64,000 nucleotides of DNA, taken from assembly GCA_029259725.1 (NCBI GenBank), contig JAJDER010000091.1, positions 1 through 64,000 of the forward strand. The letters run 5' to 3'. The first letter of the stretch is position 1, and each line of letters starts with the position of its first letter. Under the pieces are notes generated by a model. That model saw nothing but the letters and a program-made list of their open reading frames with translations. It did no database searches and had not been told where the DNA came from. The position numbers and the translations under genes are program-made. Positions 1 through 64,000 of the stretch are shown here, in pieces. The stretch comes from Planctomycetota bacterium (GTDB lineage Bacteria; Planctomycetota; B15-G4).

Positions 1-1
1 C

Positions 2-1057
2 GCGGCCTTCGAGCTGCAGCACCGCATGGACGCGCGCAAGTCGCTGCTCGATTCGGCCAGTGGATTCGTGAGCGGCTTCTTCCAGACCAAGGGCCTGAAC
101 CTGCTGCTGGCCATCGCGGCCTTCGTGGTCGTGCTGGTCACCCTGCGCGTCATCGGCCAGAAGATCGTGGACCCGTTTCGCTCGCGCAGCCGGCTCGCCT
201 TCTACGGTCGGTTGTTGGGCGTGATCTTCCAGATCTTCGCCGTGGTCGTGGCGCTCGGCGCGATGATCCTGACGTTGTTCAGCGTGAGCGACTGGGTGCT
301 GCTGGTGGTCGTGCTGATCTTCCTGGTCGGCATCGGCTGGGCCAGCGCGAACATGCTGCCGCGCTTCTTCGAGCAGGTCCGCGTGCTGCTGAACCTCGGC
401 TCGGTGCGGGAAGGCGAACGCGTCATCTTCCGCGACCTCCCGTGGCTGGTGCGTTCGCTGAAGCTCTACACCGAGCTGGTGAACCCGCGCCTCACGGGCG
501 GCCTGCTTCGCATCCCGGTCAACGACCTGATCGGCCTGCACAGTCGCCCGCTGGGCAAGGAGGAGACCTGGTTCCCGTGCGGCGAGGGTGACTGGGTCCT
601 GCTCGGCGACGGCACGCGCGGAAAGGTGCAGAGCCAGACGCCGGACCTGGTCCACCTGACCCTGCCCGGGGGCAGCGAGAAGACCTACCTGACGCCGGAC
701 TTCCTGGCCCAGGCTCCGCAGAACCTCTCCAAGGGCTACCGCGCCCGCATCGTCTTCGGCATCGACTACGCCCACCAGGCGGTATGCACGACGGACGTGC
801 CGGTGATCATGGAGAAGAAGCTGCGGGAGGGCCTGCTCCGGTGGCTCGAGCCGAAGGAGCTGCGCAAGATCGTGGTGCAGTTCCGCGAAGCGGGCGCGTC
901 CTCGCTGGACTACGAGATCCAGGTGGACGTGACCGGCAGCGCGGACGAGAAGTACGAGGACCTGCACCGCGCGCTCGCCCGGTTGCTCGTGGACGCGTGC
1001 AACGAGAACGACTGGGTCATCCCGTTCACCCAGGTCACGGTGCACGACGCGGCCTGA
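2..1057 (+). CDS. MscS-family mechanosensitive channel-like protein (5' partial)
   Basis: The frame is open from the first bases of the window and reads through ATG 26 without a stop, so the start probably lies outside. Two or three hydrophobic segments (about residues 25-45, 60-85 and 90-110 counted from ATG 26) precede a soluble part with an MscS-like beta domain: a GDWVLLGDGTRGKV block, then PQNLSKGYRARIVFGIDY and a C-terminal alpha/beta domain ending in IPFTQVTVH. MscS proteins are inner-membrane channels that release small solutes under osmotic down-shock; that role is taken from the family. The upstream in-frame residues (AAFELQHR) look like the end of a helical region, so the whole protein may be one of the longer MscS types. 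It faces the next gene convergently across a 166-bp palindromic element. Confidence 0.72.
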   Translation, partial: AAFELQHRMDARKSLLDSASGFVSGFFQTKGLNLLLAIAAFVVVLVTLRVIGQKIVDPFRSRSRLAFYGRLLGVIFQIFAVVVALGAMILTLFSVSDWVLLVVVLIFLVGIGWASANMLPRFFEQVRVLLNLGSVREGERVIFRDLPWLVRSLKLYTELVNPRLTGGLLRIPVNDLIGLHSRPLGKEETWFPCGEGDWVLLGDGTRGKVQSQTPDLVHLTLPGGSEKTYLTPDFLAQAPQNLSKGYRARIVFGIDYAHQAVCTTDVPVIMEKKLREGLLRWLEPKELRKIVVQFREAGASSLDYEIQVDVTGSADEKYEDLHRALARLLVDACNENDWVIPFTQVTVHDAA

Positions 1058-1075
1058 ACCCCACGGCGGTCGCGG

Positions 1076-1241
1076 CTAGCAGCCCGTGCGCGAAGTGCTC
1101 TGCAGGCGAGGGCGTCTCGAGAGCGCCGGATCAAGGCGCAGGACCGGAGGCGAATCCGTGGATTCGTCGAGGATCCTGCAACGCCGAGCCGGCGTTCTCG
1201 AGGCGTCCTCGACGCGGATGACTTTGCGTACGGGCTGCTAG
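1076..1241. mobile_element. 166-bp full-length palindromic element (MITE/REPIN-like), copy 1
   Basis: The ends 1076-1096 and 1221-1241 are inverted repeats of 21 bp that differ at two positions, both giving G-T (G-U in RNA) pairs. Similarity of the arms continues inward almost to the centre, with mostly wobble-compatible differences around 1111-1129 versus 1185-1208, and the centre is a 7-bp hairpin with a 2-nt loop (CGAATCC-GT-GGATTCG, 1151-1166). Both tips are CTAG. The right tip contains the TAG stop (1238-1240) of the minus-strand gene. It lies exactly between two convergent genes, so it may also end transcription from both sides. No transposase is nearby. A second element of the same design but different sequence lies at 37627-37808. 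Confidence 0.7.
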
Positions 1242-2890
1242 GGGAAGGTCAGCAGCGTGGCCTGGACCTGGATGGTGATCTTGCGCTTCACGGTCACCGT
1301 GCCGTCGCCGACCAGGAAGGTGAGCTTGGTCTTGCCGACGTCCGCGAGGGACGCCGTCCAGTTGAACGTGGCCGTCTTCTCGTCGAAGCTCGCGCCCGCG
1401 GTGTACGGATACGCGCCCAGGTCCTGCGCCGTGATCGCCAGCTCGTCCCCATCCCGGTCGGAAGCCTGGATGCGCATGGAGAACGGAGTCCCGTCGAGCG
1501 GCTTGGCTGCCTTGATCTTGGCCGCGACGGGCTTGATGTTCTTGCCCGGGTTGGTGTCCGGGTCCTTCACCTTGATCTTGAAGGTGCGCTTGGCCGGCTT
1601 GTTGACGCCGTCGGACGCCTCGAGCTTGAACTTGTAGCTGCCCTTCGGCCCGGGGTCATCCCAGGTCAGCGTGCGCGCCTCGTCGTCCCAGACCGCGCCG
1701 GGGGGGACGGTGTCGGGGTCGATCGTGAGCACCAGCTCGTCGTCGGGCGTGTCCGGGTCGGTGACGATCACGCACAGCACCACGGGTTCGCCGGTCACCG
1801 CCGCGATGGAGGTGTTGGCCACGGTCGGCGGTTGCGTCTTGGCGTTGGTCAGGCAAGGCGTCTCGGCGCCGAGCGAGAGCACGATCTGGTTCTTCTTCGA
1901 GAGCTCGGCCACCGGGTCGGTGCCCGTGCCGAGGTAGACCCTCCCGTCCTGCCGCAGCGCGAGCCAGTCGTCGTCGGCCGCCAGCACGTCGGTGTAGGGG
2001 TTGTCCTCCGAGCCGCCCGGCAGCTGAACGGCCTCGGTGAAGAAGGGCGAGACCGAGCTCTCGACGTACACCTTGCCGTTCCCGCGCAGGGCCACCCAGG
2101 TGCCGTCGGTGAGGAACTCCAGGTCCACGTAGTAGTCCGAGATGTCGACGTCGTCCTCGGACGACGGGAAGGGCATCGACGTGACCTCGGTGGCCTCGGG
2201 CAGCTCGCCGTCGGCGGGCGCGCCGAGGTCGTAGGACTGGAGCCGGCCGTCGCGCCGCACGCCCCACAGGGTGCCGTCCACGGGATCGACGGCCATGCGG
2301 GCCCAGGTCGACTCGGTGCCCTCGCCGTCGTTGTGGCCACCCACGCTGTCCGGGCCATTGAAGGCGAAGACGGCGCCGCTCAGCAGATCCTGGAAGACGT
2401 GGCCGTCGCCGCGCAGTTCCCAGACGTTGGTGCCGTTGGTGATGAGGCGCGTGAACGGGAACTCGTCCCCACCCTGGGGCTGGGACACGGCGAACTCCCC
2501 GTTGATGTCCACCCGGCCGTCGGTGCGCAGCGTCCAGACGGCCCCGTCGAGGATCAGCAGGCTGGCCCAGAAATCGAAGCCGGAGTCGTCGGTGGCCAGG
2601 CTGTAGACGGGTTCGGCGTTCTTGTTGACGTTGCCGTCAGCGCGCAGCGCCCACCAGTCGGGGCCGTCGATGGCCTGCGCGACCCAGGACTGCGACACCG
2701 CGGAGTAGGCGAGGTATCCGTCGCCGAAGACGCTGGCGCCGCCCTTCAGGTTGGCGATCTCGACGGCGTTCACGTTGACGCGCCCGTCCGTGGCCAGGCT
2801 GTAGACGAACTGCGAGGCGGTCTGGGGAGCCAGGGTGGCGGCCAGCAACAACGCGCCGGCAAATCGCGGCATGAACGGTCGGGAGGACAT
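1238..2890 (-). CDS. Secreted protein with seven DGxV beta repeats and C-terminal Ig-like domains
   Basis: Residues 1-26 form a signal peptide (hydrophobic stretch LLLAATLAP). A short motif of the form [LR]-R-x-D-G-x-V occurs seven times, near residues 33, 83, 121, 159, 211, 268 and 312, each after an aromatic/hydrophobic strand, which suggests a seven-unit beta-propeller-like fold. The rest (about 350-545) holds two putative Ig/cadherin-like domains with D-P-D-T-P-D-D-E-L and D-R-D-G-D-E-L signatures, as in He_PIG-type modules. The start at 2890 is preceded by CGGAG with a 7-nt spacer. Function is unknown; an exported, possibly surface protein is inferred. Its stop codon lies inside the palindromic element at 1076-1241. 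Confidence 0.7.
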   Translation of the reverse strand: MSSRPFMPRFAGALLLAATLAPQTASQFVYSLATDGRVNVNAVEIANLKGGASVFGDGYLAYSAVSQSWVAQAIDGPDWWALRADGNVNKNAEPVYSLATDDSGFDFWASLLILDGAVWTLRTDGRVDINGEFAVSQPQGGDEFPFTRLITNGTNVWELRGDGHVFQDLLSGAVFAFNGPDSVGGHNDGEGTESTWARMAVDPVDGTLWGVRRDGRLQSYDLGAPADGELPEATEVTSMPFPSSEDDVDISDYYVDLEFLTDGTWVALRGNGKVYVESSVSPFFTEAVQLPGGSEDNPYTDVLAADDDWLALRQDGRVYLGTGTDPVAELSKKNQIVLSLGAETPCLTNAKTQPPTVANTSIAAVTGEPVVLCVIVTDPDTPDDELVLTIDPDTVPPGAVWDDEARTLTWDDPGPKGSYKFKLEASDGVNKPAKRTFKIKVKDPDTNPGKNIKPVAAKIKAAKPLDGTPFSMRIQASDRDGDELAITAQDLGAYPYTAGASFDEKTATFNWTASLADVGKTKLTFLVGDGTVTVKRKITIQVQATLLTFP

Positions 2891-3063
2891 CGGGCGGCTC
2901 CGAGAGGGGAGCGCCCAGCCTCCTGTCGACCGGCATCGACGTCAAGCGACCCCGGAAGGCCGATGGGTGTCGGTCTCCCGGGGTCGCCGGGTGCGGCCCG
3001 CTCGTCAGCGCGCCACGGTCGGTGTCATGCCGCGGAGTCGGAGTCTCCGCGGGTTCCCGCGTC

Positions 3064-3633
3064 TCAGCCGGCGCGGCGGCTGGTGGTGGCGGAGAAGAAA
3101 CCCTCGGCGAAGGCCACGACCTGGGCCTCGACGAACTCGGCCAGGCTCGCGAGACCACCGGCATCCAGACTCACTTCGCGACGCTCACCGTCCCGATCCT
3201 CGGCGTGCACCGTCTTGCGGCACTCCACCTCGAAGCGGCCGTCGTTGGCGTGCGGAGCGAGCAGGAAGGCCAGACGCGAGTAGCCGGTGCCCTCGTCCTC
3301 GTTCTCCCCGGCGCCCTCGTGGCGCAGGGCAAGCCGGTAGCGTCCGTCGAAGAAGCGTCGCGAGAGCACGAATCCGTCAGCGACCGTGGCCAGGTCGGCG
3401 AGGCGCGGGCTGATCACCGCTTCGACCTGCCGGAGGAAATCGAGGGCGGCGAGGTGGCGCGCGGAGGCGGCGAGGTCGGCCTCGACCTCATCGCGACGGC
3501 TCGCCGCGGCCTTGGCCGCCACGTCTTCGCGGATCGCGCGCAGGCGCTGGCTGAAGCCGCGGGCGACCTTCTCGTCACTCAGGGCCAGCGCGGCCAGCTC
3601 ATCAGTGCTGTGGGTTTCGCGGAAGCGCTTCAT
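3064..3633 (-). CDS. Conserved hypothetical cytoplasmic protein
   Basis: A 189-residue protein starting MKRFRETHSTDEL, chosen because ATG 3633 follows a good AAAGGGG ribosome binding site; the longer open frame upstream to 3816 has the composition of untranslated DNA. The sequence is mostly charged and helical (many Ala, Arg, Glu), with no signal peptide and no membrane segment. The middle (about 90-150) carries beta-rich stretches such as SRRFFDGRYRLALRHEG and SRLAFLLAPHANDGRFEVEC. I do not recognise the family. The gene stands alone on the minus strand with about 240 bp before the next upstream gene. Confidence 0.6.
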   Translation of the reverse strand: MKRFRETHSTDELAALALSDEKVARGFSQRLRAIREDVAAKAAASRRDEVEADLAASARHLAALDFLRQVEAVISPRLADLATVADGFVLSRRFFDGRYRLALRHEGAGENEDEGTGYSRLAFLLAPHANDGRFEVECRKTVHAEDRDGERREVSLDAGGLASLAEFVEAQVVAFAEGFFSATTSRRAG

Positions 3634-3876
3634 CGGGGAACCCCTTTCTGGCGCGGGCCTCACCGGGGTCAGTGTTCGGGGCGAGGTCTCGTGCCGCATG
3701 TCCTTAGGGGATTCTTGGCGCCTCCGATGCACGTTCTCTGCCACGGACTTCGATTCGACACGAAAGACTGCCCCGTCCGCACGGCGTTCCGGAACGGCCA
3801 TGGTGCACGGGATCACCAGCGAGACGAGGGCGTCGCCGTCGATCGGCCTCGGCCCGGGGCGCGCCAGACGGTTCCG

Positions 3877-5208
3877 TCAGTGGAGCGCTTCGAGCAGCGC
3901 GGTGACCCAGGCATTGGGGTCGAATCGAGCCGTGTCACGATCCGCGGCGAGCCTCACGAGCACGACGTCCCGCGACGGCACGGCGACCACGAGTTGCCCG
4001 GCGTGGCCCTGGGCGGAGATCGCATCGGCCGGCACGTCGGGCCAGGGCCGCCGGCCATCCCGCCCGGTGTTGACCCAGAGATGGGCGCCGAAGCCGCCCC
4101 GCGAGTCGGTGGGCGTCGCCGTCGCCGCATAGTCGATCCAGGACTCCGGCAGCAGCTGGCGCCCCTCCCAGCGACCGCGGTCCAGGTACAGCTGTCCGAA
4201 GCGCGACCACCCGCGCGCGGTGGCGTGGACATAGGACGATCCCACCGGGGTCCCCGCCGCGTCGAGCTCCCAGATTGCAGCGTGCATGCCGAGCGGCCCG
4301 AACAACTCGCGGTGGGCGTAGGCCAGGAAGCCCTCGCTGCCCCCGAGCCGCTCGCAGAGGATGCGCGCCAGGACGTTGCTCGTCCCGCTCGAGTACACAC
4401 GGCGCGTGTCCGGCGGGAGATCGAGCGGGAGAGCTGCCGAGTAGCCGGCCATGTCACCCGAGCCGAACAGCATGCGCAGGGCGTCGGCGAACGGGTCGGT
4501 GTAGGCCTCGCGGAACTCGAGCCCGCTGCTCATGCGCAGCAGCATGTCGGTGGTGATCGCGCCGCGAGGATCGCCCGGCGCCGACCACTCGGCGACGGGA
4601 GCGGGCGCGGCGACGTCGAGCAGACCGTCGCGGACGAGCAGACCGGCCATGGTCCCCGTCACGCACTTCGCCATCGACCAACCGACCAGGACGGAGTCAG
4701 GGCCCAGGTCGCCGGAGTACTTCTCGCCCACGATGCGCCCGCCGCTCCGGACCAGGACGGCCCACGGGCGCAGGCCGAGCTCGGGATCCGTGCGCATGGC
4801 CGCCGTCAGCGCGGCCTCCAGCCTGGGTGACGTCGCGTCCAGCGGTTCCTCGACGCGCCCCGGGTCCCCGCCCGCCTGGCCGCGGGCGCCGAACGACGCC
4901 GGGCGCAGCTCGTCGTCGTCGCCCACCAGGAGCGTCACCCCCAGCCCCGGGCGGTGCCGCGCGACGCGACGGATCCCGAATGCCCCCGCCTCGATCCGGT
5001 CGCCCTCGATGGACACATCGATCCAGTCGAACTCGATCAGTTCGACGCGCCGCACGTCCTCGAGCGGACGCCCGGCGACGAACACGGCCGAGCCCGCCTG
5101 CTTGGCGACGTACCCCGCCGCGAGGTGCACGAACTCATGGGCCGTGTAGGCCACCGCCGTCAGGGCGGCCAGGGCGAGGGCCCCGAGCCAGCGGCGTTTC
5201 CGCTTCAC
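3877..5208 (-). CDS. Membrane-anchored serine hydrolase, class C beta-lactamase / NylB-like fold
   Basis: Residues 1-25 form a signal anchor. The serine hydrolase motifs are present: S-x-x-K as S178-M-A-K181, a Y-S-S-G-T-S-N segment at 272-278 in the place of the Y-x-N motif, and a late H-A-G triad (AQGHAGQLVVAV) in the place of KTG, as is usual in esterase-like and 6-aminohexanoate-dimer-hydrolase-like members. Residues 40-140 form an extra N-terminal region before the catalytic domain. The family includes carboxylesterases, D-aminopeptidases and amide hydrolases, so the substrate cannot be named and beta-lactam resistance should not be assumed. ATG overlaps the stop of the upstream SGNH gene by 4 bp (ATGA), which suggests translational coupling. 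Confidence 0.78.
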   Translation of the reverse strand: MKRKRRWLGALALAALTAVAYTAHEFVHLAAGYVAKQAGSAVFVAGRPLEDVRRVELIEFDWIDVSIEGDRIEAGAFGIRRVARHRPGLGVTLLVGDDDELRPASFGARGQAGGDPGRVEEPLDATSPRLEAALTAAMRTDPELGLRPWAVLVRSGGRIVGEKYSGDLGPDSVLVGWSMAKCVTGTMAGLLVRDGLLDVAAPAPVAEWSAPGDPRGAITTDMLLRMSSGLEFREAYTDPFADALRMLFGSGDMAGYSAALPLDLPPDTRRVYSSGTSNVLARILCERLGGSEGFLAYAHRELFGPLGMHAAIWELDAAGTPVGSSYVHATARGWSRFGQLYLDRGRWEGRQLLPESWIDYAATATPTDSRGGFGAHLWVNTGRDGRRPWPDVPADAISAQGHAGQLVVAVPSRDVVLVRLAADRDTARFDPNAWVTALLEALH

Positions 5209-6731
5209 GGCACGATCGCCAGCCGTCGCAACTCGAAGGCGGCGCAGCGCTGCGAGGCCGGCTGCATCACGACGTAGTCCTCCGCCTCGAAGCGCACGTT
5301 GACCACGCGGCGCGCAAGCAGCCCGTCGGGGAGCGCCCAGCGCTGGGCGAGAGCACCGGTCGCGGCCAGGAGGAGCGGCTCCAGCTCGTGGTCCTCGACG
5401 AAGACGCGCACGCGTGCGCCGGCGAGTTCAGGCCGACGGAGCTGGCGCCCCTCCAACTCCAGGTAGGCCCCCCCGTCGACGGCCAACGCCAACGAGCAGT
5501 ACGGCGCCACTCGCCCCTCGTCGTCGAGGCCGCCGTAGACCTGCCGGGCCATGTCCGGCGTGAAGGCCTCCAGGTCCACGTCCGAGCGCAGGCTCAGCCG
5601 ATCGACGACGCCCTCGAACTCCCGTCCACGCGCGGCAGCCCGCGCCCCGACCGCGTGGATCGCCGCCACCTCGGCTGCCGCCTCGGGTCGCGGCGGCAGA
5701 TCCAACTCGGGCAGCAGCTCCCGCTCCAGGATCAGACCGTGGAGCAGCCGCGCGATGCGCTCGTGGGCGCGCGGGTTCCAATGGAAGTCCTCCGGGCCGA
5801 CCCGGTTCGCGCTGTCCAGGGCGAACTCGTCGGACACGTAGGCGATCTGTTCCGGGCGCAGCTGCGTGCCCAGGTGGCTCGGCACGCGGGGCAGGTACCG
5901 CGTCCAGCGCGCGAGCATCAGGTAGCGACCGCCGGCGGCCTCCGTCGCCTCGGCCAGCCGCCCGATGTCGGTGGCCGCCGCGGCGTAGCGGTCGCGCCCC
6001 TCGCGGTCGACGGCGTAGAGCAGCGTGTTGTCCCCCGCCATGCGGAAGCCGACGTGGGGCTGGGCCAGGAACACGAGCCCATCGGCGCGCTCCCGGACCT
6101 GCGGGCTGAACCGCGCCATGGCCCCGAAGCCGCGCGCCCCCACCGCATCGTCGAGATCATTGACGACCACGACATGCACCACGAGGTGCGGGCGGAGACG
6201 GCCCAGCTGTCGCCGCAGGTACGCACTCTCGGCGCGAATGTTCCAGCTCGACGCGGCGAGGTGCAGGACCTCGATCCGCGCGGGTCCCCCGCGGGCGTCC
6301 TGGGCGAGCGACTCTTCGAGGAACACGCCCAGGCGCTGCTCGGCCTCGACGCCGAAGCCGAACACGAAGGAGTCCCCCAGCAGGACCACACGCAGGGTGT
6401 CGTCGGGGCGGGCCCATTCGAACTCGCGCTCACGCAACCCGAAGGCATTGCTGTCGATGGGCGTGTCCCGGTCCCTGCGCCCGATGAGGCCCGGCTGGAG
6501 GATGCGCCCGACGTCGGGGTCCGCGTGGCTGTCCCAGACGCCGGGCCCTGCCTCGACGAGGGCCGCGAGCGCCAGCTGCTGCTCCCGCTCCCGATCCGCG
6601 GCGGGCGGCTCGCGCTCCCGGACGGACAGCCATGCCACCACCAGCAGCAGCACCGCCGAGAGCACCGCGAGGGCCCGGCGCTGGCGACGACTCGCGACCA
6701 GGGCGGCCTGGAGATCCTCGGGAGCTGGCAT
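5205..6731 (-). CDS. Membrane-anchored SGNH/GDSL hydrolase-like protein
   Basis: An N-terminal membrane segment (about residues 20-36) is followed by an exported SGNH-type domain: block I as GDSFVFGFGV with candidate nucleophile S121, a candidate block III Asn in VVVNDLDD (N191), and a late EDFHWNPRAHERIA segment that supplies the D/H pair of block V. About 120 extra residues after the catalytic domain look beta-rich and contain two cysteines. The family includes esterases and polysaccharide O-acetylesterases of the cell envelope; the substrate is unknown. ATG 6731 was chosen; a GTG one codon upstream (6734) is equally possible. It is the middle gene of a likely three-gene minus-strand operon and overlaps the downstream serine hydrolase gene by 4 bp. 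Confidence 0.72.
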   Translation of the reverse strand: MPAPEDLQAALVASRRQRRALAVLSAVLLLVVAWLSVREREPPAADREREQQLALAALVEAGPGVWDSHADPDVGRILQPGLIGRRDRDTPIDSNAFGLREREFEWARPDDTLRVVLLGDSFVFGFGVEAEQRLGVFLEESLAQDARGGPARIEVLHLAASSWNIRAESAYLRRQLGRLRPHLVVHVVVVNDLDDAVGARGFGAMARFSPQVRERADGLVFLAQPHVGFRMAGDNTLLYAVDREGRDRYAAAATDIGRLAEATEAAGGRYLMLARWTRYLPRVPSHLGTQLRPEQIAYVSDEFALDSANRVGPEDFHWNPRAHERIARLLHGLILERELLPELDLPPRPEAAAEVAAIHAVGARAAARGREFEGVVDRLSLRSDVDLEAFTPDMARQVYGGLDDEGRVAPYCSLALAVDGGAYLELEGRQLRRPELAGARVRVFVEDHELEPLLLAATGALAQRWALPDGLLARRVVNVRFEAEDYVVMQPASQRCAAFELRRLAIVP

Positions 6732-6789
6732 CACCTCGGACTCCGCGGCGCGAAGGGGAACACCCGCGCGGCAGTCTAACCAGCCTCGC

Positions 6790-7812
6790 TCAGGAGGTGG
6801 CAGCCGGAGCCGAGGCGCCGATCACGAGCGCCGCCCAGTCCGGACGCTCGCCGGCATGGGACGCACGCCAGCTGCGCTCGATGCGGCCCTCGCGCACCAG
6901 GAAGGCGCCCGGCATCTGGAAGCCGTCGCCCTCGAGCCCGCCGAAGCCGTGCCGCGCCACCGCGCCGCCAAAGAGGGCACGCCACATGACCTTGGGCCCG
7001 AACAGCTGCGAGGCGCTCCCCCGCCCGAGCCCGAAGGCCGTGTAGAGCGCCTTGGCCGGGTCGGCGATGCGGTCGATCTCCTCCAGGCCGTACTGCGCGA
7101 ACACCGTCTGTCCGCGCGGGTCGTCCGACATGTGGATGAGCACGGGGCGCACGCCCTCGGCCGAGAGATCGGCCTGGCGGCCCGCCAGGTCCGCCAGCGT
7201 CTCGCGGCAGAAGGTGCAGCCGAAGTGGCGCAGGAAGACGAACAGCAGCGGCGCCTGGAACGACAACTCCAGCAGCGAGTGCTGTTCGCGATCGGGCACG
7301 CCGGCAAGGGCCGTGACCAGTTCGTCCTCGTCCCACGGGCGCAGGGCCGCGCGGCGGCGCCCGACCTCGCGCAGGATCAAGGTGAAGGGCACGACCCAGA
7401 TCAGATCGCTGACCACGAAGAGCCAACCCAGGCTCCAAGGCAGGCCCCCGGCTCCGGCCTCGAGCAGGAAGCCGAGGGGCGCGAGAACCTTCGCCACCAG
7501 GCCCACGAAGACGATCGGCCAGTGGCGCACCGGATCCGTGGCGGCGATACCGAAGGCCACGCCGAAGAGCCCGACGAACATCCCCAGGCCCCGCCAGAGC
7601 GCGAGGTATCGGGGAGGCTCCATGTCGAACAGCGAGAAGAGCGCGCCGGGGAACAGCACCGCGACGGCGCCGAAGACCACCCCATGGATCGCCGCGGCGA
7701 GCAGCAGCTGATGCATCCAGCGCGGGAGCGCGGCCGCGGAACCAGGAGGAGCGGGGGTCTCGGTCGAGGGCACGGCGGGCATCGCGGAGGGATCGGGCTT
7801 CCAGCGGGGCAT
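6790..7812 (-). CDS. Membrane domain fused to a peroxiredoxin-like AhpC/TSA_2 (SelL-type) domain
   Basis: Residues 35-150 contain four hydrophobic segments resembling small DoxX/SPW-type membrane modules (AAAIHGVVFGAVAVLF, GLGMFVGLFGVAFGI, IVFVGLVAKVLAPLGF, GWLFVVSDLIWVVPF). Residues 165-335 form a thioredoxin-fold domain of the AhpC-TSA_2/PRXL2-SelL kind, with the redox pair C199-T-F-C202 after FLRHFG. SelL proteins often use selenocysteine here; this copy has two cysteines and no in-frame TGA. A membrane-tethered thiol oxidoreductase or peroxide-reducing role is inferred. The fusion is unusual. Only 55-58 bp separate it from the downstream SGNH gene. Confidence 0.72.
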   Translation of the reverse strand: MPRWKPDPSAMPAVPSTETPAPPGSAAALPRWMHQLLLAAAIHGVVFGAVAVLFPGALFSLFDMEPPRYLALWRGLGMFVGLFGVAFGIAATDPVRHWPIVFVGLVAKVLAPLGFLLEAGAGGLPWSLGWLFVVSDLIWVVPFTLILREVGRRRAALRPWDEDELVTALAGVPDREQHSLLELSFQAPLLFVFLRHFGCTFCRETLADLAGRQADLSAEGVRPVLIHMSDDPRGQTVFAQYGLEEIDRIADPAKALYTAFGLGRGSASQLFGPKVMWRALFGGAVARHGFGGLEGDGFQMPGAFLVREGRIERSWRASHAGERPDWAALVIGASAPAATS

Positions 7813-7916
7813 CGTAGCCGAGCCGTCGGGCGGTGTTCGCTGACCTTCGTGGATCGGATTCGAGCGGCCCGAATCGCGTGGGCCTCGAGGGGGTGGAGAA
7901 CGGGTGGGAGCGACGC

Positions 7917-10433
7917 TCAGTCCAGCAAGATGAAGCCGAAGTCGATGGTGAAGTCCGTCTTCCCGGGCGGCAGGCCCGACAAGGCGGCGACCGACGCGCC
8001 GGGCACGATGCCGAGCGCGCCGTCCGAGTCGGCCAGGTCATTCGCGCCGGCGTCGGTGAGGGTGGCGCCGAAGCCCGCCAGCGCGAGTTGGTTGAGCCGT
8101 ACCAGGACGACGTAGTCGGGGTCGTTGGGAACCAGCCCCGAGAACACGTATCGGCCCTGGACATCCGTCACGACCGACTCGACCGGCACGCCGGCGCGGT
8201 CGAGACGCACGACGACCCCCTCGAGCCCGGGCTCGAGGGGCTGCTGCAGGCCGTCGCCGTTGAGGTCATGGAAGACGCGGTCGCCGACCTGCACGGGCAA
8301 CGCCTGACACAGCAGGGCCAGATCCCCCAGCCCCGCCGCCTTGCCGAAGGTGCCGGCCTGGTTCAGCGAGTAGACCTTGTAGGCATCGGTGATCGTGCCG
8401 GTGGCCACGTCGAAGCGCCGCACGCCGCCGGTGCGGATCTCGTCACCACCCCCGTTGATCGGGTCGAAAGCCGTCGTGGCCACCTCGCCCGAACCGGGCA
8501 GGATCGCCACGCCGCCGAGGGTCACCTCATCGTGGGCGGTGATGCCACCGACCTCGAAGAAGTCCTCGAAGAAGTACTCACCTCCGCCCGGGCCTTCACC
8601 GTTGCCGGCGCCCGCGGTGCTCACCCCGCCGGCGGAGCCATCGGACTCGAGTACGTAGCCGCCGCGGTCGCTCGTCGCGCGCAAGAGGTCGCCGCCCGAG
8701 ATGCCCTCGTAGGTCTGCAGACCGGAGAGTGCCAGGTTCAGGTAACCCGTCTGGTGCCCGTGCCGGTCGATGAAGCCGAGCGCCAGGCTGCCGTCGCGGT
8801 GGAACTCGATGCTCGACAGGATCGGCTGCGGGAAGACGGCCTTGATGCCGCAGCTGGTCGGGAAGAAGTCGATCCAGGGAAAGAAGCCGGTCAGGAACAG
8901 GCAGTCGATCTCGGCCTTGCCCTTGGGATACGTGAGCGGGAAGGTGAACTCGTCCACGAACGCGCCGCGACTCAGGCGCCGCACGTGGGCGTCGACCTGG
9001 CCGGTGAGCAGGTCGGTCTCGCCGGTGCAGACGACGCCGACGTAGAGCTCGCCGCGGTGGACGCTCACCGCGAAGGGGCGCGCCTCGCCGTTGGTACAGG
9101 TGATGCCGGCCACCGCATCGAATCGGTCGAGCAGCGTGCCCGTCGCGATGTCGATCGCGAGGACCTCGCGCTGGTTCAGGTTGACCGCGTAGAGCGTGGT
9201 CTCGTCGTCCGAGATCGCGAGACCGCCCAGGCCGACCTTGCCGACCTTGTCGAACGCATCCGCGTCGTAGGACACCTCGTCGGTGTTGGCCGGCAGATCC
9301 GGGCGCGAGACCGTGCCGAGGTCGACGCCGGGAAGCGTGGCCACGTCCACCCAGAGCGAGACGTCGTCCGGCGAGGGCGTACCCAGGCAAGCCTCGTCGA
9401 CCCGGTAGATCGCGCCGAGTCCGCCGGGGCCGAAGCCCACGTGGCGCTTGAGGAAGGCCGCGGCGAACAGCGTGTCGGTGTGACGCTGGTACGCGAGGCC
9501 CCAGGTCGCGCCCACCTGCACGGCGTTGGCCAGGTAGGTGTTCTGGCCCGAACCGGACGCGTCGTAGGGGAATCGCACGAGCACGTCCTCGCCGGCCGCA
9601 GTGCCCGCGAGGAGCGGGTCGCCGTTCACGTAGCACGGGGTGGCCAGGCACGCGTCGGTGCCCTCGGGGCAGATCTCGACGGGCGCGATCAGCGCGAGAT
9701 CGACCTCACAGGTATCGCCCTCGACGAACTGGACTTCCTTGCCGCCATTCGCTTCGGCCGGCCCGACCGTGAGCCAACTCGGCCAGCCGCTGAACTCGAG
9801 CCGGAGGGCGTCGGTCTGGATGCCCGTGAACTGGTACTGCCCGTCGCCGTCGGTGAGCGTCATGTCGACCAGCACGTCGGCGGCGTCGTACGCCTCGACG
9901 AGGACGCCGGGCACACCCGGCTCGCCCAGGTCGGCGACACCGTTGGCGTCATGGTCGTTCCACACGCGGCCGCCCAGGATCTCCTCGCACGCGTCGGTGC
10001 AGGGCCCGTCGACTCCGGTCATGCTCACCCCGTTCGACACCCCGATGTTCCCCGGGTCGGTCGGATCGACGGCGATGAACTGCAACCACTCGGTCTTGTC
10101 GATGAGCAGCGGGCGACACGGGACCGGGACGGTGAACTCGAGCTGTCCGCTCGGCGGCATGACGATCGGGACGACCAGCAGGAACGGGACGCCGAGGCAG
10201 AGCTCACCGACCGCCGACGGCGTGGGGCCACCCGACAGCGAGACGATGATGTTGACGACCCACCCGCCGGGGGCCGTGAGCATCACGTCGAACTCGCCCC
10301 CGATCTCGATGGTCTCGGGGACGTTGATGACGAACCCGGGGTCGCCCGCGCAGTCGCCCAGGGCGGCTGCAGGCGTGGTCAGTGTCATGCAAAGGCCCAG
10401 CAGGACCCCGAGGGGCCGCCCGATACGGCTCAT
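7917..10433 (-). CDS. Large secreted protein with SdrD B-like domains and a propeller-like middle
   Basis: ATG 10433 has a strong site (AGGAGAAG, about 6-nt spacer) and opens a clean signal peptide (MSRIGRPLGVLLGLCMTL). Residues about 35-140 resemble the ~100-residue module that ends several other exported proteins here (EWLQFIAVDP then IGVSNGV), but at the N-terminus. Residues 154-205 and about 695-790 are SdrD B-type domains (GGRVWNDHDANGVADLGEPG; VGDRVFHDLNGDGLQQPLEP). The middle 400 residues alternate short beta strands with comments-like segments (LGGLAISDDETTLYAVNL), as in YVTN-type propellers. It probably works at the cell surface or outside; no catalytic motif is visible. Confidence 0.75.
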   Translation of the reverse strand: MSRIGRPLGVLLGLCMTLTTPAAALGDCAGDPGFVINVPETIEIGGEFDVMLTAPGGWVVNIIVSLSGGPTPSAVGELCLGVPFLLVVPIVMPPSGQLEFTVPVPCRPLLIDKTEWLQFIAVDPTDPGNIGVSNGVSMTGVDGPCTDACEEILGGRVWNDHDANGVADLGEPGVPGVLVEAYDAADVLVDMTLTDGDGQYQFTGIQTDALRLEFSGWPSWLTVGPAEANGGKEVQFVEGDTCEVDLALIAPVEICPEGTDACLATPCYVNGDPLLAGTAAGEDVLVRFPYDASGSGQNTYLANAVQVGATWGLAYQRHTDTLFAAAFLKRHVGFGPGGLGAIYRVDEACLGTPSPDDVSLWVDVATLPGVDLGTVSRPDLPANTDEVSYDADAFDKVGKVGLGGLAISDDETTLYAVNLNQREVLAIDIATGTLLDRFDAVAGITCTNGEARPFAVSVHRGELYVGVVCTGETDLLTGQVDAHVRRLSRGAFVDEFTFPLTYPKGKAEIDCLFLTGFFPWIDFFPTSCGIKAVFPQPILSSIEFHRDGSLALGFIDRHGHQTGYLNLALSGLQTYEGISGGDLLRATSDRGGYVLESDGSAGGVSTAGAGNGEGPGGGEYFFEDFFEVGGITAHDEVTLGGVAILPGSGEVATTAFDPINGGGDEIRTGGVRRFDVATGTITDAYKVYSLNQAGTFGKAAGLGDLALLCQALPVQVGDRVFHDLNGDGLQQPLEPGLEGVVVRLDRAGVPVESVVTDVQGRYVFSGLVPNDPDYVVLVRLNQLALAGFGATLTDAGANDLADSDGALGIVPGASVAALSGLPPGKTDFTIDFGFILLD

Positions 10434-10701
10434 GGATGCTTCTCCTGGTTGCCCGTCCGGCTCGCCATCCGGCAAGCCGGTTCCCAGCCGCTCGGGTCAG
10501 TGTAAGCCACGAATGGGGATCCGTCCCGGAGCCGGCGACACCTCGCGCCCGGCAGCGGGGGGACGCAAGGGCTGGTCTGGTGACCGCGCAGGGTCGAGAA
10601 TGCACGTTCGGGATCCAGGGCCGGGGATCAGCGTGTCACCGCCCGTCGCGGTCGTTCCACCCCCACCCCGGTACGGAGGACCCAGTGGAGACCACGACCC
10701 C
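10434..10701. other. 268-bp divergent intergenic region
   Basis: This gap separates the divergent starts at 10433 (minus) and 10702 (plus) and must hold both promoters. I see the AGGAGAAG site for the minus gene and a GGAG near 10687 for the plus gene, but no convincing -35/-10 pair and no clear operator. Confidence 0.5.
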
Positions 10702-12843
10702 ATGACGCTGCGCGCCTGCCCGTCGACGCGATCGACGCTCGGTCTGGTCCTGCTCGCCGCAAGCGCCCTGCTGCCCGGCATGGCCCCGGCGACCGGCGCC
10801 ACGAGCGACCCGTCGGAGGCGCCCGGCGTCGCGGCAGCGGCCTCCCGCATCGACGCCCTGGTCGAGGAGGCCCTGGCGCGGCACGGCCAGGCCGTCGAAG
10901 CCGCCGTCGTGGACACCGTGTTCCTGCGCCGGGCCTACGTCGACATCGCCGGCCGTATTCCCACCGCGGGAGAGGCGCGCGCCTTCCTCGACGATCCCGC
11001 GCCGGGCAAGCGCAACCGGCTGATCGACACGCTCCTCGACGGACCCGGCTACGCCGCGCGCATGTTCCTCTGGTACGCGGACCTGTTCCGACTGCGCACC
11101 AAGCTCGCCAAGCGCACGTCCGGCGAGCCGTTCGCCCACTGGATCAAGCAGGCCATCGCGGACGACATGCCCTACGACACCCTCGTCCACGAGCTGCTCG
11201 CCGCCACCGGCCCCGCCCACGCCGAGGGCTCGGGCGCGACCGGCTACCTGCTGCGCGACCGGGGCATGCCCGAGGACAGCATGTCCAACACGGCGCGCCT
11301 GTTCCTCGGCATGCGCATCGAGTGCGCGCAGTGCCACGACCACCCCTTCAACGAGTGGACCCAGCGGCAGTACTTCGAGATGGTCGCGTTCAGCGGCGGC
11401 GTCGACTACGAGATCGACTTCGGCGGCGTCGACCACGGGCCGCGGCTGCTCGAGTTGCGCGCGGAGGTGAAGCAGACCCTGGGCAAGCCCGGGAACAAGG
11501 CTTTCGAGCGCATGCTGCGACCGCTCTCCACGGGTCTCGAGGGCACCGGCACCGCGGCCGTGCGCCTGCCCGACGACTACCGCTCTCAAGCCGGCGGAGC
11601 GCCGGGCGACTGGATCCGCGCGCGCACCCTGTTCGGTGACGCGATCGGCCCCGAGCCCGAGTTCCCCGAGCCGCCACGCGGCAACGCCAAGCGCTCGCGT
11701 CGCGCCAGGGACAAGACCAGGCCGCCGCTCCCGGTCGGGTCGCGGGAGGTCTTCGCCGACTGGGTCACGTCCTCGGAGAACCCGACCTTCACGACGGTCA
11801 TCGCCAATCGCATGTGGAAGCGGGTCATGGGCCACGGCCTGGTGGAGCCCGTCGACAGCCTCGACCTGGGTCCCGATCCGGTGCACCCCGAGCTGCTCGC
11901 CGAGCTCGAGTCGCTGATGCGCGCACTGGACTACGACCTGCGCGAGTTCCAGCGCGTGCTGCACCACACGGCGGCCTGGCAGCGACGAGCCCCCACCGTC
12001 GACCTCGGCTGGGACGCTCCGGCCTCGCTGGGCGCGCCGCCGGTGCATCGGATGCAGGCGGAGCAGATCTGGGATTCCCTGCTCACGCTGGTCGTCGAGG
12101 ACGTCGATGGCACCCTGGCCCCGCCGCGGGACGCCTACGCCGCGGGCGTCTACGCGTCCTACTCGGAGCTCGCCTCGGCCCCCGCGGACGAGTTGCTCGA
12201 CGAGGTCCGCTTCCGCGCCTTGAAGTTCTCGGACCCGGCGGCTTACCGCGTGGCCCAGAAGGCACGCAAGCAGGAGCAGCAGGCCGACCGCAAGGCCGAG
12301 CGCCAAGCGGATCAGCGCGCACTCCGGCCGCTGAAGAACGCACTGCGCAAGGCCAAGCGCCGCGATGACACGGCCGCCATCGAGACCCTGCAAGACCAGC
12401 TCACCGACACCGCGTCCGACGCCGACGCCATGGACGAGCGGCGCCCCAAGAAGAAGCGGCCCGCGGACGGGCTGGTGCGCGCCGCCGACCTGCCCTCCCC
12501 CGCGCCGGCCGACCACTTCCTGCGCGCGTTCGGACAGTCGGACCGCGAGCAGATCGACGCCGGCCACGTCGAGCCCAACGTGCCGCAGGTGCTGTCGCTG
12601 CTGAACGGGTTCCTGGAGACACACCTGCTGACCAATCCGGACGCCGTGCTGGGACAGGAACTGGAGGCCGCGCCCCACACCGACGCGCGCATCGAGACGG
12701 CGTTCCTGGCGCTGCTCGCGCGCCGGCCGACGGCCGACGAGTTGCGTCTCTGGCGTGGTGAGATCGGAAGCCGAGGACGGCAAGCGTTGAAGGACCTGGT
12801 CTGGACCCTCGCCAACACGCATGAGTTCCTCTTCGTGCGTTGA
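10702..12843 (+). CDS. DUF1549 and DUF1553 domain secreted protein (planctomycete type)
   Basis: Residues 1-35 are a signal peptide. DUF1549 covers about 45-260, including VFLRRAYVDIAGRIPT, GPGYAARMFLWYADLFR and the characteristic IECAQCHDHPFNEW segment, whose C-x-x-C-H resembles a haem c site but is a conserved feature of DUF1549. DUF1553 lies near 345-690 (FADWVTSSENPTFTTVIANRMW; VHRMQAEQIWDSLL). A lysine/arginine/glutamate-rich insertion (about 515-590) interrupts it. Many planctomycete relatives carry an N-terminal cytochrome c domain; here it is absent and a separate cytochrome c gene lies two genes downstream. Family role is unproven, commonly linked with DUF1501 in export or degradation of complex substrates. 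ATG 10702 was chosen because everything upstream in frame lacks protein-like composition. Confidence 0.85.
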   Translation: MTLRACPSTRSTLGLVLLAASALLPGMAPATGATSDPSEAPGVAAAASRIDALVEEALARHGQAVEAAVVDTVFLRRAYVDIAGRIPTAGEARAFLDDPAPGKRNRLIDTLLDGPGYAARMFLWYADLFRLRTKLAKRTSGEPFAHWIKQAIADDMPYDTLVHELLAATGPAHAEGSGATGYLLRDRGMPEDSMSNTARLFLGMRIECAQCHDHPFNEWTQRQYFEMVAFSGGVDYEIDFGGVDHGPRLLELRAEVKQTLGKPGNKAFERMLRPLSTGLEGTGTAAVRLPDDYRSQAGGAPGDWIRARTLFGDAIGPEPEFPEPPRGNAKRSRRARDKTRPPLPVGSREVFADWVTSSENPTFTTVIANRMWKRVMGHGLVEPVDSLDLGPDPVHPELLAELESLMRALDYDLREFQRVLHHTAAWQRRAPTVDLGWDAPASLGAPPVHRMQAEQIWDSLLTLVVEDVDGTLAPPRDAYAAGVYASYSELASAPADELLDEVRFRALKFSDPAAYRVAQKARKQEQQADRKAERQADQRALRPLKNALRKAKRRDDTAAIETLQDQLTDTASDADAMDERRPKKKRPADGLVRAADLPSPAPADHFLRAFGQSDREQIDAGHVEPNVPQVLSLLNGFLETHLLTNPDAVLGQELEAAPHTDARIETAFLALLARRPTADELRLWRGEIGSRGRQALKDLVWTLANTHEFLFVR

Positions 12844-14165
12844 ACACCTGGAGCCCCGCCTTGACCCTCGCACGCCTGCTCCACGGCGCCGACCCGCTCA
12901 GTCGCCGCGACTTCCTCGCCGGTCTGGCGTCGGGGCTGCTGGGCGTCGGCGCCGCGTCGATCCTGCCGGGACGCGCGCACGCGTTCGACGAGGTACCCAT
13001 CGCCCTCGGCCCCGCCACGGCGCGCCAGGTCATCTACCTGTACATGGGTGGCGGCATGTCGCATCTCGACACCCTGGACCCCAAGCCCGGCGCGGCGACC
13101 CAGGGACCCACGGGCTGGATCCGGACCGTCGCGGACGACGTGATCGTGTCGGAGCACTTCCCGCTGCTCGCGGCGCAGATGGACAAGGTGGCGGTCGTGC
13201 GTTCGCTGCAGTCCACCCAGGGTGCCCACGCCCAGGGCACCTACGCGATGCACACCAGCTACGAGATGCGCGGCACCATCCGGCACCCGAGCCTCGGGGC
13301 GTGGGCGCAGCGCATGGCCGGCGGCCTGCACCCGACGCTGCCCGCACACGTCTGTATCGGCGGCGGCGCCAACCACGCTTCCAGGGGCTTCTTCGACTCG
13401 CGCTTCGTGCCGCTTCCCATCGGGGATCCCGAGGCGGGCCTGCAGCATGCCGCCCGCGCCGAGGGCGTGGACTCCGACACGTTCACCCGCCGCCTCGACC
13501 GCGTCGCCGCCATGAACGCGGCCTTCCGCGCCGAGCAGGGCCACGCCTCGGTGGGCGCCTACGCCGACATGTACGAGCAGGCGGTGCGCCTCATGGACAG
13601 CAGCGATCTGGCCGCGTTCGACATCACCGCCGAGCCCGAGTCCCTGCGCGAGGCCTACGGACGCAGCACCCTCGGCCGCGGGTGCCTGCTGGCACGACGA
13701 CTGATCGAGCACGGGGTGCGCTGGGTCGAGGTGGTCAGCGGGGGCTGGGACACGCACAGCGACAACTTCGAATCCATGCTGGAACTCTGCCCGCCCCTCG
13801 ATCGCGCGCTGGCCGTGTTGCTCGCGGACCTGGAAGCGCGCGGGCGCCTCGACGAGACGCTGGTCGTGTTGGCCACCGAGTTCGGCCGCTCGCCACAGAT
13901 CACCGAGGCGCGCCAGGGACGCAACCACCACCCGCAGGCCTTCAGCGGGCTCCTGGCCGGCGGCGGCATCGTCGGCGGAAGACGCTGGGGCGCGACGGAC
14001 GCGACCGGCACCGAGGTGATCGAGGACGCCGTCCCGGTGGCCGACTTCAACGCGACCATCGCGCACGCGCTCGGGTTGCCACTCGAGCACGAGCTCTGCT
14101 CGGAATCGGGCCGCCCGTTCCAGGTCGCCCACGACGGCCGTCCCGTGCGCGCGCTGTTCCGGTGA
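12840..14165 (+). CDS. DUF1501 family protein with twin-arginine signal
   Basis: The start is a TTG that overlaps the stop of the DUF1549 gene (TTGA), the usual coupled arrangement. The N-terminus has a twin-arginine motif (SRRDFLAG) followed by a hydrophobic stretch to RAHA near residue 48, so Tat export is likely. DUF1501 belongs to the alkaline-phosphatase/sulfatase-like superfamily. Visible hallmarks are YLYMGGGMSHLDTLDPKPG near 63, GGWDTHSDNFESM near 300, ATEFGRSPQI near 345 and GRNHHPQAFSGLLAGGGI near 360. Length (441 residues) is typical. DUF1501 almost always follows DUF1549/DUF1553 in planctomycetes. The biochemical activity is not established. Confidence 0.87.
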   Translation: MNTWSPALTLARLLHGADPLSRRDFLAGLASGLLGVGAASILPGRAHAFDEVPIALGPATARQVIYLYMGGGMSHLDTLDPKPGAATQGPTGWIRTVADDVIVSEHFPLLAAQMDKVAVVRSLQSTQGAHAQGTYAMHTSYEMRGTIRHPSLGAWAQRMAGGLHPTLPAHVCIGGGANHASRGFFDSRFVPLPIGDPEAGLQHAARAEGVDSDTFTRRLDRVAAMNAAFRAEQGHASVGAYADMYEQAVRLMDSSDLAAFDITAEPESLREAYGRSTLGRGCLLARRLIEHGVRWVEVVSGGWDTHSDNFESMLELCPPLDRALAVLLADLEARGRLDETLVVLATEFGRSPQITEARQGRNHHPQAFSGLLAGGGIVGGRRWGATDATGTEVIEDAVPVADFNATIAHALGLPLEHELCSESGRPFQVAHDGRPVRALFR

Positions 14166-14212
14166 CCCGTCGCGGTTGGCTCGGCGCCGTGCTCCCCATG
14201 GGGTCTGCACCC

Positions 14213-15277
14213 ATGCACACCACGTCCTCGTCCCCGCGCGCGCCGCGGGCCCGTGCCCCGGCCGCACGTCTGCCCGCCGCGATCCTCGCGCTCGTGACCC
14301 TCGCGCTCCTGACCCTGGCGACGGCGACGCCCGCCGGGGACGTCGATCACGCCACGGCGGTGCAGCCGATCCTCGACCGCCATTGCGTGAAGTGCCACCA
14401 GCCTGTCGGGGATCGCGCGCCCAAGGCGGGTCTCGACCTGAGCGCCGCCGAGGGGCTCCTGGCCGGCGGCGAGGGCGGCCCGGTCGTCGAGCCCGGCGCT
14501 CCCGACCGCAGCCGCCTGATCGCCCTCGTGTCGCTCCCCGACGGAGACCTCGACCGCATGCCGCCCAAGGGCGACCGTCTCGGCGACGACGAGCTGGCGA
14601 CGATCCGCGCGTGGATCGCCGAGGGCTGCGTGATCGGCGAAGGTGCTCCGACCGACATCGACACCGACATCGACATCGACACCGAGGTCCGGGCGCCGCG
14701 GGCCGACACGCCGCCGGATCCCGCGCGGATCCAGCTCTGGCGATCGCTCGGCGGGACGCGCACACCCGTCACCCAGGTCGCCCGCGCCGCAGCCGGTGAC
14801 ACGGTGGTCATCGAACCGGTCATCCCCGGCAGCCCGCTGCTGCGTGTCGGCTGGCCCACCGAGCAGGCGCGCGTCGACGACGACGCCGTCCGGGCCCTCG
14901 CACGCATCGCCGAGAACATCACGGTGCTCGACCTCGGTCGGACCTCGATCACCGACAGGAGTCTCGACACGATCATGCGCTTCCCGCTGCTCGTGCGCCT
15001 CGACCTCAACCGGACCGCCGTCACCAGCACCGGGCTGCGGCGGCTCCAGACCATGCCCGAACTGCGCACCCTGGTGTTGCACGGCACCGCCGTGGACGAC
15101 GACGCCGTCCCCACGCTGCGGACACTGAAGCGCCTGGAGCAGTTGCACCTCTGGAACACCGCGGTGACCGAGGCCGGCGAGACCGCGCTGCTGAAGGATC
15201 GCCCGCGCCTGCGCGTGCACCGGACGCTCGTGCTGCCGGGCCCCGAGCCCGAGGCCGACGAGGACGACGACCTCTGA
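14213..15277 (+). CDS. Planctomycete-type cytochrome c domain fused to leucine-rich repeats
   Basis: After a signal peptide (LPAAILALVTLALLTLATATPAG) comes a PSCyt1-like haem domain with C-V-K-C-H near residue 60, a G-L-D-L-S segment and the distal methionine candidate in DLDRMPPKGD. A short Asp-rich linker (DIDTDIDIDTEV, from hexamer DNA repeats at 14656-14686) joins it to about five leucine-rich repeats of the form L-x-x-L-x-L-x-x-T-x-I/V-T-D-x-x-L. Cytochrome-LRR proteins of this type are found with DUF1549/DUF1501 genes. It is the last gene of the operon. ATG 14213 gives the clean signal peptide; a GTG at 14162 that overlaps the DUF1501 stop is the alternative. Confidence 0.78.
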   Translation: MHTTSSSPRAPRARAPAARLPAAILALVTLALLTLATATPAGDVDHATAVQPILDRHCVKCHQPVGDRAPKAGLDLSAAEGLLAGGEGGPVVEPGAPDRSRLIALVSLPDGDLDRMPPKGDRLGDDELATIRAWIAEGCVIGEGAPTDIDTDIDIDTEVRAPRADTPPDPARIQLWRSLGGTRTPVTQVARAAAGDTVVIEPVIPGSPLLRVGWPTEQARVDDDAVRALARIAENITVLDLGRTSITDRSLDTIMRFPLLVRLDLNRTAVTSTGLRRLQTMPELRTLVLHGTAVDDDAVPTLRTLKRLEQLHLWNTAVTEAGETALLKDRPRLRVHRTLVLPGPEPEADEDDDL

Positions 15278-15301
15278 CCGCGGTGGCCAGCCCAGATCAG
15301 A

Positions 15302-16894
15302 TCAGTTCGTGACGTAGAGCGTGGTCGTCCCGCTCGGCGACCAGCCCTGATCGTTCCAGCCCAGACCGCCCGTGGCCTGCCCGGGCTCGCCTTGCAGCGC
15401 CGAGGTCCCGATCACCAGCGCGATCTCCAGGCCGGTTGTCACCGAGGGCAGCGCGATCGTCGAGACCATGCCGCTGCCCCCCTGATGGGACAACACCAAG
15501 GGGGACGGGAAGCCGCCCGGCAAGGGACAACCACTCGGACACAGGTCGACCTCGTGGGTGAGCAGGGTCAGCAGCGTCAGCGTCAGCGGCTGTGGCCAGG
15601 TCGGCAAGGTCACGGGCACCGGGCTGGGCACCTTCACCGACCCGTTGGCCAGGTAGACCCAGCCGGTCTGGTTCGGATCCGTGTTGAAGGTCGCGTCGCT
15701 GTTCCAGGTGACCCAGGTCGCGCGCTTGCTGCCCGCCCCGCCGCCCGGCGCGGACGTCGGCCATGGGTTGTTGTCGAAGGTCCAGACACCGAAGGCGGGC
15801 GTCATCGGCGAGCCGTTCGGGTTCAGCCCGCCGACACCGGCCGGGTCCTGATTGCCGACGAAGGTCGTCGGGTTCGGCACGCCGCAGAGCCCCTTCAGGC
15901 TGAACGTCTGGTGCCCGCCGAGATCGAAGCCCCCATTCGGGTTGGCGCCGGGGGTGCCGTTGGCATCGCCGATGTTCTCGGTCTGGAGGTAGTAGGGGCC
16001 CGATGCGTTCACGCCGGCCGGGTGCAGCGCCACGTTGGTGAACGGGTCGATGGTGGCGGAGAGATAGGCCGACTCGACGTTGGCGAGGAACGTCTGCACC
16101 GCGGCCTGGCCACCGTCGGAGGCCACGGTGTGCGACTGCCATGCGTTGAGTTCGTCATTCGACAGCGCCCAGTACTGGTTCCCGTCCGAGCCGTTGCGCA
16201 CGTAGCGCCACCATCCGCCTGTCGGGAAGGCCAGCGATGACGTCGCCGACGGCAGCCAGCTGAAACTCACACCCCAGCAGAATCCCGTCGAGGCGATCGG
16301 AAGCCTGATCCCCGCCGCACAGCCCAGCTGCGTGGCGTACCCGCCGAAGCCGGACGAGATCAACGCCTCGTTGGGCAGCAGCACCGTGCCCGTGGCGCAC
16401 GCCGCGGGCAGAGCGCCGAGCACGAACGCCGCGCTCGAACCGCCCGGCGCGCCGTAGGGCACGAAGCCGGCGGAGTTGCCCAGCGGGAAGCAGAGGCCGC
16501 CGGGGTCGGCGAAGGGCGTGAACACGACCGGGTCGTAGGTCGTCGGAAACGGTGCCCGGTTCAACTCGGTCAGGGTGATCAGCGGGAACTGGATCGCTCC
16601 CGTGGGGTTGCCGCCGAAGCCGTAGATGCACACGGTCTCGAGCCACTTCGCCTGCTTGTAGGTCGGCAGCCCACGGGCGCCGAGCGTGCCGCCGTTGATG
16701 GACTCACCCGGGATCCAGGTCCCGAGGCCGTCCTGCGCGCCCTGCTGGCCGCCCGCTCCGACGCCGATGTAGGTGACGTCGTAGTCGTTGTTCAGGACGT
16801 GGTAGTTGCTGCCGTTCTGCGCGCCGAGGGTCGAGACGGACAACGTGCACGCGAACGCGACGCAGAGGCTGCGCCAAGTCATGCTCAGGGTCAT
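15302..16894 (-). CDS. Secreted protein of unknown function, tandem paralogue 1
   Basis: A 530-residue exported protein: the signal peptide ends near residue 25 (STLGAQ). ATG 16894 follows GGAAGG with a 7-nt spacer. It is closely related along its length to the neighbour at 16982-18568: both begin NYHVLNN, share GTWIPGE/GRWIPGE-x-INGGTLGA-x-GLPTYKQ, GNSAGFVPYG/FG, STGFCW, PTGGWW and LSNDELNAWQ/MSNDELNTWQ, and end GWSPSGTTTLYVTN/GWSPSGETTIYITD. Several conserved cysteines, including a C-P-S-G-C-P pair near 435, suggest disulfides. The C-terminal 60 residues (TGLEIALVIGTS) faintly resemble the recurring KGG module. I do not recognise the family. It converges with the cytochrome-LRR gene with 24 bp between stops. 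Confidence 0.7.
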   Translation of the reverse strand: MTLSMTWRSLCVAFACTLSVSTLGAQNGSNYHVLNNDYDVTYIGVGAGGQQGAQDGLGTWIPGESINGGTLGARGLPTYKQAKWLETVCIYGFGGNPTGAIQFPLITLTELNRAPFPTTYDPVVFTPFADPGGLCFPLGNSAGFVPYGAPGGSSAAFVLGALPAACATGTVLLPNEALISSGFGGYATQLGCAAGIRLPIASTGFCWGVSFSWLPSATSSLAFPTGGWWRYVRNGSDGNQYWALSNDELNAWQSHTVASDGGQAAVQTFLANVESAYLSATIDPFTNVALHPAGVNASGPYYLQTENIGDANGTPGANPNGGFDLGGHQTFSLKGLCGVPNPTTFVGNQDPAGVGGLNPNGSPMTPAFGVWTFDNNPWPTSAPGGGAGSKRATWVTWNSDATFNTDPNQTGWVYLANGSVKVPSPVPVTLPTWPQPLTLTLLTLLTHEVDLCPSGCPLPGGFPSPLVLSHQGGSGMVSTIALPSVTTGLEIALVIGTSALQGEPGQATGGLGWNDQGWSPSGTTTLYVTN

Positions 16895-16981
16895 CGGGTC
16901 ACCTTCCGGGTGGTGCCGCGGTTGCCGAAGAGTTCCGGCGTCCGAGGGGGTCGGACGATCACGCCTGGTGGGTGGACACTC

Positions 16982-18568
16982 CTAATCGGTGATGTAGATC
17001 GTGGTCTCGCCGCTGGGCGACCAGCCCTCGGGGTTCCAGCAGAAGCCGCCGGCCGGCTCGCCGGGCTCCCCGCGCAGGCACGAGGTCCCCACGACGATGC
17101 AGATCTCGAGGCCGGCCGTGAGCGGCCCGACGCCGAGCAGCGGCAGCTGATCACTGCCGCCCTGGATCGCCGGGATGCCGAACGCCCCGGATGCAAAACC
17201 TCCGGGGTCCGGGCAGCCACTCGGGCAGGAATCCACCTCGTGCGTGAACTGCGGCAGCAGAGCAAGCGTCACCGGCTGCAGCCACTGCGCGAACGTCGAC
17301 GGGTTCGGGCTCGGCACCTTGACCGTGCCGCCGAAGAGGAAGATCCACTCGGTCAGGTTCGGATCGACCCCGAAGGTGGCATCGGTGTTCCAGGTGATCC
17401 AGGTGACGCGCTTCGAGCCGGTCGAGCCCGCACTGTCCGCGGCCGGGCTCCCGTTGTCGAAGGTCCACACCCCGAGCGTCGGCAACGCGCCGCCACCCAC
17501 GCCCAACGGATCCTGGTTGCCCAGCCCCGTCGCCGGGTTGGGGACACCGCCGGTACCGCCCAGGCTGAGCGACTGGTGCCCGCCCATGTCGATACCGCCG
17601 TTGAGGTTCAGCGCGGGCGTCACGAAGGCCGTGGTGAAGTTCTCGGTCTGGAAGTACCACGGACCGGCGCCGTTGATGCCGACCGGTTGCAGCGCGACGT
17701 TCGTGTACGGATCCCGCGTCGCCGAGATCAAGGAGTACTCGACGTTCGCGGTGAAAGCCGTGATCGCCGTCAGACCCGCGTCGCTGGACACCGAGCGCGT
17801 CTGCCAGGTGTTCAGCTCGTCGTTCGACATGGCCCAGTACTGGTTGTTGTCCTGCGAGTTGCGCAGGTAGTGCCACCAGCCGCCCGTGGGCCAGGCCAGC
17901 GAGTTGAGTGCCGAGGGGATCCAGGTGAACTGCACGGACCAGCAGAACCCGGTCGAGGCGATCGGGAGCGACGTGCCCGTCGCACAGGCCAGCAAGGTCG
18001 CGAACCCGCCGTTGGCCGAGGGCGCGATGTCCTCGTTGGGGAGCAGGATCAACCCGGAACCGCACCCCGACGGCAGGCCCGCGAGGACGAACGACGCGCT
18101 GGAACCGGCGGGGATCCCGAACGGCACGAAGCCGGCGGAGTTGCCCAGCGGGAAGATGACGTTCAGCGGATCGACCACCGGCGTGAACACGATCGGGCTG
18201 TAGATGGTCGGGAACGGCGTCGCGTTGAGTTCGGTGAGCGCGATCAGCGGGAACCGGATCGCGAGGGTCCCGGGGCCGGGGCCGAAGATGCAGACGCTCT
18301 CGCGCCACGCCACCTGCTTGTAGGTCGGCAACCCCCCCGCGCCGAGCGTCCCGCCGTTGATCAGCTCGCCCGGAATCCAGCGACCGATCCCGTCCTGGTC
18401 CGTCTGCGAGCCACCGGCGCCGATGCCCGCGTACGCGATGTCGAAACCGTTGTTGAGCACGTGGTAGTTCGTGCCGTTCTGGGCGCTCGCCAGCGTCGCC
18501 ACGAGCAGCAGCGCGCTCGCCGCTCCGAGAGTCATGCGCATCGTCTTCGTCCTGGTCCTGGTCGACAT
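16982..18568 (-). CDS. Secreted protein of unknown function, tandem paralogue 2
   Basis: The upstream member of the duplicated pair, 528 residues, with a signal peptide ending near residue 30 (ATLASAQ). ATG 18568 follows GGGAGGGA. The order of conserved blocks is the same as in the paralogue, and the cysteine pattern C-P-S-G-C-P is kept. The N-terminal blocks (GAGGSQTDQDGIGRWIPGE) and the C-terminal TGLEICIVVGTSCLRGEPGEP are the best conserved parts. The 87-bp spacing and same strand suggest one duplication and shared expression. Composition (many Gly, Asn, Thr, aromatic residues) fits a beta-rich extracellular protein; no catalytic motif is visible. Confidence 0.7.
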   Translation of the reverse strand: MSTRTRTKTMRMTLGAASALLLVATLASAQNGTNYHVLNNGFDIAYAGIGAGGSQTDQDGIGRWIPGELINGGTLGAGGLPTYKQVAWRESVCIFGPGPGTLAIRFPLIALTELNATPFPTIYSPIVFTPVVDPLNVIFPLGNSAGFVPFGIPAGSSASFVLAGLPSGCGSGLILLPNEDIAPSANGGFATLLACATGTSLPIASTGFCWSVQFTWIPSALNSLAWPTGGWWHYLRNSQDNNQYWAMSNDELNTWQTRSVSSDAGLTAITAFTANVEYSLISATRDPYTNVALQPVGINGAGPWYFQTENFTTAFVTPALNLNGGIDMGGHQSLSLGGTGGVPNPATGLGNQDPLGVGGGALPTLGVWTFDNGSPAADSAGSTGSKRVTWITWNTDATFGVDPNLTEWIFLFGGTVKVPSPNPSTFAQWLQPVTLALLPQFTHEVDSCPSGCPDPGGFASGAFGIPAIQGGSDQLPLLGVGPLTAGLEICIVVGTSCLRGEPGEPAGGFCWNPEGWSPSGETTIYITD

Positions 18569-18743
18569 GTCTTCCCTCCCCGGGCGGTGCCCGGTCTCAT
18601 CGGTGCAGGCACCCGGGGGGCGGGCGCCCTACCGTCGTCTGTCCTGGTTTCGGGTCCGTAGGCAGGCGGTGCGCGGGGTCGAGTGTACAGGGGTTTGGAC
18701 GGATCAGGGTGTGGCGGCGAGGCGGGTGGACATGCCTGGGAGT

Positions 18744-21032
18744 TCATCCATCGGCTTGGCTCTCCGGGGCATCTGGGTGGATCGCCCCTTCGCTCGCGTC
18801 AGCATCGACGCCACTCACGTCGGTGCCCGCCGGGGCCTCGTTCGACGTGTCGGTCGGCGCACCTGCCGGGGCACCCGGCGAGACGACACCGCTGATGTCC
18901 ACGTCCTCGCCCGCGGCGAGCTTCAGTTCTTCGATCGAGGCCTGCCAGACACCCCAGAACTTCACCGTGAGCCCGTGCTGCGCACCGTAGATCTTGAGAC
19001 AGTCCTCGTAGCCACGCCGCAACAAGGGCTCGGCACGCGCGAACTCACCACGGCCGTACAGGTTGATCCCGTAGCTACCCCGGACAAGCGCGGAGCCGGG
19101 ACTGCCGGGATGCACGCTGTCCCAGATGACAAGGGTCCGCTGGTAGATCTCCTCAGCCTCAACCGGCTGCCGGCTGAGTTCGAGCGCCTGGGCCAAGTTG
19201 TACGCGATGCTCAGCGCGATCGCGCTGTCAGCACGCACGAGTTCCAGGCTGAGGTCGAGCGCGGGCCGCAGTGCCAGGAACGCATCATCGAAGCGACGCT
19301 GCCGCACGTACAGGGTACCGAGATTGTTGTGCAGGGTGGCCGTGAGCTCGCTTGGGGCGTTGTGCTCGAGGTCGCGTTGCAGCGCGAGCTTCCAGAGCGC
19401 CTCGGCCTCGCCGGTGCGTTCGGTGATCTGATAGGCCTGCGCCAGAAGGGCCAGGCATTCCAGCGTCTCGGGCGCCGCGGGACCGAAGACCGTCTCGGCG
19501 ACTTCGCGGGCCTCGGTCGCGAGTTGGATCGAGTCCCCGTACCGGCGCACGGTCTGGAAGATCGACGCCATCGTGATCAGCATGCCGACGCGGATCTCGG
19601 GCTCTTCCTCCAGGCTGGCCAGGGCCTGCTCGGCCCCCCTGTCGAGGACCTCCGAGAGCGTCGGGATCTCACCGAGGTTCTCGCGACGGTTGTTCGCCCT
19701 GAACAGGCCCATCACGAACTCGACCAGGCGCCTCGACGTCTCGGCCTCGCGTCGTGCCTCGAGCGCGGCGGCCTCGGCGGCCGCGGCGGCAAGCACCGCC
19801 TTGGTCGCCTCGAGACCCTTGGCCGTCTCGGCCGCCTCGGCCCGGAACCACTGCTGCGTGGTCACGACCAGCCCGCCGATCAGCGACGCGAGCAACAGCG
19901 CCGCGAGCACGACGGCCGGCTTGTACTTCTTGACGAAGCGCGAGGCCCGGTACGCCAGCGTCGCCGGTCCGGCCAGCACGGGCTCACCGGTGAGGAAGCG
20001 CCGGACGTCCGCGGCCAACTCCGCCGCCGACGAGTAACGGCGGTCACGGTCCTTCTCCAGCGCCTTGAGCGTGATCCAGTCCAGGTCCGCCGGCATTGGT
20101 CGGACCGAACTCGGCGGCGGCGGCAACTCCTCGCTGATGCGGCGGATCGACTCCGGCAGCGGCGACGCCGACAGGTCCAGCGGCGGCCGGCTGCAGAGCA
20201 CGTGGAACAACACCGCGCCGAGGCCGAAGACATCCGTGCGCGTGTCGACCGAGTCCGGGTCCCCACCCACCTGCTCCGGGGACGCGTAGGGCAGTGTCCC
20301 GAGCACATGACCGAACTGCGTGTGCGCCGAGGCCGACACCGAATCGTTGTCCGTCGGACGCGCCAGGCCGAAGTCGATCACCTTCGCGCGCCCCTCGGTG
20401 TTCACCAGGATGTTGCCCGGGTTGAGGTCACGGTGGATCACGCCGTGCTCGTGGGCGTGCTGGATCGCGTCACAGATCTCGAGGAACAGTTCGAGCCGCG
20501 CACGCAGCCCGAGGTCGGCGGTGTCGATGTGTTCGTAGAGGCGCTTCCCGTCCACCAGCTCCATCGCGAAGAAGGGCTGGGAGTCCTCGCCCTCGCCCAC
20601 GGTCCCGGCTTCGAGGATGCGCGCGATCCCGGCGTGCTGCAGCCGACCGAGGACCTCGACCTCGACCTCGAAGCGGCGCAGCGAGCGGCTCGAGAGCACG
20701 CCCGGGCGGATCACCTTGAGCGCCACGTCGCGGCGCGGCGACTCCTGCTCGGCGCGGTACACGGCCCCCATGCCGCCACGCCCGATCTGCTCCACGATCC
20801 GGTAGTGCCCGATGTGCTCGGGGAGCGGCGCCGTGGCGTGGGTCCGCGCGCCGGTCGGGAGCAGGCCCCGCATCTCGTGCAGGACGTCCTCGTTGCGCGA
20901 GATCTCCTCCAGCTGCTTGGTGCAGTCCGGGCACTCGGAGATGTGGGTCTCGACGGTCTCGAGCTCAGCCCCGGGCAGCTCCTGGTGCAGGAATTGCTCG
21001 AGCCTGTCGAGGGTCGGGCAGGCGCTGGTCAA
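18744..21032 (-). CDS. Membrane serine/threonine protein kinase with zinc-finger-like N-terminus and TPR-like C-terminus
   Basis: Residues 5-40 form an anti-sigma-like C-(x)n-H-x3-C-x2-C motif (H30, C34, C37). The kinase domain covers about 74-350: GRGGMGAVY P-loop, K106 in ALKVI, catalytic loop HRDLNPGN (200-207) and DFG at 220-222. The usual HRDLK lysine is replaced by Asn204, which is atypical and may lower activity. A transmembrane helix (about 373-392) is followed by some 370 residues of helical TPR-like repeats outside the membrane (for example GEAEALWKLALQRD, FDDAFLALRPALDL). The start is uncertain: TTG 21032 puts the finger at the N-terminus as in relatives, whereas GTG 21152 adds 40 residues of unlikely composition. 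It probably senses an external or envelope signal. Confidence 0.85.
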   Translation of the reverse strand: MTSACPTLDRLEQFLHQELPGAELETVETHISECPDCTKQLEEISRNEDVLHEMRGLLPTGARTHATAPLPEHIGHYRIVEQIGRGGMGAVYRAEQESPRRDVALKVIRPGVLSSRSLRRFEVEVEVLGRLQHAGIARILEAGTVGEGEDSQPFFAMELVDGKRLYEHIDTADLGLRARLELFLEICDAIQHAHEHGVIHRDLNPGNILVNTEGRAKVIDFGLARPTDNDSVSASAHTQFGHVLGTLPYASPEQVGGDPDSVDTRTDVFGLGAVLFHVLCSRPPLDLSASPLPESIRRISEELPPPPSSVRPMPADLDWITLKALEKDRDRRYSSAAELAADVRRFLTGEPVLAGPATLAYRASRFVKKYKPAVVLAALLLASLIGGLVVTTQQWFRAEAAETAKGLEATKAVLAAAAAEAAALEARREAETSRRLVEFVMGLFRANNRRENLGEIPTLSEVLDRGAEQALASLEEEPEIRVGMLITMASIFQTVRRYGDSIQLATEAREVAETVFGPAAPETLECLALLAQAYQITERTGEAEALWKLALQRDLEHNAPSELTATLHNNLGTLYVRQRRFDDAFLALRPALDLSLELVRADSAIALSIAYNLAQALELSRQPVEAEEIYQRTLVIWDSVHPGSPGSALVRGSYGINLYGRGEFARAEPLLRRGYEDCLKIYGAQHGLTVKFWGVWQASIEELKLAAGEDVDISGVVSPGAPAGAPTDTSNEAPAGTDVSGVDADASEGAIHPDAPESQADG

Positions 21033-21255
21033 AGGACGATCCCGCGGGCCGGCATGCGCGCCGCTCCTCTTCTCGCTCGGGTCCGGGAGACATCGCGGGA
21101 CACGCCGCAGGCGCCCCCCGCCTCGAACCCTGTATTGGTGCGCAAGCGGCACCCTCTCTGAGGGAAATCAAAAAGATCTGCCCGAGCCCGAAGACGAGGC
21201 CGATCGTAGCGTTCCGGCCTCATCGCGGGATCTCGCGATCCGGGACGGGCGGCTC

Positions 21256-22056
21256 TCAGCGGCCCGCGCGCCCGGCGAGGAAGCGCCAGGGGATCAGTCC
21301 CGGGACACGGCGCCGGTAGTCCAGGTACTCCTCGCCGTGCATGGCGACCAGCGTGCGTTCCTCGATGCGCAAGCCGACCATCACGTACAGCGTGGTCACG
21401 ACGCAGAACAGCAGGCGGCTGGCGGACATCACCGGGGTGGCCCAGAAGGCCACCAGGAAGCCCAGCATCAGCGGGTGGCGCACCACCCGATACATCCAGC
21501 GTTCGACGAACTCCGGTTCCGCGAAGGGCTGCCCGCGGAAGTACCGCACGACCTGTCGCAAGCCGAAGAGATCGAAGTGGTCGATCAGGAAGGTCGCCCA
21601 GAGCACGAGCATCCAGCCGGCCACGGCCAGGGCGTGCAGTCCCGTGGCGACCAGGCCGTCGCCGAGGTTCCAGGCGACACCCTCCACCGGGCGCCACTGC
21701 CAGAAGGCCAGGCACAGGATCAGGTTGGTGCAGAGCACGAACGTGCTGCGCTCGATGGCCGGCGGGATCAGGCGGGTGATGGCCGCCTTGAACCACTGCC
21801 GCGCCATGATCGTGTGCTGGACACCGAACAGCCCGAGCAGCGCGAGGTCCAGGGGCAGGGCCTGCCCCAGCGGAACGGGCACGCCGTCGCTCACGCCCTT
21901 GGGCACGAGCAGGTCCGACACGAAGCCGATGGCGTAGAGGAAGGTGCCCAGGAAGAAGGCGTAGACGAGCACGCCGTAGACCAGCACCGAGGTCCGCGAC
22001 AGGGCGGAGGAGGGGGTGCAGGCGCTCTCGTCACGGGACGAAGCCATCGGGCCCAT
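21256..22056 (-). CDS. mddA: Methanethiol S-methyltransferase-like membrane protein (MddA/NnrU family)
   Basis: A 266-residue protein with five or six membrane helices. Motifs fit the MddA/isoprenylcysteine-carboxyl-methyltransferase-related group: QHTIMARQWFK near 95, LIDHFDLFGLRQV near 170, YRVVRHPLMLGFLVAFWATP near 200 (the R-H-P of the SAM-binding region) and an acidic/arginine tail RIEERTLVAMHGEEY. MddA converts methanethiol and S-adenosylmethionine to dimethyl sulfide; NnrU-like relatives have other roles, so the substrate is a family-based inference. ATG 22056 is used; ATG 22047 is possible. Neighbours give no extra hint. Confidence 0.75.
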   Translation of the reverse strand: MGPMASSRDESACTPSSALSRTSVLVYGVLVYAFFLGTFLYAIGFVSDLLVPKGVSDGVPVPLGQALPLDLALLGLFGVQHTIMARQWFKAAITRLIPPAIERSTFVLCTNLILCLAFWQWRPVEGVAWNLGDGLVATGLHALAVAGWMLVLWATFLIDHFDLFGLRQVVRYFRGQPFAEPEFVERWMYRVVRHPLMLGFLVAFWATPVMSASRLLFCVVTTLYVMVGLRIEERTLVAMHGEEYLDYRRRVPGLIPWRFLAGRAGR

Positions 22057-22116
22057 GATGCCAGGGACCGGGCGCCGCGGGTAGTGGCTGAGCTGCGACC
22101 CTGCGTCGCAACCCGC

Positions 22117-24696
22117 TCAGTCGCGCACGCCGAGGTCGTCCAGCGCGAGCACGGCCATCGCCGTGCCGTAGCTCTTGCCCAGCAACAGCGTGTCCAGGAA
22201 GGCGCCGTCGGCGGTGCGCGCGTCGAGCACGGCGCGCTTGAGCGGGCCGTCGTGATGCGCGCGGATCCCGTGAGCCGGCGCCGCGACTCCCGCGAACGCG
22301 GCGTTGGCGTAGTCGAACATCAGGTAGTGACTGCCCTGCGCGGCCGCGCCGGTGTGCATGAGCACCTTGCCGCGCTCACTGACGTAGGTGTCGAGATGCT
22401 CGAGGAAGGTTCCGAGCGCAGCCATCACGTCCTCGAACTCCAGCCGGCCCGCACGCTGCAGGGCCAGGGTGCACAGCGGTCCGCGGCCGGCCGCTCCGGG
22501 CGCCGCCGAAGACGCCGTCGCCGCAGGCGTGTTCGCGTAGAGCATGTAGGTGAAGCGACCGTCCTCGAGACGCATGGCCTCCAGGCAGTCCAGGGCTCGG
22601 GCGAGCATCGGCTCTCGGATCGCGATGCCGGCGTCGCGCGCTTCGAGCAGGGCCATGGTCGCTGCCGCCGTCGTGAAGCTGATGGACTGCTCGGGGCCGT
22701 CTCCCGCCCCCAGCTCCGCGGTGAGGAAGTAGCTCCAACCTCCGTTGCTGCGCTGCCGCTCGGCCAGCGCGTCGAGCAGCCCCGCGACACGCGCGTCGAT
22801 GTCGGCCGGATCGAGCCGACCCGCGTTCACGAGATCCGCCAGCATCCAGAGCACGTACGACTGGCTCCACACGGCATAGTCCATGTAGGCCACCGGGCCG
22901 CCGTCGGCGAGGGCGCGGTCGTGCGCGAGCAGCACCCAGTCGATGGCCCGCTGGAGCGCGGGCTCGACGTCAGGCTGATCGGCCACGCGCAGCAGCGCCC
23001 GCACGCCCAGGGCGCCGATGGCGAGCTTGAAGTCCTCGTGGTCGTCGGGCGACTCGAGGGCCCAGTCGTTCGGACCCTGCCACGCGCCGGACCCCTCCTG
23101 GTTGTCGAGCAGCCAGACGACGGCTTGCCGCTTGGCGCGCCGGGTCTGCTTTGCGGAACTCGCCGGCAGGGGCGCGCTCTCGGGCGGCAGCGCGGCGGCG
23201 TAGAGCTCCGCGGCCGGCCAGGGGCGCGCCGCGCCGAAGTCGATCTGCCACGCGGTGCTGGTCAGGGTCGCCGCCGCCATCCAGGACCACCGCGTGTCGC
23301 TGAACTGCTCGACGAGGCGACGCAACACGGGCTCGGCCGCGTGCTTGCCGTGCTCGCCCCATGCGAGGATCGCGTGCACGTACAGCAGGGCCGGCTCCAA
23401 CTCGTGGCCCGGGTGTTCGTCCAGCAGGCGCGCCACGATCTCCGCCGCCTCCTCGTTGCGGCCGAGGCCGACGAGCACCCGCGCGCGGGTGTCCTCGAGT
23501 TCGACCGCCCGGGTGCCCGCGGCATCGGCCTCGAGCGCGCGGTCGAGCACGGCCAGGGCTCCGACGCCGTCGCGCTGCCGACGCCGGATCGAGGCCAGCA
23601 GGCTCAGCGCCTCGACGTCGTCGGCGTCCCGCAGCAACACCTCGGTCAGCAAGGTCTCGGCGCGCTCGAGTTGGCCGCGCGCCAGGCGGGCCTGTGCCTG
23701 CTCGACCGTCGAGAGCCCACGCGGGATGTTCGACGCGCGCGGCGACACGTCCAGCCCCGCGAGCAACGCCTCGTAGAAGACGTCCTCGGTCTGGAACAGG
23801 ACCTCGCCGTCGGGCGTGACCAGCATCAGCGCGGTGCCGAAGGTCGAGGCCCCCATCCCGAAGAGCTCCGGGTCGCTGAACGGCACCTGCGTCCCGCCTT
23901 CGATCCGCAGCGGCACGAAGCGCTCGTTGACCAGCTCGATGATGTCGTGGTCCATGAACGGGCCCGTCATGGTCCCGTCGGAGATGTCGAAGCCCGGGTA
24001 GAAGCGCGCCGACACGAGCACCAGACGGTGCTGCTCGTGTGCCCGCGCGGCGGCCTCGTCCCAGTCCCCGGCCCAGTCGACCTCGCTGCCACACCGACCG
24101 GCCAGGGCCAGCAGGCGCACCTCGGCGGCCCGCGTCTCATCCAGCGGCGTGAGCTTGAAGCCACTCCAGACCTCGTCGAACAGCGGGAGCACGAGCTCCC
24201 ACTGTGCGGGCGCGGCGGCGCCCTGGAGCACGTACACCACGCCGTCCTGCACGAGGTAGCGCTGGCGCACCCGGAAGGTGCCGCTGGGCGTGCTCATGTC
24301 GGTGATCACGCCCGGCGAGGGGCGGTCGAGCAGGGTGTCCTCGAGCCGCCGGCCGTCGGCGTACTCAGCGCCCGCCTCGATGGTGCGCATGGTCTCGTCC
24401 TGCACGGCGCGCGGGTCGTCGCGCACGGCGTCGATGCGCGCACGCACCGAGAGTTGCGCCGCGAGACCGGCCGCCGCCGGGGGTGAGAAGGTCACGTGCA
24501 GGGCGTGGTTGCTCTCGCTGTCCACTCGGGCGGTCCACCCGTCGGGCACCTCGAGGCGAAACCCGAATCCGCCGGCGCTGTACGTCTCGCCTGCGCTCGC
24601 GGCCGGCGACACCCCGATCGCGGCGATCAGCGCAGCCATGAGCGCGACGACCCGACCGAGGGCTCGCGAAGTCGGCAACCCGTCGAGCTCGAGCAC
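22117..24696 (-). CDS. Exported multidomain protein: thioredoxin-fold, TPR and alpha-barrel (terpenoid-cyclase-like) domains
   Basis: GTG 24696 is chosen because GGGGAGG lies 6 nt upstream; earlier codons overlap a 14-bp tandem repeat. After a signal peptide (ALMAALIAAIGVSPAASA) residues 40-180 look PsbP-like (GFGFRLEVPDGWTARV). Residues about 205-320 form a thioredoxin-like domain (DWDEAAARAHEQHRLVLVSARF) with no C-x-x-C. Residues 330-480 are TPR-like (QLERAETLLTEVLLRDADD). Residues 505-855 form a helical-barrel domain of the prenyltransferase/squalene-cyclase-like kind (WLLDNQEGSGAW; ERQRSNGGWSYFL; AMRLEDGRFTYML). Such barrels in planctomycetes are common in secreted proteins and usually not cyclases. 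Function is unknown. Confidence 0.72.
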   Translation of the reverse strand: MLELDGLPTSRALGRVVALMAALIAAIGVSPAASAGETYSAGGFGFRLEVPDGWTARVDSESNHALHVTFSPPAAAGLAAQLSVRARIDAVRDDPRAVQDETMRTIEAGAEYADGRRLEDTLLDRPSPGVITDMSTPSGTFRVRQRYLVQDGVVYVLQGAAAPAQWELVLPLFDEVWSGFKLTPLDETRAAEVRLLALAGRCGSEVDWAGDWDEAAARAHEQHRLVLVSARFYPGFDISDGTMTGPFMDHDIIELVNERFVPLRIEGGTQVPFSDPELFGMGASTFGTALMLVTPDGEVLFQTEDVFYEALLAGLDVSPRASNIPRGLSTVEQAQARLARGQLERAETLLTEVLLRDADDVEALSLLASIRRRQRDGVGALAVLDRALEADAAGTRAVELEDTRARVLVGLGRNEEAAEIVARLLDEHPGHELEPALLYVHAILAWGEHGKHAAEPVLRRLVEQFSDTRWSWMAAATLTSTAWQIDFGAARPWPAAELYAAALPPESAPLPASSAKQTRRAKRQAVVWLLDNQEGSGAWQGPNDWALESPDDHEDFKLAIGALGVRALLRVADQPDVEPALQRAIDWVLLAHDRALADGGPVAYMDYAVWSQSYVLWMLADLVNAGRLDPADIDARVAGLLDALAERQRSNGGWSYFLTAELGAGDGPEQSISFTTAAATMALLEARDAGIAIREPMLARALDCLEAMRLEDGRFTYMLYANTPAATASSAAPGAAGRGPLCTLALQRAGRLEFEDVMAALGTFLEHLDTYVSERGKVLMHTGAAAQGSHYLMFDYANAAFAGVAAPAHGIRAHHDGPLKRAVLDARTADGAFLDTLLLGKSYGTAMAVLALDDLGVRD

Positions 24697-24725
24697 GTCG
24701 CGCCTCCCCACGAGATGAGCGGGCC

Positions 24726-24731
24726 ATCGTA
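24726..24731 (-). promoter_or_regulatory. Candidate -10 element (TACGAT) next to a tandem repeat
   Basis: Read on the minus strand the hexamer is TACGAT, about 30 bp before GTG 24696 and its GGGGAGG site. The five-copy 14-bp repeat begins immediately upstream, so it occupies the -35 and further upstream region. No TTGACA-like hexamer with 16-18 bp spacing is present; the nearest TTGCGC is 14 bp away. Confidence 0.28.
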
Positions 24732-24801
24732 GCGCAAGCCCGTCCGCGCAAGCCCGTCCGCGCAAGGCCATGTGCGCAAGGCCATGTGCGCAAGGCCATC
24801 G
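24732..24801. repeat. 14-bp tandem repeat, five copies
   Basis: Copies start at 24732, 24746, 24760, 24774 and 24788. The first two are GCGCAAGCCCGTCC, the next two GCGCAAGGCCATGT, the last ends CATCG. All share GCGCAAG. The array fills most of the gap between the GMC-fusion gene (stop at 24813) and the start at 24696. Confidence 0.9.
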
Positions 24802-24812
24802 CCGCGACGCCG

Positions 24813-27698
24813 TCAGCGCCGCGCCAGACGCAGCGCGCCGCCGATCAGCCTCCGCCCCGAGCGCGACCGCAAGCTCGTGAACGGGCTCGGCCTCCAGATC
24901 TTCAGCTTCTCCAGCAGGAAGTCCACGGCCATGTCGTCGAGACCTTCCTCGAGCGGATAGACGGACTCCCCGTGCGCGACGCGGCCCTGCAGGCGCGCGA
25001 GGCCGACGCGCTTGAGGTCGTCCATGCGCGTGGTGATGGTGTCACCGGGCTCGACGGGACCGAGCAGCTCGCTCTCGCCGGGCGTGAGTACCGTCTCGTG
25101 CCGACCGAGTCGGAACCCCCGGGCGCGGCCACGCTCGGTGAGCAAGGCCAGTTCGTGGACGCGTGCGCCCTCCTCGATGACACCCACGGCGCGCAGCCGC
25201 GCAGGCGAGTCGGTGATCACCCCGTCCGGCCCGTGGATCTCGAAGTGTCCGGCGGCGTAGTCCCGCGGCTCGACGATCACGCCGCGCCCACCATCCGCGA
25301 AGTTCAACTCGATCCTCCCGCCGCGCCGTCGCGCCGACGAGAGCTGCCGACAACCAAGCAGCGCCTTCAACAGCCCGTGCCCGTGGTAGCGCCACGCGGA
25401 ACGATGGCAGACGACACGGTCGATGCTCCCGATGAGCTCCGGGCCGGCCTCGCGCACCAGATCGATCCACGGCAGGGTCGCGCAGTCCTCGGCGACATCG
25501 ACGGAAGACCAGCCCTCGAACACGCCGAGCTTGCCGGCCTGCTTGAAGAGGACCGGCGGCGTGTCGACCAGCAGCCGCGTCCCACGCCGCGGCAGCGAGC
25601 TCAGCTTCCCGAGCACCTTCGGCACGGCCTGCTTGGTGACCGAGACGCACACCAGGTCGGCGGCCGTCACGTCGGCGGCCCCGAGCCGGTCCAGGGGCAG
25701 GACGTCCACGCGCGTGCCGGCCAGCCCGCTGCGGCCGGTCAGTTCGATCGAGCGCTCGGTGCGAGCGAAGACCCCGGCCAGTTCGAAGGTCTCGGGCTGC
25801 GAGAGCAGCGCGGGCAACACGTCGGTGACCACGCGCCCCCCGGCGCCGATCACGATCACGCGGCGCAAGCCGTTCTCGGCGCGGCGGCGGCGCGACGCGG
25901 CCAAGGCCGGAGCGTTGAAGCGCTTGGCTGCCTCGCCGCCGCTGCTGCCCTGCTTCGGTGGGACGGGCGCGTGATCCTCGGCGACCCGATCGGCGAACAC
26001 CGTGGTGGCCAGGTGCCGCGCGAGCCGCATCGACAGCGCACAGATGGTGAAGGTCGGGTTCGCGCAACCGCTCGTCGGAAACACCGAGGCGCCCGCGCAG
26101 AACACGTTGGCCACGCCGTGAACGCGTTGGGTCCGGTCCACGACCGACGTGGCCGGGTCGTCCCCCATCCGCGTCGTGCCCATGTGGTGGGACGCATCCA
26201 GATCCACCGGCCACGGGTCTTGCGCGTCGAGGTCGCTCTCGAGCCGGCCGGCCCCGGTGCGCAGGAGTTCCTGGGCGAACGCCTCGTGCAGGGCGACCAG
26301 CGAGCGCTTGTCCAGCTCGGTCGGCGCGTGCCGCACGATCGGGCGGCGTTGCCCGAGGGCGTCGAGGTCGTCGCCGAGCAGGACGCGATTGTCCGGGTCG
26401 GGCTCCATCTCCATGAAGTTGCGCAGGCGGATGGTCGAGACCGCCGGAGCCGCGCCCTCGCGCAACCGCGAGTTCAGGTACCGCAGCACCATCGGCAGGT
26501 GGATCAGGATCGCCCCGACGACGCCGAGCCAGCCGAGCACCCCCTTGCGCTCGTTCTGGAGGTCGCTGTCGTCGCCGGTCTCGGAGTAGTCGCGCAGGGT
26601 GACGATCTTCCCGCGGCTCTTCTCCTTGAAGCGCCCGTAGAAGCCCTTGCTGCGCTTGACCAGCAGCACCAGCGACTCGACCCCGCGGTTGTCCGACCAC
26701 GGGAACAGGGGCTCGAAACGCACATAGCTGTTGAGCACCCGCTGTTGTCGCTGTGCGTCGTCGGGGAGCCGCAGCCCGGCGTATCCGGCGTAGCCCTCGT
26801 ACAGACAGCCGAACTGGTACGGCAGCTCGCGCACGGGCTCCGCGAGGTGGACCAGGCCGCCGTAGTTCTTGGGATGGTTCATCAGGTGTCGGCCGACCTG
26901 GTCGTGCGCGTTGCCGAGCCCGTCCGCCTGCAGGTCCGTCGACGCGAGCAGCAGGCGTGCGTTCTCGATGCCCCCCGCCGCGACGACGAAGACCCGCGCC
27001 TCCACGGCGAACTCCCGGCCCGCGCTCGTGCGCCCGACCGCGCGGCGCACCCGCACGTCGGCCGCCCCATGCGATGCCCCGTCCGCTGCCCCGTCCGCTG
27101 CGCCGTGAGCTGCCGGTTCGGCGCCCTCGAGTCGCAACACCGTCGCGTCGAGGTAGAGATCGACACCCTCCCGGTCGAACACGTGCTTCCACTCGCGACC
27201 GAAGTCCTGCGCCTCGGCGCAGGCCAGGAACACCTTCTCGTCCAGGCCCGGCCACGCGAAGCGCCGGTCGCCGGCGTCCGCCAGGGCGACGAAGTCCTCG
27301 TACAGCTCGAGCGGCGCGAAGCGGTAGCGCTCGCCGGCTCGTTGCCACCACGGCAGCAAGTCCTCGCGGGACAAGGGCCAACCCGAGCGGCGCAGGAACG
27401 GGCGCTCGGTGAGATCGACGTCGTCGAGCGGGCTCGAGAGTCCGGCCCAGGTCGTGGACGTCCCGCCGAGCGTGCGCTCGCGCGAGTAGTCCTTGATCTC
27501 GATGCCCTCGCTGGCCACGCCGCGCAGGTCATCCGCGAAGCGCGTCGTCCTCCGGCGCCCGCTCTCCAGCACGCAGATGCGCAGGCCCGAACCGGCCAGC
27601 TCGGCGACCACGGTCATCCCCGCCGGTCCCGACCCGAGGATGCACAGGTCGTACCGGAGTCCCGCATCGGGCGGCGACTCGGCGAGATCGACGATCAT
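24813..27698 (-). CDS. GMC-type FAD oxidoreductase fused to a Gfo/Idh/MocA-like dehydrogenase domain
   Basis: Residues 15-45 form the FAD dinucleotide fold (LCILGSGPAGMTVVAEL ... CVLESG), followed by ERTLGGTSTTWAG near 75. The GMC C-terminal region near 510-570 has the active-site HHMGTTRMG and NVFCAGASVFPTSGCANPTF. After a basic linker, a second Rossmann fold starts near 618 (VIVIGAGGRVVTDVLPALLS, AGVFART) and continues as an oxidoreductase-like domain to 961. The GMC part resembles sugar/alcohol oxidases; the second half resembles Gfo/Idh-type NAD(P)-dependent proteins, so two linked redox steps on a sugar-like substrate are a reasonable inference. A four-copy 12-bp repeat codes for an Ala/Gly/Asp/His loop near residue 200. 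No frameshift joins the halves. Confidence 0.78.
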   Translation of the reverse strand: MIVDLAESPPDAGLRYDLCILGSGPAGMTVVAELAGSGLRICVLESGRRRTTRFADDLRGVASEGIEIKDYSRERTLGGTSTTWAGLSSPLDDVDLTERPFLRRSGWPLSREDLLPWWQRAGERYRFAPLELYEDFVALADAGDRRFAWPGLDEKVFLACAEAQDFGREWKHVFDREGVDLYLDATVLRLEGAEPAAHGAADGAADGASHGAADVRVRRAVGRTSAGREFAVEARVFVVAAGGIENARLLLASTDLQADGLGNAHDQVGRHLMNHPKNYGGLVHLAEPVRELPYQFGCLYEGYAGYAGLRLPDDAQRQQRVLNSYVRFEPLFPWSDNRGVESLVLLVKRSKGFYGRFKEKSRGKIVTLRDYSETGDDSDLQNERKGVLGWLGVVGAILIHLPMVLRYLNSRLREGAAPAVSTIRLRNFMEMEPDPDNRVLLGDDLDALGQRRPIVRHAPTELDKRSLVALHEAFAQELLRTGAGRLESDLDAQDPWPVDLDASHHMGTTRMGDDPATSVVDRTQRVHGVANVFCAGASVFPTSGCANPTFTICALSMRLARHLATTVFADRVAEDHAPVPPKQGSSGGEAAKRFNAPALAASRRRRAENGLRRVIVIGAGGRVVTDVLPALLSQPETFELAGVFARTERSIELTGRSGLAGTRVDVLPLDRLGAADVTAADLVCVSVTKQAVPKVLGKLSSLPRRGTRLLVDTPPVLFKQAGKLGVFEGWSSVDVAEDCATLPWIDLVREAGPELIGSIDRVVCHRSAWRYHGHGLLKALLGCRQLSSARRRGGRIELNFADGGRGVIVEPRDYAAGHFEIHGPDGVITDSPARLRAVGVIEEGARVHELALLTERGRARGFRLGRHETVLTPGESELLGPVEPGDTITTRMDDLKRVGLARLQGRVAHGESVYPLEEGLDDMAVDFLLEKLKIWRPSPFTSLRSRSGRRLIGGALRLARR
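27064..27111. repeat. 12-bp tandem repeat inside the GMC-fusion gene, four copies
   Basis: Units start at 27064, 27076, 27088 and 27100; the two central copies are identical (GCCCCGTCCGCT) and the outer two degenerate. On the minus strand they encode Gly-Ala-Ala-Asp-type tetrapeptides, so copy changes would stay in frame. Confidence 0.85.
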
Positions 27699-27805
27699 GG
27701 CGACGCGGGCACCCGGGCGGTGAGGAGACGACGGAAACGATGGACCGATGATCGCTTTCGTCCGAGCCGGCGACCACCGTCGAGGGAAACTCGGCCCGCC
27801 TCCGC

Positions 27806-28504
27806 TCAGATGCCCCGGCCGTAGGTCACCCAGCCGAAGGCGCGCACCGCGGCAAAGTAGAGCCGCGCGAGGATCGGATGGCCGGCCTCCTCGATGCAGT
27901 CGCAGAGGGCCTCGTCGCAGTCCGCCCGCGAGTCGAGGGCGCGCCCGTAGCAGAGGTCATGGCCCACGCAGCAACCACCGATGTCCAGATCCGGCGCCAC
28001 CGAGCAGCCGTCCGGCCCCCAGATCAGATCGAAGACCGACGCGCCGCTCGGCCGCTCGGGCGAGAGCACGCCGACCAGCGAGGCCAAGAGCTGGGACTGC
28101 CGCAGCAGCACGCCTTCCTCCTCGGGCGACGCGGCCAGTTCTTCCAGCCCCGTCACCCACAGGCTCCCGGCGACCCAGGTGCGCGGATCCAGGAGCCGCG
28201 CGGGGTCGCCTTCGCCTTCGAGCGCCTGCAACGCGTCCTCGTCCAGGCCGAACAGGCGCTGGGTCTCCCAGCGCTCCGCGCCGGTGTCCTCGTCGTAGGA
28301 CACCGCCATGATCTCCTCGCCGTCGTCGTTCTCGATCACGCACCAGCACCGACCTGCCGCGTCCACCCGCGTCACGCAGGTGACGCCACTGAACTGGACC
28401 ATGACCGACTCGGAACGAACAGGCAGGTGCGCCTTGCCCGGAGTCGCGCAGCCGGGGAGCCCGAGGGTGGCGGCGAGCACGACGAGGACGGGGCGAAGAA
28501 CCAT
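27806..28504 (-). CDS. Phospholipase A2-like lipoprotein
   Basis: The 232-residue protein has a lipoprotein signal (LGLPGC19). Its C-terminal 70 residues match the secretory phospholipase A2 core: the calcium-loop-like GCSVAPDLDIGGCC, the active-site C178-C-x-x-H182-D-x-C-Y186 helix, and the second helix DCDEALCDC with the Asp (D197) expected for the catalytic dyad. The N-terminal 160 residues are of unknown type. ATG 28504 follows GGAG with 8 nt; a GTG three codons earlier has no spacing. The enzyme would hydrolyse sn-2 ester bonds of phospholipids at the envelope if active; a typical Y-G-x-x-C-G-x-G loop is altered, so calcium binding needs checking. The assignment rests on motifs only. Confidence 0.7.
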   Translation of the reverse strand: MVLRPVLVVLAATLGLPGCATPGKAHLPVRSESVMVQFSGVTCVTRVDAAGRCWCVIENDDGEEIMAVSYDEDTGAERWETQRLFGLDEDALQALEGEGDPARLLDPRTWVAGSLWVTGLEELAASPEEEGVLLRQSQLLASLVGVLSPERPSGASVFDLIWGPDGCSVAPDLDIGGCCVGHDLCYGRALDSRADCDEALCDCIEEAGHPILARLYFAAVRAFGWVTYGRGI

Positions 28505-28692
28505 GGGCGACACTCCGGAGGCATGGGCACGTCGGCGGGGGACTCCGCGCTTCCGTGCCAGGGCTGGATCCTACGACGGAGGGGACGGCGAGGGTCATCC
28601 CGTTCGTGAGCAGCCGAGGCCGCGCGAGGTTCCGGCGAGCCCGCTCCCCCGAAGCCTGCCGAGCGTGGCACCATGGCCTGCGGAGGACGCCC

Positions 28693-30252
28693 GTGACCGA
28701 TTGCCTGGCCCGCATCGCGTGGATCCTGCTGACGGCCGCAGCACTCGGCGACGACGCCGACCTCGCCGTCGCCCGCGTGCACAGCCCCGCGGTCCTCGGG
28801 CGAAGCGGCACGTTCCCCGACGGCATCAACGGACTCTCGGCCTCGGTGACCCTGTGCAACGACGGCCCCGGCGTCGCCGCGTGGCAGGCCGCCATGGCCG
28901 AGGACCATCCCGGCGTGACCCTGAACCTCTATCGCGTGGCGCTCGCTGACGACGGCGTCGAGCGCATCGAGCAGGTCGGCACCTCGTGGGTCTTCCACGG
29001 ATTCGCGGCGCTGGCCCAGAGCTTCTGCGCGTCGTGCTCCGGTTCGCTCGGCCTCTCTGCGCTCGGGCCCGGCTGCTCGACCAGCGACGCCGCCGCCGTG
29101 GTCGGGGACAGATTCTGGCTCGGCCCCCGTGGCGAGTGGGATCCCTTCGCCGGCTCGTGGTCGTGCCTGGGCTCGTGGTTCGATGGGACCCCGGTGGACT
29201 GCCTGCGCGACGAGACCGGCGCCGGCCTCGATCCGGTTGCCCATCGCCTGCAGGTCCACGACGCCGACCTGCTGGTCGCCGGCGCGAGCTTCCTGCTCGA
29301 GGCGGCGGTGCTGTCGACGGATGACCAGGACCCCGGCGACGATGTCGCGCACGTCGGCGTGGTGCCGCTCTGGACCGGCGCGAACTGGGTGTTCAGCCTC
29401 GCCGCGCCGGGCCAGACCGTGGCCGGCCCCGCCGTCCAGAGCTGGGGCGACGTCGTGACGAGCGCCTCGCTGGCGCCTGACGACGGTGAGCTGCTCCTGG
29501 CCGTGTCGGTCACCGATCTCGGCGCCGGCGCGTGGCGGTACGAGTACGCCTTGGCCAACCTCTCCGTAGGCCGGGCCCTCGACGCCCTCGAGGTGGTCGC
29601 GGGCGGCGCGGCTTCCAGTCCGTTCTTCGGCGATGTCGACGAGGACACCGGCAACGACTGGTCCCTCGAGACCACCGGCGACGTGTGGAGCTGGTCGCTG
29701 CCCGAGGGCCTGCCGACCGGCGAACCGGGCGGCGGCGCGCTGACCTGGGGCGTGGCCTACGGGTTCGGCTTCACCAGTGACCGCGCTCCGGTGAGCGGCA
29801 CGCTCGCGCTGTCGCTGTCCGACGCCGGCCCGGGCCCCGACGACGTGCTCGTGGACACGCTGGTCCCCGGCGGCTTCTCGACCTGGGTCGACCTGGGCCA
29901 GGCCAAGCCGGGCACGGCGGGCGAACCGCGTCTGGCCGGCACCGGCCCGCTGACCACCGGCTCGCCGCTGGTGCTCACGCTGGCCGACGCCGCCCCGCAC
30001 GCCGACGTGACCCTCGTTGCCGGCGCCGCGATCCTGGCCGCTCCCTTCAAGGGCGGGGTGCTCGTGCCCCGGCCGGACCTGCTCGTGGCCGGTCTCGTGA
30101 CCGATGGCGCCGGAGCCCTGAGCCTGCCCTTCGTCTGGCCGCCGGGTATCGCCGCGGACACCCGTTTCGTGCTCCAGGCCTGGGTCCAGGACCTCGGGGC
30201 GACCTTCGGCCTCGCCGCGAGCAACGGCCTGCTCGCCATCGCCGGCGGCTGA
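28693..30252 (+). CDS. Secreted protein with C-terminal KGG-type module
   Basis: GTG 28693 follows GGAGGA with a 5-nt spacer and starts a signal peptide (VTDCLARIAWILLTAAALG). The central region (25-410) is unfamiliar: it contains NGLSASVTLCNDGPGVAAWQ, a cysteine-rich stretch QSFCASCSGSLGLSALGPGC and aromatic blocks EWDPFAGSWSCLGSWFDG, then strands typical of a beta-rich protein. The last 104 residues (29938-30249) are a copy of the recurring module: AAPFKGGVLVPRPDLLVAG and RFVLQAWVQDLGATFGLAASNG. The protein is exported; its role is unknown. It is convergent with nothing and is followed by a strong hairpin. Confidence 0.72.
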   Translation: MTDCLARIAWILLTAAALGDDADLAVARVHSPAVLGRSGTFPDGINGLSASVTLCNDGPGVAAWQAAMAEDHPGVTLNLYRVALADDGVERIEQVGTSWVFHGFAALAQSFCASCSGSLGLSALGPGCSTSDAAAVVGDRFWLGPRGEWDPFAGSWSCLGSWFDGTPVDCLRDETGAGLDPVAHRLQVHDADLLVAGASFLLEAAVLSTDDQDPGDDVAHVGVVPLWTGANWVFSLAAPGQTVAGPAVQSWGDVVTSASLAPDDGELLLAVSVTDLGAGAWRYEYALANLSVGRALDALEVVAGGAASSPFFGDVDEDTGNDWSLETTGDVWSWSLPEGLPTGEPGGGALTWGVAYGFGFTSDRAPVSGTLALSLSDAGPGPDDVLVDTLVPGGFSTWVDLGQAKPGTAGEPRLAGTGPLTTGSPLVLTLADAAPHADVTLVAGAAILAAPFKGGVLVPRPDLLVAGLVTDGAGALSLPFVWPPGIAADTRFVLQAWVQDLGATFGLAASNGLLAIAGG

Positions 30253-30269
30253 CCTGCCCGGCCCGAATG

Positions 30270-30297
30270 GCCCGCGGCGGCCGTCGCCCCCGCGGGC
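30270..30297 (+). terminator. Hairpin after the gene ending at 30252
   Basis: An 8-bp perfect GC stem (GCCCGCGG at 30270-30277 with CCGCGGGC at 30290-30297) lies 18 bp after the stop. There is no T-run, as is common in such GC-rich genomes. Confidence 0.45.
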
Positions 30298-30341
30298 GGC
30301 CCTTGCAGCTTCCCGCACGTCCACGTCAGGATGACCCGGTG

Positions 30342-30766
30342 ATGCCCTTGTCCACCGAGACCCGACGCGTGGTGCTGATCAGCCTGGGCTCGGTCCTCGT
30401 GGCCCTCGGCGCGATCGGAGCGCTGCTGCCGTTGCTGCCGACGACGCCGTTCCTGCTGCTCGCCGCGGCGTGCTTCGCCAAGAGCAGCGTGCGGTGCCAT
30501 CAGTGGCTGCTGCACAACCCCGTCTTCGGCCCGACCATCGCCACCTGGGAACGCCACCGTGCCCTGCCCGTGGGCGTGAAGCCGCGCGCGTTGCTGTTGC
30601 TGTGGATCGTGCTCGGCGTGTCGATGGTCTTCGCCGTCGACGCCTTCTGGCAGCGCGCGCTGCTGGCCGGCATCGGCGCGGCCGTCAGCGTGTTCCTGCT
30701 CTCCCTGCCGGAGCGGGAGGCCGAGCCCGTGCTCGGCACGCTGGCCGAGAGCGGTCCACCTCCGTC

Positions 30767-30770
<4 letters not shown>
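30342..30770 (+). CDS. ybaN: DUF454 / YbaN-family inner membrane protein
   Basis: A 142-residue protein with the DUF454 layout: a first helix (LISLGSVLVALGAIGALLPL) followed by the hallmark LPTTPFLLLAAACFAKSS, then HQWLLHNPVFGPTIATWERHRALP and two more membrane helices. The family is widespread in bacteria and has no firmly established activity. ATG 30342 follows AGGA; GTG 30339 directly before it is also possible. Its stop overlaps the start of the next gene by 4 bp, so the two are probably translated together. Confidence 0.88.
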
Positions 30771-31861
<1,091 letters not shown>

Positions 31862-31892
31862 ACGCCCGGAACCGCCCCGACCTCGGTGGGCG

Positions 31893-31940
31893 GGCGACCT
31901 GCTGGATCAGGCGACCTGCCGGATCAGGCGACCTGCCCGA
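31893..31940. repeat. 17-bp tandem repeat between convergent genes
   Basis: Two full units (31893-31909 GGCGACCTGCTGGATCA and 31910-31926, one base different) and a 14-bp partial third unit (31927-31940) directly abut the stop codon of the lipoprotein gene at 31941. Confidence 0.88.
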
Positions 31941-32435
31941 CTACTTGTCGTCGTGCGCCGGGTCCAGCATGAAGATGCCGGCGATGAAGTCGACGGCCTG
32001 ACCGCTGCGCAGCTGCAGGTCGAGACCCAGACCGAGCATCACCTGGCCGCGGATGTCCATCGCGTTGATGAGCTTGGCGTCGTCGTTCGAGAAGACGAAG
32101 TCCTCGCCGTGCCAGCCGTAGCTCCCGGCGTACATCGGGACGCCCATGGTCTTCACCTCCTCGTGGCCGTAGAGCAGGCCCCAGGAGCGCGAGTTCTCGT
32201 CCCAGCTGTCGAAGGAGCGGTTCGCCCAGCCGGCGGCCGCGACGTCCTGCTCGTACATCCCGCCGAGGTGCAGGAACTCGGTCACGTCGAGCTTGGCGCC
32301 GATCCCCTCGCCGGCCATGCCCTTGATGCGAATGATGTCGGTCAGGTCCCAGGCGCGGTCGGCGAAGTAGTTGGTGCCGGTGGAGCAGGCGGTCGACAGG
32401 ACCAGCGCGGTCAACGCGAGAGCGAGGCGATTCAT
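31941..32435 (-). CDS. Small lipoprotein of unknown function
   Basis: A 164-residue protein with a lipoprotein signal (MNRLALALTALVLSTAC17). ATG 32435 has AGGAG upstream with a 9-nt spacer; the longer open frame upstream lacks protein character. The mature part is small and Gly/Asp rich: NYFADRAWDLTDIIRIKGMAGEG, FLHLGGMYEQ, and GQVMLGLGLDLQLRSGQAVDF, a pattern of alternating amphipathic strands resembling small outer-membrane-associated beta proteins. The family is not recognised. It converges with the FGE gene and diverges from the CRTAC1 gene across 284 bp. Confidence 0.65.
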   Translation of the reverse strand: MNRLALALTALVLSTACSTGTNYFADRAWDLTDIIRIKGMAGEGIGAKLDVTEFLHLGGMYEQDVAAAGWANRSFDSWDENSRSWGLLYGHEEVKTMGVPMYAGSYGWHGEDFVFSNDDAKLINAMDIRGQVMLGLGLDLQLRSGQAVDFIAGIFMLDPAHDDK

Positions 32436-32719
32436 CGGAGTGGAACTCCTGGACGGAGAGGGTGGTGGCCGGGATGGCCCGTTGGGTTTCCGGTCGGGAC
32501 CGGGCAAGCCGGAATCGTACGCCACCACCCGGGGCCCACGGCAAGGGGGCGCCTGCTGGAACCGGGGCCTGCCCGCGGCGTGTCCAGCCCGCCGCCCCCA
32601 ACACGCCGCCACCGCCTACGTCGAGTATACTTCGCGCCGCCGTGCCCCCCTTCGCCCGCCCTTCGCGCCCGCAGGTGCTTGCGCTCCAGCCGGCGCCCGT
32701 TCGAACCGGACTCGCTGTC
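32436..32719. promoter_or_regulatory. Divergent promoter region of the small lipoprotein and CRTAC1 genes
   Basis: Candidate -10 elements are TATACT at 32626-32631 for the plus gene (about 90 bp before its ATG) and TACGAT on the minus strand at 32514-32519 for the lipoprotein. A TTGCCG on the minus strand lies 19 bp upstream of the latter. Both are weak matches and there is no clear operator. Confidence 0.3.
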
Positions 32720-35700
32720 ATGATCCTCGGAGTACGCTCGGGTGCGGCCCTGTTGCTCCTGCTCGCGTGCGGGACCGCGTGCGGTTCCTCGGAGGACCCG
32801 GCGCACACGGCGGCCGCTCCCGCGGCGGCGCCCGCGCCAGCGCCCACGGCCGTGCCGGCACAGACCCCCGGCCGCGCGACCGCCGCGGTCCCCGGTCTGT
32901 CCTCCGCGCCACTGATCGACCCCGGCGGCGCGGTCCCCGGCCCGCGCTTCGAGAAGCTCGACGGGGCGACCAGCGGCATCGACTTCGTCCACCGGCGCAA
33001 CCAGGACCCCGCCTACCTCCACGTCCTCGCCAACGCCATGTCGGGCGGCGGCGTCGCGCTCGGTGATGCCGACGGTGACGGCCTGGCGGACGTCCTCCTG
33101 ACCCGCCCCGCCGGCGGCGCGCGTCTCTACCGCAACCTCGGCGACTTCCGCTTCGAGGACGTGACCGAGGCCGCCGGCCTGGAGGGCGACGCCCCCTGGT
33201 CGGGCGGGGCCTCCTTCGCCGATCTCGACGGGGACGGCGACCAGGACCTCTACATCTGCGGCTACGACACGCCCAACCGGCTCTACTGGAACCACGGTGA
33301 CGGCACCTTCGAGGAGGGCGCCGAAGCCGCCGGGCTGGCCTTCTCGGGTGCCAGCATCGTGATGGCCTTCGCGGACGCGGACAACGACGGGGATCTCGAC
33401 GGGTACCTGCTCACCAACCGCCATCTGGGAACCTCGCCCCCGCTCGGCGACCCCTTCAGCCAGGTCAACGGCCGCTTCGGCGTGCGCCCCGAGTTCGAAG
33501 AGCTCCACGCCGTGCTCGACAAACCCGACGGCTCGCAGATGTTCATCTCCGCCGGCCAGCGCGACCGTTTCTATCGCAACGACGGCGACGGCACCTTCTC
33601 CGAGATCACCGCGCTCACCGGCATGAGCGGCAACCACTACGGCCTGTCCGCGACCTGGTGGGACTACGACGACGACGGCGACCAGGATCTCTACGTCGCC
33701 AACGACTTCTTCGGGCCCGACCACCTCTACCGCAACGAGGGCAACCTGCGCTTCCTCGACGTGGCCACCGCCGCGTTGCCGCACACGCCCTGGTTCTCGA
33801 TGGGCGCCGACGCCGCCGACATCGACAACGACGGGGACCTCGACTTCCTGGCCTCGGACATGTCCGGCACGAGTCACTACCGACAGAAGGTGGCCATGGG
33901 CAACATGGCGGACTCGGGCTGGTTCCTCTCGTCGTCCGTGCCGCGGCAGTACATGCGCAACGCCGTGTACATCAACACGGGCACCGGGCGCTTCGGCGAG
34001 GCCGCCAACCTGCTGGGCGTCGACAGCACCGACTGGACCTGGTCGCCGGTGTTCGGAGACCTCGACCTCGACGGGCGCGTGGACCTGTACGTGTCCAACG
34101 GGATGACGCGCGACTTCTTCCACAGCGACAAGCGCTCGCTGGCCATGCAACTCGGGCGCGACCGCGAGATGTCCGAGCTGTGGCTCGACGAGCCCGCCCT
34201 GAAGGAACGCAACCTGGTCTTCCGCAACGCCGGTGACCTGCACATGGAGGCCGCCGACGACTGGGGCCTCGGACACGCCGCGGCCTCGTTCGGCGCGGCG
34301 CTCGGGGATCTCGACGGCGACGGCGACCTCGACCTGGTCACCAACGACTTCGAGGAGGCGGCGGGCGTGTACCGCAACCGCACCGCGGACGGTCACCGGC
34401 TCGTCGTCGCGTTGCACGGTACGTGGTCGGAGCGGCATGGCGTCGGCGCGACGGTGCGGGTCGAGACCGACGGCGATCCGGGCCTGCAGGTCCGCCACCT
34501 GACGCTCTCACGCGGCTTCATGGCGGGCCACGAGCCGCTGGCCTGCTTCGGCCTCGGCGATCAGGACCAGGTGCGCCGCCTGACGGTGAGTTGGCCCAGC
34601 GGCCACGAGCAGGTCTTCGAAGGACTCGCCGCCGACCAGCGCTACAGCATCACGGAGCCCGAGCATCGACCACCGCCGCGGCAGGCCAAGACCCACGAAC
34701 CGCCGATCTTCATCGGCTCGGCGGGACATCGCAGCGTCGAGCGGCCCTACGACGACTTCTCGCGTCAGCCCCTGCTGCCCTACCAGCTCTCGCGCCTCGG
34801 CCCCGGTCTGGCCAGTGGCGACCTGGACGCGGACGGGGATCTCGACTACGTCGTCGGCGGGCCGGCCGGCCAGAGCGCGGTGGTCTACCGGAACATGGAG
34901 TCACGCCGCTTCGAGCCGTGGCTGCAGCCGGCGCTGCCGGCGGACGCCGGGTGCGAGGACGCCGGCCTGGTCCTCTTCGATGCGAACGGCGACGGCGCGC
35001 TCGACCTCTACATCGTGAGCGGCGGTGTCGAGTGCGAGCCCGGGGATCCCGTGCTGCGCGACCGGCTCTACCTCAACGACGGACGGGGTGTCCTGGTCCG
35101 CGCGGCCGACGCGCTGCCCGACCTGCGCGACAGCGGCAGCACCGCGGCGGCCAGCGACTTCGACGGCGACGGGGACCTCGATCTCTTCGTCGGCGGCCGT
35201 TCCGTGCCGGGCAGCTATCCGGTCGCCCCCTCGAGCCGGCTGTTGCGCAACGACGACGGTCGCTTCACCGACGTCACCGACGCACTCGCGCCGGGCCTGG
35301 GCGCCACGGGACTGGTCACTTCGGCGCTGTGGTGCGACGTGGACGACGACGCCGACGCCGACCTGCTCGTGGCCACCGAGTGGGGTCCGGTGGAGCTGTG
35401 GCGCCACGAAGGTGCCGGCTTCGTCGACGCGACCGGCCCGGCACGGCTCGCCGGCCGGCGCGGCTGGTGGAACGGCCTGGCCGCGGGTGATGTCGACCAC
35501 GATGGCGACCTCGACGTCGTGGCCACCAACTTCGGTCTGAACACGAAGTACCACGCGACGCACGAGAAACCTGCGCTGCTCTACTACGGCGACTTCGAAG
35601 GCACCGGCAAGAACCACCTGGTCGAGGCCGAGTTCGAGGACGAGGTGCTCTTCCCCGGCCGCGGGCGGAGTTGCTCGTCCAACGCCATGCCCTTCGTGGC

Positions 35701-36448
35701 CGAGAAGTTCACCAACTTCGAGAACTTCGCCGTCGCTTCGCTCGAGGAGATCTACACCGAGGCATGCCTCGCCGATGCCCTGCGCCTGTCCGTGGACAGC
35801 CTCGAGTCGGTGCTCCTGATCAACGACGGGCGCGGGACCTTCGAGCCGGCCGTCCTGCCGCGGCTGGCGCAGATCGCCCCGGCGTTCGGCGTGGTCGTCA
35901 CCGAACTCGATGGCGACGGGCACCCCGACATCGTGCTGGGCCAGAACTTCTTCGCCAGCCAGGCCGAGACGGGGAACATGGACGGCGGCACCAGTCTCGT
36001 GCTGCGCGGCCATGGGGACGGTCGCTTCACGCCGCTGCAACCGCGGGAGAGCGGACTGCTCGTCGCCGGGGACGCGACCGGCGTGATCACCACCGACTTC
36101 GACGGAAACGGTCGTCCCGACCTGCTCGTGGCACAGAACGACAACGCCCTGCACGGCCTGCTGAACCGATCCGCGGACGGGGCCCCGGGATTCGCCGTGA
36201 GCCTCGTCGGGACCGCCGGCAACGCCCGAGGCATCGGCGCGCGCGTGACGCTCCAGCTCGATGACGGAACGACACAGACCGCCGAGGTCACGGCCGGAGG
36301 AAGCTACCTCTCGTCCTCGGCACCGGTGCTGTTCTTCGGCGTGCCTGCCGGACGCCGTGCCACCGCCTACCGCGTGCGCTGGCCCGATGGATCGTTCTCG
36401 ACCCATGCGGGCCCGACTCCAGGTCTCAACCGGCTCTCGCACCCCTGA
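32720..36448 (+). CDS. Very large CRTAC1-type lipoprotein with FG-GAP repeats and two ASPIC/UnbV domains
   Basis: The 1242-residue protein has a lipoprotein-like signal (LLLLLACGTAC). Some fifteen calcium-binding-like D-x-D-x-D-G/N segments (DADGDGLADVLL, DLDGDGDQDLYI, DYDDDGDQDLYV, DFDGNGRPDLLV) mark integrin-alpha-type FG-GAP/VCBS repeats arranged as two propellers. Each propeller ends in an ASPIC/UnbV domain: VGATVRVETDGD ... RRLTVSWPSGHEQVFEGL near 575-645 and GIGARVTLQLDDGTTQTAEV ... YRVRWPDGSFSTHAG near 1175-1240. Thus the gene looks like an internal duplication of a CRTAC1 unit. The family is extracellular and often associated with polysaccharide utilisation, but its activity is unknown. 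Confidence 0.85.
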   Translation: MILGVRSGAALLLLLACGTACGSSEDPAHTAAAPAAAPAPAPTAVPAQTPGRATAAVPGLSSAPLIDPGGAVPGPRFEKLDGATSGIDFVHRRNQDPAYLHVLANAMSGGGVALGDADGDGLADVLLTRPAGGARLYRNLGDFRFEDVTEAAGLEGDAPWSGGASFADLDGDGDQDLYICGYDTPNRLYWNHGDGTFEEGAEAAGLAFSGASIVMAFADADNDGDLDGYLLTNRHLGTSPPLGDPFSQVNGRFGVRPEFEELHAVLDKPDGSQMFISAGQRDRFYRNDGDGTFSEITALTGMSGNHYGLSATWWDYDDDGDQDLYVANDFFGPDHLYRNEGNLRFLDVATAALPHTPWFSMGADAADIDNDGDLDFLASDMSGTSHYRQKVAMGNMADSGWFLSSSVPRQYMRNAVYINTGTGRFGEAANLLGVDSTDWTWSPVFGDLDLDGRVDLYVSNGMTRDFFHSDKRSLAMQLGRDREMSELWLDEPALKERNLVFRNAGDLHMEAADDWGLGHAAASFGAALGDLDGDGDLDLVTNDFEEAAGVYRNRTADGHRLVVALHGTWSERHGVGATVRVETDGDPGLQVRHLTLSRGFMAGHEPLACFGLGDQDQVRRLTVSWPSGHEQVFEGLAADQRYSITEPEHRPPPRQAKTHEPPIFIGSAGHRSVERPYDDFSRQPLLPYQLSRLGPGLASGDLDADGDLDYVVGGPAGQSAVVYRNMESRRFEPWLQPALPADAGCEDAGLVLFDANGDGALDLYIVSGGVECEPGDPVLRDRLYLNDGRGVLVRAADALPDLRDSGSTAAASDFDGDGDLDLFVGGRSVPGSYPVAPSSRLLRNDDGRFTDVTDALAPGLGATGLVTSALWCDVDDDADADLLVATEWGPVELWRHEGAGFVDATGPARLAGRRGWWNGLAAGDVDHDGDLDVVATNFGLNTKYHATHEKPALLYYGDFEGTGKNHLVEAEFEDEVLFPGRGRSCSSNAMPFVAEKFTNFENFAVASLEEIYTEACLADALRLSVDSLESVLLINDGRGTFEPAVLPRLAQIAPAFGVVVTELDGDGHPDIVLGQNFFASQAETGNMDGGTSLVLRGHGDGRFTPLQPRESGLLVAGDATGVITTDFDGNGRPDLLVAQNDNALHGLLNRSADGAPGFAVSLVGTAGNARGIGARVTLQLDDGTTQTAEVTAGGSYLSSSAPVLFFGVPAGRRATAYRVRWPDGSFSTHAGPTPGLNRLSHP

Positions 36449-36518
36449 GCGGCCCGTGCGCAGCCCGACCCGCTCGCCACCCCGGGCGTCCCGAGCAGGG
36501 ACTCCGCCGCGACGGGAC

Positions 36519-36547
36519 TTGATTCAATATCGGTGCCGGGTTTAGAT
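36519..36547 (+). promoter_or_regulatory. Candidate sigma-70-type promoter before the small DNA-binding-type genes
   Basis: TTGATT (36519-36524) and TTAGAT (36542-36547) are separated by 17 bp in an unusually AT-rich stretch for this genome. An inverted repeat CGATT-GTTG-AATCG (36560-36573) lies just downstream and might be an operator. ATG 36649 follows about 95 bp later. Confidence 0.3.
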
Positions 36548-36648
36548 GATCCCGCCACGCGATTGTTGAATCGAGCGTGCCCGCCTCATGAGTCTACTCG
36601 GGCAGCGTGTCTCGACACCGCGCATCTCCCCCAAAGCGGAATCCCACG

Positions 36649-37050
36649 ATGGCCCTCACCAAGATCACCACGGCGGAACTCCAGCAGGAACTCGCCCGAC
36701 GCGAGAAGAGTGTCTCCAAGCTCGAGTCGAGGCGTGACAAGTTGCGTCAGGAGCTGACCCAGGTCGAGAACGAGATCGCCGCCCTGCGGGGCGGGAAGCG
36801 CGGCCCCGGCCGGCCAGCCGGGGCTCCGACGGTCCGCCGTCGCGCCAAGAACGCCGTCTCACTCCCGGATGCGATCGCGGCCGCCATGGAAGTCGGCGCC
36901 ATCGTCTCACCCAAGGAGGCGTCCGAACTCGTACGCAGCAACGGCTACAAGACGACGTCGGCCAACTTCAACATGATGGTCAGCAACGCCCTGGCGAAGG
37001 ACAAGCGCTTCAAGCGCCTCGGCCGCGGGCAGTACGAGCGGATGAAGTAG
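36649..37050 (+). CDS. Small coiled-coil / AT-hook-like / winged-helix-like protein, member 1
   Basis: A 133-residue protein starting MALTKITTAELQQEL, downstream of GCGGAA. Residues 5-50 form a heptad-like coiled coil (ARREKSVSKLESRRDKLRQEL). An AT-hook-like basic segment follows (GKRGPGRPAGAP, 53-64). The C-terminal 60 residues (SLPDAIAAAMEVGAIVSPKE, then ELVRSNGYKTTS and a conserved R-F-K-R-L-G-R-G-Q-Y-E-R end) fit a small helix-turn-helix or winged-helix domain. A DNA-binding, nucleoid-associated or regulatory role is inferred. The same three-part plan is repeated in the next gene, 10 bp downstream. Confidence 0.7.
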   Translation: MALTKITTAELQQELARREKSVSKLESRRDKLRQELTQVENEIAALRGGKRGPGRPAGAPTVRRRAKNAVSLPDAIAAAMEVGAIVSPKEASELVRSNGYKTTSANFNMMVSNALAKDKRFKRLGRGQYERMK

Positions 37051-37060
37051 GGTCACGCCG

Positions 37061-37630
37061 GTGATCCGCCTCGACCCTCACGTGGTCATCTCCTCAGACA
37101 ACGACAGGCCCGACCCCCCTCCGGCCGGCGGGAAGCGTCGGTCGAGCCAGGCCGGCCCCGCGGACTTCGAGACCCGCGCGAGGGCCGTCCTGGCCCGGCG
37201 CCCGGACCTGACTCCACCCGACGACCGGCCGTCCATCGAGGACGCCCCGATCGACGAGCTCATCGATGAGCTCCAGCGACGGCAGTCCAAGCTCGTGGAC
37301 CTGCGCAAGCAGCGGGACCTGCTGCTCCGGCGGCTCGGGGCCCTCGACGAGGAGATCCACGCCCTCGGTGGCGAGGTCGATGCCCACGCGGCGCGGGGTG
37401 GCAACGCCCTGAGCCTCGCGGATGCGCTGGCCGACGCCGTCGCCGTCGGTGTCGTGGTCTCCCCCGCCGAGGCGGCCGAGGCCGTGCGGAAGCGCGGGTA
37501 TCGCACCACGGCCAAGCGGTTCGTGGCCTCGGTGACCAACACCCTGTCGAAGGACGAGCGCTTCGGCCGTGTCGGGCGCGGACGTTACGAACGCCTCGCG
37601 GTCGGCGACGACGACGACAGCGGGGACTAG
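37061..37630 (+). CDS. Small coiled-coil / winged-helix-like protein, member 2
   Basis: A 189-residue protein with GTG start. A disordered, proline/arginine-rich N-terminus (1-60) precedes a coiled coil (IDELIDELQRRQSKLVDLRK, LLLRRLGALDEEIHAL) and a C-terminal domain clearly related to the preceding protein: LSLADALADAVAVGVVVSPA, AEAVRKRGYRTTAKRF and DERFGRVGRGRYERL. The acidic tail ends GDDDDSGD. Tandem duplication followed by divergence of the N-terminus is likely, with a shared DNA-binding function inferred. The TAG stop (37628-37630) lies within the left tip of the second palindromic element. Confidence 0.68.
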   Translation: MIRLDPHVVISSDNDRPDPPPAGGKRRSSQAGPADFETRARAVLARRPDLTPPDDRPSIEDAPIDELIDELQRRQSKLVDLRKQRDLLLRRLGALDEEIHALGGEVDAHAARGGNALSLADALADAVAVGVVVSPAEAAEAVRKRGYRTTAKRFVASVTNTLSKDERFGRVGRGRYERLAVGDDDDSGD

Positions 37631-37808
37631 CCTGGACTTCTCACCAGCTTCGTCGCGAGGGGGCGCCAGGGCCTTCGTGGCAAGGAGCAGCGGTGTGGTC
37701 GACGCGGAGGCGGGGTGCACACCCCGTCGAGCATCGACCGCGCCGCTCGACGCAGCCATGGAGGTCCTGGTGATTCCGCAGCAGAAGCTGGTGAGAAGTC
37801 CAGGCTAG
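37627..37808. mobile_element. 182-bp full-length palindromic element (MITE/REPIN-like), copy 2
   Basis: The outer 25 bp (37627-37651 and 37784-37808) are perfect inverted repeats starting CTAGCCTGGACTTCTC. Weaker complementarity continues inward for most of each arm, and the centre is a hairpin CGGGGTG-CA-CACCCCG. The tips are CTAG, and they contain the TAG stops of both convergent genes (37628-37630 plus strand; 37805-37807 minus strand). The design matches the element at 1076-1241 although the sequence differs apart from the CTAGC tips. Confidence 0.75.
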
Positions 37809-39886
37809 CCTCCCGACGAGAACACCAGCGGGTCGCCGCCGGTCGCCGGCACGGTCACGTCATGCCGCCCCTCGAGCACGACCGCCGTGCATTCGTAGTG
37901 GGCCTGGCCGCCGGAGCGGCTCTCGCTCCAGGTGACCGCGTCGCCCAGGAAATCGAAGGCGCCGATGACATCGCCGACCTTGCCGAGCAACTCGGAGGCC
38001 TGGTCCGGGACCCACCCGGCCTGCGTGCCGGCGGTGAGCGGGCCGAGGATGCCGCCCGTGACGGCCCCGACCAGCGCCACCAGGCCCTGCAGCTCCTGGA
38101 TCGTCTTGCCGTACGAGTGCAGGCGTGCGCTGGTCAGGTCATCGCGGCCGGAGAGGTGACTCGCGAGGGCGTGATCGGCGAGCCCGTCCTCCTCGCCGAC
38201 CATCGTGGCCAGGCAGGTCTCCAGCGCGCGCTCCGACGTGGTCAGCACCACGGTCTTGCCCAGCACGCCGTAGCTCATCTCGAAGCCCTGCACCATCGGC
38301 ACGCCCTGGATCGTCAGCGCGACCTCGTTGAGCATCGGGTACATCCCGTCGGCCGGCGCCAGGGTCATGTCGACGTCGAGTTCGCTGTCGATCTCGGCCA
38401 GCAGTTCCTGGAAGCCGCCCAGGATGCGGGGTCCGGCGGCGACACAGACCGCCTCGAGCCGCGACAGGCACTTCTTCGCCGCGTGCGCGTCCTCGAGCTG
38501 CCACAGCACGACCGTGTCGGTCTGGCCCGCCACCGTGCCCGGGCCCCGCGCCGGCAACGTCACGACGACATGCTCGCTGCCCATCCATGAGAGCAGGTCG
38601 CGCTCGATCGAGAAGTCGGCCGCGGCGCCGAGGACGCCGGCCATCCAGAGCATCTCGCCCACGAAACCGCCGCCCTCCTGGAGCCCGGCCATGGCCTGCC
38701 GCCAGACCGGGACCAGATCCACCTCGCCGCGCATGTCGAAGGCGAGGGCTTGTGCGGGGACGTAGTCGAGGATCGCCGCCGAAGCGGGCCGCGCGATGCC
38801 GGCGGTGAGCATGCCGTCGCCGGCGACGTGGCTCGCGTCGAAGCGCGTCATGGTCTCGAGCAGCAGCTGGTCGCCATGGCAGCGCGCCGCCGTGGCGACC
38901 GTGTCCACGTGGTCGAACAGGCGGAAGCTCTCGTTGAGCAGGGACTGCAGCGTGCCGCCGTTGAACTCCTTGGTGGCGAGCAGGCCGGCCACGTCCTTCA
39001 TGGCCGCGATGCGAGCGCGCACGTCCACGAAGCGGTGGAACGCGGCGTCCTCGGGCAGCCCGTCGAAGGCCGCGACGAAGCGCGGCTCGTCCGCGAGCCG
39101 GGGACCCTGTCCGCCGCGCAGCAGATCCAGCGCCTGTTCGAAGAAGGGCTCGCCCAGGCCGAGCAGGATCGTGTCCTCGTGGAAGGCCAGCTCCAGCACG
39201 GGGATGTCACTGCCGGCGGGGAACACGACGCGATAGCGGCGCGTGTTCGTGGTCACGCCCGTGGGCGCCGCCGAGCTCCGGGAGCCGGGCGAGTCGTCGG
39301 CCGAGTCGGGCGAGTCCGACGCCAGCCGCACCCTCGGCTCGTCGTGGATGTCGTAGCGCATGTGCACCGGGATGGCGACGGCCACGCCGGCGTACAACGC
39401 GGCCAGGGTGCGCTCGAGTTCGTGCATGGTCGCCCCGTCGGGACGGCAGGCGAAGAGCAGACCGGGCACGGCGACCTCGCCACCGAAGGCGTTTCGGCCG
39501 GACTCGGCGTACACGAACTCGCCGCGCACCATCTCGCGCCAGGGCACCAGCGCGCCGATGGTCGTGACCACGTTGCGGAAGCTGTGCACCTCGGCCATCA
39601 GCCCGCCGTCCACACCGGCCAGGTCGAGACTGTCCATCAGCAGCTCGTCGAAGCGCGCCTCCATGATCGTGTCGACGACGTCCATGGCATGGGCGTCGAG
39701 CAGGGCGGTCTGCGCGCTGCTGTGCTTGTGCCAGACGGAGACGCCGTCGGCCGGGACGATGTCCAGGAGCGCGGGCACGGCCAGGGTGGCCTGGACCTCG
39801 GGAGCCGGCTCGCCCTCGGAGGGCGCGGGCAGGCGGCCGGGCGGCAGGGCGATGAGCAGGCCGGTCAGGGCGAGGCGGAAGATCAT
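37805..39886 (-). CDS. Secreted DUF3352-like protein of unknown function
   Basis: The 693-residue protein begins at ATG 39886 (CTGGAG site, 7-nt spacer) with a signal peptide (LALTGLLIALPPG). It looks like the planctomycete DUF3352-type group: LLDIVPADGVSVWHKHSS near 48, repeated blocks on an alpha/beta pattern such as DIPVLELAFHEDTILLGLGEP, EHVVVTLPARG and LEMSYGVLGKTVVLTTSE-like strands, and many short helices. A Ser/Asp-rich loop (SDSPDSADDSPGSRSS) interrupts the first third. Activity is unknown. It is divergent from the gene at 40022 and convergent with the small DNA-binding-type gene. Confidence 0.65.
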   Translation of the reverse strand: MIFRLALTGLLIALPPGRLPAPSEGEPAPEVQATLAVPALLDIVPADGVSVWHKHSSAQTALLDAHAMDVVDTIMEARFDELLMDSLDLAGVDGGLMAEVHSFRNVVTTIGALVPWREMVRGEFVYAESGRNAFGGEVAVPGLLFACRPDGATMHELERTLAALYAGVAVAIPVHMRYDIHDEPRVRLASDSPDSADDSPGSRSSAAPTGVTTNTRRYRVVFPAGSDIPVLELAFHEDTILLGLGEPFFEQALDLLRGGQGPRLADEPRFVAAFDGLPEDAAFHRFVDVRARIAAMKDVAGLLATKEFNGGTLQSLLNESFRLFDHVDTVATAARCHGDQLLLETMTRFDASHVAGDGMLTAGIARPASAAILDYVPAQALAFDMRGEVDLVPVWRQAMAGLQEGGGFVGEMLWMAGVLGAAADFSIERDLLSWMGSEHVVVTLPARGPGTVAGQTDTVVLWQLEDAHAAKKCLSRLEAVCVAAGPRILGGFQELLAEIDSELDVDMTLAPADGMYPMLNEVALTIQGVPMVQGFEMSYGVLGKTVVLTTSERALETCLATMVGEEDGLADHALASHLSGRDDLTSARLHSYGKTIQELQGLVALVGAVTGGILGPLTAGTQAGWVPDQASELLGKVGDVIGAFDFLGDAVTWSESRSGGQAHYECTAVVLEGRHDVTVPATGGDPLVFSSGG

Positions 39887-40021
39887 GGCGCGACTCCAGG
39901 GGCGAGGACATCCCCAGGGTGCCGGATGGCACGGCGTCCGCAAGGGAGACTCCGACGTGCCATATCGGGACGACGCCTTCCGGGCGCCCGCCCGCGGCGC
40001 CGCGCCACGTAGGATCGCGGC

Positions 40022-41173
40022 ATGCTCACGCTCCTGCTGACCGCCGTCCTGGCCGCCGCCCTCACCGTCGCCGCGATCGCCGCACCGATCGCTCATCCGA
40101 CCGGCAGCTCGCCCACCGCGATCTCCGCGCCGGGCGCCGACCCCGCGACGAGCTCCGACCGCGACCCCGCGGCCGCGCCCGTCGTCGCGGGTCCCGTCGT
40201 CGCGGCCTCCCGCGCCGACGACCCCCACCGTGAGTTCGACTTCTGGGTCGGTGAATGGTCCGTGCTCAATCGCCACCACGTCGAGGGGCGCCGCTGGCGA
40301 GACGGCGACACGACCCGCGCGCGCATCACGCCGGTCTGCGGCGACCGCGCCATCCTGGAGGAGTGGGCCGGCCCGTTCCGCGGCAGCTTCATGAACGGCT
40401 TCAGCCTGCGCGCCTGGGACCCCGACACCGAGGCCTGGAAGCTGGTGCTCTTCTGGACCACCGACGGGCGCAGCTCCTTCGGCACGTTGGAAGGACGCTT
40501 CCGGCACGGCCGCGGCGAGTTCTTCTCGGGCTCGGGCAACGCCATCACCCGCTACTCCTTCTCCGACGGACTCCCCGACAGCGTGCGCTGGGACAGCGCC
40601 GGCACCGGCGACGGCGGTCGGAGCTGGGCTACCGACTGGATCATGGAGTTCTCGCGCACGCGCCCCGCGACCGAGGTCACCCAGGCCGAGCTCTTCAGCA
40701 CCGACTGGACCCGCGGTGAGGTCTCGCCGTTCGAGGAGGCTCGCGCCCTGGACGGGCTGCTGGGCACCTGGCACGGGATCCAGGAGCACCCCGACGGCAC
40801 CGAGCTCGAGGCGCGCATGCGCGCGAAGCTGCTGGCCAAGGACTGTCTGGTGTTGACCCTGCTCGAGACCCGCGAGCGCGGAAGCACCGACTGGCACGAG
40901 CAGCTCACCGTGCGCGGTTGGGTCGCGAGCGCCGAGCGCTGGGAGTCCTGGACCCTCGACGAGGACGACACGCGGCTGCGTCGCGCGACCGCGGAACTCG
41001 GCGCCGGTTCCATGAGCTTCGAGGGTCCCGACCCCGACAGCGGGTTCACGACCTACGAGTCCTTCCTGCTCGGCGAGGGCGGGCACCTGCTGATCGAGGC
41101 ATCCATCGACGACCCGCGCGGCGGTGAGGCCCGCGTGGTGGCGACGACGTCGTTGGCGCGGGAGCAGGGGTGA
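40022..41173 (+). CDS. Secreted DUF1579-like protein, two lipocalin-like domains
   Basis: The 383-residue protein has a signal peptide (LLLTAVLAAALTVAAIAAP) and a Pro/Ala/Ser-rich spacer to residue 65. The first domain opens with the DUF1579-type H-R-E-F-D-F-W-V-G-E-W-S motif; the second starts near 240 with a similar LDGLLGTWHGIQEHPDGTE. Both then run as beta strands ending FTTYESFLLGEGGHL. Such calycin-like proteins bind or modify small lipophilic molecules, a role that is only family-based. ATG 40022 has AGGA with a 7-nt spacer. The gene ends 61 bp before the TIM-barrel gene and may be cotranscribed with it. Confidence 0.68.
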   Translation: MLTLLLTAVLAAALTVAAIAAPIAHPTGSSPTAISAPGADPATSSDRDPAAAPVVAGPVVAASRADDPHREFDFWVGEWSVLNRHHVEGRRWRDGDTTRARITPVCGDRAILEEWAGPFRGSFMNGFSLRAWDPDTEAWKLVLFWTTDGRSSFGTLEGRFRHGRGEFFSGSGNAITRYSFSDGLPDSVRWDSAGTGDGGRSWATDWIMEFSRTRPATEVTQAELFSTDWTRGEVSPFEEARALDGLLGTWHGIQEHPDGTELEARMRAKLLAKDCLVLTLLETRERGSTDWHEQLTVRGWVASAERWESWTLDEDDTRLRRATAELGAGSMSFEGPDPDSGFTTYESFLLGEGGHLLIEASIDDPRGGEARVVATTSLAREQG

Positions 41174-41199
41174 GCGCGGGAGCGCGGCGGCGGAATGGT

Positions 41200-41205
41200 T
41201 ATGCT
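41200..41205 (+). promoter_or_regulatory. Candidate -10 (TATGCT) before the TIM-barrel/Tm-1 pair
   Basis: TATGCT lies 30 bp before GTG 41235 and upstream of CCGGAG. No -35 hexamer of good quality is seen 16-18 bp upstream, so the pair may also be read through from the gene at 40022. Confidence 0.25.
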
Positions 41206-41234
41206 CTCCCGCCCGTCTCCGGAGACCGCACGCC

Positions 41235-42098
41235 GTGATCGTCCCCCGCACCTCACGCACCGAGATCCTGGCCAAGCTGCACGGCAAGCGGGATCGCCGC
41301 GAGCCCCTCTTCATCGCCAGCGCGGGGAGCGGCCTGGTCGCCCAGCTGCTCGAGAAGGCCGGCGTCGACTGCGTCTACTCCTTCAGCGGCGCCCGCCTGC
41401 GCGCCAACGGCATGGGCACCATGTCGATGCTCTGGCCGATCCTCGACTCCAACGAGCAGACGCTGCGCTACACGCGCGAGGACATCATGACGGCGCTGAA
41501 GGGTGACGCCTTCGTCTGCGCCTGCCTCAACGCGAACGACCCGCTCAAGGACATGGCCGGGGTGCTGGCGCAGTGCAAGGACATGGGCGTGTTCAGTGTC
41601 AGCAACATCGGCCCGTCGATCAGCTACGTCGACAAGGACAGCCAGGTCTTCCGCGTGCTGCGCAGCGCCGGCGTCACCTTCGAGCACGAAGTCGAGATGC
41701 TGCAGCTCGCCAAGCAGATGGACATGGTCTCGATCGCGCTGGCCTTCGATCTCGAGGACAGCATCCAGATCGTCGAGGAAGCCAGGCCCGATGTGTTCTG
41801 CTTCCACGCGGGCACGACCAAGGGCGGGCTCAAGGGCTTCGACTCGGGCGAGACCATCGACGAGACCGCCGCGCGCACCGAGGAGGCCAACGCGAAGCTC
41901 CGCGCGATCCACCCCGAGATCCTGCTCGTCGCCCACGGCGCGGCGATGGAGACCCCCGAGGACGCGCAGTACATCCTGGACCACACCACCTGCGACGGCT
42001 TCTGGACCGGCTCGTCCACCGAGCGCATCCCGATCGAGCGCGCCGTGACCGAGATGGCCGGACGCTTCGCCGAGCTCTCGTTCCGCAACCGGAGCTGA
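41235..42098 (+). CDS. TIM-barrel phosphoenolpyruvate-hydrolase-family protein
   Basis: GTG 41235 is chosen because it follows CCGGAGACC with a fitting spacer and removes the implausible arginine-rich extension that overlaps the preceding gene. The 287 residues match the PEP-hydrolase-like TIM-barrel family (PF09370 type): REPLFIASAGSGLVAQLLEKAG, YSFSGARLRANGMGTMSMLWP, FSVSNIGPSISYVDKDSQVFR, FCFHAGTTKGGLKGFDSG and LLVAHGAAMETPEDAQYIL. In plants this domain is fused to a Tm-1 domain; here the Tm-1-like protein is encoded 4 bp downstream, supporting a joint pathway. The reaction is not established. Confidence 0.82.
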   Translation: MIVPRTSRTEILAKLHGKRDRREPLFIASAGSGLVAQLLEKAGVDCVYSFSGARLRANGMGTMSMLWPILDSNEQTLRYTREDIMTALKGDAFVCACLNANDPLKDMAGVLAQCKDMGVFSVSNIGPSISYVDKDSQVFRVLRSAGVTFEHEVEMLQLAKQMDMVSIALAFDLEDSIQIVEEARPDVFCFHAGTTKGGLKGFDSGETIDETAARTEEANAKLRAIHPEILLVAHGAAMETPEDAQYILDHTTCDGFWTGSSTERIPIERAVTEMAGRFAELSFRNRS

Positions 42099-42102
42099 TC
42101 CG

Positions 42103-43356
42103 ATGAGCACCGAGGCGACGGGCGTGCGCGGCGGCACCCCCACCGTCGCCGTGCTGGCCACCCTGGACACCAAGGGCGACGAGGCCGCGTTCCTGCGCGA
42201 GCGCATCGAGGCCCAGGGCTGCCGCGCGCTGATCGTGGACCTCGGCGTGATCGGCGAGCCCGCCTTCCCAGGCGACATCACCCGCCGCCAGGTCTGCGAG
42301 GCCGGCGGCAGTTCGCTCGCCACGCTGCTGCAGAACCCCACGCGACAGGCCGCCAACCCGGTGATCGTCGGCGGCGCGAGCAAGCTGTTGCTGGAGCTCG
42401 TGAGCCGCGGTGAGGTCGCGTCGGTGCTCGGACTCGGGGGCACCCAGGGCACCAGCACCTGCAGCGAGATCATGCGCGCGCTGCCCTACGGCGTGGGCAA
42501 GCTGATGGTCTCCACGGTCGCCTCGGGCGACACGTCGGCCTTCGTGGGCATCAAGGACGTGACCATGTCCTTCGCGGTGGCCGACATCCTGGGCCTCAAC
42601 CCGTTCACGCGGCGCATCCTGGCCAACGCCGCCGGCGCCGCGTGCGGCATGGCCCAGGTCGACATCCCGGCCCGACCCGCGCAGAGCGACAAGCCGGTGA
42701 TCGGCATGAGCAACCTCGGCGTGCTGACCGACGGCGCGATGCACGCCCTGCAGCTCTTCGAGGCGCGCGGGTACGAGGTGATCGTGTTCCACGCCATCGG
42801 CGCCGGCGGTCGGGCCATGGAGCAGATGATGCGCGAGGGACTCATCGGCGCCGTCTTCGACTACGCCATGGGCGAGATCGCCGACGACGTCTTCTCGGCG
42901 CTGCGCGCAGGCGGCCCCGATCGGCTCAGCGTGGCGGGCGCACTCGGCCTTCCGCAGGTGCTGTGCCCCGGGGGCGCCGAACACGTGGGGTTGCTCGTGG
43001 AGCCGAACACCGTGCCGGAGCGCTGGCAGGGTCGTCCGCACGTCTTCCACAGCCCGGTCGTGCTCGCTCCGCGCCTGAACGCCGAGGAACTCGAGCGCGT
43101 GGCCGCGTCGGTCGGACAGCGGCTGCAATCCACGCGCGGCGACGCGGTGCTCATGCTCCCGCTCCGGGGCAGCAGTCGCTACTCCGTGGACGGGGGGCCG
43201 TTGCGTGACCCCGACGGGGATCGCGCGTTCTATGCGGCCCTGAGACAGGCCGTCCCCGCCAGCGTGCGCGTCGTGGAATGCGACGCCGGCGCCGAGGACG
43301 AGAGCTTCGTGGAGCAGGCCGTCGACACGCTGCTCTCGATGCTCGAGCCACGCTGA
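42103..43356 (+). CDS. Tm-1-like ATP-binding domain protein (UPF0261)
   Basis: The 417-residue protein fits the Tm-1-like/UPF0261 family: VAVLATLDTKGDEAAFLRER near 12 (N-terminal nucleotide-like fold), GEPAFPGDITRRQVCEAGGSSL, LGLGGTQGTSTCSEIMRALP, KLMVSTVASGDTSAFVG, GMSNLGVLTDGAM and VFHAIGAGGRAMEQMMREGL. Members bind ATP; the tomato homologue Tm-1 inhibits tobamovirus replication, which does not transfer to a bacterial role. ATG follows the TGA of the TIM-barrel gene by 4 bp, so the pair is an operon. A likely inverted-repeat terminator lies downstream. Confidence 0.85.
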   Translation: MSTEATGVRGGTPTVAVLATLDTKGDEAAFLRERIEAQGCRALIVDLGVIGEPAFPGDITRRQVCEAGGSSLATLLQNPTRQAANPVIVGGASKLLLELVSRGEVASVLGLGGTQGTSTCSEIMRALPYGVGKLMVSTVASGDTSAFVGIKDVTMSFAVADILGLNPFTRRILANAAGAACGMAQVDIPARPAQSDKPVIGMSNLGVLTDGAMHALQLFEARGYEVIVFHAIGAGGRAMEQMMREGLIGAVFDYAMGEIADDVFSALRAGGPDRLSVAGALGLPQVLCPGGAEHVGLLVEPNTVPERWQGRPHVFHSPVVLAPRLNAEELERVAASVGQRLQSTRGDAVLMLPLRGSSRYSVDGGPLRDPDGDRAFYAALRQAVPASVRVVECDAGAEDESFVEQAVDTLLSMLEPR

Positions 43357-43412
43357 CCTGCGACGCACTCCGCGACGGACGGGCCCCGAGCCCCCGCCAG
43401 CGCGACAAGAAA

Positions 43413-43447
43413 GGGGCCCCTGACGCCTGCCCGGCACCAGGGACCCC
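43413..43447. terminator. Inverted repeat between convergent genes, first hairpin
   Basis: GGGGCCCCTG at 43413-43422 pairs with CAGGGACCCC at 43438-43447, one mismatch, 15-nt loop. It lies downstream of the Tm-1-like gene and of the minus-strand thioredoxin-fold gene. Confidence 0.45.
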
Positions 43448-43454
43448 GTGATCC

Positions 43455-43481
43455 GTCGCCGTGGGATCCGGCCACGGCGAC
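43455..43481. terminator. Inverted repeat between convergent genes, second hairpin
   Basis: GTCGCCGTGG (43455-43464) pairs perfectly with CCACGGCGAC (43472-43481) around a 7-nt loop, 8 bp before the minus-strand gene's stop. A bidirectional terminator is likely. Confidence 0.55.
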
Positions 43482-43488
43482 ACCCCGA

Positions 43489-44703
43489 TCACATCTCTTC
43501 GGAGAAGGACGCCACGCGCGCCACGTACTCCTCGTTGTCGGGCGCCAGCTCGGCTGCCTGCCGCGCGGTCAGCACGGCCTGCTTCCGCAGCTTGCTGTCG
43601 CCGAAGTGGAACTGGGCGCGCGCGAGCAGGTCGATCCGCTCGGCCAGCCAGGCCTTCTGGTCGGCTTCGCTCCAGTCGCCGCCGTCGCCTTCGTCGTCGC
43701 CCTGCCTCGCCTCCGACTCCGCCGCGTAGGACTCGCAGAAGGCGTGGGACGCCTCGACCGACACCGAAGCCAGCTCGATCACGAAGGACCGGTCCTCGTC
43801 GGACAGCTCGTCTTCGGCGCTCATGATGTAGTTGGCCACGCCGTAGGCCCAGTCGCCGGAATCGCCCTCACCGATGTTCGGCCAGGCGCCGCGGAAGGCC
43901 GCTCGCGCCAGGGCCGGCTCATCCGAGTTGGCCAGGTAGTTGCCCAACTCGGTCCAACCCTCGAAGGCGACGGGCTCGAGCGTCATCGACGCCAGGTGCG
44001 CCACCACCGGCGAGGTGTCGAGCAGGCCCTGCTCGTGACCCTCGATCGGAGCGCAGCGACTCCACACGTCACGCAGCACGATCGTGGCGCCCGTCGGCGT
44101 CTCGCCGTTCGGGTCCGCTTCCCGGATCTCGGTCATGAGCTTGCCGGCCGAGCGCTGGTCGCCGCAGTTGCCGAGCTTCTGAGCGAGCAGGTACTTGTAG
44201 GACAGGTCGCCCTCGTTCTCCTCGGCGGCCGCTTGCCGCGCGGAGACCGTGTCTTCGCGCTTCAGGATGCGGTCGAGTTCGTACATCAACGGCTCGGGCG
44301 GGATGTACCCGAAGATCGTGTCCTCGATGCGACCGTTGCCGCCGATGAAGAGCATCGACGGGAAGCTGTCCACGTTGAACAGCTTCTGGATCTGCTGGCT
44401 GTCGCGCGAATCGGAGTCGTCGAACTTCACGCAGACGAACTCGCTCAGCAGGGCCGCCACGTCGCCGGTAGGGAAGACCTCTTCGACGAGACCGTTGGCG
44501 TACTCGCTCCAGGTCGGCACGAAGGCGACCAGGACCATCGTCTCGCGCGCCTTGGCCTCGCGGACGGCGGCGTTGTAGCTGCCATCGAACCACTCGACCT
44601 CGGCGCGGGCACCGTGCTCGTCGTGCTCGTCGTCGGTGAGGGCGTGGGTGGTGGGCACGCTCAGCGCGAGGCCGAGCGCGGTGATCAGGAGGGGCTTCAA
44701 CAT
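43489..44703 (-). CDS. Secreted thioredoxin-fold protein without CxxC, tandem paralogue 2
   Basis: The 404-residue protein has a short signal peptide (LLITALGLALSVPTTHA). Residues 35-160 form a thioredoxin-like fold: EVEWFDGSYNAAVREAK, VLVAFVPTW, SEYANGLVEEVF, FNVDSFPSMLFIGGNG with the cis-proline, and IEDTIFGYIPPEP. The W-C-x-x-C site is W65-S-E-Y-A, so no cysteine is left at either position; redox catalysis is not expected. Residues 160-400 are helical TPR-like (DQKAWLAERIDLLARAQF, ARQAAELAPDNEEYVAR). It is a close paralogue of the protein at 44876 and the last gene of the ECF-sigma operon. Confidence 0.75.
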   Translation of the reverse strand: MLKPLLITALGLALSVPTTHALTDDEHDEHGARAEVEWFDGSYNAAVREAKARETMVLVAFVPTWSEYANGLVEEVFPTGDVAALLSEFVCVKFDDSDSRDSQQIQKLFNVDSFPSMLFIGGNGRIEDTIFGYIPPEPLMYELDRILKREDTVSARQAAAEENEGDLSYKYLLAQKLGNCGDQRSAGKLMTEIREADPNGETPTGATIVLRDVWSRCAPIEGHEQGLLDTSPVVAHLASMTLEPVAFEGWTELGNYLANSDEPALARAAFRGAWPNIGEGDSGDWAYGVANYIMSAEDELSDEDRSFVIELASVSVEASHAFCESYAAESEARQGDDEGDGGDWSEADQKAWLAERIDLLARAQFHFGDSKLRKQAVLTARQAAELAPDNEEYVARVASFSEEM

Positions 44704-44875
44704 GGTCGGGTTCCTTCGGGCCTCGTGCCGTGCCGCACCGGTCCGCCCCCTGTGGAGCGCGACGCGGGCGGGGGCCTCGGGGCCGGCTCGTGTCTTCACG
44801 AGCAGAGGGCCGCCGCGTCGCCGGGTGTGACCGCGCGCCCCACCTGCCGTCCGCGGAAGCGCGGCGCGAAGGGGC

Positions 44876-46132
44876 TCAGCCGTCCGTGCGACCGGCCGCG
44901 AAGAAGTCGCCGCGGCGCTGGTACTCCTCGTTCTCGGGGTCGAGCGCGAGGCAGCGGCCGGCCAGCGCGATGGCCTCGTCGGTGCGACCGACGGCGTCAT
45001 AGGCGAAGGCCAGCGCGTCGAGATGCTCGGCGAGCCAGGAGGGATAGTCCGCCTCGGTCACGTCGGCGGCCGCGAGCGCGGCGGCGTCGCCCTCCAGGCT
45101 CTCGGCCCGCGCGACGACTTCCTCGGCCACCTCGAGCACGAACGCGTTCTGGCCCGCGCTGGCCGCCGCGGCGTTCTCGGTCATGCGGCGCACCAGTTCC
45201 AGCCCGCTGGCGAGGAGGCCCGACTCGGGCACGTGGGCCCACTGGGTGCGATAGGCCGCCAAGGCCTGCTCGGGACGGCCCGCTCCGAAGTACAGGTCGC
45301 CCGCCTGGCCCCAGCCCTCGTAGCGGGCCTGCGGCAACTCGATGCCGCCCAGTGCGGCCTCGAACGCGGTCAGGTCCCAGTTGGCGATGTTGCCCGTGCC
45401 ACCCTGCTCGGCGGCGATGGCCTGGAGCACGTCCTGCAGCTTGACGCGCGCGCCGGTGAGGGTCGCGCCGTCGGGGTCGTCGCGCCGAATGGAGTCCAGC
45501 GCGCGCTGGGCCCGCCGTGTGTCGCCGCAGTCGCCCAGCTTGACCGCCAGGGAATGGCGCAGCGCCAGGTCCCCGGGCGACGCGTCCGCCAACGCCTGAC
45601 GCGCGCTCACCGTGTCGTTCCCGCTCTTGATGCGCTGCAGCTCGAACACCAGCGGCGCCGGCGGGATGTACCCGAAGATGGCGTCCTCGATCCGTCCGTC
45701 GGAGCCGACGACGATCAGCGTCGGGAACGTCGTCACGTTGAAGAGCTTCATCACCTGGGTCGCGCGTACATCGTCGTCGCGGTACTGCAGGCAGACCATG
45801 CCCTCGAGTTCCCGGGCCACGGCCGCATCGGCGAAGGTCTCGTCCACCACCTTGTTCGAGTAGTCGCTCCATGCGGGCACGAAGGCGATGAACACCAGCC
45901 TGCCGCCATCCCGGGCCGCGCGCAGCGCGCGGTTGTAGCCGTCGGCGTACCAGTCGATGCCGGGGTGGTCGCCGGCCGCGGGCGAACCCGGAGCGGCGAC
46001 CAGCGCAGCGTCCTGGAGCGGCGAGACCTGGGCCGCCGCGTCGGCGGCGAGGTGCGGCAACAGGGCCGTCGCCAGCAGGGTGATCAGGACGCCGTGACGG
46101 CGCGCGAGAGTCGAGCGGGATGTGGGCAGCAT
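44876..46132 (-). CDS. Secreted thioredoxin-fold protein without CxxC, tandem paralogue 1
   Basis: The 418-residue protein has a signal peptide (LITLLATALLPHLAADAAAQ). The thioredoxin fold (about 60-185) keeps FIAFVPAWSDYSNKVVDETF, FNVTTFPTLIVVGSDGRIED and AIFGYIPPAPL; the active-site place reads W88-S-D-Y-S, again with no cysteine. The C-terminal half is TPR-like and ends LALDPENEEYQRRGDFF, close to the paralogue's ending. A binding or chaperone role rather than disulfide exchange is inferred. ATG has GAGGT, 7 nt upstream, which overlaps the stop of the sigma gene 10 bp away (TGAGGT), so translation is probably coupled. Confidence 0.75.
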   Translation of the reverse strand: MLPTSRSTLARRHGVLITLLATALLPHLAADAAAQVSPLQDAALVAAPGSPAAGDHPGIDWYADGYNRALRAARDGGRLVFIAFVPAWSDYSNKVVDETFADAAVARELEGMVCLQYRDDDVRATQVMKLFNVTTFPTLIVVGSDGRIEDAIFGYIPPAPLVFELQRIKSGNDTVSARQALADASPGDLALRHSLAVKLGDCGDTRRAQRALDSIRRDDPDGATLTGARVKLQDVLQAIAAEQGGTGNIANWDLTAFEAALGGIELPQARYEGWGQAGDLYFGAGRPEQALAAYRTQWAHVPESGLLASGLELVRRMTENAAAASAGQNAFVLEVAEEVVARAESLEGDAAALAAADVTEADYPSWLAEHLDALAFAYDAVGRTDEAIALAGRCLALDPENEEYQRRGDFFAAGRTDG

Positions 46133-46142
46133 GGATGGGACC

Positions 46143-48842
46143 TCAGTGGATCAGGTGCAGCGCTCCCGGCTGGAGGTCGAGGCGCACCCGGCGCACCTCG
46201 TCCTCCCCGGAATACAGGATCAGGGTGTCGGCGTCCTCGGAGACCGAGACGATCTCCGAGCGCCCGTCGAGGACGCGCGCCGAGGGCAGTTGCCGGCGCA
46301 CGTCGAAGGTCAGCAGGCTGAGCGGCAGGACCGCGCCGGCCCCGTCGCGGATCTCGAACCGATCGGCTTCGTCGGCGAGAGCGAGTGCCACCCCGAGATC
46401 GACGCGGCGGCGGAGCACGATCTCCAGGCTCGCGACGTCCTGGCGCTCGCCGAGCCGGGTCCCCGGCGGCCGGCCGAACTCCAGGTCCAGCACCCCGTCG
46501 CCGCCCACCGAGAGGTAGCTGCCCTCCCGGGCGACGCGGGTCAGCGCGAAGCGGCCTTCGCTGTCGGTCACGACGCCGGAGGCGCTCACGAGCGAGCGCG
46601 AGCCGCCCACCTGGAACACGTCCATCGTGGCGCTCACCCCGATCCCCGCCAGCGGCGTGCCGTCCGGGGCGACCACGCGGCCCGCGACCCGCGGCAGGAC
46701 CGCGTCCATGTCGAGCACCAGCTCGACATCGTCACGTCCCGCGGCGACGCCGGTCTGTTCGGCGCGCACCAGCGTGTAGCGATCGTAGGCGGCCACGTGG
46801 TACTCGCGGTCGAGCAGGCCGGTCAGCTCGAAGCGACCGTCCTCACCGCTGCTCACCGTCGCCCAGTACTCATCCGGCGCTCCCCGCGCCACGGACTCGA
46901 CCAGCGTCTGGGGCCCGCGCGCATGGCCGGCGCCGCCGCCGGTCCGGGTGTCCTGTTCGTTGTCGTACAGGCGACGCTCGTGCACGGCGAGGACGCCTGG
47001 ATCCTCGATCCAGACCTCCACCCCGAGCATGGGCGTCCCGTCGGGCGCCACGACGCGACCGCTGATCGTCGCCGTCTCCGCACCCAGCGTCAGCACCACG
47101 CCGGTCCGCACCAGGCCCGCCGTGAGATCCTCGGGCAAGGGCAGGTCGAGCTGGCTGGGTTGCATGCCCGCCTTGACCGCGACGAGGCGCAGGCTCCGCT
47201 CACTGAGCGGCCCCCACCCCAGGCTGTTTCCCGGCCGGGGGAAGGGCGCGAGCTGGCTCTCCCGCAGGTGCAGTTCGAAGCTCCCGTCCGCGACCGTCAT
47301 GGCCGTCGCGAGTCCACACGACACGTGCGCGGCCGGCACCGGCACACCGACCGGATCGAGCACGGACCCACGGATCACGTGGGCCGGGCGGACCAGCGTC
47401 AGCACCAGATCCGCGCCGGCCACCCCGGGCGCGGCGTCGCGATGGATCTCGAAGCCGTCCGCCACCACCTGCAGCCTCAGGTCGTCGATGTCCGGCGCGT
47501 CGGGCAGCGCGAAGCGCCCGCGGTCGTCGGTCACGACGTGCTGCCGATACGGCGTGACCGCGTCGAGGGCCACCGTGAGCCGCGAGGCGAACCCCTCGGG
47601 GAGCTGCAGCGCCACCGCCGCGCCGACCACCGGCGCACCGCTCTCGTCCACGACGCTCCCGGTGAAGGGCCGCCGCTCAGCGGCCAGCACGATCTGGTCC
47701 AGGTGTCGGCGCCAGGGCCGGACGTTGCCCGACATCACGGTGACGTAGCGCGAGCTGGCCACCAGCACGCGCCCCGACCGCTCCACGTCCTCGAGCACGT
47801 AGCGGCCCTCGGCATCGGACAACGCCGTGATCGTGGAGTGGTTCCGCAGTGCGTCGCCGCCCTTGCCGCGAGCATCCGGCTCGAAGCGCAGACGCACGTC
47901 CGGCAACGGATCGCCGCGCCCATCGAACAACCGACCGCGCACCGGGGCGGTCAGGCTCGGGAAGCTGAACGTCATCGCGCCGACGTCGGCGTCGGGCTTC
48001 GGCGCGCCGCCGGCGACCGTGCCGGAGAGCGCCTCGATGCCCTCGGCGACGCCCGGCCCGGCATCCAGGTCGCCGCGCGCGCGGTCGGCCGTGCGCGGTC
48101 CGACCGTGGTCGTGACCGCGGGACCGGCACCCGCGTCCAGGAGACTCAGCATCGCCAGGGTCACCAGGCCGACGACGAGGATCAGCGCGCCGCCCGGCAG
48201 GAGCACACGCTGCCACCCGCGCACGGCGCCCCCGGGCGCACCCATCCCCGCGCCCCCGGCCAGGGTGGCGGCCGCGGCCTGCTCGCTCCCGAAGGCCAGC
48301 GCCGCGACGCCGAGCGCCCAGCTGTGGCCGTCGCCGCCGTGGGAATCGTCAAGTCGCTCGCGCAGCATGGCCAGCCCGCGCGACAGCCGCTTGCGCACGG
48401 CGGCCGGCGTGCACGCCTCGCGCACGGCGATCTCCGGAGCCGAGAGCCCGTCGAGGTACCGGAACAAGACGGTGGAGCGATACGGCTCGCCCAGCTCCAT
48501 GACCGTGGCCACGAGCCGCTTCTGCACGTCGCCGCGCTCCACGATGTCGAGGGTCGAGGCCACCGCCTCGGACCGGGCCGCGCGCTGCTCGCGGATGTGG
48601 CGTCGCGTGGAGCTGCGCACGGACTGGCGAGCCAGCGTGCGCGTGACCTTGGACAGCCAGGCCCGCAGCGACGGCCCGCTGTGAGCCGTTCTCGGCGGAC
48701 GCTCGAGGGCCAGCAACCAGGCCTCCTGGGCCACGTCCCGGGCCTGGTTGGGGTCCCGTACCAGGGAGCGGGCGAGGGCCTGCACCCAACCCATCTGGGC
48801 CAGGAGTTCCTCGGGGTCGATGGCGCGCGGGGTCTGGTCCAT
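46143..48842 (-). CDS. ECF sigma factor with transmembrane anchor and extracytoplasmic carboxypeptidase-regulatory-like domains
   Basis: Residues 10-165 form an ECF sigma factor: region 2 (VQALARSLVRDPNQARDVAQEAW, LRAWLSKVTRTLARQ) and region 4 (LGEPYRSTVLFRYLDGLSAP, CTPAAVRKRLSRGLAMLRERL). A single membrane helix lies at about 213-235 (VLLPGGALILVVGLVTLAML). The remaining 650 residues carry five or six carboxypeptidase D regulatory-like beta domains (V-R-G-R-L-F-D-G-R-G-D-P-L-P-D-V; SGRVVAPDGTPMLGVEVW; AGRVVAPDGTPLAGIGVSA). The topology places the sigma part in the cytoplasm and the beta domains outside, so external signals could act directly on the sigma part, without a separate anti-sigma factor. 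ATG 48842 follows no strong site. Two thioredoxin-fold genes follow in the operon. Confidence 0.85.
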   Translation of the reverse strand: MDQTPRAIDPEELLAQMGWVQALARSLVRDPNQARDVAQEAWLLALERPPRTAHSGPSLRAWLSKVTRTLARQSVRSSTRRHIREQRAARSEAVASTLDIVERGDVQKRLVATVMELGEPYRSTVLFRYLDGLSAPEIAVREACTPAAVRKRLSRGLAMLRERLDDSHGGDGHSWALGVAALAFGSEQAAAATLAGGAGMGAPGGAVRGWQRVLLPGGALILVVGLVTLAMLSLLDAGAGPAVTTTVGPRTADRARGDLDAGPGVAEGIEALSGTVAGGAPKPDADVGAMTFSFPSLTAPVRGRLFDGRGDPLPDVRLRFEPDARGKGGDALRNHSTITALSDAEGRYVLEDVERSGRVLVASSRYVTVMSGNVRPWRRHLDQIVLAAERRPFTGSVVDESGAPVVGAAVALQLPEGFASRLTVALDAVTPYRQHVVTDDRGRFALPDAPDIDDLRLQVVADGFEIHRDAAPGVAGADLVLTLVRPAHVIRGSVLDPVGVPVPAAHVSCGLATAMTVADGSFELHLRESQLAPFPRPGNSLGWGPLSERSLRLVAVKAGMQPSQLDLPLPEDLTAGLVRTGVVLTLGAETATISGRVVAPDGTPMLGVEVWIEDPGVLAVHERRLYDNEQDTRTGGGAGHARGPQTLVESVARGAPDEYWATVSSGEDGRFELTGLLDREYHVAAYDRYTLVRAEQTGVAAGRDDVELVLDMDAVLPRVAGRVVAPDGTPLAGIGVSATMDVFQVGGSRSLVSASGVVTDSEGRFALTRVAREGSYLSVGGDGVLDLEFGRPPGTRLGERQDVASLEIVLRRRVDLGVALALADEADRFEIRDGAGAVLPLSLLTFDVRRQLPSARVLDGRSEIVSVSEDADTLILYSGEDEVRRVRLDLQPGALHLIH

Positions 48843-48967
48843 GTCCGTCCGAAGAGGGCCGCCGTCGCCCCGAGTGTGACCGATGGGCTCAGGCGAACCG
48901 CCAGCCCCCTTCGCTCGAGCACCTTGGAGTATCCTCCGGCTGGGGAGAAGTTGCCGGAGACCTGTCG

Positions 48968-50857
48968 ATGACGCTCACCGTCCGCCCCTCGCGGGTCTGC
49001 GTGGCCAGCCTGTTCATGGCCCTGTGGCTGGCTCCCGCGGCTCGACCGGCAGCGCCGGCGCCGACGCCGAGCGTGGGAACCGGCCCAGCCGTGGTCGCCG
49101 TGAGCCCGGCCCGCAACGCCGTGGACGCCCCCACGGGGACGCTGATCTCGGCCGAGGTGGACATCGCTCTCGATCCGGCCACGGTCGACTCCGACAGCGT
49201 CACGGTCTGGGGCCGGTGGTCCGGACCCACGCCCGGCGCCGTCTCCCTGTCCCCCGACGGACGGACCGTCGGCTTCACGCCCGGGCGCCCGTTCTTCCCC
49301 GGCGAGACCGTGACCGTGCAGCTCACGGCCACCATCACGAGCGCCACCGGCGATCCGCTGACCGGCGGCCACGCCTGGATGTTCAGCGCACGCACGGCTC
49401 CCGGCACCGGCAACTTCAGCATGGCCGGCAAGCTCTCCACCGAGATCGGGGGCGAGACCTTCGTGCAGTCCTACGGCATCTACGCCGGCGACCTCGACCA
49501 GGACGGCGCGCCCGACTTCGCCATTCCCAGCGAACAGACCGACGACGTGCGCGTGATGATGAACGACGGCTGCGCCAACTTCTCCGACCCCGTCTCGCAC
49601 GACCTCGGCGGCAACGCGACGCCCAGTTCCAACGAGGGCGCCGACTACGACGGGGACGGCAACGTGGACCTGGCCACGGCGAACATCTTCGGCGACAGCA
49701 TGAGCGTGCTGCTGGGCGACGGCGGCGGCGGCTTCTCGTCGATCACCACCTACCCGGCGGGCAACGCCCCGCGCGGCCTCTCGATCCTCGATGCCGAGGG
49801 TGACGGCGACACCGACATCGTCACCGCCCACCGCGACTCCTCGAACCTGGCCCTGTTCCGGAACGACGGCAGCGGGCAGTTCGCGGCCGCGGCCTTCTTC
49901 GAGGGCGGCGGTGCGGGCGAGACCGCGGTGACCTGCGCGGACGCGGACAACGACGGCTTCGTGGACGTCTTCGCCGCTTGCCACGGCAGCGACCGCATCA
50001 CGCTGCTGCTCAACGACGGCGCCGGGAACTTCAGCTTCTCCGACAGCGTGGGTGTCGGCCCCGAGCCGTGGAACATCGCCACGGCGGACGTGGACCTCGA
50101 CGGCTTCGTCGACGTCGGCACCTGCAACGCGGGCAACGCCAGCGCCTCCATCGCACGCGGGGACGGCGCCGGCGGCCTGACGCTCTCGAGCACCCTCGTC
50201 ACCGGCCCCTTCGGCCTGGCCATCGACTTCGGTGACCTCGACGGCGACGGCGACATGGACGTGGTCACCAGCAACCTGGCCACGTCCGACTGGTCGGTGA
50301 TGAAGAACGACGGCAGCGGGAGTTTCGGCCCGGCGCTGAGCCTGCCCGCGGCGCAGTCGGGTTCGTGCGCCACGCTGGTCGACTACGACCGCGACGGCTT
50401 CCTGGACATCGTCGGTCTGGACGAGTTCGAGGACGAGGTGACGCTGTGGCGGCAGGCCGTGCCGAGTCCGGTGGGCGTGGCCCAGCCGCGCTGTCAGGCG
50501 ACCCTGCGCATCGACAACCTGGCGAATCGCGGCGGCTACGGCAGCCAGCCGGCCCACACCGCGATCATGGGCAACCCGCTCTTCCTCGGCGTCACCGCCG
50601 AGCCGGACGCGGCCTGGACGCTGGCTCTCGGGCTACCCCTCGAGCCCGGGTTGATGGGGAACTTCGGGCTGCTCAACCTGGGGCCGCCGATCATCTTCCT
50701 GTTCAGCAGCACGGTGAACGCGCAGGGCGAGGCCGTGCTGCCCGTGACCGTGCCCACCGGCTCGCCGCCCGGCCTTGAGGTCGCGCTGCAGGTCTTCGTC
50801 GCGACGCCGACCGGATTCCGGACCACGAACCCCGAGGTGGTCGAGCTGGTGCCCTGA
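48968..50857 (+). CDS. Secreted FG-GAP/VCBS protein with Big_5-like domain and divergent terminal module
   Basis: The 629-residue protein has a signal peptide (CVASLFMALWLAPAARPAAP). An Ig-like Big_5-type domain (about 40-140: VVAVSPARNAVDAPTGTLIS, DLQ-like strands, HAWMFSAR) precedes a seven-unit FG-GAP/VCBS propeller: DLDQDGAPDFAIPS, DYDGDGNVDLATAN, DAEGDGDTDIVTAH, DADNDGFVDVFAAC, DVDLDGFVDVGTCN, DLDGDGDMDVVTSN and DYDRDGFLDIVGLD. The last 95 residues are related to the recurring module (LPLEPGLMGNFGLLNLGPP, PGLEVALQVFVA) but lack the KGG core. It ends 1 bp before the stop of the opposing kinase gene. GGAGA lies about 8 nt before ATG. Confidence 0.8.
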   Translation: MTLTVRPSRVCVASLFMALWLAPAARPAAPAPTPSVGTGPAVVAVSPARNAVDAPTGTLISAEVDIALDPATVDSDSVTVWGRWSGPTPGAVSLSPDGRTVGFTPGRPFFPGETVTVQLTATITSATGDPLTGGHAWMFSARTAPGTGNFSMAGKLSTEIGGETFVQSYGIYAGDLDQDGAPDFAIPSEQTDDVRVMMNDGCANFSDPVSHDLGGNATPSSNEGADYDGDGNVDLATANIFGDSMSVLLGDGGGGFSSITTYPAGNAPRGLSILDAEGDGDTDIVTAHRDSSNLALFRNDGSGQFAAAAFFEGGGAGETAVTCADADNDGFVDVFAACHGSDRITLLLNDGAGNFSFSDSVGVGPEPWNIATADVDLDGFVDVGTCNAGNASASIARGDGAGGLTLSSTLVTGPFGLAIDFGDLDGDGDMDVVTSNLATSDWSVMKNDGSGSFGPALSLPAAQSGSCATLVDYDRDGFLDIVGLDEFEDEVTLWRQAVPSPVGVAQPRCQATLRIDNLANRGGYGSQPAHTAIMGNPLFLGVTAEPDAAWTLALGLPLEPGLMGNFGLLNLGPPIIFLFSSTVNAQGEAVLPVTVPTGSPPGLEVALQVFVATPTGFRTTNPEVVELVP

Positions 50858-50858
50858 C

Positions 50859-53501
50859 TCAGTCCGACGGCGGCTCCACGGCGCGGGCCGGCCGCACGCC
50901 GACGAGATGCGTACGGAAGCTGCGTCGGGCGCTCCAGCGGGCGGCGCTGCGCAGGCGTTCAGGTGGGTTGCTGAAGCCGCCGCCGCGCAGGATGCGCGTG
51001 CCCAGGTCGCCGATGCTCTCCGGAATCTGCCGCTCGCCGTCCGGCGCGATGACGATGTCCGGGTGGTACGGCATGGGCATGTCGCGACACCACTCCCAGA
51101 CGTTGCCGTGCACGTCGTGCAGGCCGAACGGGTTGGGCTCGAAGCTCCCCACCGGCGCGTGGATGGTGTGGCCGTCGCGCAGGTCGTGGGTCTCGGCGTC
51201 CGCGTAGGACCAGCCCACCGAGCCCTGGTGATCGCGCGCATGCAGATCCGCCAGGTTGGCCGCCCGATCGAGCTGCGACAGATCGCGGCCGGTCCACCAG
51301 GGCGTGGCCGTGCCGCCGCGGCAGGCGGATTCCCACTGGGCCTCCGAGGGCAGCTGCAGGCCGAGCCGGCGCAGCGTCTCGTACGCCTCGTCCCAGGACA
51401 TCTGCTCGACCGGGTGGCTGAGCTGGATCGGCATGGTGCCGAAGGCGGGCGGCCGGTAGCCCGAGGGGTGGTCGCCGGCGAATCGCGTCCACTGCCCCTG
51501 CGTCATCTCGTACCTGGACAGGAAGTACGGCTGCAGCAGCACGCCGTTCACCGGGCCTTCATCGGGCCCGACGAGCGGGTCGTGGTTGAAACCGTCCGGG
51601 TCGGCGGCCTGGGCCCCCATGGCGAACGGCCCGCCGGGGAGCAGCACGAAGATCAGCGCGGTGTCGTCGGCGATGACGTACGCGCCGTCCGCATCGATCT
51701 CGGGCGGCTCCCCGGTCTGCACGTCGCGGAACTCCCACAGCCCGCTGCGCGGATCGCGCCGCAGCGGCACCAGCCCCCACTGCGGCGACAGTTGCAGACC
51801 GTCGTACGCCGGACACAGCCGCCGGTCCGCGATCGAGGCGCGCGCCTCATCCCAGGCCCGGGCCGCGTCGCCCTGGAGTGAGTCCTGCGTGATGCGGTCC
51901 ACCTCCCGGCGGCGCTGGGCCACCGCCGCGGCCGTGGGACCGAAGACGTCGTCCCGGGCGAACGCGGCGAGGGCCGAGGTCAGCTGCGTGAGCTGCTCGT
52001 GCCACCAGCGCGTGTCCTCATCGTCCGCACCGGCGGCGAGTCGGGCGGCGAGATCCGAGAGACGCGACTCGTGCAGCGCCCGTCGATCGAGCAGCGCCCG
52101 CGCGTCGGTCAGCCAGGTGTCCAGCTCGAGGGCGTTGTCGCGCGCCGGCCAGAGCGGGCCGTCCATGCGGGCGCGCAGGTCGCGCAGGCGGTTGCCGTCC
52201 GACAGCCGCAGGATGTCGAGCAACCGATCCCGGTCCCGCTGCAGGGCCTCGTAGGCGGAGAACGCCGCCGCCGCGGCGACGACCACCAGCGCGATTCCCA
52301 GGGCCGACGCGGCGCGATGCCGGCGGATGAAGCGCGAGCAGCGGTAGCGGAACGTGGACGGGCGCGCGTGGACGGGAAACCCGTCGAGGTGTCGGCGCAC
52401 GTCGTCGGCGAGGTCCCGGACGTGGGCGTATCGCTCGGTCGGATCCACGGCGAGCGCGCGCGTGAGGATGGCCCGCAGGTCCCCGCCCAGGTCGGGATGC
52501 AGCTCGACCCGCCCCGCGGCACCCGCGTCCCCCGCGCGTCGGTCGGGTGACGCGACCTCGGACCGCGGACGCTCGCCGGTGAGCAACTCGTGCAGGATCA
52601 CGCCCAGGGCGTACACGTCGGCGGCCGTGCCCACGGTGCGCCCCTCGCGCTGCTCCGGACTGGCGTAGGCCGGAGTCAAGGGCGCCGGCCCCTCCCGGGT
52701 CAGGCTCGGCGCGGCCCGTCGCGGCGGTCCCTCGGGCGCATCGCCCTCTCCGCCGTCAGCCTCGTCGTGGCCGGGGTCGCCCAGGGCACCCGCATCGAGC
52801 CCGTCGCGCGCGCCGAGCACCTTGGCGATGCCGAAGTCGAGCAGCCGCGGCGTGCCCTGCCGATCGACCAGGATGTTGGCCGGCTTGAGATCGCGATGGA
52901 CGACGAGCTGCCCGTGCGCGTAGGCCACGGCGTCGCACACGTCCGCGAACAGGCGGCAGCGCGCCGCGGCAGCGAGACCGCGCGCGTCACACCACCGGTC
53001 GAGCTCCTCGCCCTCGACGTATTCGGTGGCCAGCCACGGCCGGCCGTCGTCGGTGGCGCCGCCGTCGAGCAACCGCGCGATCCCCGGGTGCTCGAGTCGC
53101 GCCAGCGTCGCGCGCTCGTGCCGGAAGCGCGCCAGGATCTCGTCGCCGCCGAGGTCGCGCCGGATCAGCTTCAACGCCGCGCGCTGCTCGAACTCCGCGC
53201 GGCGCGACGCCAGATACACCACGCCCATGCCGCCCGTGCCCAGCACCGAGCGCAACGTCCAGGCGCCGACGGTGCGACCGATCTCGGTGTCCTCGGCCTG
53301 CAAGGCCCCGGCCAGTGTCGCCGCCGAGGGCGCGTCGATCAGGGTCAGCTCGGTGTCGGCCGCCAGCAGTTCGTGCACCTCGCGCCGAAGCGCCTCGTCG
53401 TCGCAGTGCTCCGCCAGGAACGCCACGCGCTCCTCGGGCGCCCGGTCCAGGGCGTCGTGGAACAGCGCTTCGAGGACGCGCGCGCGTTCGGTGTCCGGCA
53501 T
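50859..53501 (-). CDS. Membrane serine/threonine kinase with degenerate C-terminal FGE-sulfatase domain
   Basis: The 880-residue protein starts with a helical segment (1-50) seen in ECF-associated planctomycete kinases, then a full kinase domain (about 80-375: GTGGMGVVY, K111, HRDLKPAN at 202-209, DFG 222-224). A Gly/Asp/Ala-rich insertion (235-265) lies in the activation-segment region. A membrane helix (397-417) is followed by a coiled-coil-like part (430-600) and a SUMF1/FGE domain (617-875: LLPGGPFAMGAQA, LPSEAQWESACRGG, GLHDVHGNVWEWCRDM, RGGGFSNPPERLRSAARW). This last block has no cysteine where FGE enzymes have the catalytic pair, so a binding or sensory domain is likely. It is 11 bp downstream of the gingipain-type gene. 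Confidence 0.87.
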   Translation of the reverse strand: MPDTERARVLEALFHDALDRAPEERVAFLAEHCDDEALRREVHELLAADTELTLIDAPSAATLAGALQAEDTEIGRTVGAWTLRSVLGTGGMGVVYLASRRAEFEQRAALKLIRRDLGGDEILARFRHERATLARLEHPGIARLLDGGATDDGRPWLATEYVEGEELDRWCDARGLAAAARCRLFADVCDAVAYAHGQLVVHRDLKPANILVDRQGTPRLLDFGIAKVLGARDGLDAGALGDPGHDEADGGEGDAPEGPPRRAAPSLTREGPAPLTPAYASPEQREGRTVGTAADVYALGVILHELLTGERPRSEVASPDRRAGDAGAAGRVELHPDLGGDLRAILTRALAVDPTERYAHVRDLADDVRRHLDGFPVHARPSTFRYRCSRFIRRHRAASALGIALVVVAAAAAFSAYEALQRDRDRLLDILRLSDGNRLRDLRARMDGPLWPARDNALELDTWLTDARALLDRRALHESRLSDLAARLAAGADDEDTRWWHEQLTQLTSALAAFARDDVFGPTAAAVAQRRREVDRITQDSLQGDAARAWDEARASIADRRLCPAYDGLQLSPQWGLVPLRRDPRSGLWEFRDVQTGEPPEIDADGAYVIADDTALIFVLLPGGPFAMGAQAADPDGFNHDPLVGPDEGPVNGVLLQPYFLSRYEMTQGQWTRFAGDHPSGYRPPAFGTMPIQLSHPVEQMSWDEAYETLRRLGLQLPSEAQWESACRGGTATPWWTGRDLSQLDRAANLADLHARDHQGSVGWSYADAETHDLRDGHTIHAPVGSFEPNPFGLHDVHGNVWEWCRDMPMPYHPDIVIAPDGERQIPESIGDLGTRILRGGGFSNPPERLRSAARWSARRSFRTHLVGVRPARAVEPPSD

Positions 53502-53512
53502 CGGCTACGGCC

Positions 53513-56005
53513 CTAGGGCACGATCCCCCGCATGGCGTTGGAGAGCGCCACGCCCTGGGTCGCCGCCGGGTCGGCGATGGCGTACTGGAACCACAGCTCG
53601 GTGTCGGCCGGGATGCCCAGCGGAAGCGGCGCGGCGAGGGCGATGTCGCCCTGCCCGTCGGTGACCAGGTCGAGGATGAACAGCCAGGGGTGCGCGAGCA
53701 GCTCGCCGCCCTTGAGCGGCACGGGCACGCTGCTCAGCGCGACGAACAGCCCGGTGACCGCGTTCTGCGCCGCGTTCTCCAGGTCGAGCTCGACCAGGCT
53801 GGCCGGGACCAGCGGACCTTCCGCCTGGAGCAGCGGCACGCCTTGCACGCCGGGCAGGGCCGCGCCGAAGTTGGACCAGACGCCGTCGACCACCCCGAGG
53901 GAACCCTGGGACTCGTTGCCGCAGGGGTCGCTCCCGGTCACGTCGATGTGCCCCGCCAGGCCGGTCGGACCCTGGGGGAAGCTGGCCGAGCCGCTGCCGT
54001 CGGTGTAGGCGTTGACGAGCAGCGTGGGCGGCTCACCCGGCGGGCCGCCTTGATGCAGGGCGACGAGGGCGCCCTCGATCGGCGTGCCGGCGGCGTCCGT
54101 CACGCGCACGACGATCGGCTGGCACGGGCCCCCGGACGGGCACACCGGCACCTCGCTCGGAAAGCTCAGCACGAGCGGCGCGGCGTCCTCGCGACGCAGG
54201 GTCATCGAGGGGTCGCCGAGCAGCAGGTACATCCAGGGGTTCAACCCCGGCGCGGTGTCGACGGCCCGGGCCTCGGCCCACGCGATGGCCTGACCGTGCC
54301 GCAGCAGGCCCCGGTCGAACACGGCCTCGAACATGCGGCGGTCGAGTTCATGGTTCTGCTGCGTGCCCGAGACGGCGCTCGATCCGTAGTGGGCCACGGC
54401 ACCCGAGCCGGGCACCTCCATCCAGGCCTCGCCGAGGCTGTCGATCGTGCCGCCCGTGTGGCTGATGTCGTTGTTCCAGCAGTCGAACGCCCAGACCACG
54501 CCGAGCGCCGTGGCATTGCCGATGCCGAGCAGCTCGTTCTTGTGGAAGTCCTCGCCCAGCGTGTTCCAGTTCCACCAGCTGGTCTGGCTGCCGTGGCCGC
54601 GGTAGGCCATCACGCCGAAGCCGCCCTGGGCCGCGTCGACCACGTCGCTGTTGTCCGCGAAGGCGCTGCTGCCGTAGATCCTCTGGAAGTGCGGTGGGAC
54701 GGCGTAGGACGCCGCCATGACCGCATCCTGCGCGCCCTGGTACTTGCCCGGCGAGCCCTCCTCGTGGGCCACGAGCACGACCTCGTCGTAGTGCGTGCCG
54801 ACGTCGTCCGTGACGTAGCCCATCAGCTTGACCAGCTGCGCCGAGAGGTCCGCCGGCCCGTCGACGCTGAGGCGACCCACGTAGAGTTCCTCGTCGAGGT
54901 CACCGTCGAGAGGCGACCCGAAGAGATCGTCGGTGGGCACGCTCGGGAAGGTCGGCGAGCTGCACCACGGCAGCTGCGCGCGATCCCCGACGAGCAGCGC
55001 GTAGTGGTCCGCCCACGGGTCGCCGGCCTGGTACCAGTTGCGGATGGCGGTGCGGATCTGAGCGCAGGTCACCGCCGGCAGGGACTCGGTCCGGATCACA
55101 TCGACCTCGAAGCCGCGCGCGCGCTTGAAGTCCACGAACACCTGCAACGGGACCTCGTGGAGCTGCGACGCGACGATCAGGTAGCGCCCCGCGAAGGACT
55201 GGGTGTTGGTCGGGAAGGCCGTCAGCTGGTCGGGCCAGTTGACGAAGGTCGCGGCCGCCAGCACCGCGCGGTCCTTGGTCATCGGCGGTCGCGTGCTGGA
55301 GACGCCCGTCGCGGCCAGGTGCACGCGCAGGTGGCCGCTGATGTGCAGCTCGCCGATCACCGGGTCGAACCGCGCCGGATAGATCTCGGGGATCGCGCCG
55401 GGGATCGGGCCGAGCAGGTCGCGCACGGTCGAGAACGCGGTGCCCGGGGTGCTCGGGAAGATCGGGCCGGCGTAGATCACCGGGTTGATCGTGAACTGCG
55501 CGGGCGTGCCGTCGGGGTCCCCGGGGCCGGGATCGGCGCCCGGATCGAAGGCCTCGTCCTGCTCCTCGATGACGGTGGGGTAGGGCAGTTGGCCGGCGAA
55601 GACGTGCGGGTCCAGGTCCACCACCGACACCAGCGAGACCACCGGCGCGAAGGTCGACACGGCCAGGCGCACCCGCGCGACGGGCAGGTCCGGCGCACCG
55701 GTGATTCCCAGGCGCGCAAGTCCCGGCACCTGGATGTGCTGGTAGACGTTGCCGTCCCCCGGCGCGACGTCCTCGGTCCAGAAGCCGTGCACGATCACGT
55801 CGAGGAAGGTGTCGACCTCGTTCGAGGCCTGCGCGTCGAACACGATCTCGGCCGGCGTGCCCGCGGGGCTGCCGTCGAGCGACACCCACGCCTGCGCCGC
55901 GGTCGCCGGTGCCAGGAACAGCACCACGAGCACGAGCACGAGCACGGGCGACGCGACGCGCACGGGCCGGTGCGGGATGAGTGGATCGATGCTCTGCTGA
56001 CGCAT
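53513..56005 (-). CDS. Gingipain-type C25 cysteine peptidase with C-terminal KGG-type module
   Basis: The 830-residue protein has a signal peptide ending near AQA38. Peptidase C25 signatures: LIVASQLHEVPLQVFVDFKRARGFEV near 276, HYALLVGDRAQLPW, ELYVGRLSVDGPAD and the catalytic histidine and cysteine in MAYRGH471GSQTSWW and WAFDC509WNND. An Ig-like domain follows (CQPIVVRVTDAAGTPIEGAL). The C-terminal ~100 residues (53516-53818) are a copy of the recurring module (PLKGGELLAHP; ELWFQYAIADPAATQGVALS). In Bacteroidota gingipains are exported by the type IX system by means of a C-terminal domain; an analogous function here is only a hypothesis. ATG 56005 follows GCAGGAG with 8 nt. Confidence 0.85.
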   Translation of the reverse strand: MRQQSIDPLIPHRPVRVASPVLVLVLVVLFLAPATAAQAWVSLDGSPAGTPAEIVFDAQASNEVDTFLDVIVHGFWTEDVAPGDGNVYQHIQVPGLARLGITGAPDLPVARVRLAVSTFAPVVSLVSVVDLDPHVFAGQLPYPTVIEEQDEAFDPGADPGPGDPDGTPAQFTINPVIYAGPIFPSTPGTAFSTVRDLLGPIPGAIPEIYPARFDPVIGELHISGHLRVHLAATGVSSTRPPMTKDRAVLAAATFVNWPDQLTAFPTNTQSFAGRYLIVASQLHEVPLQVFVDFKRARGFEVDVIRTESLPAVTCAQIRTAIRNWYQAGDPWADHYALLVGDRAQLPWCSSPTFPSVPTDDLFGSPLDGDLDEELYVGRLSVDGPADLSAQLVKLMGYVTDDVGTHYDEVVLVAHEEGSPGKYQGAQDAVMAASYAVPPHFQRIYGSSAFADNSDVVDAAQGGFGVMAYRGHGSQTSWWNWNTLGEDFHKNELLGIGNATALGVVWAFDCWNNDISHTGGTIDSLGEAWMEVPGSGAVAHYGSSAVSGTQQNHELDRRMFEAVFDRGLLRHGQAIAWAEARAVDTAPGLNPWMYLLLGDPSMTLRREDAAPLVLSFPSEVPVCPSGGPCQPIVVRVTDAAGTPIEGALVALHQGGPPGEPPTLLVNAYTDGSGSASFPQGPTGLAGHIDVTGSDPCGNESQGSLGVVDGVWSNFGAALPGVQGVPLLQAEGPLVPASLVELDLENAAQNAVTGLFVALSSVPVPLKGGELLAHPWLFILDLVTDGQGDIALAAPLPLGIPADTELWFQYAIADPAATQGVALSNAMRGIVP

Positions 56006-56086
56006 GGGTCTGGCTCCTGCGGGGCCGCGCTCCCGCGGCCAATCTAAGCGATGAAGGTCCGCGCGCGTGGGCGGGACGCAAGAGGC

Positions 56087-56119
56087 GCCGGCCCGGAGTC
56101 GGATCGACCCCGGACCGGC
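56087..56119 (-). terminator. Second hairpin downstream of the gene at 56168
   Basis: GCCGGCCCGG (56087-56096) pairs with CCGGACCGGC (56110-56119), one mismatch that forms G-U in RNA, 13-nt loop. Confidence 0.4.
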
Positions 56120-56129
56120 GGCAGGGAAC

Positions 56130-56160
56130 GAGCGGTCCGCCGGGCGGCGGAGTCCCGCTC
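56130..56160 (-). terminator. Hairpin immediately downstream of the gene at 56168
   Basis: GAGCGG + TCCGCC (56130-56141) pairs with GGCGGA (56146-56151) and CCGCTC (56155-56160), a 12-bp stem with a 3-nt bulge and a 4-nt loop. It lies 7 bp after the stop on the minus strand. Confidence 0.5.
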
Positions 56161-56167
56161 GAGGGGA

Positions 56168-57550
56168 CTAGGGCGTGGTCCCCTTGACCGCGTTGGAGGC
56201 CGCGAATCCCATCGGGCCCACGGGATCCTGGATCCACCACTGGAAGAACAGCTCGAAGCCCGAGGGCAGGCCGAAGGGCAGCGGGGCCGCCAGCTGGGCC
56301 GTGCCCGCCGCACCCGTGGGCAGGGCCAGGGTCAGGCCCGGGGGGCTCGGGTCGGGCACGAGCACGCCACCCTTGAAGGGCGCGCTGAGCTCGAAGACCC
56401 CGACGACCAACCACGCCGGCGCGTTCTCGAGCGCATCCGCGAGGGAGAGCGTGATCACGTCGCCGCCGAGCAAGGTGCCCGCGCCGACCAGCACCGGCTC
56501 GTAGGTGCCGCGCAGCGCGTTCCCCAGGTCCTCCCAGTTGCCCAGATCGACCTCGGGCACTTCCTCGTCCTCGTCCAGCCCCGGCAGCTCGGGCAGGGCA
56601 CCCGGTGCCGGCTTCAGGATGACCACGATCTCGTCCTCCAGCGGGTCCAGCCAGGTCAGCCCGGGGATCACCTCCAGGAAGGGCGCCGAGGAGAGGCAGG
56701 CACAGAACTGCAGGCCGATCTCGTTCTCCGTGAGATGGCAGCTCATCGGCGTCAGGGTCTGGCCGTTGCAGGTGATCAGGCCGCAGGCGCCGCCGGGGCA
56801 CTGGGCCTGATCGCAGCCGGAACCCGGCGCCGCGAACCACGGGCCGCAGGGCGGACCGTAGATCATGACCGTCTGCCCGTTCGCGATGATCTCGAAGCTC
56901 GGCGACACGTCGATCGAGTGGCTCAGCTCGGACATGGCCAGCTGCCACTCGATCTCCAGGTCGAAGACGCCGGCCGGCGCTCCGGACACCTGCACGAACT
57001 CGGCGCGCGTCAGGCGGCGGTCCCAGTGCACCGGGTCGCCGTCGAACTCCTGCGTCTTCAGGTCGTCATCCGCGTGGGTGTCCGGGGAGGCGCCGGGAGC
57101 GGGCCGGAGCAGGACCATGATCTCGTCGCCCGGGGACAGGGGCGTGGGGAAGGAACTGGTGATCGGCGGGAACTGGCACGAGCAGCCGACCTGACCTTCC
57201 TCGAGACAGAGCAGCGCGGCGGCCATGCCGTTGACCGCTCCCTGCCCGCAGCCCCCGGCGCAGGCGCCGCAGTTGCCGGAGCCGGCGAAGACGACGATGT
57301 CCACGACGTCGCGCTGGGTCTCGGCGCCGTTGACGAACAGCACGGCCTCGGTGGACAGGACCAGGGTGGTCTGGGCCGGCGCGCCGAGTTCCACGGTCCA
57401 CACCGCGTGGACCTGTTGCCCGCCGGCGGCGTCCGGCAGGATGCCGATGGCGTCGACGCGCCGATTCCAGTCGTGCACCTGCGCGCCGGCACTCGCGGCC
57501 GCGGTGGCCGTGACGGCCAGGGCGGCGAAGAGGGTGGTGAGGGTCTTCAT
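56168..57550 (-). CDS. Secreted cysteine-rich protein with C-terminal KGG-type module
   Basis: ATG 57550 has AAAGGAACCACG upstream and a signal peptide MKTLTTLFAALAVTATAAASAGA. Residues 25-340 are an unrecognised, cysteine-rich region: NCGACAGGCGQG near 85, CSCQFPP, PPCGPWFAAPGSGCDQAQCPGGACG near 235 and CACLSSAPF, enough for several disulfides. Two DEIMVLLRPAPGA/DEIVVILKPAPGA segments show an internal duplication of about 130-160 residues. The last ~108 residues (56171-56494) are the module (APFKGGVLVPDP; ELFFQWWIQD; GFAASNAVKG) and are closest to that of the EEP protein at 58352. It is co-directional with the ECF sigma gene just upstream. Confidence 0.72.
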   Translation of the reverse strand: MKTLTTLFAALAVTATAAASAGAQVHDWNRRVDAIGILPDAAGGQQVHAVWTVELGAPAQTTLVLSTEAVLFVNGAETQRDVVDIVVFAGSGNCGACAGGCGQGAVNGMAAALLCLEEGQVGCSCQFPPITSSFPTPLSPGDEIMVLLRPAPGASPDTHADDDLKTQEFDGDPVHWDRRLTRAEFVQVSGAPAGVFDLEIEWQLAMSELSHSIDVSPSFEIIANGQTVMIYGPPCGPWFAAPGSGCDQAQCPGGACGLITCNGQTLTPMSCHLTENEIGLQFCACLSSAPFLEVIPGLTWLDPLEDEIVVILKPAPGALPELPGLDEDEEVPEVDLGNWEDLGNALRGTYEPVLVGAGTLLGGDVITLSLADALENAPAWLVVGVFELSAPFKGGVLVPDPSPPGLTLALPTGAAGTAQLAAPLPFGLPSGFELFFQWWIQDPVGPMGFAASNAVKGTTP

Positions 57551-57663
57551 CGTGGTTCCTTTCGCGTCCGAGGCTTCCCCGCCCCGCGACGCCTCCGGAG
57601 TCGGTCGCCCCACCCGGCGGGCGATCGGCCCCTGGTCTCCAGTGGTCGGTCCGGGTGTCCAGG

Positions 57664-57679
57664 GGTTCCCGCAGGAACC
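57664..57679 (-). terminator. Small hairpin after the ECF sigma gene
   Basis: GGTTCC (57664-57669) pairs with GGAACC (57674-57679) around CGCA, about 35 bp beyond the sigma stop. The stem is short. Confidence 0.3.
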
Positions 57680-57712
57680 GGAGGGGGAGCCCGACACGGA
57701 AAACCGGGGATC

Positions 57713-58300
57713 TCAGGCGGACTCCGGGCCGGCCGCGGTCGGTCCGGCCGAGAGCTCACGCCTCAGCCAGGCCCGCGCCAGGCGCCAGCCGCGCTCGACG
57801 GTGCGGACCGACACGCCCTGCACCTCGGCGATCTCCTCGTGGGTCAGCCCGGCGAAGAAGCGCAGCTCCACCAGTCGCGCCTTGTCGGGGAACTCGTCCG
57901 CCATCCGCGTCAGCGCCTCGTCGAGGGCCAGCAGGTCGTCGGCGCGCTCCCCGAGCACGGCCGCCGACGGATCCAGGGTCACGCGCGCGCGGTCGCCCCC
58001 GCGCTTGGCCGCCCGGTGCCCGTGGGCGTGGTTGACCAGGATGCGGCGCATGGCCGTCGCCGCGATGGCCAGGAAGTGGTTGCGGTTCTCCCAGGCCCGT
58101 TCGCGCTGGTCGACGAGCTTGAGCCAGGCCTCGTGCACCAGCGCCGTGGCCTGCAGCGTGTGGTCGCCGCGCTCGCGCCGCATGCGCGCCTCGGCGAGGC
58201 GGTGCAGCTCGTCATAGACCAGCGGCAGGAGCTCTTCGAGCGCGTCGCCCTCGCCCTCGCGGCAGCGCTGCAGCAGGCGGGTGACGTCGGCTTCGACCAT
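57713..58300 (-). CDS. ECF sigma factor (free, PF07638-like)
   Basis: A 195-residue sigma factor with region 2 (LLPLVYDELHRLAEARM, LQATALVHEAWLKLVDQ, NHFLAIAATAMRRILVNHA) and region 4 (FPDKARLVELRFFAGLTHEE, GVSVRTVERGWRLARAWLRR). This matches the PF07638 planctomycete/acidobacterial ECF group, which is often linked with Ser/Thr kinases rather than classical anti-sigma factors. A kinase gene lies downstream on the same strand after two exported-protein genes, so phosphorylation control is a reasonable inference. No anti-sigma gene is adjacent. Confidence 0.88.
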   Translation of the reverse strand: MVEADVTRLLQRCREGEGDALEELLPLVYDELHRLAEARMRRERGDHTLQATALVHEAWLKLVDQRERAWENRNHFLAIAATAMRRILVNHAHGHRAAKRGGDRARVTLDPSAAVLGERADDLLALDEALTRMADEFPDKARLVELRFFAGLTHEEIAEVQGVSVRTVERGWRLARAWLRRELSAGPTAAGPESA

Positions 58301-58351
58301 GGGCGCGGACGACTCGCGATGCGTGGTGACGGGGCGTCGTGACCGAAGCGA

Positions 58352-59710
58352 CTACGGCGTGGTGCCCAGCACGGCGTTGGTGGCGGCCACGCCCTTGGGG
58401 CCGGCGGCGTCCACGATCCAGGCCTGCAGGTAGAGTTCCAGACCCGACGGCAGGCCCAGCGGCCACGGCGTGGCGAGCACCATCGTCCCGGTGCCATCGG
58501 TGCTCAATCCCGAGACGAGCAGGTCCACCGCGGGCACCAGCGTGCCGCCCTTGAGCGGCACGTTCAGCGCCGTGAAGCCGACGATCAACGTGGTCGGCGC
58601 GTTCTCCAGCGCGGCGCTGACGGTGAGCGTGACGTCGTCACCGCCGACCAGCGTGCCCGCGCCCGTCAGCACGGGTTCACCGTGGGCCCCGCCCAGCGCG
58701 CTGCCGAGCACGTCCCACGGGCTCGGGTCGCCGGGCCGGAAGTCCACGATGAGCGGGATGTGGTCGAAGTCCACGCCCGCCGAGTCGACGGTGACGTCGT
58801 TGGGCTGCAGCCCGGTGGCGGCCAGATCGGCACCCGACATGGTCGTGGTGTTCAGCGCGTAGGAGTACGCCGCCTCGATCACGCTGTCGGTGGTGATCAC
58901 GTAGTCCAGTCGGCCGGGCGGGAACGGGCCGGGGCTGGCCCAGGTCCAGTCCGCCGGGCCGACCACGTTGTGCAGCGGCTGGTGGTCGGTGGAGTCGGTG
59001 CCGTCCCAGTCCGGGGGCGAGTCCGCGCCGAAGCTGGCCTCGTCGATGATGTTCCCGTCGATCAGGGTCTGCAGCGGCTGCGGACCGTCCACGATGTTGA
59101 GGTCACCGATCACCATCATCGCGGTGCCCGCGGGCAGGTTGAAGAATCCGCCGGGCTCGCGCGCGTCGCGCATCCAGTTGACGATCGAGTCCGACTGCTC
59201 CTGCCGACGGTGGTCGAAGCCGCCGCAGCACTTGTAGTGGTTGTTCATGATGTACAGGTCGTGGTCCCACTGCGCGTCGGGAAGGTCGACCAGCGCCATG
59301 GCCTGGTTCTTGTCGCCGGCGGGGATCGTGAAGGTCGCCTGCATCGACAGGGGGAACTTGCTGACGATGACGCAGTCGTCCACCTTGTGCGCGTACCAGC
59401 CACCGGCGATCGGCGCGATGCCGTCCATCAAGTTGAGCACCGCGTTCACCGACGTGCTGTAGTCGATCTCCTGCAGGCACCAGATGTCGGCATCCAGCGC
59501 CGCCACGACGCGCTCGAACTTGGCGGCCTGCGTCGCGTTCTCGCTGGGGAAGATCGTGTCCCAGAGCACGTTGTAGGAGACGACGCGCAGGTCGTCCGAC
59601 TGCAGGCGGTCCACGAAGGACTGGGCGGGCACGGCGGCGGCAAGGAGTGCGCAGGCGAGGCCGGCGCGGATCAGCGCCGGCGCGGTGAGCGTCGAGCGGG
59701 TGCGGTTCAT
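58352..59710 (-). CDS. Secreted endonuclease/exonuclease/phosphatase-family protein with KGG-type module
   Basis: The signal peptide ends near AQS (residue 30). Residues 38-345 form an EEP fold: LRVVSYNVLWDTIFP, DIWCLQEIDYSTSV (metal-binding Glu), DLYIMNNHYKCCGG, MMVIGDLNIVDGP (the D-x-N motif), RLDYVITTD and DFDHIPLIVDF (the terminal D-H pair). The enzyme class includes DNases, sphingomyelinases and phosphoinositide phosphatases, so the substrate is open. The last ~106 residues (58355-58672) are the module (VPLKGGTLVPAVDLLVSG; ELYLQAWIVDAAGPKGVAAT). ATG 59710 is chosen because it precedes the signal peptide; the longer frame has no such character. Confidence 0.8.
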   Translation of the reverse strand: MNRTRSTLTAPALIRAGLACALLAAAVPAQSFVDRLQSDDLRVVSYNVLWDTIFPSENATQAAKFERVVAALDADIWCLQEIDYSTSVNAVLNLMDGIAPIAGGWYAHKVDDCVIVSKFPLSMQATFTIPAGDKNQAMALVDLPDAQWDHDLYIMNNHYKCCGGFDHRRQEQSDSIVNWMRDAREPGGFFNLPAGTAMMVIGDLNIVDGPQPLQTLIDGNIIDEASFGADSPPDWDGTDSTDHQPLHNVVGPADWTWASPGPFPPGRLDYVITTDSVIEAAYSYALNTTTMSGADLAATGLQPNDVTVDSAGVDFDHIPLIVDFRPGDPSPWDVLGSALGGAHGEPVLTGAGTLVGGDDVTLTVSAALENAPTTLIVGFTALNVPLKGGTLVPAVDLLVSGLSTDGTGTMVLATPWPLGLPSGLELYLQAWIVDAAGPKGVAATNAVLGTTP

Positions 59711-59769
59711 CGGGCGTGTCTCGAAGGGGAGCGAGGCACCCATCACACCATCTCTGCCGCGATTCGGGG

Positions 59770-60237
59770 TCAGGCGCTCATGCAGCAGCGCTTGAACTTG
59801 CGCCCGCTGCCGCACGGACAGGGGTCGTTGCGGCCCACCTTCGAGCCCGGGCGGCGCAGCGTCTCGGTTTCCCCCCGCACCGCACGACCGTAGGCCTCCG
59901 CGGAGGCCGCCAGGAACTGGCCCAGCTCCCGACCGTCGCCCAGCCGCCCGTCCTGCTCGAGCTGCTCCAGCAGGCCGCGCGCCATGTCCGGCACGGCGGC
60001 GTGCACCTCGGGCGACATGTCCAGGCGCGCGACGTGCTCGAGCAGGGCACCGCGCAGATCGTCGACGCCCAGGTCCTCGGGCTCGACGTCACGGCGGTCG
60101 CAGGCCGCCACGAGCCAGGCCGTCAAGAGCGACGGCGCCGCCGCCGCCACGGCCGCCGAACGACCGTCCAGGGCGTCTCCCCCACAGAAGTCGCTCACCC
60201 AGCCTTCGAGCCGCTCGCGCGTGTATGTGTGGGTCAT
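59770..60237 (-). CDS. SEC-C motif protein
   Basis: A 155-residue cytoplasmic protein whose last 22 residues are a classical SEC-C zinc-binding motif ([20 protein letters not shown]). The N-terminal 125 residues are helical ([37 protein letters not shown]), resembling the YecA/UPF0149-type helical domain often joined to SEC-C. The motif binds zinc and is shared with SecA; a role in protein quality control or export is only suggested. It diverges from the metzincin gene at 60327. Confidence 0.82.
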
Positions 60238-60326
60238 TTGACCTCCCCCCGATCCGCGGATTGGCTCCTATGATGCCTCGACCCCGGGTTTTCCCCGAAC
60301 CCCATCCCCCCGACAGGTCTCTCCCG

Positions 60327-62852
60327 ATGATCCACGTCCCCGTTCGCGGGGTCGTCGCGGGTGCCGCGCTGTGTCTCGCGCTCACCTTCCCGACCTCCGT
60401 TTCCGCACAGACCGTCATCGACTCCCCGTTGCTGCCCCGCGGCTCCGATGGCATCGACGGCCCCACCGGCCTGCGCGCCTTCCTCCCCAACGCCGGCCTC
60501 GTCGCCGACCTCGCCGCTGCGCCCGGTGACCGTGTGATCCTGAGCCAGTTCTCCATGCCCGACGGCTCCACCGTCGACCTCGACCTCTCGCGCATGGACC
60601 TGAACCCCTACCGCTTCGGCTTCCAGGTCGACGGCCTGCCCGCGCCGGGCCTGCTCTCCGGGCTCGACCTGAGCCTGTGGAAGGGCACGGTCGTCGGCTC
60701 GCAAGGCTCCGACGTCTTCCTGAGCTTCTCCAACCGCGGCATCAGCGGCTGGGTCCAGCAGCCGGGCGACATCGTCCACGTGCTGCCGCAGCCGGAGGCG
60801 GGTGACGACTGGGCGTCGTCCTTCGTGCTCCTGGCGCGGGACAACGAGCTCAACGAGCGTGGCCTGGCCCTGGGCGCCTTCTGCGCCGCCGAGCAGGTCG
60901 CCCCGGGCGGTCAGTTCGGCTCGCTGCGCATCGACCCGGAGGTCCACTCCGGGCAGGCTCCCGAGACCGCCGCGGGCACCGCCGGCTGCGAGACCTACGA
61001 GTGCACCATCGCGGTCGAGACCGACTGGCAGCTCAACCAGGACTTCAATGGTGACCTGGGCGCCGAGACGGCTTTCGTGACCGCGCTGCTGGCCGTGGTC
61101 AGTGACCGGTACGTGGAGCAGATCGACACGCAGCTCACCTACCCCTACGTGCAGTTCTACACGACCAGCAACGACGGCTGGTCGACCCCCGACGGCCCCG
61201 GTTCGTCGAGCGCCATGCTGGACGAGTTCGTGACGGCCTGGTCGGGCAACATCCCCACCGACGCGGTCATCGGCCACTTCCTGTCCGGCGCGGACCTGGG
61301 TGGCGGCATCGCCTACCTGTCCGTGCTGTGCGACAGCGCCCAGAGCTTCAGCTTCGCGGTCAGCGGCAACATCGACGGTGACCTGCCGTTCCCGCTCGCC
61401 GTGGGCCCGCTCAACTGGGACTTCATGGTGTTCGCGCACGAGACCGGCCACAACTTCAGCAGCCCGCACACCCACGACTACAACCCGCAGATCGACGACT
61501 GCGCGGGCGGCTCGTGCATCACCAACGGCACGATCATGAGCTACTGCCACCTGTGCAGTGGCGGCACGAGCAACATCACGCTGCTCTTCAACGAGCCGAC
61601 GGTCGTCAACCAGATGAAGAGCCACGTGCAGTCCTGCCTGCCGCTGCTCGCCCCGCTGGTGGCCGATCCGATCGCGCAGCCCAAGCTCATCGCCCCGGGC
61701 AGCCCGACCACGGTCGAGGTCACGCTGCAGGGCACGCCGGTCGGCACCGTGGACCTGCAATGGCGCCTCGGCGGCGGCGCGTTCACCAGCACGATCATGA
61801 CGGCACAGGGCGGCGGCATCTACGCCGGCGACCTCCCGTCGACCTCGTGCGGTGACAGCCCCGAGTGGTTCTTCAGCGTCACCGACGCGGACTGCGGTTT
61901 CTACCAGACGGCCACGTTCGCGGCCGAGGTCGGGCTCGAGACGATCCTCGCCTTCGACGACTTCGAGACCAACTCGGGCTGGACCTCCGGCGCGGCCGGT
62001 GACGACGCCACGACCGGCATCTGGGAGCGCGGCAACCCGAACGGCACCTCGGCGCAACCCGAGAACGACGTGACCAACCCGGGCACCGACTGCTGGTTCA
62101 CCGGTCAGGGCAGCGTCGGCGGCAGCGTGGGCGAGAACGACGTGGACGGCGGCAAGACGACGCTGACCACGACGAACATCGACCTCTCCTCGGGCGACGC
62201 GCGGATCAGCTACTGGCGCTGGTACAACAACGAGGCCGGCAGCACGCCCAACACCGATGTCTTCACGATCGACATCAACAACGGCGGCAGCTGGGTCAAC
62301 GTCGAGACGGTCGGTCCGTTCGGCGACACGGGCGGCGGCTGGGTCTTCCACGAGTTCAACGTGTCGGACTTCGTCACGCCGAACGGCAGCATCGAGCTGC
62401 GCTTCGTCGCGGCGGACGAAGGCGAAGGCTCGATCGTCGAGGCGGCCATCGACGACTTCAAGGTGTCGCGCGTGAACTGCGGCGGCCCGGTCGTCTGCCA
62501 GACCGACCTCGGTTTCGGCGGGCCCGGCACCGGCGCGCTCAGCATCTGCGGTGAGGCCCTGGCGTCCGGCAACTCGGCCGACCTGGTCGTGACCGCGGCG
62601 GCGTCGAACAGCACGGCGATCCTCTTCGCCGGCGTGGCCAACAGTCCGACGGCGTTCAAGGGCGGTCAGATCGTCCCCGTGCCGTGGTCGCTCAGCGTGT
62701 CCCTGCCCCTCGACGTGTCCGGCGGCTTGACGCTGCCGGTGGCCGGCGGCAACGGCCCGGCGACGTTCTACGTCCAGGTGATCTACCTGGACGGCGCGCA
62801 GGCCCAGGGCTTCGGCTTCACCAACGCCCTGGAGGTCGACCTGCTGCCCTGA
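60327..62852 (+). CDS. Secreted metzincin-type zinc metallopeptidase with MAM-like domain and KGG-type module
   Basis: The 841-residue protein starts at ATG 60327 with a signal peptide (GAALCLALTFPTSVSAQ). A pro-domain-like region spans 28-220. The catalytic domain (222-420) contains the metzincin motif H371-E-T-G-H375-x5-H381 and a Met-turn NGTIMSY (M404); this is typical of reprolysin-like M12B peptidases. Residues 530-730 hold a beta-sandwich like MAM/jelly-roll domains (DDFETNSGWTSGA ... AAIDDFKV). The C-terminal ~112 residues (62514-62849) are the recurring module (AFKGGQIVPVP; FYVQVIYLDGAQAQGFGFT). Extracellular proteolysis is likely. A strong hairpin follows. Confidence 0.85.
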   Translation: MIHVPVRGVVAGAALCLALTFPTSVSAQTVIDSPLLPRGSDGIDGPTGLRAFLPNAGLVADLAAAPGDRVILSQFSMPDGSTVDLDLSRMDLNPYRFGFQVDGLPAPGLLSGLDLSLWKGTVVGSQGSDVFLSFSNRGISGWVQQPGDIVHVLPQPEAGDDWASSFVLLARDNELNERGLALGAFCAAEQVAPGGQFGSLRIDPEVHSGQAPETAAGTAGCETYECTIAVETDWQLNQDFNGDLGAETAFVTALLAVVSDRYVEQIDTQLTYPYVQFYTTSNDGWSTPDGPGSSSAMLDEFVTAWSGNIPTDAVIGHFLSGADLGGGIAYLSVLCDSAQSFSFAVSGNIDGDLPFPLAVGPLNWDFMVFAHETGHNFSSPHTHDYNPQIDDCAGGSCITNGTIMSYCHLCSGGTSNITLLFNEPTVVNQMKSHVQSCLPLLAPLVADPIAQPKLIAPGSPTTVEVTLQGTPVGTVDLQWRLGGGAFTSTIMTAQGGGIYAGDLPSTSCGDSPEWFFSVTDADCGFYQTATFAAEVGLETILAFDDFETNSGWTSGAAGDDATTGIWERGNPNGTSAQPENDVTNPGTDCWFTGQGSVGGSVGENDVDGGKTTLTTTNIDLSSGDARISYWRWYNNEAGSTPNTDVFTIDINNGGSWVNVETVGPFGDTGGGWVFHEFNVSDFVTPNGSIELRFVAADEGEGSIVEAAIDDFKVSRVNCGGPVVCQTDLGFGGPGTGALSICGEALASGNSADLVVTAAASNSTAILFAGVANSPTAFKGGQIVPVPWSLSVSLPLDVSGGLTLPVAGGNGPATFYVQVIYLDGAQAQGFGFTNALEVDLLP

Positions 62853-62883
62853 GCGCCCCCGGCGTCTCTCGACGACACACGAC

Positions 62884-62916
62884 GCGGCCGGTGTCCCCAC
62901 GCGGGGCGCCGGCCGC
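62884..62916 (+). terminator. Strong hairpin after the metzincin gene
   Basis: GCGGCCGG (62884-62891) pairs with CCGGCCGC (62909-62916); within the loop CCCC and GGGG add four pairs. Weaker pairing extends outward to about 62871 and 62928. The following CCTCTTTC is the nearest thing to a T-run. Confidence 0.65.
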
Positions 62917-63060
62917 GCTCGTTGTCGTGCCCTCTTTCACCATCCTCGGGTAGACTCTGGCGGTACTCGGCCCGATCGCCGCGGCCCCTTCCCCCGACGC
63001 CGCCCCGGGCCCTTTCCGCCAGCATCCCTGGCCGCTCTCCGGCCCCCGACGAGTCCCTCC

Positions 63061-64000
63061 ATGACGTCACCGTTGCGTGCCCTGCTCCTGACCAGCCTCG
63101 TCGCCCTTGCGTTCGGCCCGGCCGCCGTCGCGTCCGACCTGACCCTCGACGGGCAGATCGACGCCGCGCCCATGTCGGGGACGTCGCTGACCCTCTCGAT
63201 CACCGGCACGCCCGGCGCGCCCGTCCTGCTGCTGCTCGACGTCGAGCCGGGACCGACGAACATCTTCGGCCAGACGCTGGAGATCGGCTTCTCGCCCAGC
63301 CTGCTGGTCGTATCGCTCGGCGACATGCCCGGCAGCGGGACGCTCAACGTCGACACCGACATCCCCTTCGACGAGTCCTTCGTCGGCGCGACCTTCTACA
63401 CCCTGGCCGCGGTGGCGGACGGCGCGGGCTCCGCGACGCACGACTACAGCAACGGCGGCTCGGTCACGATCACCGATCGCGACGTCAACGTCGCCGGCCG
63501 GGCGCTCGGGAGCTACCCGCACGTCGAGTTCGCGCGGACCTTCAACGCCGGCACCGACCTGGTCGTGGCCATCGACCCCGAGCTGCACCCCGAGACCGCC
63601 GGCCTGACCGCCGACGTGTACGTCACGGCCCCGCAGAGCCGCGGCCAGTGGATCAACAACCCGGGCCTCACCGACGTGCGCGGCACGCCGACCACGGTGA
63701 CCTTCTCCGGCGCGGACCTGGCCTCCAACACCTTCGCTCTCGACGCCGGCACGCTGCTGCCGGCCAGCGGCCCGGTGATCGGTGAGGCCTATGACGTGGT
63801 CGTGGACTTCGATCAGGACGGCCTGTTCGACGGCGACGACTTCATCGACGGCTTCGACGACACCGAGCACGGGCTCTACGTCGTGCGCGACATCACCCAG
63901 CCCGGTCCCTTCGCGGTGACCGAGGCGCTCTACTCGGGCGGCACCAACCTCGCGCAGAACCTGTTCTACCCGTCGAACATCGCCAACCTGGGCGTGCTCA
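63061..64000 (+). CDS. Secreted protein, probable alpha/beta-hydrolase-type (3' partial)
   Basis: The frame from ATG 63061 stays open to the window end (313 codons), so the gene runs on. It starts with a signal peptide (LRALLLTSLVALAFGPAAVAS). Residues 25-140 form a beta-rich domain (LTLDGQIDAAPMSGTSLTLS; SGTLNVDTDIPFDESFVGATF) whose strand pattern resembles the module found at the C-terminus of neighbouring proteins, here N-terminal. Residues 145-313 (VEFARTFNAGTDLVVAIDPE; GPFAVTEALYSGGTNLAQNL, FYPSNIANLG) resemble the start of planctomycete exported alpha/beta-hydrolase-like proteins, but the catalytic part lies beyond the window. Function is therefore tentative. Confidence 0.55.
   Translation, partial: MTSPLRALLLTSLVALAFGPAAVASDLTLDGQIDAAPMSGTSLTLSITGTPGAPVLLLLDVEPGPTNIFGQTLEIGFSPSLLVVSLGDMPGSGTLNVDTDIPFDESFVGATFYTLAAVADGAGSATHDYSNGGSVTITDRDVNVAGRALGSYPHVEFARTFNAGTDLVVAIDPELHPETAGLTADVYVTAPQSRGQWINNPGLTDVRGTPTTVTFSGADLASNTFALDAGTLLPASGPVIGEAYDVVVDFDQDGLFDGDDFIDGFDDTEHGLYVVRDITQPGPFAVTEALYSGGTNLAQNLFYPSNIANLGVL

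Follow-up and report, generated by a model that had tools for sequence, protein, structure and literature searches.

The window analyzed here, the whole 64,000-nucleotide stretch of DNA presented above, carries on its minus strand a gene (46143..48842) that encodes a membrane-anchored ECF sigma factor of 899 amino acids, as judged from the open reading frame, Pfam and orthologues. The Pfam matches above gathering cutoffs are Sigma70_r2 (PF04542, 34.2 bits; residues 18-80, 48603..48791, minus strand), Sigma70_r4_2 (PF08281, 35.3 bits; residues 109-160, 48363..48518, minus strand), and CarboxypepD_reg, and both sigma regions are also recovered as fold matches, region 2 to ECF sigma factors. The sigma regions are followed by one transmembrane (TM) helix and ~660 further residues, of which the first ~60 are disordered and the remaining ~600 form tandem beta sandwiches in the structural model. 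Pfam, hydropathy, and AlphaFold2 agree on this order of parts, which is the one that the first-pass annotation had described. A frame artifact is excluded, as there is no stop between the sigma part and the TM helix in the window gene, in its orthologues, or in the relatives analyzed. Because the full length is kept in two orthologues and the layout recurs in more than 100 relatives, we conclude that the architecture did not arise by chance.

The sigma part resembles known ECF factors in sequence and in predicted structure. Regions 2 and 4 are present, joined by a short linker, and region 3 is absent, which is the hallmark of ECF (group 4) factors. Among the NCBIfam matches listed, the general ECF superfamily model TIGR02937 is the only one over its cutoff (49.3 bits versus 42.9). 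An AlphaFold2 model of residues 1 to 243, built with 70 alignment rows (mean pLDDT, 85.7), contains the sigma helices, two helices directly after region 4 (residues 172-184 and 186-197), and the TM helix (residues 218-237). The best Foldseek matches of the sigma model are ECF factors in initiation complexes or bound to anti-sigma factors (SigL, SigE, and sigmaE), and region 4 superposes on region 4 of Escherichia coli sigmaE bound to -35 DNA with an rmsd of 1.5. A profile search against solved ECF factors gave SigL initiation complexes as the best match (E = 3.5e-22). As modeled, the ECF fold of the sigma part is complete and shows no signs of degeneration, and the likeness of this part to the sigma chains of solved complexes predicts that it binds core RNA polymerase and drives transcription.

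Directly after region 4, nearly all relatives carry the motif LD..HGGDR.AW..ALLPLA. In the window protein it reads HGGDGHSWALGVAALAFGS (residues 168-186, 48285..48341, minus strand), and D165 and W175 of this post-region-4 motif are invariant or more than 90% conserved among relatives. Conservation and the model point to a candidate built-in regulatory or membrane-facing helix. The linker between region 4 and the TM helix is ~45 residues long, and its second half is of low confidence in the AlphaFold2 model. There is no Pfam match to a zinc-finger anti-sigma domain between region 4 and the TM helix, where residues 168 to 212 are without cysteine, nor any Pfam match in the window protein to FecR, FecR_C, STN, or WD40 repeats. 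Since neither a zinc-finger nor a FecR anti-sigma part is present, the post-region-4 helix is a candidate for the element that holds the sigma part off.

The TM helix (residues ~213-237, 48132..48206, minus strand) is supported by hydropathy, by the modeled helix, and by a charge asymmetry across the family. Residues 217 to 235 form the single hydropathy peak of membrane strength in the window protein (mean, 2.45). Across 130 relatives, the net charge is higher on the N-terminal side of the TM helix in 75% and lower in 12% (Wilcoxon P = 3e-14). The more positive N-terminal side indicates that the sigma part should lie inside the cell, so an N-in/C-out topology, the one that RseA and IutY have, is supported family-wide by charge, with the TM helix itself predicted from hydropathy and AlphaFold2. 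The sequence and the model support the earlier proposal of an ECF-type sigma factor anchored in the membrane with its beta domains outside. Outside the membrane, a disordered stalk (residues ~237-297, 47952..48134, minus strand; pLDDT below 50), which may offer a first protease site, leads into a tandem CarboxypepD_reg or transthyretin-like beta-sandwich ectodomain (46146..47951, minus strand) identified by Pfam, the model, and PDB fold matches. CarboxypepD_reg (PF13620) matches the ectodomain in four stretches with 97 bits against a cutoff of 32.3, and the domain is found at E ≤ 0.001 in 34 of 39 ectodomains scanned. The ectodomain model has a mean pLDDT of 75, with values below 50 over its residues 1 to 61 and tandem beta sandwiches thereafter. 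Its PDB matches are mostly pilin- or adhesin-type beta domains and, as the whole-length TM-scores are low, they speak to the type of fold only.

The sigma gene appears to be cotranscribed with a gene for an exported protein with a thioredoxin fold and TPR (44876..46132, minus strand; Pfam), which starts 10 bases past the sigma stop codon. Its export signal was recognized by eye, its thioredoxin-like Pfam scores are weak, and its redox activity is doubtful because WSDYS stands in place of the expected CxxC. A second exported thioredoxin-fold/TPR paralogue (43489..44757, minus strand; Pfam), 38% identical to the first and with a tentative start, lies beyond it. A thioredoxin-fold/TPR homologue sits directly downstream of the sigma gene in both orthologous loci; none was found in the loci of the other fetched relatives. 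These co-encoded proteins suggest that envelope protein handling is perhaps the theme of the window sigma factor. On the other side, ~125 bases away and divergent from the sigma gene, lies a gene for an FG-GAP repeat protein (48968-50857, plus strand), a possible regulon member; a protein that looks FG-GAP-like by eye also adjoins, upstream, the paralogue on contig C146 (L003/L009). Farther along are a single 880-aa protein that combines a Ser/Thr kinase with a sulfatase-modifying-factor (FGE) domain (50859-53501, minus strand) and a gingipain-type protein of the Peptidase C25 family that weakly matches CarboxypepD_reg (53513-56005, minus strand).

The two orthologues (L064 and L065) are from organisms in the family of the window genome, in two genera other than its own. 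Identity between orthologues is 78 to 79% in sigma region 2, 56 to 69% in region 4, 34 to 42% in the ectodomain, and ~30% in the TM and juxtamembrane segment. The first-pass annotation had suggested surveying homologues for conserved juxtamembrane residues, and between the orthologues this segment is poorly conserved, which gives no hint of a sequence-specific cut site and counts against proteolytic release. In the draft assembly of the window genome, which spans 4.79 Mb at 84% completeness, region 4 is matched 56 times in all; two close paralogues, one on contig C14 and one on contig C146, repeat the layout of the window gene. Next to the C14 paralogue, and divergent from it, lies a gene whose stand-alone product has CarboxypepD_reg but no sigma part and carries a membrane segment at its N terminus (L008:7793-10144, plus strand).

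The relatives belong almost entirely to Planctomycetota. A scan of genome contigs with five alignment rows as the query confirmed 223 relatives, 80 of which were fetched. Most of these are from Planctomycetota MAGs, one is from a complete genome (Poly30, CP036434.1), and three of the relative records bear the names Myxococcales, Byssovorax, or Deltaproteobacteria. The typical relative has the sigma part, the motif, a variable linker, one TM helix, and usually several hundred outside residues. Several Planctomycetota lineages have dozens of long-ORF paralogues per genome; by hand count, ~37 of the matches listed for genome G063 have frames of 533 aa or more. In an unsystematic look at the top relatives, no split pair of sigma and TM genes was noticed, and the short frames there resemble contig ends.

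An unexpected aspect of this family is a putative translation start nested within the frame, just before the TM helix. We defined it as a Shine-Dalgarno (SD) 4-mer placed 4 to 11 nt before an in-frame ATG, within 14 codons upstream of the TM helix to 8 codons into it. Such a start occurs in 55 of 130 relatives (~42%), compared with ~2% of control windows. It was seen in 36 of 78 genes of the discovery set versus 1.9% of equal downstream windows (Fisher P = 1e-35, uncorrected for relatedness), and in 19 of 52 genes of a second set, fetched mostly once the hypothesis of an internal start existed, versus 1.7% of control windows (Fisher P = 6e-18, likewise uncorrected). When synonymous codons were resampled with the protein fixed and each gene's own codon usage, 7.1±2.3 and 6.5±1.8 starts were expected (36 and 19 observed), and none of 1,000 draws reached the observed count in either set. 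Along the gene, the signal is a single peak, with 35 per 1,000 codons over the 10 codons that precede the TM helix and ~1 elsewhere, and the mode of the spacer between SD and ATG is 8 nt. Many relatives have GALLMSxKxK just before the TM helix, encoded GGA-GCN-..-ATG, and a glycine 3 to 5 residues before the pre-TM methionine uses the GGA codon in 76% of cases, compared with 18% where G-x(2-4)-M occurs at other places in these genes. The resampling and this glycine codon control reject the view that the SD sequence is explained by conservation of the protein alone. A general pausing signal before TM helices is also rejected, as none of 20 internal TM helices of Ser/Thr kinases from the same phylum has an SD and ATG (only 7 of the 20 have a methionine there) and pausing requires no ATG. 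Simple inheritance of one start is rejected as well: on a tree with many unresolved forks, the label changes 34 times, versus 42 when shuffled.

The same feature recurs in a second, distant group of sigma-TM genes, found with an ECF01-Gob/ECF57-like probe. There, 16 of 29 genes have the SD and ATG, versus 22 of 443 control windows (P = 4e-12), and the outside domains are different (PQQ/BamB propeller, FecR_C/STN, and I42 inhibitor). Poly30 has two clear cases among seven loci examined, with putative internal ATGs at 5218122 (minus strand) and 2556422 (plus strand) of CP036434.1, and the C14 paralogue of the window gene carries an internal start (GAGG-N8/9-ATG). The start is absent from the window gene, by reading, and from both orthologues. 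Going by these sequence patterns, carriers of the nested start probably also make an anchored receptor that is without the sigma part. We lean slightly toward the view that this class of Planctomycetota sigma-receptor fusions encodes two nested proteins per frame, the ratio of which would set signaling; the window gene is a member of the family, in a lineage without the start. If the internal start is real, many such genes have wrongly been read as fusions with a single product, and one frame could in a simple way supply a receptor and a transcription factor in different amounts. As Poly30 is a fully sequenced isolate that carries candidates, the nested start is directly testable.

As to how the window protein works, we regard it as an even call that it is a membrane-tethered sigma factor freed by regulated proteolysis. 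The sigma part would be inactive or restricted while held at the membrane, possibly aided by the post-region-4 helix, and the ectodomain would detect an external change, perhaps in how envelope proteins fold or assemble. A first protease would then cleave the stalk and a site-2 protease (RseP-type, M50) the TM helix, after which the freed sigma part would bind RNA polymerase and turn on its genes, as do IutY and the RseA-held sigmaE. In many relatives, but not from the window gene, the internal start would also yield an anchored ectodomain without a sigma part. We favor proteolysis because of the topology, the disordered stalk, and the precedent of IutY; the lack of a recognizable anti-sigma domain to hold the sigma part off before cleavage counts against it. 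Searched by family, the window genome has at least four M50 protease ORFs, and M50 proteases were found in 14 of 14 control genomes, so that their presence, being near-universal, says little. One M50 ORF (565 aa; G000:C186:71556-71888, plus strand) lies on the same contig, ~7.5 kb past the end of the window.

The same lack of an anti-sigma domain would suit an anchored sigma factor that works in place, recruiting RNA polymerase to membrane-proximal DNA in the manner of ToxR or CadC, with the ectodomain altering conformation or clustering across the membrane. The ~45-residue linker could give such a protein reach, and the post-region-4 helix is conserved as if it were more than a tether. However, IutY, the known fused ECF factor, is cut, and we know of no sigma factor that functions from the membrane; we consider this reading unlikely. 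Somewhat less likely still is that two products, the full fusion and a sigma-less anchored ectodomain acting as a decoy, an oligomer partner, or the main structural product, set signaling by their ratio. The enrichment of the nested start, the resampling, the single peak, the GGA bias, its absence from the kinases, and its recurrence in the second group all speak for two products, but this concerns ~40% of the family and neither the window gene nor its two orthologues, and the SD and ATG could have been left over from an ancestral operon of two genes. The resemblance of the ectodomain to adhesin- or pilin-type beta stalks and the very large numbers of paralogues would fit a protein that is no longer a transcription factor, its sigma domain co-opted as a cytoplasmic anchor or as a DNA- or polymerase-binding module of an envelope structural protein. 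We think this improbable, the least likely of the readings considered here, as sigma regions 2 and 4 keep their ECF sequence signatures and are the most conserved parts of the protein between orthologues (56 to 79%, versus 34 to 42% for the ectodomain).

With tens of paralogues in a single genome and outside domains that can be exchanged, such a family would amount to a major signaling layer of Planctomycetota that has so far gone unread. In the literature searched, we found no description of an ECF sigma factor joined to a carboxypeptidase regulatory-like domain or of a nested start in ECF sigma-TM genes, and wording such as "membrane-anchored sigma factor" returned nothing pertinent. The layout of the window protein is nevertheless not new in kind, as membrane-anchored ECF fusions are known (IutY and ECF48/ECF52/ECF53). 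IutY of Pseudomonas putida (ECF243), released by Prc and RseP as found by experiment, is, according to a 2022 review, the only fused, membrane-anchored ECF factor with a worked-out activation route (PMC8999054). Like the window protein, it has an ECF sigma factor fused C-terminally to a membrane-spanning, periplasmic regulatory part, but it has a fused anti-sigma factor and serves cell-surface iron signaling, whereas the window protein is without FecR and has CarboxypepD_reg repeats. A FecR-like fusion with a layout close to that of IutY does occur in Planctomycetota: in one protein of the second sigma-TM group (L198:844-2301, minus strand), the outside part matches FecR_C and, weakly, STN. 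The actinobacterial groups ECF48, ECF52, and ECF53 (SCO4117), for which a requirement for proteolysis has been predicted, similarly have a single chain in which sigma is joined to one or two TM helices and a regulatory extension; however, they have a zinc-finger anti-sigma domain after region 4, where the window protein has a cysteine-free linker with another motif (LD..HGGDR.AW..ALLPLA).

Within Planctomycetota, the expectation that ECF factors can bear long C-terminal extensions fits the WD40-type extended factors already known there. These ECF57/WD40 factors are likewise greatly expanded, but they have WD40 repeats (prevalent, not universal) and two cysteines linking regions 2 and 4, whereas the window protein has CarboxypepD_reg domains in place of WD40. 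The Triton and SDS fractions of Tuwongella immobilis contained ECF factors (PMC8567305). The RseA-sigmaE system shares with the window protein an envelope signal, an N-in/C-out membrane protein, and expected site-1 and site-2 proteolysis, but it divides between two proteins what is here one protein without an anti-sigma domain. Judged by sequence, the CarboxypepD_reg branch departs from each of these named groups in the features tested, and it is by such described features that it is set apart.
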